From positions 1 through 21,370 of the IMG/VR virus record IMGVR_UViG_3300033552_000062: a DNA stretch of 21,370 bases; one strand, written 5' to 3'. Each line of letters starts with the position of its first letter. Position 1 is the stretch's first letter. The notes beneath the pieces are model-generated. The model saw only the letters and a program-made list of their open reading frames with translations. It made no database searches and had not been told where the DNA came from. Of this stretch, positions 1 through 21,370 are shown in pieces. The position numbers and the translations under genes are program-made. This stretch comes from a virus.

Positions 1-133
1 AACCCGATTGGTGTCGGCGCGACTGTGAGGTCGTGCTCCGAAAAGTCGCTGGTTGATGTCGTTCAGCCAGCAAGACGCTGTGAGGCAGGATTGAGTTGCG
101 TCAGCAACAATCTGTTCGCCTCTAGGGCAGTCT
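1..133 (-). other. Spacer downstream of scaffold gene, no gene called
   Basis: This stretch follows the stop of the scaffold gene in the direction of transcription. In tailed phages the major capsid gene commonly follows scaffold, so this is probably the leader of a capsid gene starting beyond the left edge (inference). One minus-strand frame is open throughout but holds no ATG, GTG or TTG, and the other two contain stops, so I call no gene. Confidence 0.3.
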
Positions 134-1135
134 TCAGGTCTTGGACGCCTCCGCCCAAGATCCTTCAAAATCATCTTTGCTCGCTGCTGCCGGCTTATCC
201 GGTAGTCGCGAGCCAGACCTGACACCCTCTGCGGCTGCCAGCGCCGGGTCTTCGACCTGGATGGCTGGCGCCTCGGGCGTCTGCGAGGCCTTGAACTTCT
301 TCATCATCGCAATCACCCTCTTGGCGTCGCCGCCGGAGATGACGCTCTTGGTTTCCTCGTCTGCAGCTTCGGCGAACTTGGCGAACTCAGGGGTCTTCGT
401 CTGCTCAAAAAAGTCCGGCACCGCTTTGCAGATGGCCTCGAAGTGCAGTCTCTCATTCACGTCTGCAATCTGCGAGGTGATCTCTTTGACCTCTGCGCCG
501 ACCTTACTCATGCCATCAGCGGTAGCCTTGCTGGCTATCTCTGCGGCCTTGCTGGCTACGACGACTGAGATCATCTTGACAAAATCTTCGCCAAAATCCT
601 CAGTCAGCTGCTTCATGGCCTCGTCAGATGACAGTGACCCGGCCTGTAATTGCTCTACCACATCGGCGGCAGCTTGCGCGTTATCGGCGCCTGCATCCTG
701 CCCCGCGATCACGGCGGCGAGCTGGTCTGCGGCTGTATCGTCCTTGGCTTTGGATTGGGCCGACAATGTATCGAGCTGCTCCTGCATCTTGCGCATGCGC
801 CCCTCGTGGGTACGTTTGCTCTGGATCTGGGCTGCCGTCATGCCGGCCTCTTCGTCGGGTGCCACAGCCTCGACCGGGGCCCCAGCAACAGCTGCCTCAC
901 CGCCCTCATTCTGTACCGCGACGGGTTGTGCATCGCCGGCTCCAGCCTCGATCTGTGCGGTTCCAGCACCCTCCTCTTCACCCTCTACCTTGGCGACGGC
1001 TTCCTCCAGCGCTGGTGTAGAGATGCCCATGGCCTCATCGTCGCTGGTGGACTGACTCGCGCCGGCCACCTCGTTGAATGCATTTGTGTATTCATCCGGC
1101 AACAGTTCTGTATCGTCTTGCTTGTTTGCGCTCAT
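134..1135 (-). CDS. Putative capsid scaffolding protein
   Basis: The product has 333 residues. Its first 100 residues are very rich in Glu, Asp, Ala and Gly. A charged helical stretch likely to form a coiled coil follows at about residues 105-135 (EGRMRKMQEQ onward), then a further helix-rich part, and a Lys/Asp-containing tail. There are almost no hydrophobic segments. This composition, acidic and helical with low complexity, together with its place directly after the portal and before the expected capsid gene, is typical of phage internal scaffolds that template procapsid assembly and then leave the shell. The start is ATG with a good AAAGGA ribosome-binding site. The spacer upstream holds two hairpins. 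The function is inferred from composition and position, with no catalytic motif to check. No protease domain is visible. Confidence 0.72.
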   Translation of the reverse strand: MSANKQDDTELLPDEYTNAFNEVAGASQSTSDDEAMGISTPALEEAVAKVEGEEEGAGTAQIEAGAGDAQPVAVQNEGGEAAVAGAPVEAVAPDEEAGMTAAQIQSKRTHEGRMRKMQEQLDTLSAQSKAKDDTAADQLAAVIAGQDAGADNAQAAADVVEQLQAGSLSSDEAMKQLTEDFGEDFVKMISVVVASKAAEIASKATADGMSKVGAEVKEITSQIADVNERLHFEAICKAVPDFFEQTKTPEFAKFAEAADEETKSVISGGDAKRVIAMMKKFKASQTPEAPAIQVEDPALAAAEGVRSGSRLPDKPAAASKDDFEGSWAEASKT

Positions 1136-1150
1136 CGGTTTTCCTTTCGA

Positions 1151-1197
1151 TGACGTGGCTGCTCATGGCGCCGCGTCATAAATCCTGTCCTCACAGG
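1151..1197 (-). promoter_or_regulatory. Two hairpins ahead of the scaffold ribosome-binding site
   Basis: The 75-base gap between the upstream small gene and the scaffold holds two inverted repeats. One pairs 1151-1155 with 1174-1178 (TGACG/CGTCA), continued by 1157-1159 with 1170-1172. The other pairs 1184-1188 with 1193-1197 around a four-base loop. The scaffold Shine-Dalgarno lies just after them in the transcript. No T-run follows, so this is not a standard intrinsic terminator. A role in mRNA processing, or in raising scaffold and capsid output over the upstream genes, is a guess. Confidence 0.35.
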
Positions 1198-1210
1198 TGT
1201 TAATGAAGCC

Positions 1211-1453
1211 TCACACTCGTCCGTTTGTTTTTACCGTGCCGGTGACCACTCCGCGCAACTCCTCCAGCTGAGACACGCGGCCCTGCAGCTTGTGCAGGTC
1301 ATTGGCGCTGACCGATTTCAGGTCCTCCACCAGCATCTCGATCAGCGCATCGATGTGCCTGGCGTACAGCTGGGCCAGCTCTGACGCGGCGTGGTTCGAG
1401 ACCGACGTGGCGCACGCGTTCAGGTGATTAAGCTGCTGCGCGTGTGTGCTCAT
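1211..1453 (-). CDS. Small helical protein between portal and scaffold genes
   Basis: The product has 80 residues, starting at an ATG that overlaps the portal stop by four bases (ATGA), so it is translationally coupled to the portal. The sequence looks almost wholly helical: a His/Asn/Ala-rich start (about 1-25), a helix with the LYARHIDALIEMLVEDL segment (about 28-45), and a second helix with LHKLQGRVSQLEELRGVV (about 53-70) that has a leucine spacing fit for a short coiled coil. There is no cysteine pair, signal peptide or membrane segment. I do not recognise the family. Position suggests a head-assembly accessory or minor virion protein. Confidence 0.7.
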   Translation of the reverse strand: MSTHAQQLNHLNACATSVSNHAASELAQLYARHIDALIEMLVEDLKSVSANDLHKLQGRVSQLEELRGVVTGTVKTNGRV

Positions 1454-4140
1454 GCGTTCTCGATGTCGTCGGTGTTCATACCGGATCGGCGGCCGACCAT
1501 GCCGGTCTGTGGGTCAGGTGTCATTTGGCCCGGGCTTGGCAGTTCATCGGTGTTGGCCGGGGCTGGCACGTCAGGCTGCACGTCACCGCCGTCGGCGCCG
1601 TCCGTCGGCAGCGGCATGCCCTGCTCATCCTGCGGCTGTCCGTTGGCTTCCTCCTGTTGCTGGGCCAGCATGGCGGCCTCGGCCAGGTCTCCGGCTGGCG
1701 CATCGTCACCGCGCGGCTCAACCTCGAAGCGTTGGCCACGGTTCATCAGCGCGTTGGTGCCAGGGTCTTCCTGCACCGGTGGTCCGTTCAGTGACGCAAT
1801 CGCCGGGTCACCGTTGATGTCCTTGAAGCCAGAGCTGCGCAGAATCTCGTCGCCAGCTGGTGCGATGGTTGGCCTGGATGTGGCGACGCCGCCAGCCTGC
1901 AGCGCAGCAAACACCGCCTCGACCCGCGTGCTGACCGTGTTGGCGACAATCTGGTCGATGTTGGCCAGGGTCTCCTTGACCTTCGCCGTCAGCACCTGCG
2001 CCTGGACGGCAGACTCCTCGGCCCGCTTGTTGGCCAGGGCTGCATCGCTGGTGAGCTTGCCGACCTTGGCCTGCTGCTCGGCCAGCTGAGCCGCCTGCAT
2101 CTCCATGGCCATCTGCTGCTGACGCTGGGCTGCTTCGCCCTCAGACTCCGCCTTGACCTCGTCCTCGGTCATGACCACGTCGGTCAGCTCCAGCGCCTCG
2201 GCCCGGGCCTGCATCAGCTTGTGGCGCTTGATGAACTTGCCATCCTCTGGGTTCATCGTGAGCTGCGCAAACTCATTGAGCTGGCGCGACCGGACCTCCT
2301 TGGCCACCAGGCTGGCGCTGCCGCGGGCGTACACGTCGAAGTCACCCTTGATGGAATCCTTCGGATTGAACTTCATGTTCCAGTGGTACAGGCCCTGCAG
2401 GAACGGCACCGTGACACCCTCGTCATAGCCGGTGATCAGGTCCTTGATGACGATGTTCACCGCGCCCATGAGCATGGACAGGCCGCTCGATGTGCCGGCT
2501 GCACCGTCGGTGGCATTCTCACCGGTAACGTAGCGTGGAATCGCAGACACCTCGTCAGCATTTTTGTCGAACTGGTTGACGATGCGCTGCAGGTCCTCCA
2601 GGTGGTTCGGCACCTCGATTACCTTGACGGCCGGGCCCGAGTTGGCGTCGGCCTTCTTGCGCAGGAAGACCTTCCAGGCGCGGATGTCATTCGGGTCCTC
2701 GCCGGCTGCCAGCAAGTCAGCCACCACCTCCAGCATTGGCCCTGAAGTGATGGCAGCGTTATCAAGGATCATGCGGGTTGTCGCGTTGATCATCGTCTGG
2801 TCGTCACGCATGATGGACGACAGTCCCTCGCCAAAGATCGATGTCTCGTCCTTGTCGAAGTAGTACAGGTGGTACGGCCAGGTCACGCCATCGATGGGCT
2901 GCAGCACCGCCTTGATGATCGTGCCATCAGGCAGCAGCCAGACGTTGCAGAAGAAGGACTCCTGCTCGCGGTCTGGCGGCACTTCGACACCGTTCTCCTT
3001 GAGCTTGCATCCTTTGACATAACCCCATCGCTCCAGCACCTCGTACTGGCCGGTGATGTCACCCTGCTTGCTGGTTCGCTCGCCCAGCGCCTGCAGCTGC
3101 ACCTCGTGGTCGCGGCGTGTGGTGCAGCCATCCGGGTTGGCCAGCAGGTGATCCAGAATCCGCTTCCGGTTAAAGCTCGACCGCTCGGCCAGCGCATACA
3201 GCTGACTCGGCGTCATGTTGTGCAGCTCGTAGATGAACTGGCACTGATCCAGCGTCGTGGCGCTCATGTCCGGGTAGAAGCGCCAGAGCGGCACGTAATC
3301 CACAAACGGCACGGGGTAGCGCTCAGAGTACGGTGCCCACTTGGTCCTGCCGGTCGGCTGCTTTTCAGCATCCAGCACTGGCTGCCTGCGGAATCGGGTT
3401 CGCACGCGCATCTCGACCAGCGGACCCTTCAGTACGCCAGTGCCATACAAGTGGCCAGAGTGCAGAACCAGCAGCGCCTGCTGCTTGTAGCGCGCCTCCA
3501 CCAGCTGGTCGTCAATCACCTTGCTCATCTCACGGGCGGCCTCTTTGACCTGTGCCATGATCAGATCATCAACCAACTTATCCGGTGGTCGCGCAACATT
3601 TTGTTGCTGCATAGGCCGAGCTTGAGGACCTGGCGCTGCTGGCTGCGAGCCGTCTGGCGCTGGCCCGGCCTGCTGAGCCTGTGCTTGCGCCTGGGCCTGC
3701 ATCATCTGCTGCGCGGCCTGCATCAGCTGGTCGACAATAACCTGGCGATCATCCTTGCTGACGTTCGGCACCGGTGTCGGCTCGATGTTCCAGTTCTTGT
3801 CGTTGCCTGCAGGGAAGAGCAAGTCACCGACCCGGCTGTCCACCGTCTTGACCTTGACCCGGGTCTTGCGCACAAACGACTTCGAGCGGTTGCCCATCTT
3901 CGTTTCTTCTTCTGGCTCGTACTTGCCCTTGTACTGGCGCAGGTCGGTCAGCCATCGGTCCTCGGTCGGCTGGCGGTCCATCTCGGCCTTCTGAAACTCG
4001 GCGATGAAGTTCGACCCCAGGCCGTCCATCAGCTGCTCAGTTGGCTTGTCGCTGAACGCGCGCTCGGCGCTGGCGACGTACTCTTTGGGGTAGGGAGCCG
4101 GGATGGCCTCGTCAGTGGGGGTGGCGCGGTCGTAAGTCAT
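1450..4140 (-). CDS. Portal protein
   Basis: The product has 896 residues, long for a portal (most are 400-750). It forms the dodecameric ring at the special capsid vertex through which terminase pumps DNA. The identity rests on the overall pattern recalled for long portals: an N-terminal charged part (about 40-110) with RWLTDLRQYKGKY and DSRVGDLLFP, a core with aromatic and polar segments such as FVDYVPLWRFYPD and LHNMTPSQLYAL (about 270-320), and IFGEGLSSIMRDDQTMINATTRMILDN-type helices (about 425-450). It sits between terminase and scaffold. Two stretches are unusual: a QA-repeat, Pro-rich insertion at about 140-185, and a long Gln/Ala coiled coil at about 668-740 that probably extends the crown or barrel. 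The last 100 residues are Pro/Asp-rich and probably disordered. The ATG overlaps the preceding gene by four bases. Confidence 0.85.
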   Translation of the reverse strand: MTYDRATPTDEAIPAPYPKEYVASAERAFSDKPTEQLMDGLGSNFIAEFQKAEMDRQPTEDRWLTDLRQYKGKYEPEEETKMGNRSKSFVRKTRVKVKTVDSRVGDLLFPAGNDKNWNIEPTPVPNVSKDDRQVIVDQLMQAAQQMMQAQAQAQAQQAGPAPDGSQPAAPGPQARPMQQQNVARPPDKLVDDLIMAQVKEAAREMSKVIDDQLVEARYKQQALLVLHSGHLYGTGVLKGPLVEMRVRTRFRRQPVLDAEKQPTGRTKWAPYSERYPVPFVDYVPLWRFYPDMSATTLDQCQFIYELHNMTPSQLYALAERSSFNRKRILDHLLANPDGCTTRRDHEVQLQALGERTSKQGDITGQYEVLERWGYVKGCKLKENGVEVPPDREQESFFCNVWLLPDGTIIKAVLQPIDGVTWPYHLYYFDKDETSIFGEGLSSIMRDDQTMINATTRMILDNAAITSGPMLEVVADLLAAGEDPNDIRAWKVFLRKKADANSGPAVKVIEVPNHLEDLQRIVNQFDKNADEVSAIPRYVTGENATDGAAGTSSGLSMLMGAVNIVIKDLITGYDEGVTVPFLQGLYHWNMKFNPKDSIKGDFDVYARGSASLVAKEVRSRQLNEFAQLTMNPEDGKFIKRHKLMQARAEALELTDVVMTEDEVKAESEGEAAQRQQQMAMEMQAAQLAEQQAKVGKLTSDAALANKRAEESAVQAQVLTAKVKETLANIDQIVANTVSTRVEAVFAALQAGGVATSRPTIAPAGDEILRSSGFKDINGDPAIASLNGPPVQEDPGTNALMNRGQRFEVEPRGDDAPAGDLAEAAMLAQQQEEANGQPQDEQGMPLPTDGADGGDVQPDVPAPANTDELPSPGQMTPDPQTGMVGRRSGMNTDDIENA

Positions 4141-4319
4141 GGTTTGGGTCCGTTTTCTTTGAAGGCCTCGGCAAACTCTTTCTGGAGCTGCTCACTCGAT
4201 GCGCGGGATTGATCTTGCAGGGCCTTGATGCGCTTGTCCCTGGCGACGTCAGCCTGCGCTTGGCTGTCTGGCTTGTCGTCTATAGCCCACTGGGCTGCGA
4301 AGTCTGGCTCCCTGTTCAT
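4137..4319 (-). CDS. Small charged protein upstream of portal gene
   Basis: The product has 60 residues. The frame stays open further upstream, but the ATG at 4319 is the sensible start because it overlaps the stop of the membrane-protein gene before it (ATGA) and because the upstream part reads as an out-of-frame shadow of that gene. The sequence is hydrophilic and helical, with many Asp, Lys, Gln and Ala (for example IKALQDQSRASSEQLQKEF) and no Cys. It ends in a Lys/Pro tail and overlaps the portal ATG by four bases. I do not recognise it. Tight coupling to the portal suggests a head-assembly or virion-associated role. Confidence 0.62.
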   Translation of the reverse strand: MNREPDFAAQWAIDDKPDSQAQADVARDKRIKALQDQSRASSEQLQKEFAEAFKENGPKP

Positions 4320-4555
4320 GACACCGACTCCCAGATGGCCCTGACCACGCGCCGGTGCACGCCGCAAAACTCTCGCCAGCACTCGGAGACAGACACGGCC
4401 AGTTCGCTGGCGTGGTAGTCCTTCATCAGCAGTGCGCAGGCCAGTGCCACCACCAGGTTGAAGGCGTACATCAATGGCGCCAGAACCAGAAAGGTCAAGG
4501 CATAAAGCAGGTAAGTGGCGAACACCTTGAAAAAGATGCCGAAGATTTTTGTCAT
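4316..4555 (-). CDS. Small membrane protein between terminase and portal genes
   Basis: The product has 79 residues. Residues 4-44 are strongly hydrophobic and long enough for two closely spaced membrane helices (about 6-26 and 29-44, with a Pro near the break), followed by a charged 35-residue tail holding two Cys and several Arg. The short hydrophobic start MTKIFGIFFK has one Lys before the membrane part. A small two-span protein in a leftward operon that also carries the spanins could be a holin, but holins usually sit beside the endolysin and none is seen here, so this remains a guess. It overlaps the next gene by ATGA. Its ribosome-binding site (GAAAGA) is modest. Confidence 0.65.
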   Translation of the reverse strand: MTKIFGIFFKVFATYLLYALTFLVLAPLMYAFNLVVALACALLMKDYHASELAVSVSECWREFCGVHRRVVRAIWESVS

Positions 4556-4563
4556 GGGGTCTT

Positions 4564-6150
4564 TCAGTAGCCCGCGGTCGTCGCGGATTTGCTGTTTCGG
4601 GATCGTCCAGGGTCAACGGTGCGGGCTTGCACAGGCTCGGCAAAGGTCAGTGCCAGGGCGTCGCCGCCGTCCGGGCTGCGTATCTGGCGCTTGGCCATTT
4701 GCTTCTTGCTCTCGAGCTGCTTCTTGCTGTGCGAGTTTTCGATCGGCTGTGGCGCGCAAAGGTCAGAAATTAATTGCGACTCGTTTGGTATGCGGGTCGG
4801 CTGGTCGTCAAACCACTTCTTCATGAGCCACCACATCTCGGCGCGCTTGTTCAGGTAGATCTCGGGCTCACTCGCCTGGTTGGCAAAGTTGACGCCGATC
4901 ACCGGTATGTTCAGCTCGTCCAGTCGATCCACGATGCCGACACCCAGTCCACCCTTGTCCACAAACATCGCGGCCGGGTACAGTCGCTGGCCGTTGACCT
5001 CGACACCCTCAGTCCAATAGGCGGCCAGGCGGCCGGCAATCTGCATGGTGTTTAGGCTGTCGTGGTACTCGATCCGGAAGCAGGTTCGGCCGCAGCGGAA
5101 GGCGATGGCGGTGCGGTCGCTCTTCTTCTGTCCATCACCAGCCGGGTCGGTGCCGATCACCAGCGGCGCATTCAGGTCCAGGTAGTGGCTATTGACTGCA
5201 GCCATGACATCTGTCGGGCTGATCAACGGGTTCATCGTCGACGTCTTGAACGCCAGCGCAGCGGTCGCCGGGTACTCCTGGTCAAACAACCACTCAAAGC
5301 CCTTGCCGTACTCAGCGATCTTGTTCGCACGCCACTGCATCTGAGCCAGGTCCAGGCCGCCGTAGGCAGCGCGGTACTTCTCATCCTCTTTACTCAGCCG
5401 GAAGTTGGGCGTCGGGTCGGTGCGGTATTCGTCTTGCCAGAACCACGGCACGAAGATGGCCATGTACTCGCTGACGTTGCCGTCCTCATCGACTCCGGCT
5501 TCTGCGGCCTGCCACATCAAATGGAAAGCATTCCCCAGGCCATTGGCCGTGGACTCGAGAATGATCTCTGTACCCTCACCCAGTGCGCCGGACGGGATGG
5601 TGTTGCCGATGCCGGCCAGGTGACTCTGAGCGTTGGCCCAGAATCCAAACTCGCTGCCATGCAGGACGCGCGCCGTATTCGAGCGGCCCACATCTTTCGA
5701 CCCCGCCGTCGCGAGCTTGTAGCCCGAGTCCAGCTTGCCGAAGATCAACTCCTGCGCGTTGGACGCACGGACCGATGGCGCCAGCGGGTTGTGGTCGTGG
5801 TATCGCTTGACCATTTTGAACAAGTTGGTCGTCGCCTTGTCCTCATGCGCCACGATGAATGCGCCCTCGCCCGGGTTCATAGACGTCCGGTGGTAGTAGC
5901 GCGCCGCGATGTATGTGCTGGCGCCCTGCTGACGTGACTTCAGGATCAGCGCGCGGATGTATCCGAGCTTTTCCTTCTGGGCCTCAAGCCTGGCATGGAT
6001 GTATCGCTGCGCCCGGTTCCAGATGAAGGGCACCGGTGCGCCGCCAGCCTTGGGCAAGACCTTGAGACAGGTCGAGCAGTAGCTCTCCAGATCACTCTGA
6101 AGATGCAGCAGCCCACGCTCAACGTCTGTGAGCCCAGCGACTTCAGCCAA
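4564..6150 (-). CDS. terL: Terminase large subunit (packaging ATPase-nuclease)
   Basis: The product has 528 residues. It is the motor that cuts concatemeric DNA and drives it through the portal. The ATPase part shows a Walker A-like KSRQQGAST at 71-79, a Walker B-type segment ending in an acidic residue (TARVLHGSEFGFW, Glu167), and a coupling motif ESTANG at 199-204. The RNase H-like nuclease part has candidate metal ligands at Asp335 (GTDPAGDG), Asp398 (FVDKGG) and Asp494/Asp497 (SPDGGDALAL). Length is normal for the family. The start is TTG at 6150, supported by an AAGGA ribosome-binding site nine bases upstream and by an eight-base overlap with the small subunit gene. No ATG lies near it. 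Gene order small-large-portal is canonical. Whether it cuts at cos or pac sites cannot be told here. Confidence 0.95.
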   Translation of the reverse strand: MAEVAGLTDVERGLLHLQSDLESYCSTCLKVLPKAGGAPVPFIWNRAQRYIHARLEAQKEKLGYIRALILKSRQQGASTYIAARYYHRTSMNPGEGAFIVAHEDKATTNLFKMVKRYHDHNPLAPSVRASNAQELIFGKLDSGYKLATAGSKDVGRSNTARVLHGSEFGFWANAQSHLAGIGNTIPSGALGEGTEIILESTANGLGNAFHLMWQAAEAGVDEDGNVSEYMAIFVPWFWQDEYRTDPTPNFRLSKEDEKYRAAYGGLDLAQMQWRANKIAEYGKGFEWLFDQEYPATAALAFKTSTMNPLISPTDVMAAVNSHYLDLNAPLVIGTDPAGDGQKKSDRTAIAFRCGRTCFRIEYHDSLNTMQIAGRLAAYWTEGVEVNGQRLYPAAMFVDKGGLGVGIVDRLDELNIPVIGVNFANQASEPEIYLNKRAEMWWLMKKWFDDQPTRIPNESQLISDLCAPQPIENSHSKKQLESKKQMAKRQIRSPDGGDALALTFAEPVQARTVDPGRSRNSKSATTAGY

Positions 6151-6796
6151 CCGACTGGTCCTTCAGCTTGCGACCGATGCCGGCCAGGACATCCTCGATA
6201 CCGCCCTTGGAGTCGTCTGCGGTGTCGATGTTGAAAGCCTCGCGCTCACCCTTGCGAACCTTCTCGTCGATCTCGGTCAGCTTCTTGACGTCATCGATGC
6301 GGCCGGACACTGAGATCACCTTGCGGTACAACTCATTGAGCTTGTCCTTGCGCCATGTTCCGTTCTGGTCTGGGCCTGACTCATCCAACAGCTCACCCAG
6401 TTGCTCAAACAGCGGCACGTTGTCAGTCATGACCTCAATCTCGCCCACCAGCTTGTCTCGCAGGCCGCCCAGGCGCTTCAGTCCCGAGCGGTGACCAATG
6501 ATCACGTCGGCCCTCATCTTGGCCTCAACTGCTACGCATTGAGCTTCGGTGCGTAGGGAGTGCGTAGCCTCGTGCGAAATCAGCAGGGCTTCCGTTGCCA
6601 GCTGAACTCTTTTCTTCAGGTCTCGGGTCCACTCACCCTTCTTCGCTTTCAGCCTGATAGCACCCTCGGTGACACCGAAGAACTCACCTATGCTGCGCAG
6701 TGACTCCGAGCCTGCGCGGTAACGCATCTGGATTGCTTCCCAGTCGACCGACTTGCGGGGCTTGGCTGGCTTGGCCAGGGTCTTCTTGGTCGTCAT
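6143..6796 (-). CDS. terS: Terminase small subunit (DNA recognition)
   Basis: The product has 217 residues. An N-terminal Lys/Ala/Pro tail precedes a helix-turn-helix at about 18-52 (WEAIQMRYRAGSESLRSIG, then FFGVTEGAIRLKAKKGEW), the usual DNA-binding module of phage small terminase subunits that choose the packaging site. A long helical middle (about 60-180) would serve oligomer formation. The C-terminus, DDSKGGIEDVLAGIGRKLKD, resembles the tail that contacts the large subunit. The start ATG at 6796 is preferred over a longer frame because it overlaps the previous stop (ATGA) and follows a GGGAGG ribosome-binding site. The 3' end overlaps the large subunit gene by eight bases. Confidence 0.85.
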   Translation of the reverse strand: MTTKKTLAKPAKPRKSVDWEAIQMRYRAGSESLRSIGEFFGVTEGAIRLKAKKGEWTRDLKKRVQLATEALLISHEATHSLRTEAQCVAVEAKMRADVIIGHRSGLKRLGGLRDKLVGEIEVMTDNVPLFEQLGELLDESGPDQNGTWRKDKLNELYRKVISVSGRIDDVKKLTEIDEKVRKGEREAFNIDTADDSKGGIEDVLAGIGRKLKDQSVG

Positions 6797-7170
6797 GCTT
6801 TCGCCGCCCTCCCTGCGGGTAACCACTTGGCGGCCACAATCCCGTCTTGCTTCAAAGGGTCGCCCGGCATGTCGCCTGGCGCAATAAATGTCCACTGGGC
6901 TGCGCTGGGCCTGATCTCTGGCGGGAGTGCGCCAATAACCATGTCAAATGCCAGCTGCTCCTCGGCCTCATTGCGGTAGAGACAGATTGCTGCGCCACCG
7001 TGCTCAAAATCACCGCTCACGTACGGGACCAGGCGTTCTAGGGCATACGGCAGCGCCGAGTGGTCCATAGCCCTGGGTGTGGCCGTGCTTGGGCGGTGGC
7101 CCCTTATGAGGTATCCCAGGTGTATGGCGAGCAGCCGGCTGTCCGGCATGTATGCGCCGAACCTACTCAC
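6793..7170 (-). CDS. Hypothetical phage protein upstream of terS
   Basis: The product has 125 residues when started at the GTG at 7170, which overlaps the preceding stop by four bases (GTGA). The frame is open further upstream, but that part shadows the neighbouring gene. The sequence mixes hydrophobic strands and helices (MPDSRLLAIHLGYLIRG, ICLYRNEAEEQLAFDMVIGAL) and has one Cys. No signal peptide or known motif is visible. I do not recognise the family. It belongs to the same tightly overlapping operon as the terminase subunits. Confidence 0.6.
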   Translation of the reverse strand: MSRFGAYMPDSRLLAIHLGYLIRGHRPSTATPRAMDHSALPYALERLVPYVSGDFEHGGAAICLYRNEAEEQLAFDMVIGALPPEIRPSAAQWTFIAPGDMPGDPLKQDGIVAAKWLPAGRAAKA

Positions 7171-7505
7171 GCTTCCACCCTCAACACGCGTGGCCTGGCA
7201 CCGCCTGCGATCTCGCACACGTATCCGCCGGACTCGAGCTTGGTGGGCAGGCCATGCCAGCGGATGATGATCCGGAATCCACCCACCCGGCCGATTTCGC
7301 CGCGAAGCATCTCGTCGGTCTCTTCCTCACCGTAGTGCTCGGCGCAGCGGAAGCCCTTGACGCCGCGGAATGTCTTTTCCAGCTCGGGCCAAGCTCGGAT
7401 GGCCAGCGGCCCCGCCGGAGCGCCCATGGCCCTGATGGACTCCCGAGCTTTGTCCAGCGATGCGCCGGTGACAGGCGTGGGCAGATGGATCTGAGGGCCG
7501 GTCAT
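7167..7505 (-). CDS. Hypothetical phage protein
   Basis: The product has 112 residues from the ATG at 7505, which overlaps the stop of the short gene before it (GCATGA). The longer frame upstream shadows that gene. The N-terminus (IHLPTPVTGASLDKARESIRAMGAP) looks like a helix with a Pro-rich lead. The middle has two Cys and a charged stretch (FRCAEHYGEEETDEMLRGEIG), and the C-terminus has beta-like segments (FRIIIRWHGLP, GGYVCEIAGG). I cannot place it in a family. It is co-transcribed with terS and terL and coupled by a four-base overlap to the next gene. Confidence 0.58.
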   Translation of the reverse strand: MTGPQIHLPTPVTGASLDKARESIRAMGAPAGPLAIRAWPELEKTFRGVKGFRCAEHYGEEETDEMLRGEIGRVGGFRIIIRWHGLPTKLESGGYVCEIAGGARPRVLRVEA

Positions 7506-7642
7506 GCCTTGGACAGTGCGGCGTTCTCCCACGCGACCGCTTCCTGTGCGTCGACCAGGCGGCCGAACAGGCATGCCGTGGCGTAGGTGTGGGTGTCAAA
7601 GGCGCCCCACGATCCATTACAAAACCGGACTTCGTATCTCAT
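7502..7642 (-). CDS. Very short hypothetical protein (46 residues)
   Basis: This is a 46-codon frame read from the ATG at 7642 to a TGA overlapping the next gene's ATG. The product begins MRYEVRFCNGSWGAFDTHTY and ends in ENAALSKA. It is rich in aromatic residues and has two Cys, and it looks like a compact beta-alpha fold in which a beta strand precedes a helix (TYATACLFGRLVDAQEAVAW). Support comes from the overlap with the downstream start, from filling the gap between the spanin genes and the next gene, and from plausible protein composition. The ribosome-binding site is weak. Function unknown. Confidence 0.55.
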   Translation of the reverse strand: MRYEVRFCNGSWGAFDTHTYATACLFGRLVDAQEAVAWENAALSKA

Positions 7643-7660
7643 ATTTTTCTCACTCTTCAG

Positions 7661-8182
7661 TCATTTGTTGAGCCCGTCGCCGTACAGCTTCAAGCCGTCG
7701 CGCGCCGCGTCATAGTCCCGATAACACGAGGTCAGTGCGGCTCTCAGGGTGTCTGCGCGGGCAGCTTCCCCTGCAAGAAAGTTTCCATCCGGTCCTGAAA
7801 GCTGGGCCCCAGTGGCGCCTTCTGGATTGCCGGCAGGGCTGGTGGTGAAACCCGTTGCGGCGGATCTTTCGGTGGGACGGTTGCGCAACCCGTCGAGAGC
7901 AACACGCAGACGGCCATTGATAGCTGCCAGTTCTTCATCTTTTTTCCTTTTGCTGTCATCGATTTGGTCACGTAACTTCGTCTCGACGACGCGCGCGGCG
8001 ATCAGGTCGACGGCGAAGGCTTCAACCCGTTCTCGGTTGACCTTGGCGACGTATGTCTGGTACTCGGCGAAGCGGGTCTCGGCGTGCGACAGCCGGATGG
8101 TCTGCACACCGGCCAGGCCCATGGCTGCGGCCAGGGCGACCAGCAGAACGATGATCAGGTTGTTCTTGATCCAGTCAAACAT
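7661..8182 (-). CDS. Rz-like i-spanin (inner-membrane lysis protein)
   Basis: The product has 173 residues. A short N-terminal cytoplasmic piece (MFDWIKNN) is followed by one membrane helix at about 9-27 and a long charged periplasmic helix (about 30-105, with the VVETKLRDQIDDSKRKKDEEL segment). This is the layout of Rz proteins, which in the last step of lysis join an outer-membrane partner and fuse the two membranes. A second frame inside this gene encodes the matching lipoprotein, which makes the call firm. The C-terminal half is Gly/Pro/Ala-rich, then helical again (AARADTLRAALTSCYRDYDAARDGLKLY), longer than lambda Rz. The ATG overlaps the previous gene by eight bases. Confidence 0.85.
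   Translation of the reverse strand: MFDWIKNNLIIVLLVALAAAMGLAGVQTIRLSHAETRFAEYQTYVAKVNRERVEAFAVDLIAARVVETKLRDQIDDSKRKKDEELAAINGRLRVALDGLRNRPTERSAATGFTTSPAGNPEGATGAQLSGPDGNFLAGEAARADTLRAALTSCYRDYDAARDGLKLYGDGLNK
7744..7938 (-). CDS. Rz1-like o-spanin lipoprotein, nested in Rz gene
   Basis: The product has 64 residues from the ATG at 7938, which has a strong AAAGGA ribosome-binding site. Another ATG 11 codons upstream is possible but less likely. The N-terminus MKNWQLSMAVCVLLSTGC is a lipoprotein signal with a clear lipobox (LLSTGC), so the mature protein begins at that Cys and is anchored in the outer membrane. The mature part is proline-rich (VPPKDPPQRVSPPALP), as Rz1 proteins are. It lies wholly inside the i-spanin gene in another frame, the same nested arrangement as lambda Rz/Rz1. 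The pair acts together to disrupt the outer membrane. Confidence 0.85.
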   Translation of the reverse strand: MKNWQLSMAVCVLLSTGCATVPPKDPPQRVSPPALPAIQKAPLGPSFQDRMETFLQGKLPAQTP

Positions 8183-8402
8183 GGCTTGCGCCCTCCACTG
8201 CGGCTGTCTCGTTGAAGGCGGCGATGCGCTCGTCCAGCACCTCCCGGTAGTTACACATGAAGCGGGTCTGGCAGTTCAGCCGGGCCATCTCTTCGTGTCC
8301 CAGCGCCTCAAATGCAGGGCTGTGGATAAACTCCACCAGCGCGCGCAAGCGGGTGTCGAGCTCTTGGCGCTCGGCGATGACTCGGGTTTGGTGCGGCGCC
8401 AT
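8175..8402 (-). CDS. Small helical phage protein (crAss001_48-related type)
   Basis: The product has 75 residues from the ATG at 8402, which overlaps the upstream stop (TGATG). The longer open frame is ignored for that reason. The pattern ERQELDTRLRALVEFIHSPAF, then a conserved-looking LGHEEMARLNCQTRFMCNYREVLDERI, matches what I recall of a widespread family of small phage proteins described as crAss001_48-related: two antiparallel helices with an HSPAF-like turn. Its biochemical role is unknown. It overlaps the Rz-like gene by eight bases and probably shares its mRNA. No membrane or signal segment is present. Confidence 0.7.
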   Translation of the reverse strand: MAPHQTRVIAERQELDTRLRALVEFIHSPAFEALGHEEMARLNCQTRFMCNYREVLDERIAAFNETAAVEGASHV

Positions 8403-8905
8403 CAGTACGCCTTGATCTGCTTGGTGTCGGGCTGCATGCATGACTGGTCTACGCTGGCCTGTGTACAGGTGACCACATTGAGCGGCGGGCTGCCCACGCG
8501 GTACGGCGGGCGCAGGATGCTGTCAGGCAAACCGACCCAGCCCGGGGCCTGGTTGGGCGCTGGCAGGGCCTGCCCAAGCTGAAAGGGCATCCACTCGGCG
8601 TAGCAGCCCGGCGGCGCAGGCTCCTTGCCCTGACGCAGGCGCACGCTGGGCATGGAAATGGAGGCGCCGTTGTGGTCGGTCACCAACAAGTTCACCATGT
8701 TGTCGCTCCACACGTAGACGATGGTGGCGTCGCAGGCTTGCAAGTCGCTCATGACCTTGACGCCACGAAATCCTGCGGGCCAGAACCACACCTTGCGCCC
8801 GATGCTGGGTTTGATAATGCTCATAGCTTGTTCATCTTTGTCGGTTGTCCGGGATTTGTCCACGATTGGTGAACAGATCGGCTTGTTGGACAAGCGCTCA
8901 CTCAT
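8402..8905 (-). CDS. Conserved phage protein, unknown function
   Basis: The product has 167 residues from the ATG at 8905, chosen because it overlaps the upstream stop by ATGA and has AAGG at a fair distance. A second start at 8824 (MSIIKPSIGRKVWFWP) fits better the N-terminus of similar phage proteins I recall, but its ribosome-binding site is poor. The core from about 28 to 120 (GRKVWFWPAGFRG, YVWSDNMVNLLVTDHNGA, CYAEWMPFQLGQA) is a beta-rich fold common in phages that infect proteobacteria. The last 45 residues are Pro-rich with two Cys and look like an added tail. Function unknown. Confidence 0.68.
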   Translation of the reverse strand: MSERLSNKPICSPIVDKSRTTDKDEQAMSIIKPSIGRKVWFWPAGFRGVKVMSDLQACDATIVYVWSDNMVNLLVTDHNGASISMPSVRLRQGKEPAPPGCYAEWMPFQLGQALPAPNQAPGWVGLPDSILRPPYRVGSPPLNVVTCTQASVDQSCMQPDTKQIKAY

Positions 8906-9186
8906 ATCGCGGCCTTCTGCGCCTTGCGGCCGGCCTCAAAGCCGATGGCATAGCCCTTCTTCATGCCAGCCTCAAAGCCAGCATGGCCTGCGCTGTGCTG
9001 CGCGTCATCCAGCGCGGCATCCAGCTGCATCGTCGTGATCACATGGCAGCCCCCGCCGTCCTGGCAGGCGCGGACCTCTGTATCCGTCAGGTGCACAGAT
9101 TTGCCCATCACTTGCAACGCCATGGCTGGCGCATTCAGGTTCAGCAGGATCAGGGTGTACGCAAGCAGCAAGGCGATGAACTTCAT
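8902..9186 (-). CDS. Exported small protein, first gene of the leftward operon
   Basis: The product has 94 residues. A signal peptide is clear: Lys2, a hydrophobic core IALLLAYTLILLNL and a signal peptidase I-type site after AMA (about residue 23). The mature part has two Cys in a short loop (ACQDGGGCHV) and a helical C-terminus with repeated Gly/Ala/aromatic/Lys units (GFEAGMKKGYAIGFEAGRKA). The start is supported by a GGAG ribosome-binding site. It is the first protein gene after a long untranslated leader carrying two tRNA genes. Family not recognised. A periplasmic role during infection or lysis is possible. Confidence 0.72.
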   Translation of the reverse strand: MKFIALLLAYTLILLNLNAPAMALQVMGKSVHLTDTEVRACQDGGGCHVITTMQLDAALDDAQHSAGHAGFEAGMKKGYAIGFEAGRKAQKAAI

Positions 9187-9491
9187 GGCGTTCTCCGGTG
9201 TAGTTCCAGGCCTTCCACCTGGTCGGGCTATGCACGCACCCGTGGGGTGGCGACATCACCTTGGGGAGTCGCGTACTCCCACCAAGCCCGATGCCTTTTG
9301 GGCAGAGCGGGAACTCAAGACAGACTGAGGGCTCCGTCGCTTCGCAACGACAGCTCCCTCGATACCCAGTCATCGCATGGGTGATGGGCGAAAACGTCTA
9401 CGGCGTTGCGGTTTTGTCTACAAAATGGTGTCGGACAGAGGAGGCCTCTACTTCTTGACGAGTGGTCCGAGTGGCTCATGTCCGACGTAAC
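9187..9491 (-). other. Structured non-coding leader between tRNA-Met and first leftward gene
   Basis: No frame here looks like protein. Two strong inverted repeats stand out: 9264-9269 with 9275-9280 (GGGAGT/ACTCCC, five-base loop), continued by CTTG at 9260-9263 with CAAG at 9283-9286, and an imperfect long hairpin at 9327-9360 whose ends pair GAGGG with CCCTC. A TTTTG/CAAAA hairpin lies near 9412-9425. None is followed by a T-run in the leftward direction, so these do not look like intrinsic terminators. Confidence 0.4.
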
Positions 9492-9570
9492 TGGTTGCGA
9501 ACGGCTGGATTTGAACCAGCGGCCATCGCCGTATGAGGGCGCTGCTCTGACCGGGCTGAGCTACGTCGCG
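9492..9570 (-). tRNA. tRNA with anticodon CAU (Met, or Ile2), irregular acceptor
   Basis: The minus strand gives a near-complete cloverleaf: D-stem GCTC/GAGC, anticodon loop CTCATAC with anticodon CAT on a four-pair stem (GCGCC/GGCGA, last pair mismatched), and a perfect T-arm GCTGG-TTCAAAT-CCAGC, ending in an encoded CCA. The acceptor pairs GCGACG with CGT-TCGC only if one T is bulged, and there is one extra base before CCA. The D-loop is one base longer than in E. coli elongator tRNA-Met. It could be Met or, if lysidine-modified, an Ile tRNA for AUA. It may be functional with a distorted acceptor or partly decayed. Confidence 0.75.
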
Positions 9571-9577
9571 ATATATC

Positions 9578-9653
9578 TGGAGCTTCCGTGGGAAATCGAA
9601 TCCCAATCTGCGCGGCTTGGAAGGCCGGCGACGCAACCCGTGCGCTCGGAGGC
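9578..9653 (-). tRNA. tRNA-Gly (anticodon UCC)
   Basis: The minus strand folds as a 76-base tRNA with encoded CCA. The acceptor GCCTCCG/CGGAAGC has one mismatch, the T-arm TGGGA-TTCGATT-TCCCA is perfect, and the anticodon loop CTTCCAA gives anticodon TCC on a four-pair stem. The discriminator base is T, as in bacterial tRNA-Gly. The D-arm is the weak part: GCGC/GCGT with a seven-base loop containing GG is possible but shifts the usual spacing. It lies seven bases upstream of the CAU tRNA in the same transcript. Confidence 0.75.
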
Positions 9654-10036
9654 GAAATAGGCCCCAGTGTGGTAACGCTACCTGGGTCGCAGCGGTTTGT
9701 GATTGGCTCCGGGCCTTGCACCCGGATGGCTTGTCAGGCTTCGCCCTGCTTGTTGGCTCACTGGCCTAGTGCTGGATTACTCCGCAATGCTTTTTTATTC
9801 GCATTCACCAAAACGGCTGCACCCTTTTTGCTTCACAGGCTTGCTGGGCGAGCCAGGTGCCTCTGCATATCCCCGGCAGGGGCTCCGTACTGCCGCACGG
9901 AGAAGGATGCATTCGTTTTGAGAAGGCTGCGCCCATCAATGTGGGCCGCTTTCGTTGCGCACGGTTGCGCTTGTTCTTGTGTTGTCACTCGCGGTTGCGA
10001 TTGGCCCTGTGTGACGTGATTCTTTCGGAGCCATCT
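9654..10036 (-). other. Hairpin-rich non-coding stretch, head of the leftward transcript
   Basis: There is no convincing gene on either strand. Inverted repeats follow each other closely: CCCAG/CTGGG (9663-9686), CCGGG/CCCGG (9709-9725), CACT/AGTG (near 9760-9772), CCCC/GGGG (9871-9882), CTCCGT/ACGGAG (9883-9902), GCCCA/TGGGC (9932-9946) and GCGCA/TGCGC (9957-9970). A six-T run sits at 9791-9796 on the plus strand without a good hairpin before it. The stretch could be decayed tRNA genes or a structured leader RNA. I found no third cloverleaf. Confidence 0.4.
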
Positions 10037-10056
10037 CATCTTTTCACTGAAAGATG
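10037..10056 (-). promoter_or_regulatory. 5' hairpin of the leftward transcript
   Basis: Seven perfect pairs, CATCTTT with AAAGATG, close a six-base loop. From the -10 at 10067-10062 the leftward start is expected near 10055, so the hairpin would form at the very 5' end of the mRNA, a position known to protect bacterial transcripts from decay. The start position is predicted, not mapped. Confidence 0.45.
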
Positions 10057-10061
10057 GCCAC

Positions 10062-10070
10062 ATTGTAGCA
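10062..10070 (-). promoter_or_regulatory. Leftward promoter with extended -10
   Basis: On the minus strand TGC is followed directly by TACAAT, a near-perfect extended -10 for the host's main sigma factor. No good -35 is seen at 16-18 bases, as is usual for extended -10 promoters. It faces away from the rightward promoter about 100 bases to the right and is the only promoter-like site I see for the tRNAs and the structural operon. The plus-strand 10-mer GCAAACATTT overlapping it recurs at the 14.94 kb promoter. Confidence 0.5.
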
Positions 10071-10173
10071 AACATTTTGTTGTCTGTGGCACTTTTACTT
10101 TTAGGTGACGTAAATAAAAGACGAAGTATAAGGGTTTACCCTGATAAAAGAATTCCCAACACTTGATTGTGTG

Positions 10174-10210
10174 TGCTACAATTTGTTGACGCAACAAGGT
10201 TTTCTTGTTG
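10174..10210 (+). promoter_or_regulatory. Rightward promoter P1 with palindromic start region
   Basis: TGC TACAAT at 10174-10182 is an extended -10, followed at once by TTGTTG-ACG-CAACAA (10183-10197), a perfect inverted repeat across the expected start, and then CTTGTTG (10204-10210), which can pair instead with CAACAAG (10192-10198). The two pairings are mutually exclusive. The repeat could be a protein operator on DNA or a 5' mRNA hairpin. The -35 is weak. The core GCTACNATTTGTTG is shared with later promoters in this window. Confidence 0.6.
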
Positions 10211-10233
10211 TTTAACTCAACCAGGAGTAAGAC

Positions 10234-10404
10234 ATGACCAGCACCCGCTTCGCCCCCGGTCGCTACGACGTGACGGTAAATGGTGTTTGCTATTGCGTCT
10301 ATAAGAGCGACGGCCTTTGGTGGGCCAAGAACCAGTCCACCCTGCAAGTGCAAGATTCCGCCCCGACCAAGGCTCAATTGTTGCGCTCACTGGAGGCGGT
10401 ATGA
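10234..10404 (+). CDS. Small hypothetical protein, first rightward gene
   Basis: The product has 56 residues from an ATG with a good AGGAG ribosome-binding site seven bases upstream. It begins MTSTRFAPGRYDVTVNGVCY and continues with a Tyr/Lys/Trp-rich strand region (YKSDGLWWAKNQ) and a helical end (TKAQLLRSLEAV). This suggests a small beta-rich fold, perhaps nucleic-acid or protein binding. I do not recognise it. It is the first gene after promoter P1, so probably among the earliest expressed, where phages often place host-takeover proteins (general knowledge, not shown). Its stop overlaps the next start (ATGA). Confidence 0.72.
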   Translation: MTSTRFAPGRYDVTVNGVCYCVYKSDGLWWAKNQSTLQVQDSAPTKAQLLRSLEAV

Positions 10405-10592
10405 CGCGCACCATCACCTTCACCGACGCAGAGATCACCGCATTGCGGCAGTCTGTAATGAGTCGTGAAGACGCCCTTCAAGACCGCCTAGCGGAGGTGC
10501 GCTCACGCGATTCCCATGACGAAGAATGGGCCAAGCAGATAGCGGCATCTATCAACACCCTGAATGGTTTGTTCGGCAAGTTGGCCGCCTAG
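10401..10592 (+). CDS. Small helical hypothetical protein
   Basis: The product has 63 residues, starting at the ATG that overlaps the previous stop (ATGA). A beta-like MTRTITFTDAE lead is followed by two helices: ITALRQSVMSREDALQDRL and HDEEWAKQIAASINTLNGLFGKL. The pattern of a helix with spaced charged residues, then a second amphipathic helix, is seen in many small phage early proteins of unknown role. No Cys or membrane segment is present. It is co-translated with the preceding gene and followed by a strong intercistronic hairpin. Confidence 0.72.
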   Translation: MTRTITFTDAEITALRQSVMSREDALQDRLAEVRSRDSHDEEWAKQIAASINTLNGLFGKLAA

Positions 10593-10601
10593 CCCACCCT
10601 C

Positions 10602-10646
10602 ATGCGCTACAGGTTAGCGCATCGGAGTGATTTAGTAACCAACCAA
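10602..10646 (+). repeat. Intercistronic hairpin element B, copy 1
   Basis: An eight-pair perfect hairpin (ATGCGCTA/TAGCGCAT at 10602-10609 and 10615-10622, loop CAGGT) is followed by CGGAGTGATT and AACCAACCAAGGAG. The part after the hairpin resembles that of copy 2 (GTGTGATTAACCAACAGGAG), and all three copies place a hairpin and a GTGAT-type box between a stop codon and the next ribosome-binding site. There is no T-run, so it is probably not a plain terminator. Confidence 0.5.
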
Positions 10647-10656
10647 GGAGATTGAT

Positions 10657-11013
10657 ATGGCAAAAGCTCAGTACATCATCAGCACCCTCATTCACGGCTC
10701 TGTTGCCGTGCCGGCCAAGTGGGTGATCTGCCCATGCTGCGAGGGCTCCGGGCAGGTCGAGAACGCAGCGTTCTCTAGCGGCTTCACCTCGAGCGAGTGG
10801 GCCGACGAGGATGACGACTTCAAAGAAAACTATCTCTCTGGCGGCTATGACGTGGCTTGCCGCGAGTGCGACGCGACCGGCAAAGTTGCCGCCCCCGACA
10901 TGGAGCAGCTCACTTATCCGCAAAAGCGACTGCTTGCCACCGAGCGCTCGTTTCAGCGTCAAAGCGCAGAGTTTGCCAGGGAGTGCGCAATTGAAAGGCG
11001 CATGGGCGCATGA
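10657..11013 (+). CDS. Small protein with DnaJ-like zinc motifs
   Basis: The product has 118 residues. Two cysteine motifs, CPCCEGSGQV (25-34) and CRECDATGKV (68-77), match the CxxCxGxG-type pairs of the DnaJ central zinc domain and would together bind one zinc. Between them lies an acidic, aromatic stretch (SEWADEDDDFKENYLSGGYDV) similar to what I recall from other small phage zinc proteins. The C-terminal 30 residues form a charged helix. No J domain or substrate domain is present, so it is not a chaperone of DnaJ type. Such minimal zinc modules probably bind protein or nucleic acid. ATG with AAGGAG upstream. The stop overlaps the next gene (ATGA). Confidence 0.8.
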   Translation: MAKAQYIISTLIHGSVAVPAKWVICPCCEGSGQVENAAFSSGFTSSEWADEDDDFKENYLSGGYDVACRECDATGKVAAPDMEQLTYPQKRLLATERSFQRQSAEFARECAIERRMGA

Positions 11014-11225
11014 ACACCCCGGCAGCATTCGCCGAAATCGAGCGGCTGATGGCCCTCGTTGACACCTACGCCGACACGGCCTGCGTGAACGGAATCAGGT
11101 CTGGCTGGGCGACCATGGCGCGCGGCAGCGTTCAGCAGGCACTGCTGGACAACAATGCGGCTCATCGGTCGGCCACCATCCCGGCCTGCCAAGAGGCGCC
11201 GGCTGCCAGCGCAGAGCTAAACTAA
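11010..11225 (+). CDS. Small hypothetical protein
   Basis: The product has 71 residues, with a start overlapping the zinc-protein stop by four bases. The N-terminal half is a helix (AAFAEIERLMALVDTYADTAC), followed by GIRSGWATMARGSVQQALLDN and a loose Ala/Pro/Glu tail. Two Cys are far apart. This arrangement, a short helix-turn-helix-like pair without an obvious DNA-binding signature, is found in many phage early proteins. Family and function not recognised. Confidence 0.62.
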   Translation: MNTPAAFAEIERLMALVDTYADTACVNGIRSGWATMARGSVQQALLDNNAAHRSATIPACQEAPAASAELN

Positions 11226-11250
11226 TCTCGCATCAAATCAAGGAATTGAC

Positions 11251-11472
11251 ATGGAAGTTATGCGTTCAGCCATTCATACAAACGACCGCGCCTCAGAGGG
11301 TGTAGTCAACGGCCGATGGGTTACCGAAGCCCGTGCCGGTCTTCACGGGCCAGCCGGGACCCTGGTGTGCGATCCGGCACCGGGTGAGCCGGACGATCTT
11401 ACATTCACCGCGCCCAACGGCAAGCGGTATTGGGATGTGCCCAGTGGAGTCCAGTGGACGCCTCGCGCTTGA
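11251..11472 (+). CDS. Small hypothetical protein
   Basis: The product has 73 residues from an ATG with AAGGA upstream. It is Gly/Pro/Trp-rich and beta-like (VVNGRWVTEARAGLHG, LTFTAPNGKRYWDVPSGVQW), with one Cys. The C-terminal part reads like a short strand-loop-strand unit. I know of no family. It stands alone between a 25-base gap and hairpin element B copy 2, whose shared 13-mer begins at its last codons. Confidence 0.6.
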   Translation: MEVMRSAIHTNDRASEGVVNGRWVTEARAGLHGPAGTLVCDPAPGEPDDLTFTAPNGKRYWDVPSGVQWTPRA

Positions 11473-11521
11473 TCCCAGCGGCCTGGGCCCACTCAGGTCA
11501 GTGTGATTAACCAACAGGAGA
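11467..11521 (+). repeat. Intercistronic hairpin element B, copy 2
   Basis: The element begins with GCTTGATCCCAGC, which contains the stop codon of the gene before it and is repeated exactly at copy 3. A hairpin follows, CCTGGG (11482-11487) with CTCAGG (11492-11497), one G-T pair and a CCCA loop, then GTGTGATTAACCAACAGGAG, which provides the next ribosome-binding site. Confidence 0.5.
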
Positions 11522-11526
11522 AGCAA

Positions 11527-11919
11527 ATGACAGACACAGAAATTTTCAACTGGGCACTTTCGGAGGACTCCACAGAAGACGACTTTCACCAGCACTTTGA
11601 AACATTTGGGCGTTGGAACTGGTGTGATGTTGCAGAAGAGTCCCGGCGCATACGTAGCGTGATTGCTGTCGAGCCCTTGCATACCAACTACGCCATTGAT
11701 GCCGTTCTCAGCGCAACCGCTGCCCAGGCGAGCTTCGGTGCTTACGCCGCAATGGCTGCTGCATTGGGCGTAGATTCAGATGACCTGAGAATTACCGTGG
11801 CACAGTGGTCAGAGAGGCAGAACAATCCACCGCCTCCAGTAACCGCAGAGCGGCTCATGGAGATGGTCAAGGAAACCAGGCAGGAGGATTCCGACCGCAA
11901 CGCAACCAGGCAGGCTTGA
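11527..11919 (+). CDS. Acidic hypothetical protein
   Basis: The product has 130 residues. The ATG at 11527 is preferred over an in-frame GTG eight codons upstream because CAGGAG sits six bases before it and would be translated otherwise. The first 50 residues are acidic and aromatic (WALSEDSTEDDFHQHFETFGRWNWCDVAEESRRIR). The middle is Ala-rich and helical (VLSATAAQASFGAYAAMAAALGV), and a Pro-rich turn precedes a charged helix at the end. No metal or nucleotide motif is visible. Family not recognised. It is flanked on both sides by copies of hairpin element B. Confidence 0.68.
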   Translation: MTDTEIFNWALSEDSTEDDFHQHFETFGRWNWCDVAEESRRIRSVIAVEPLHTNYAIDAVLSATAAQASFGAYAAMAAALGVDSDDLRITVAQWSERQNNPPPPVTAERLMEMVKETRQEDSDRNATRQA

Positions 11920-11956
11920 TCCCAGCCTGAAGCCCTCCTGGGCTTTGGAGTGTGAT
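11914..11956 (+). repeat. Intercistronic hairpin element B, copy 3
   Basis: GCTTGATCCCAGC, the same 13-mer as copy 2 and again carrying the stop codon of the upstream gene, is followed by a perfect six-pair hairpin (AAGCCC 11930-11935 with GGGCTT 11940-11945, loop TCCT) and by GGAGTGTGAT. The stem sequence differs completely from copy 2 while the arrangement is kept. Confidence 0.5.
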
Positions 11957-11980
11957 CCCGCACTACATCAAGGAAATATC

Positions 11981-12385
11981 ATGGACATCGAATCAATTCT
12001 CACAGAGGCTCACGCCGCCGCAGTCGCCGCACAGTCGGGCATGGTCGAGGACCAGCACGCACTGGATTGCGGGTTCGCCTGGGCGCATGCCGAAAACGGC
12101 CGCCAGCCATTCATCAACCAGTGCCGCAAAGCCCTGGCCGCCAAGCTGTTCTGCGCCGAGCGTGACTTTGCCGATGGCAAGATTGACCGGGTCGAGCGTG
12201 ATCGCACCAAGAACACGGCCGAGCGTTACTATGGGACGAGCCACTGGCGCAAAGGCTGGGAGTGGTGGTCCCCTGGCGGTGCTCCGGTCCAAGCCATCGG
12301 CATCCATCAGGCCGGAGCGAACGCCTTCCATTTGGCGCTTGCCAGGCATGGCGTTACATGCGAGACCGGCTCTCGCTACGATTGA
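11981..12385 (+). CDS. Conserved phage protein, unknown function
   Basis: The product has 134 residues. The ATG at 11981 has AAGGA upstream, and earlier in-frame starts fall in the hairpin region. The pattern ALDCGFAWAHAENGRQPFINQCRKAL, then YYGTSHWRKGWEWWSPGG, then IHQAGANAFHLALARHGV agrees with a phage family I recall in which a CGFAWV-like start is joined to a KGW..WNPSG..GQS..KEAGA.AF module. The Trp-rich central part is a likely fold core. Role unknown. It is the last gene before promoter P2, with no strong terminator between them. Confidence 0.72.
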   Translation: MDIESILTEAHAAAVAAQSGMVEDQHALDCGFAWAHAENGRQPFINQCRKALAAKLFCAERDFADGKIDRVERDRTKNTAERYYGTSHWRKGWEWWSPGGAPVQAIGIHQAGANAFHLALARHGVTCETGSRYD

Positions 12386-12421
12386 CAGACCAAAAAATTT
12401 ACTGTCTTAACAACTTTTTGT

Positions 12422-12471
12422 TTGCATTGACTTTTTCTTTGTGCTACTATTTGTTGTCTGCTAAACATTTA
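12422..12471 (+). promoter_or_regulatory. Rightward promoter P2 with downstream box
   Basis: TTGCAT (12422-12427) and TACTAT (12445-12450) are 17 bases apart, with TGC directly before the -10. TTTGTTG follows the -10, then AAACATTTA in the expected leader. The start near 12457 leaves about 28 untranslated bases. Of the four rightward copies, this has one of the two recognisable -35 boxes. Confidence 0.65.
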
Positions 12472-12484
12472 CAAGGAGTTTCAG

Positions 12485-12769
12485 ATGTCTACATACCAAG
12501 GTCACCACCCTGACGGTGGCGGCGTTCAGCTGCACAGTGCCGGGGGTCTGTACCCCTACGTGGTCTATGCCCAGGGCGCTGACGTCCTGACCTACGGGGT
12601 CATTGTCCCGGGCCAGACTGGCTACCTGGTTGGCAGCTATGACGAGGCGGTTGACCACGCCTGGGCCCTGAAGAACGGCACCGTCCGCCCGGTCGGCATA
12701 GCCCTCACGACCAAGCAGCTGCAGGCCTGGGATGAAAAGTCCCTGCGAGCCGGTGGGTGGGTGCTGTGA
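12485..12769 (+). CDS. Hypothetical protein, first gene after P2
   Basis: The product has 94 residues, ATG preceded by AAGGAG. It is Gly/Tyr/Val-rich and beta-like (GGVQLHSAGGLYPYVVYAQ, DVLTYGVIVPGQTGYLVG), then helical (YDEAVDHAWALKNG) and ends in LQAWDEKSLRAGGWVL. It has no Cys. A small all-beta or alpha-beta fold is likely. No family recognised. It heads the operon that starts at P2 and overlaps the next start by GTGA. Confidence 0.7.
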   Translation: MSTYQGHHPDGGGVQLHSAGGLYPYVVYAQGADVLTYGVIVPGQTGYLVGSYDEAVDHAWALKNGTVRPVGIALTTKQLQAWDEKSLRAGGWVL

Positions 12770-12969
12770 ACGCACGCCAAATGTTGAGGGCGTTTTCTCT
12801 GGATACGCCTTGCCCTATGCGCCGGCTCACGGATGCTCAGTTGTTGTCAATCGTTGAGACAGACGGCGGCGCCGACATCAAAACATGGCACGACGACCCA
12901 GTCCCGCCAGCGATGGTTGAAATGAAACGCCGGTCTGCCCTCGCCAAAGCCACCAAGGCCGCACCATGA
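12766..12969 (+). CDS. Small hypothetical protein
   Basis: The product has 67 residues from the GTG at 12766, chosen over a GTG three codons upstream because it makes the usual four-base overlap (GTGA) with the preceding stop. An N-terminal helix (ARQMLRAFSL) is followed by RRLTDAQLLSIVETDGG, a DPVPPAMVEMKRR segment and a Lys/Ala tail. Translation is probably coupled to both neighbours, since its own stop overlaps the next ATG. No motif recognised. Confidence 0.6.
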   Translation: MNARQMLRAFSLDTPCPMRRLTDAQLLSIVETDGGADIKTWHDDPVPPAMVEMKRRSALAKATKAAP

Positions 12970-13238
12970 TCGCCGACATTCTCGGCTACCTGCGAGCCCA
13001 GGCCGAGTGGGAAAGCAGGCTGCCGCCAGAAGACGGCCCGAGCGATTGCGCCGCGTGCAACGGCAAAGGCCAGGCCCCGGTGCCGGGTGACCCTGAAGCT
13101 GAGTACGTGGAGTGCGATGCCTGCGATGGCCTCGGCCAGGTCACTGCCGACGGCGACCCGTTTGACCCCGACAAGAAAGAGCGCGAAGAGGCGGAATACG
13201 CCGACCACAAACGCGACCAGCGCGACACCGAAGCCTGA
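12966..13238 (+). CDS. Second small protein with DnaJ-like zinc motifs
   Basis: The product has 90 residues. CAACNGKG (28-35) and CDACDGLGQV (50-59) form a CxxCxGxG pair like that in DnaJ and in the gene at 10657, but closer together, so the zinc loop is shorter. An N-terminal helix (MIADILGYLRAQAEWESRL) precedes it. The C-terminus is extremely charged (DPDKKEREEAEYADHKRDQRD). The two zinc proteins of this window share little outside the motif, which suggests separate acquisition or strong divergence. A role in binding protein or nucleic acid is plausible but not shown. ATGA overlap upstream, and an intrinsic terminator follows. Confidence 0.78.
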   Translation: MIADILGYLRAQAEWESRLPPEDGPSDCAACNGKGQAPVPGDPEAEYVECDACDGLGQVTADGDPFDPDKKEREEAEYADHKRDQRDTEA

Positions 13239-13251
13239 ATTCACCGTGAAG

Positions 13252-13269
13252 ACCGGCGTGCCGGTTTTT
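13252..13269 (+). terminator. Intrinsic terminator
   Basis: ACCGG and CCGGT pair around a four-base loop (CGTG), immediately followed by five Ts. It sits 14 bases after a stop codon and would end or weaken transcripts from P2. The stem is only five pairs, so read-through is likely, and the next gene has no promoter of its own that I can see. Confidence 0.55.
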
Positions 13270-13309
13270 GCAGTGCAGTCATCCCGACTTCACCTACAAA
13301 AGGATTTTT

Positions 13310-13663
13310 ATGGAACAAGTATTTTGGCTGATGTATTTGGCAGACCTGTCCGGCAGTGTTGCCGCGGTCGGTATCGGCGCCGTAATGGCGGCGATTGTGT
13401 CGATGGTGTTTATGACCATTATGGCGGTGTACGACGATGTTGAGACTGGTGGCTACGCCAGAGCCTTTCGCGTCCTGCGCTGGCTGTTGATTCCTATCAC
13501 CATCGCCGTGCTGCTGCCAAGCAAGCAGACCATCCAGCTTCTGGCGGTTGTGTCGGCGTCTGACGCTGTCGCCTCTACCCAGCTCGGGCAGAAAGGCGTC
13601 GAGGCCATCAACGCTGTCCTGGATCGCGTTATCAAGGAGTCCAAAAAAGAGGCCGGCAAATAG
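13310..13663 (+). CDS. Conserved phage membrane protein
   Basis: The product has 117 residues from the ATG at 13310, preceded by AAAAGGA. Membrane helices lie at about 15-40 and 55-70, with an Asp/Glu/Arg-rich loop between them. A motif PSKQTIQLLAVVSASDA follows the second helix, then a helical charged tail ending in Lys residues. This two-helix, PSK(Q/K)T, charged-tail layout matches a family of phage inner-membrane proteins I recall from several Gram-negative phages, whose function is unknown. It might be a holin, but its place in the early region argues for another role such as membrane modification or superinfection exclusion (speculative). Confidence 0.75.
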   Translation: MEQVFWLMYLADLSGSVAAVGIGAVMAAIVSMVFMTIMAVYDDVETGGYARAFRVLRWLLIPITIAVLLPSKQTIQLLAVVSASDAVASTQLGQKGVEAINAVLDRVIKESKKEAGK

Positions 13664-13679
13664 CCGTCACCTGCAAGAG

Positions 13680-13719
13680 CTCCAGCGGGAGCCTGTCGCA
13701 GCAGGCTCTCACGGGAATT
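13680..13719 (+). repeat. Covarying hairpin element A, copy 1
   Basis: CTCCAGCGG, then GAGCCTG (13689-13695) paired with CAGGCTC (13702-13708), then TCACGGGAATT. The flanks are near identical to copy 2 about 350 bases downstream. Two stem pairs differ between the copies in a compensated way. It lies between a stop codon and the next ribosome-binding site (AAAGGA). Confidence 0.65.
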
Positions 13720-13736
13720 TTACAAAGGAAAAACAA

Positions 13737-14030
13737 ATGCACAGAATAGAAATGAATGAAGTGGATCAGCACATTGCTCACGTATGCGACCCAGAGCGCA
13801 CAGACAACAGGTGGGTCTTGGTTTATCGCAACCCGCACACCGGCAACAGCTGGCATGCAATGAGGCTGCTCCCGTCCGACAACGCGCGCGCACGCGAAGC
13901 CCTGACCGCCCAGGGCTGTGAGGTCGTGATCTCAAACTTGGAGAACGGCGAGTGGAACACATGGCAGTGGCTGCATCGCTACCGCAAGGACGCGCCCATG
14001 GCAGAGTTGTCTGCGCAGGTTTACCACTGA
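13737..14030 (+). CDS. Hypothetical protein between two copies of hairpin A
   Basis: The product has 97 residues, ATG at 13737 with AAAGGA upstream. The sequence starts with a short charged part (MHRIEMNEVDQHIAHVCDPE), then a beta-like VLVYRNPHTGNSWHAMRLLP, a helix (DNARAREALTAQGCEV) and a Trp/His/Arg segment (NTWQWLHRYRKD). It has two Cys. I do not know the family. The gene is bracketed by element A on both sides, which may help set its expression relative to its neighbours. Confidence 0.66.
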   Translation: MHRIEMNEVDQHIAHVCDPERTDNRWVLVYRNPHTGNSWHAMRLLPSDNARAREALTAQGCEVVISNLENGEWNTWQWLHRYRKDAPMAELSAQVYH

Positions 14031-14033
14031 TAG

Positions 14034-14075
14034 TTCCAGCGGGAGCCGAGTGACAGTCGGCTCTCACGGGAATTC
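14034..14075 (+). repeat. Covarying hairpin element A, copy 2
   Basis: GTTCCAGCGG, then GAGCCGA (14043-14049) paired with TCGGCTC (14057-14063), then TCACGGGAATT. Seven perfect pairs close a seven-base loop. Compared with copy 1 the T-A pair is G-C here and the G-C pair is A-T, so pairing is kept while sequence changes. Confidence 0.65.
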
Positions 14076-14104
14076 ACCCGACAACCCAACCGCACGGAGA
14101 TTTT

Positions 14105-14560
14105 ATCATCGGCTACACACACTACTTCAAACAGCAGCAGCAGCCAACGCCGGAGCAATGGCAGGCCATCACGGGAGGCTTCACCGTGCTGTGCGCCGCA
14201 GCGATAGCGGTCGGCCAGCCTTTCCCGATCCAGCGCGAGGACGACAACGCCTCAGAGCCCGAAATTGGCGACGACCGTATCGCCTTCAACGGCGCCGGCG
14301 ATGACGGTCACGAAACCATGCTTCTGGAGCGCGAGGGCGATAGGTTTCAGTTTTGCAAGACCGCCCGCAAGCCTTACGACCGCGCCGTCATGGCGCTGCT
14401 GATTCTGGCCGACCAATGCGCGCCTGGCTGCTGGGAGATCGCCTCAGACGGCGACCCGGAGGACTGGCAGCCGACCCTGGACTGGATGAATGGCCTGCAA
14501 ATTCCAGGGTTGGAGTTGCCGGTCGGGGTGGCGCGAGAGTCCGACGAGGATCAGTTATGA
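14105..14560 (+). CDS. Conserved phage protein with a probable non-standard start
   Basis: The product is about 151 residues. The frame is open from 14105. Its first standard start (GTG at 14186) would cut off a segment reading GYTHYFKQQQQPTPEQWQAI, which resembles the N-terminus of a widespread phage family I recall (M..GYTHYW). The rest also fits: IAFNGAGDDGHETMLLE, FCKTARKPYD, ASDGDPEDW. An ACGGAG ribosome-binding site lies five to eight bases before two ATC codons (14105, 14108), and no ATG, GTG or TTG exists in frame there. So either ATC is used, or a sequence error or mutation removed the start. Role unknown. Overlaps the next gene by ATGA. Confidence 0.68.
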   Translation: MIGYTHYFKQQQQPTPEQWQAITGGFTVLCAAAIAVGQPFPIQREDDNASEPEIGDDRIAFNGAGDDGHETMLLEREGDRFQFCKTARKPYDRAVMALLILADQCAPGCWEIASDGDPEDWQPTLDWMNGLQIPGLELPVGVARESDEDQL

Positions 14561-14919
14561 CAATCTCCAGCCCATTCATTCGCACCCTCACTTGCTGCGC
14601 CATCGCGGCCCTGCTGGTCCTATCATGCCAGCCAGCTCACGCCAGGAGCTGGGAGCTACCCAACGAGGCGGGCGGCAAGATCGTCATCACCACCAGGCCC
14701 TGCCCCAACGCGGTGGCGCCAGATCTGCTCGAGGCCTACAGCTTCGCCACGGGCGGCCGGGTGGTTCGGGGTTGCTGGGCGCTGATCGACGGCCTGGTGC
14801 ACATTGCCTGGGGCTATGGCGTGCGCCGGATCTTCCGCGTGGAAGACTTCACCCCGGCTGATGCAGTCGCGCCGGCACCAGCTCGTCCAGCCACACCGGG
14901 GCGCTATCGGCCCGCATAG
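14557..14919 (+). CDS. Exported or lipoprotein phage protein
   Basis: The product has 120 residues. The start ATG overlaps the previous stop (ATGA). The N-terminus, MTISSPFIRTLTCCAIAALLVLSC, is a signal sequence. Either a lipobox (VLSC, Cys24) or signal peptidase I cleavage after AHA (about residue 29) is possible. The mature part has two further Cys, a beta-rich core (SWELPNEAGGKIVITTRPCPN, GLVHIAWGYGVRRIFRVEDF) and a Pro/Ala tail. The core resembles small periplasmic or phage-encoded exported proteins of unknown function I recall. It is the last gene before promoter P3. Confidence 0.72.
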   Translation: MTISSPFIRTLTCCAIAALLVLSCQPAHARSWELPNEAGGKIVITTRPCPNAVAPDLLEAYSFATGGRVVRGCWALIDGLVHIAWGYGVRRIFRVEDFTPADAVAPAPARPATPGRYRPA

Positions 14920-14923
14920 GGTC

Positions 14924-14973
14924 TTGTTTTGGCGCGCCGCCGGTGCTACTATTTGTTGTTTTGCAAACATTTA
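14924..14973 (+). promoter_or_regulatory. Rightward promoter P3 with downstream box
   Basis: TTGTTT (14924-14929) and TACTAT (14947-14952) lie 17 bases apart, with TGC before the -10. TTTGTTG and GCAAACATTTA follow. The expected start near 14959 leaves a 28-base leader ending in AAAGG. The downstream box is shared with P2 and partly with P4. Confidence 0.65.
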
Positions 14974-14986
14974 CCAAAGGATTCAC

Positions 14987-15370
14987 ATGCTCGTAGAACT
15001 CAACATCGGACTGGACTGCAAAGACCAGCCCAATACCCAGGTCGACATCGATGCCCGCGCCGCAATGGCGCGCCGCATGTTGTCCAAGTTTCTCGTCTTC
15101 AGTCGGGGCTTTTATACCAGCTACCCCGGTCCGGACGGCGCCCAGGTCAACGAGCGGGGGCTTTTTGTCACCCTGGAGACCAACAATTTGTTTTCGGCGT
15201 CACGAGAAATTTTCAAGACCGCCATCGCCCTGGACCAGGACTGCATCGCCGTCTACTACCCAGGCCGCAGCCAGGGCCTGCTGCTCGGGCCACGGGCCGA
15301 AGCATGGGGCCAGTTCGACGCCAACCACTTCCGGCGCTTTGACCGCGCTGACGAAAGGTTGGCAGCATGA
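14987..15370 (+). CDS. Hypothetical protein, first gene after P3
   Basis: The product has 127 residues from the ATG at 14987 (upstream AAAGGA). It is a soluble protein starting with a hydrophobic strand (MLVELNIGLDC), followed by a helix (DARAAMARRMLSKFLVFSRGFY), and with a C-terminal WGQFDANHFRRFDR. A beta-alpha fold is likely. I do not recognise a family. It heads a six-gene run ending in the DnaB-type helicase, so a link to replication is possible by position only. Confidence 0.7.
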   Translation: MLVELNIGLDCKDQPNTQVDIDARAAMARRMLSKFLVFSRGFYTSYPGPDGAQVNERGLFVTLETNNLFSASREIFKTAIALDQDCIAVYYPGRSQGLLLGPRAEAWGQFDANHFRRFDRADERLAA

Positions 15371-16059
15371 GCGCCCGTACACCGCAGCCAGTACAGCCAG
15401 CCCCTGACAATGACTTGCTAATCTGTGATTATGTTGCCGCAAGACCGCTGGATTATTCACTTTCTGACTACCACAAGGCAATGTCCGACGGTCCTCTTAA
15501 TTTCACTTGGCGAGATAAGCCGCACCGGCTGATCTATGATTTAATTGCAGCGGTTAAATGGTATGCCGCCTCGCAGCCAGTACAACCAGCCGCCGTACCG
15601 GTTGCGGTGTGCGACCCCTACGAAAAAGCAAAAGACGGCGTGTATGGGCCAGAGTACGAGTCTCAGTTTTCAGCGCAGCCAGCACAACCAGCCATTGACG
15701 ACTTTCATATTCAGCAGCTAGCTCTTGCCAACGGGTTCAAACTAAAAGAGCAGCCTGATGGCGCGATGGCACTCAATCCTTACGTGTTTGCCTTTTCCCG
15801 TGCATTGCTTGATGCGCGGCCAGCACGGCCCGAGCCCGCCTCGGGAGAAGACTTGGCCGTCTACGAAAGCATCGCGGCAAGGTATTTTGCGGAGTGCAAA
15901 GCAGCGCCACCCTCCCCGCTCACTACCGATGACTACCAGGCCATCCGTGCCCAGCTCTGCGAGGCACACCCGGGCGACTGGCTGCACCACTACGGCCCTG
16001 CGGTCGAGGCCGAGGTTCTGAGGCGTCTGGCGCCTGGCTATGTGAGGGCGCCAGCATGA
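15367..16059 (+). CDS. Modular phage protein with repeated QPVQPA linkers
   Basis: The product has 230 residues built from small modules joined by Gln/Pro/Ala linkers. QPVQPA occurs near residues 7 and 70, AQPAQPA near 103, and RPARPEP near 152. The modules include DDFHIQQLALANGFKLKEQ followed by PDGAMALNPYVFAFSRALL (about 110-145), which matches a module I recall from Ea22-like and other phage early proteins, and LTTDDYQAIRAQLCEAHPGDW (about 184-205). There is no enzymatic motif. Overlaps both neighbours by ATGA. It may be a fusion of interaction domains. Function unknown. Confidence 0.72.
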   Translation: MSARTPQPVQPAPDNDLLICDYVAARPLDYSLSDYHKAMSDGPLNFTWRDKPHRLIYDLIAAVKWYAASQPVQPAAVPVAVCDPYEKAKDGVYGPEYESQFSAQPAQPAIDDFHIQQLALANGFKLKEQPDGAMALNPYVFAFSRALLDARPARPEPASGEDLAVYESIAARYFAECKAAPPSPLTTDDYQAIRAQLCEAHPGDWLHHYGPAVEAEVLRRLAPGYVRAPA

Positions 16060-16403
16060 GGCTCGGCACCCAGGGTCAGTCCTACAGCATTATGCCGCGG
16101 TTGCGGGTGCGCGCCAGCATCGTGGACATCGCCGCACCGTGCGTGCCGCGCCGGCCGCTGCGTGACTTCAATGGCAAGCAAGAGGCCAGGCCATCCAAAA
16201 ACCCGCTGGAGGACCGGCTGATCCTGGAGATTCGCCGTCTTTCAGAACAATGCAACAAAAAGTTGGCAGAGATACATACAATCACAGCCCAGCTCGGCTT
16301 TGCCAAGACCAAGAGCTGGGTGCACCAAACCATCCAATATCACAACCGCTCACACCTGGTGCCTGCACTGGGCGCCGAGCCTTACCTGGAGATTCCACAG
16401 TGA
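16056..16403 (+). CDS. Basic protein with possible helix-turn-helix
   Basis: The product has 115 residues and a high positive charge. Its N-terminal 45 residues are Arg/Pro-rich and probably unstructured. From about 50, helices follow: PLEDRLILEIRRLSEQCNKKLAEI, then HTITAQLGFAKTKSWVHQTIQYHNRSHLV, which could be a recognition-type helix-turn-helix (LAEIHTITAQLGFAKTKSWVHQ). That would fit a DNA-binding role near the helicase gene. The match to a defined family is not clear. Overlaps the previous gene by ATGA and the next by GTGA. Confidence 0.65.
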   Translation: MRLGTQGQSYSIMPRLRVRASIVDIAAPCVPRRPLRDFNGKQEARPSKNPLEDRLILEIRRLSEQCNKKLAEIHTITAQLGFAKTKSWVHQTIQYHNRSHLVPALGAEPYLEIPQ

Positions 16404-16678
16404 AAACCCTTGCGCACTACACCAGCCGCCTGCAGTCCTTGCTGATACGCCACCTCATGCCCGGCGTGTGGCAAGAGGTTCTCGAGTTGCGCGCCGCCTA
16501 TGAGTCGGTCCTCCAGGACAACATCAAGCTGGCCGACGAGCGCGCCGACATGACCGAGATCGCACTCAGCCTGGTGGCCCGCGATGCATTCGGCGACTTC
16601 ACCACCGTCTTTGATGCCGACGTCCGGCTGCCTGCCGAGTACAACGCCATCCTTGACGCCGTGGTCAGCCGGGCATGA
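16400..16678 (+). CDS. Small helical protein upstream of helicase gene
   Basis: The product has 92 residues. The GTG start at 16400 overlaps the previous stop by GTGA. It looks entirely helical: LAHYTSRLQSLLIRHLMPGVW, then ELRAAYESVLQDNIKLADERADMTEIALSLVARDAFG, with heptad-like spacing that suggests coiled-coil pairing. Its stop overlaps the helicase start. A helical partner next to a DnaB-type helicase could be a loader or accessory factor, but I see no ATP site, so this is only a positional guess. Confidence 0.66.
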   Translation: MKTLAHYTSRLQSLLIRHLMPGVWQEVLELRAAYESVLQDNIKLADERADMTEIALSLVARDAFGDFTTVFDADVRLPAEYNAILDAVVSRA

Positions 16679-18048
16679 AAAAGCAGCCGCCCGGCTATGG
16701 AGAGGCGAAGCTGCGCATGCCGCAGCACTCGCTCGAAGCAGAGAGCTCCGTGCTGGGCGCCTTGCTGCACGATGGCGACGCCTGGGACCATGTCGGGGAC
16801 CTGTTGGTAGAGGAGGACTTCTACCAGAGCGAGCACCGCGTCATCTTCAGCGCGCTGGGCGTGATGCGAATGTCGGGCAAGCCGGTCGACACCATCACCG
16901 TCTTCGAGCACCTGGAAAAAAACGGCAACGCAGACGCCGCCGGTGGACTGGTCTACCTGGGCGAGCTGTCCCTGTTTGCGCCGGGCGCAGCCAACGCGCG
17001 CCGTTACGCCGAGATCGTTCGCGAGCGGTCCATCCTGCGCAAGCTGGCGCGGGTCGGTGCCGAGATCAGTGCCGCATCCTTTACTGCCGACGGCCGGGCC
17101 ATCAAAGAGGTGCTGGACGAGGCCGAGCAAAAGGTCATGGCCATCGGCCAGGCCAACGGCAAAACTGAAGACGGATTCATCAGCCTGGACACGGTGGTGG
17201 TCGGCGTGCTGGACCGAATATCGGAGCTCGCAGAAGATCCATCCAAAGCTGTCGGTATGCGGACCGGCTTTGCCGACCTGGACCGCATGACCAGCGGCAT
17301 GCAGCCGGGTGACCTGGTAATCATTGGCGGCCGGCCAAGCAGTGGCAAGACCAGCCTGGCCATCAACATCGCCGAGCACGTCGCCCTGAACGAGGGCCTG
17401 CCGGTGGCGGTGTTCTCGATGGAGATGGGTGCCGGCCAGCTGGGCGTACGAATGGTCGGGTCCATCGGTCGCATCGACCAGACCCACCTCAAGACAGGCC
17501 AGCTGTCTGACGATGAGTGGGGCCGCCTCACCGAGGCTGTCGAGAAGCTGCGCAACGCCAAGATGGACATAAATGAGACTGGCGGACTCAGCGTGGCCGA
17601 GGTCCGCTCTGGCGCCAGGCGCATGGCGCGCAAGCATGGCAAGCTGGGGCTGGTCGTGATCGACTACCTGCAGCTCATGTCGTTCCAGACCAGCATCTCT
17701 TCCGACAACCGGGCTGCCGCCATCGGCGACGTCACCAAAGGCCTGAAGGCCCTGGCCAAAGAGCTGGCCTGCCCCGTGATCGTCTTGTCCCAGCTCAGCC
17801 GCAAAGTCGAAGAGCGCACCGACAAGCGGCCCATGATGAGCGACCTGCGCGACTCTGGCAGCGTCGAGGCAGATGCAGACACGATCCTGCTGATCTACCG
17901 CGACGAATACTACAACCCCAACAGCAAAGAGCCGGGCATCGCCGAGGTCATCATTGGCAAGCAGCGCAACGGGCCCACCGGCACCGTCAAGCTGGCCTTC
18001 ATCTCGGCATGCACCAAATTCGAGAGCCTGGCCACATCCTATTTTTAA
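16675..18048 (+). CDS. DnaB-family replicative DNA helicase
   Basis: The product has 457 residues, the normal length for DnaB. It unwinds DNA ahead of the phage replication fork as a hexameric ring. The N-terminal domain runs from about 15 to 115 (MPQHSLEAESSVLGALL onward) and the linker to about 195. The RecA-like domain shows Walker A GGRPSSGKTS (218-227), Walker B LVVIDYLQLM (326-335), the motif with VIVLSQLSRKVEER and SDLRDSGSVEADADTI (368-403), and an arginine-finger-type KQRNGPTG (429-436). No primase domain is fused, so the primase must be elsewhere or from the host. It ends in a short extra tail (FESLATSYF). Overlaps the previous gene by ATGA. Confidence 0.95.
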   Translation: MKKQPPGYGEAKLRMPQHSLEAESSVLGALLHDGDAWDHVGDLLVEEDFYQSEHRVIFSALGVMRMSGKPVDTITVFEHLEKNGNADAAGGLVYLGELSLFAPGAANARRYAEIVRERSILRKLARVGAEISAASFTADGRAIKEVLDEAEQKVMAIGQANGKTEDGFISLDTVVVGVLDRISELAEDPSKAVGMRTGFADLDRMTSGMQPGDLVIIGGRPSSGKTSLAINIAEHVALNEGLPVAVFSMEMGAGQLGVRMVGSIGRIDQTHLKTGQLSDDEWGRLTEAVEKLRNAKMDINETGGLSVAEVRSGARRMARKHGKLGLVVIDYLQLMSFQTSISSDNRAAAIGDVTKGLKALAKELACPVIVLSQLSRKVEERTDKRPMMSDLRDSGSVEADADTILLIYRDEYYNPNSKEPGIAEVIIGKQRNGPTGTVKLAFISACTKFESLATSYF

Positions 18049-18064
18049 CAATTTGTTTGTTTTT

Positions 18065-18119
18065 GCTTGCTACTTTTTGTTGGCTGCTGTACATTTAATT
18101 GTCCAAACCCATTTCGGGT
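18065..18119 (+). promoter_or_regulatory. Rightward promoter P4, weaker copy, with leader hairpin
   Basis: TGC (18068-18070) and TACTTT (18071-18076) are followed by TTGTTG and ACATTTA, as in P2 and P3. There is no clear -35. The leader is longer (about 64 bases) and holds a small ACCC/GGGT hairpin (18107-18119). It follows the helicase stop directly and has no terminator before it, so it probably adds to read-through transcription. Confidence 0.5.
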
Positions 18120-18146
18120 ACGGACCAAACCAGAAAAGGAATTCAC

Positions 18147-18401
18147 ATGCAGGATCTTTACAACATCGTCCGCCTCAACTCAGCCGCCAGCGAGGCCGCC
18201 ATACCCAGACTCATCGAGCAAGGCAAGTTTGTGGTCGGCATCTACAACGGCCTGAACTACATCAATCACGAAGCGTTTGATACGCCCGATCAGGCTGAGC
18301 AATTCATTGACAGCCGCCAGACCCAAAACGACCCAGGCGAGACGCTTGTTCGGCGATTCCCCTCCCCCGTCAGAGAAGGTCGATGCGACATCCGCGCATG
18401 A
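18147..18401 (+). CDS. Small hypothetical protein, first gene after P4
   Basis: The product has 84 residues from an ATG with AAAAGGA upstream, in the same context as the P3 gene (ATTCACATGC). The fold is probably alpha-beta: DLYNIVRLNSAASEAAIPRLIEQ, GKFVVGIYNGLNYINHEAF, then DQAEQFIDSRQ and an Arg-rich tail. Family not recognised. Its stop overlaps the next start (ATGA). Confidence 0.68.
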   Translation: MQDLYNIVRLNSAASEAAIPRLIEQGKFVVGIYNGLNYINHEAFDTPDQAEQFIDSRQTQNDPGETLVRRFPSPVREGRCDIRA

Positions 18402-18559
18402 ACGAGGCCGCGGTACGCCGACGCATGGCGAACGATGATTGCAGCGCCAAAGAAATTGACGACGCCATCGCCAGCATGGCCGACGAGTACCGCGACCGGC
18501 GCCGTGATGACCAGTTGGAAGCCGACCTGGAGCGCAAGCAGTGTCGGCCCGCCTCCTGA
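18398..18559 (+). CDS. Short charged protein (53 residues)
   Basis: A 53-codon frame whose ATG overlaps the previous stop (ATGA). It is very rich in Arg, Asp, Glu and Ala (EAAVRRRMAND, EIDDAIASMADEY, RRRDDQLEADLERK), so helical and soluble. Its end overlaps the next small frame by 19 bases. The context of overlapping short genes, not a family match, supports it. Function unknown. Confidence 0.55.
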   Translation: MNEAAVRRRMANDDCSAKEIDDAIASMADEYRDRRRDDQLEADLERKQCRPAS

Positions 18560-18624
18560 ACTTTGTCTACCTCGCAGCCACCATCACGGTGGCCTTTGAC
18601 TTTATTTTGTGGAGACCATTATGA
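18541..18624 (+). CDS. Possible 27-residue membrane microprotein
   Basis: The frame runs from a GTG (18541) with a GGAG ribosome-binding site eight bases upstream. The product, MSARLLNFVYLAATITVAF then DFILWRPL, is one hydrophobic helix with a single Arg before it and one after. Its stop overlaps the next ATG (ATGA), giving a continuous chain of coupled genes. Very short frames arise by chance, so I rate this cautiously. Confidence 0.42.
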   Translation: MSARLLNFVYLAATITVAFDFILWRPL

Positions 18625-18782
18625 ATATCCAGCTCGCCCGCCGCGCTATCCGTCACTACTCCAGCGATATGGTGCCCAAGACCACAAACCGCCACAACCA
18701 ACGCACCTGGATGCGCAGTGTGATCTCCCTCGGGGACCGCTGGCTCCTGGCAAAGCCAATGCAAAAGATGGCCGCGCCATGA
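18621..18782 (+). CDS. Short basic protein (53 residues)
   Basis: ATG at 18621 with GGAG upstream, overlapping the stop before it and the start after it (ATGA both sides). The product is strongly basic: ARRAIRHYSSDMVPKTTNRHNQ and RTWMRSVISLGDRWLLAKP. Four Trp, Met and Leu residues near the end could form a hydrophobic helix. Positive charge would allow nucleic-acid contact. No family recognised. Confidence 0.55.
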   Translation: MNIQLARRAIRHYSSDMVPKTTNRHNQRTWMRSVISLGDRWLLAKPMQKMAAP

Positions 18783-19174
18783 CCGCCGCAGCTACAGCCA
18801 TGGAGGCGGTGGAAGCGATACAGGCGACATTCCCGGCGCTGCCAGAGGCCGATTACAAACTTTCAGAACGCACGGGCGTTTTAGACAACGTAGAAGTGCT
18901 GCGTACTTTTGATGTATTCACCGCCGACCAAATGCACGCCTACGCCAGCGCCTACGCTCTCGCATCCCTAGCAGCCAGTCAGGCAAAGATAGGGCGGCTA
19001 CGGGTGACGTTGGCTGGTGCCGTAGAGGTTGCGAAAGACGCTCATGCCCACTGGGACGCAGACCGCGATAGCAAGGTTGGAAAAATCCTACTTGCCCTGG
19101 CCGGTCTCAACGCTAAATACGACACAAGAACTGACGCAATTCACGCCGCACTTACACAAGGAGCACAGTCATGA
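18779..19174 (+). CDS. Helical hypothetical protein
   Basis: The product has 131 residues from the ATG at 18779 (ATGA overlap). The longer open frame upstream shadows other genes. The sequence is Ala-rich and helical (MEAVEAIQATFPALPEADYKL, DQMHAYASAYALASLAASQAKIGRL, VEVAKDAHAHWDADRD), with no Cys. The phrase ADQMHAYASAYALASLA resembles a linker segment found in many phage early proteins. Function unknown. It precedes a run of zinc-ribbon genes and overlaps the next start by ATGA. Confidence 0.68.
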   Translation: MTAAATAMEAVEAIQATFPALPEADYKLSERTGVLDNVEVLRTFDVFTADQMHAYASAYALASLAASQAKIGRLRVTLAGAVEVAKDAHAHWDADRDSKVGKILLALAGLNAKYDTRTDAIHAALTQGAQS

Positions 19175-20016
19175 CGGCACACCAAGCGGTAGAGGACGCA
19201 GAGTTTTTGGCCTGCCCTTTTTGCGGCAGCGATGACGTTTCCGCAAGCATCGGCAAGACTGGCGACGGCAAGGAATGGCACTACGTTGAATGCGCAAACT
19301 GTGCGGGCTGCGCCGAGCCAGATTTTTGGAATCGCCGTGCCGAGCGTACCGGGGCGCAGGGTGCGACCTCTTCCGCAGTAATCGACATTGATGCAGCGCT
19401 GCTAAAGCTATCTGCCGAAACCAACAAGTCGGTTAACGACGCCATTCAAGAGCTGCGAAAACTTGACGGCATAAGCCCTATCTCGGCGCAGTGGTGGAGC
19501 ATTGTCTCAATGGCGCTTTATAAGGCGTATTTACTTGGACGCGCCGAGCTTACCGGGGCGCAGCCAGTACAGCGAGATGAGCAGGCAGCGTTTGAAACGT
19601 GGCTTTCCGAAAAATGCCCTTCCGGGGACGTGATGGATGTGCAGCGCCAGTGGGAAGCAAGCAGCGCCTATGCCGCCATCGCGCAGGCAGAGCAGCCGAC
19701 GACTATCGTAGTAGCTGAAGCTATCCCAGGTGTTCGCGGCCCTCGACCATTTGCACAGCCCAAAGACACCGCCCCTGTGCTGGTTTGGACGCCAGAATCG
19801 CTTGACGCTGCAAAAGCTCGAGCCGCTGAATACGCCCCTTGGTTTGTGGGCGAGCAGGGGGACGCCAAGGCTGCGCTGACCGACGAGCAGATTGAAGACC
19901 TTGTTCTTAAATGCGGCGGGAAGTGGTATGGCAGCGTGTGGCAATTTGAGGACGCCGACCTGCACCCGTTTGTGCGTACCATTCTCGCCAGCAAGCCGGG
20001 AGGGACTGAGACATGA
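19171..20016 (+). CDS. Modular protein with N-terminal Lar-like zinc ribbon
   Basis: The product has 281 residues. Residues 12-55 hold a zinc ribbon, CPFCGSDDV (15-23) and CANCAGC (41-47), followed by FWNRR, which resembles phage Lar-type proteins. Lar of Rac prophage counters type I restriction, but most relatives are untested, so that role is not claimed here. Further modules follow, joined by loose linkers: KLSAETNKSVNDAIQELRKL (about 77-97), WWSIVSMALYKAYLLGRAEL, EQAAFETWLSEKCPSGD (about 134-150), and LTDEQIEDLVLKCGGKWYG then WQFEDADLHPFVRTIL (about 236-273). The last is a module I recall from phage early proteins. ATGA overlaps at both ends. Confidence 0.75.
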   Translation: MTAHQAVEDAEFLACPFCGSDDVSASIGKTGDGKEWHYVECANCAGCAEPDFWNRRAERTGAQGATSSAVIDIDAALLKLSAETNKSVNDAIQELRKLDGISPISAQWWSIVSMALYKAYLLGRAELTGAQPVQRDEQAAFETWLSEKCPSGDVMDVQRQWEASSAYAAIAQAEQPTTIVVAEAIPGVRGPRPFAQPKDTAPVLVWTPESLDAAKARAAEYAPWFVGEQGDAKAALTDEQIEDLVLKCGGKWYGSVWQFEDADLHPFVRTILASKPGGTET

Positions 20017-20597
20017 GCGAAAACACTGATGTGCTGCCCTGCCCGTTTTGCGGGCATATCGGGTTGGACTTTTCAGAGGGCTCGACATTCCGCTGGATGC
20101 TTGCGGATTGCGGCAAGTGTGGAGCCACTGCTGGAGAAACACGAGTCAGGACAGTGGGTGAAGGCACCCATGCGCAATGGTGGGAAGAAGCAAAGCCAGT
20201 AGCTATTGGCCAGTGGAACACCCGCGCCCCAGCCGCTGCTCAGGCGGTGCAAGCCGTGCCGGGGTGGGCCGCAGTCCTTGAAGCTGCACGAGCAATCAGC
20301 CAGCGGCATGAGGACGCGCCGCTAGCCAGAGTTACGCTAGATGATGACGTTTATCCGCTGCTGGGAACGCTGGAATATGCGCTTGCTAACTACAACACCA
20401 CCCCGCAGCCACCAGCCAAACATCAGGATCATTCTGCCGGTGGCGAATGTGGCCGCGTGCAAGTGCCGCTGACTAATGAGCGGTTGCGAGAGATTTACGA
20501 CTTAATGGAAGACCCGCCAATTTACAGTAAATATGCCCGCGCAATCGAAGCCGCCCACAACATCCACCCTGCCGCTACCCCAGATGGAGGTGCTTGA
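20013..20597 (+). CDS. Second Lar-like zinc-ribbon protein
   Basis: The product has 194 residues. The N-terminal CPFCGHIGLDF (10-20), paired CGKC (33-36) and a closing AIGQWNTRAP (64-73) are the Lar-type zinc-ribbon pattern. A Pro/Ala/Gln linker (about 73-83) joins it to helical regions (VLEAARAISQRHEDAPL) and a C-terminal LTNERLREIYDLMEDPP module. It looks like a shortened relative of the gene before it, with the same zinc head and a different tail. Anti-restriction activity is possible by family analogy but untested. Starts at an ATGA overlap and ends with a TGATG overlap. Confidence 0.75.
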   Translation: MSENTDVLPCPFCGHIGLDFSEGSTFRWMLADCGKCGATAGETRVRTVGEGTHAQWWEEAKPVAIGQWNTRAPAAAQAVQAVPGWAAVLEAARAISQRHEDAPLARVTLDDDVYPLLGTLEYALANYNTTPQPPAKHQDHSAGGECGRVQVPLTNERLREIYDLMEDPPIYSKYARAIEAAHNIHPAATPDGGA

Positions 20598-20896
20598 TGG
20601 CTGACATCAATTGCCCTTACTGCGACGCTGAACTAAACATTTGCCACGATGACGGCTACGGATACAACGAAGACGACCACCACGAGCAAGAGTGCGGCAA
20701 GTGCGAAAAGACGTTTGTCTTTACAACCTGCATCAGTTTTTCCTACTCACCCCACAAGGCCGACTGCCTGAATGGTTCGCCGCATCGGCTGAAAAAGACT
20801 AAAACCTTTCCTGCAAAGTATGCGCGGATGGCCTGCCAAGACTGCGATCATGATGAACCGTGGACACCAGTCAGCATTGAATGGGGAGGGGTATGA
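20597..20896 (+). CDS. Small cysteine-rich zinc protein
   Basis: The product has 99 residues from the ATG at 20597 (TGATG overlap, GGAGG upstream). It has CPYC (6-9) and CGKC (33-36), probably one zinc site, and a third pair CQDC (80-83) near the end. The middle is acidic with several His (DDGYGYNEDDHHEQE), and then Lys-rich. This is a compact zinc ribbon of the kind often found in phage early regions, with possible RNA or protein binding. It is the third protein in a row starting with a CPFC/CPYC-type motif. Confidence 0.72.
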   Translation: MADINCPYCDAELNICHDDGYGYNEDDHHEQECGKCEKTFVFTTCISFSYSPHKADCLNGSPHRLKKTKTFPAKYARMACQDCDHDEPWTPVSIEWGGV

Positions 20897-21201
20897 GCGA
20901 AGCACTATACGACGAACGAGTAGCTCCATTGCTTGCCGAGGTGTCAAAAATCTGCGCGGAGTTGGGCATGCCTTTTCTCGCTTTGGTCGAGTACGAAAAG
21001 GACAAACGCGGCGAAACCAGGGTGATCCTGCCCGACGAGGGGTTAGCAATGGCGATGGCACGCGGCGTCGCCAAATTCGGCGTGGACATTGACTCCTACC
21101 TGCTTGGGCTGATTCGGCACTGCAACAAGAACGGAATCGACATCAGCCCAAGCATGTTCATTGGCAAATACGCCGCCACTCAATCAAAGGAGTTCGCATG
21201 A
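20893..21201 (+). CDS. Conserved phage protein, unknown function
   Basis: The product has 103 residues from the ATG at 20893 (ATGA overlap). YDERVAPLLAEVSKICAELGM, followed by PFLALVEYEKDKRGETRV, matches a family I recall in many phages, about 100 residues with a YDERI.PLM.EI..IC..H.I start, whose role is unknown. The rest is helical with AMAMARGVAKFGVDIDSYLLGLIRH. No metal site or membrane segment. Overlaps the next start by ATGA. Confidence 0.72.
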   Translation: MSEALYDERVAPLLAEVSKICAELGMPFLALVEYEKDKRGETRVILPDEGLAMAMARGVAKFGVDIDSYLLGLIRHCNKNGIDISPSMFIGKYAATQSKEFA

Positions 21202-21370
21202 AAGATCGCATGAGCATCGAGATCAAGGGCCGTCACACCAACTGGTGCTTCACATTCCAGGGCGACCCCAAAGACCTGCCAGACTGGCACGCAGACGGGC
21301 TGGATGTCGGTATCGTGATGAACACTATCCCAGCGTGGGCAGTTAGCCTGGGCCTGCTGCGGCCCTGGGT
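21198..21370 (+). CDS. Partial hypothetical protein at the right edge
   Basis: The frame is open from an ATG overlapping the previous stop (ATGA) with AAAGGAG upstream, and is cut by the window end after 57 codons. Visible product: MKDRMSIEIKGRHTNWCFTF, then QGDPKDLPDWHADGLDV and a hydrophobic PAWAVSLGLLRPW. It reads like a small beta-then-alpha protein. Too little is present to place it. Confidence 0.6.
   Translation, partial: MKDRMSIEIKGRHTNWCFTFQGDPKDLPDWHADGLDVGIVMNTIPAWAVSLGLLRPW

Follow-up and report, generated by a model that had tools for sequence, protein, structure and literature searches.

Covarying hairpins anchored at stop codons in uncultured phages as candidate marks of cistron ends

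Introduction

In phages, many short genes share messages with one another, and except in a handful of model phages it is poorly understood how their individual levels are set. In a 21.4-kb virus fragment from IMG/VR, analyzed here over its whole length (the window), two similar hairpins lie between consecutive small genes. This locus raises the question of whether the hairpins are a selected RNA structure and, if so, what such a structure does between cistrons.

Results

Structure and context of the two hairpins

Copy 1 occupied positions 13674–13722 and copy 2 positions 14031–14075, both on the plus strand. The repeats that they contain were CCAGCGGGAGCCTGTCGCAGCAGGCTCTCACGGGAATT at 13682–13719 and CCAGCGGGAGCCGAGTGACAGTCGGCTCTCACGGGAATT at 14036–14074, and the chance expectation for a match of this length was 0.00 in dinucleotide shuffles. 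The apical stem was GAGCCTG/CAGGCTC in one copy and GAGCCGA/TCGGCTC in the other; two adjacent stem pairs, 6 and 7, were altered on both sides (T-A to G-C and G-C to A-T) with retention of pairing, and the loops were 6 and 7 nt long. This agreed with an earlier note on this DNA, which had described two repeated hairpins with compensatory changes. The near-identical flanks that the note had placed around them were indeed alike but were not plain context, as they paired with each other to form the lower stem of the hairpin. In copy 2, a 6-bp lower stem (AGUUCC/GGAAUU) was followed by A.G, G-C, and C.A, and then by a 9-bp upper stem closed by the 7-nt loop GTGACAG. Copy 1, with an upper stem of 10 bp and the conserved flanks as its lower stem, folded similarly with one extra mismatch. 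The folding z-scores were −3.83 for copy 1 and −4.72 for copy 2, and none of 200 shuffles was equally stable.

One strand of the window encodes the terminase and portal proteins, and the opposite strand carries dense small genes and a DnaB-type helicase gene. Copy 1 lay in the gap at 13664–13736 between an ORF at 13310–13663 (phrog_3878, function unknown) and an ORF at 13737–14030 without known relatives, and copy 2 began directly 3' of the TGA stop codon at 14028–14030. An SD sequence, CGGAG, followed copy 2, and the next ORF (14108–14560), which had phage homologues, apparently started with ATC at 14108, a non-standard codon; these three ORFs are on the plus strand. Thus both copies were intercistronic between co-directional genes, and each consisted of a lower stem, a small internal loop, and an upper stem, with a stop codon 5' and the next SD 3' of the hairpin. 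The earlier statement that both precede a ribosome-binding site therefore held, except that the gene after copy 2 lacks a standard start codon. In the region 14096–14112, tblastn homologues of the product (IGYTHYF...) aligned from the residue encoded by ATC 14108, and one annotated CDS begins there; the ATC seems to be a rare start codon or a sequence variant, or else the true start is GTG at 14186. There was no long T-run 3' of either copy, copy 1 being followed by AATTTT, and neither was among the predictions of a terminator scan.

Further hairpins in the same gene blocks

The two copies had been presented as a pair, but they were not isolated. Folding of the intercistronic gaps yielded hairpins of one shared plan at 11470–11509 and 11917–11958 (plus strand), each starting with the TGA stop codon of the ORF upstream (11251–11472 and 11527–11919, respectively), and a close counterpart at 9177 in G001/L174, a relative with conserved synteny (73% for the terminase and about 60% for the helicase). 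The hairpin at 11470 folded to the consensus, and two near-copies of that at 11917 were present in another contig (G021/L223). A third hairpin, at 13236–13281 (plus strand), was a CACCG...CAGTG variant that started with the TGA stop codon of the ORF at 12966–13238 (z-score, −3.55). The same blocks also held a possible member of similar plan and weak match at 10590–10636 (plus strand; z-score, −2.77), located after a TAG stop codon.

The blocks are set by another repeat. The sequence GTGCTACTATTTGTTG at 12441–12456 (plus strand) recurred at 10173, 14943, and 18067, giving 4 matches with up to 3 mismatches against 0.09 expected, and at 12441 it was preceded by TTGACT at promoter spacing. These copies are probably phage promoters with an extended −10 element. 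They divided the small genes into blocks, the first two of which contained the hairpins. A tRNA-Met (CAT) gene was located at 9480–9569 on the minus strand, near the point where two gene blocks diverge.

A hairpin family in uncultured phages

The shared plan, which defines type I, was (U)GAUC-n-CA-GC-[variable 8–12 bp stem]-AG-UG-n-GAUC(A), where n is a mismatch, and in each hairpin the stem was imperfect and, counting mismatches, about 18 bp long. Three covariance models were built, R1 from 4 sequences, R2 from 9, and R3 from 32. R1 retrieved new intercistronic copies in relatives, and in 0.97 Mb of background contigs that had only the helicase in common it gave nothing below E = 0.07 (best, 0.077). 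With R2 and R3 the best background value was E = 0.015–0.016, at a contig (L007) whose hit itself looks genuine by context. With these two models, family members were detected in about 26 contigs of IMG/VR, among which some were near-identical; no contig had more than 4 copies. In the window, R3 scored the seed sequences at 11470 and 11917 with 48.3 and 55 bits, respectively, and the hairpin at 13236, which was not a seed, with 25.9 bits (E = 3.6e-5). The latter and the copy in L130 were detected by models built without them. The hairpin at 10590 reached 14 bits with R2 (E = 0.18) and 10 bits with R3 (E = 1.1).

As a separate test, we searched for the ends only, TGATCCCAGC...AGTGTGATC, leaving the stem letters free. 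In IMG/VR, 15 of the 17 stretches matching this pattern had stems of 8–12 bp that differed in sequence (14 unbroken and 1 bulged). A slightly stricter pattern found five stretches in 84,980 cellular species genomes, none with a stem; these five still scored with R3 because the pattern had selected the conserved ends. A second pair of ends, CGGCTGCAGC...AGTGCAACC, detected this kind of element in L217 and L226 and also in L241 and L248, each time three bases 3' of a stop codon. Across contigs, the same plan recurred with different stems beside different genes. The homologous copies with retained pairing for which the earlier note had proposed a covariance-model search were thus found for the wider family, but for the exact sequence of copies 1 and 2 IMG/VR gave chance matches only.

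In Rfam 15, the window matched only a tRNA, and six family-bearing contigs had no match at the gathering threshold. Five isolates with a related terminase or helicase contained no element at E values up to 1, and the consensus element gave only partial matches to isolates, at E of about 4. R3 found none in 369 bacterial genomes, a weak negative since 17 candidates were scored per genome, and no description of such an element was found in the open-licence literature. The family is therefore absent from Rfam and recurs in uncultured phages with its shape kept while its letters change.

Other hairpins were seen near or beside family members. The syntenic relative (G001/L174) carried three more intercistronic hairpins, which were of a second, longer type; they were located at 9659, 10219, and 11279 of L174 (2567, 3128, and 4188 of L019), their stems covaried, and a small hairpin (CTGGC/GCCAG) and AGGAG lay 3' of them. 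At L207 1014–1045 and L213 2296–2335, a second hairpin with a T-rich tail came immediately after the family hairpin, the one in L207 being terminator-like; therefore, the element and a terminator can adjoin. In the portal region of several contigs (L146, 7670–7711; L104, 12503; L180, minus strand, 9924), a stop codon was directly followed by a related-looking hairpin, TGATCTCAGC...GGGACAGTGTGAG, so that elements may extend beyond the early genes.

Covariation of the stem

In the alignment A4, which comprised 28 distinct rows, 13 of the 15 pairs had changed on both sides. Base pairing was found in 95.5% of the cells; shuffles reached 68.4 ± 1.6%, and sliding the partners gave no more than 39%. 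The covariation score was reached by no shuffle. The alignment had been fitted to the structure, many of the contigs are related, and the E-values are rough. G.U cells numbered 41 on the coding strand against 5 A.C cells, which would be G.U on the opposite strand (p = 4e-8). This excess on the coding strand indicated that RNA, and not DNA, is under selection. The upper stem varied, and a core below it was nearly invariant, with C7 in 27, A8 in 27, G9 in 26, and C10 in 28 of the 28 rows on the 5' side, and A52 in 25, G53 in 26, U54 in 27, and G55 in 28 on the 3' side. The hairpin structure is almost certainly real and selected. The selected RNA structure suggested for this locus from its letters thus has strong evidence in the type I family; for copies 1 and 2 themselves, the evidence consists of two adjacent compensatory pairs and a low folding energy.

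Anchoring at stop codons

In all 39 distinct copies, the hairpin was located at or just 3' of the stop codon of an open frame of at least 45 codons, with an offset of 0 in 26 and of 1–20 nt downstream in the rest. Part of this set came from a pattern beginning with TGATC, which does not force the TGA to be in frame. In 35 of the 39, an SD and a start codon followed 8–52 nt further on. Random positions in the same contigs satisfied the stop placement in 16% and the combined stop and SD/start placement in 3%. No copy had TTTT within 12 nt 3' of the hairpin (0/39), which upheld the earlier view that the structure is not a simple terminator. The phase from the stop codon to the next start was 10/9/10, without preference. 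Because the distance to the stop codon was nearly fixed and that to the start was variable, the hairpin seems to belong to the end of the upstream cistron. Comparison among the contigs, at the level of sequence, showed the existence of type I, selection on its coding-strand RNA, its stop anchoring, and its presence in several copies per genome.

Relationship of copies 1 and 2 to type I

Even with filters off, R2 and R3 gave no match to copies 1 and 2; the hairpins at 11470, 11917, and 13236 did match. A score based on the flanks ranked the two copies 298th and 3016th among 20,743 hairpins, which did not place them in the family. Exact and loose DNA patterns of the two copies returned nothing or chance matches in IMG/VR; one search had 31 matches, none of them a convincing intercistronic hairpin. 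BLAST of the region against isolate phages gave nothing useful. Copies 1 and 2 have in common with type I the gene blocks, the position, the plan, and CCAGC, and the copy 2 loop GTGACAG recurred in type I members (the L213 group, L130, and L207). A similar element (TCCAGC...CCGGGAATTG) was located in L210 3' of a homologue of the window gene at 12485–12769, the same place in which L206 and L187 have type I hairpins. From their place, plan, and common loop, the two copies probably represent a divergent subtype of the family (subtype II) with the same job.

Discussion

We read these hairpins, at a probability of about 0.5, as cis-acting RNA structures in polycistronic phage mRNA that are anchored at cistron ends and would mark those ends for processing or protection. 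The stem begins at the stop codon, and the lower stem often includes the stop codon itself; CAGC opposite AGUG is the conserved core, below an upper stem in which letters are free and pairing is kept. A host or phage protein, or an RNase, may read this core, and the hairpin would label the 3' ends of cistrons as sites of processing or protection. The upstream message would then end in a protected 3' hairpin, and the downstream cistron would keep an SD of its own. The role as such, processing or protection, we hold at somewhat under even chances; it is consistent with the stop anchoring, the multiplicity, the pairing at the RNA level, and the absence of T-runs.

The conservation of the core argues for a specific reader. 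A core so nearly invariant exceeds the needs of a generic double-strand RNase and counts against the processing reading. A search of 21 family contigs revealed no RNase III gene, and a host enzyme would therefore be required. Tentatively, the family may form a post-transcriptional regulon, in which one RNA-binding protein or nuclease, of the host or the phage, reads the CAGC/AGUG core on the stop codons of many cistrons and thereby labels where cistrons end throughout a broad group of uncultured phages.

Translation control, which the earlier note had named beside processing as a likely role, is the chief alternative, and we consider it rather unlikely. The hairpin would act on the terminating ribosome, either bringing the stop codon to the next SD for coupling or reinitiation or insulating the next cistron. 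In most copies the stem opens with the stop codon, and its upper part starts about 10 nt later, which by geometry is near the edge of a ribosome stopped there. An SD and a start codon lie within 8–52 nt in 35 of the 39 copies, and the SD touches the hairpin base in L226 and L229. However, in 13 of the 39 the stop codon precedes the hairpin by 1–20 nt, the distance to the start is not fixed, no hairpin was seen covering an SD, and the stop-to-start phase is random.

Improbable, in our view, is transcription control, by which the hairpin in the nascent RNA would act on RNA polymerase through pausing, partial termination, or a put- or nut-like antitermination site. The hairpins do recur along promoter-bounded gene blocks, and the L207 element is followed by a terminator-like hairpin with a T-run, but no T-run follows any of the 39 copies themselves, which occupy gaps between consecutive genes, away from promoters, and are tied to stop codons, a signal that RNA polymerase does not read. 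Still less probable is a DNA-level signal, that is, a recombination or mobile-cassette boundary (attC-, REP-, or PeSL-like) on small gene modules. Such a boundary would account for the same plan beside different genes in different contigs, but the 41 G.U against 5 A.C cells point to RNA, and in the sense direction a stop codon precedes every one of the 39 copies, an arrangement that a DNA site does not need; a DNA palindrome was rejected on these two grounds. Lastly, stable GC-rich hairpins directly after UGA would also suit a plain intrinsic terminator or a stop-codon readthrough (selenocysteine, SECIS) signal, both of which were rejected as having next to no probability, the former for the want of a T-run in 39 of 39 copies and the latter because the phases are random (10/9/10), TAA and TAG are also used, and in 11 of 29 the frame past the stop codon closes ahead of the next start.

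An element that is anchored at stop codons, covaries, and has a fixed core offers a testable handle on phage gene levels, and the covariance model finds more of them. Should a specific reader exist, it would add a new layer to the control of phage genes.

Integron attC sites carry R boxes, RYYYAAC and GTTRRRY, at their ends; by eye, the aligned family ends read UGAUC and GAUCA. Several known systems resemble the family in part. In Cluster K mycobacteriophages, the extended start-associated sequences (ESAS) recur in the non-structural region as inverted repeats whose spacer varies, and a role in gene expression is suspected; they accompany start codons and a conserved 13-bp sequence, and their arms conform to a sequence consensus (PMC3203893). 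The family is like them in its repeated inverted repeats with variable spacer in a non-structural gene region, whereas its anchor is the stop codon and its upper stem varies with compensation. The 13-bp SAS of these phages, GGGATAGGAGCCC, had 0 matches with up to 2 mismatches. In T4-type phages, PeSL cassettes are stem-loops found in the gaps between small early genes, and their neighbours change. The family likewise consists of intergenic stem-loops among small genes with changing neighbours; however, in many copies only 8–24 nt separate the hairpin from the start, which leaves no room for a promoter, and the promoter-like repeats are in other gaps.

In phage T7, RNase III processing hairpins lie between the early genes; they are imperfect, of roughly 20 bp, several per genome, and without a T-run. 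Unlike these, the present hairpins start at a stop codon, have a near-invariant CAGC/AGUG core, and occur in contigs of which 21 showed no RNase III gene; they are candidate RNase III sites. Like these, they are imperfect and intercistronic, occur several times per genome, and lack a T-run, and their stem of about 18 bp agrees with the intercistronic imperfect double-stranded RNA of about 20 bp that is expected of an RNase III site.
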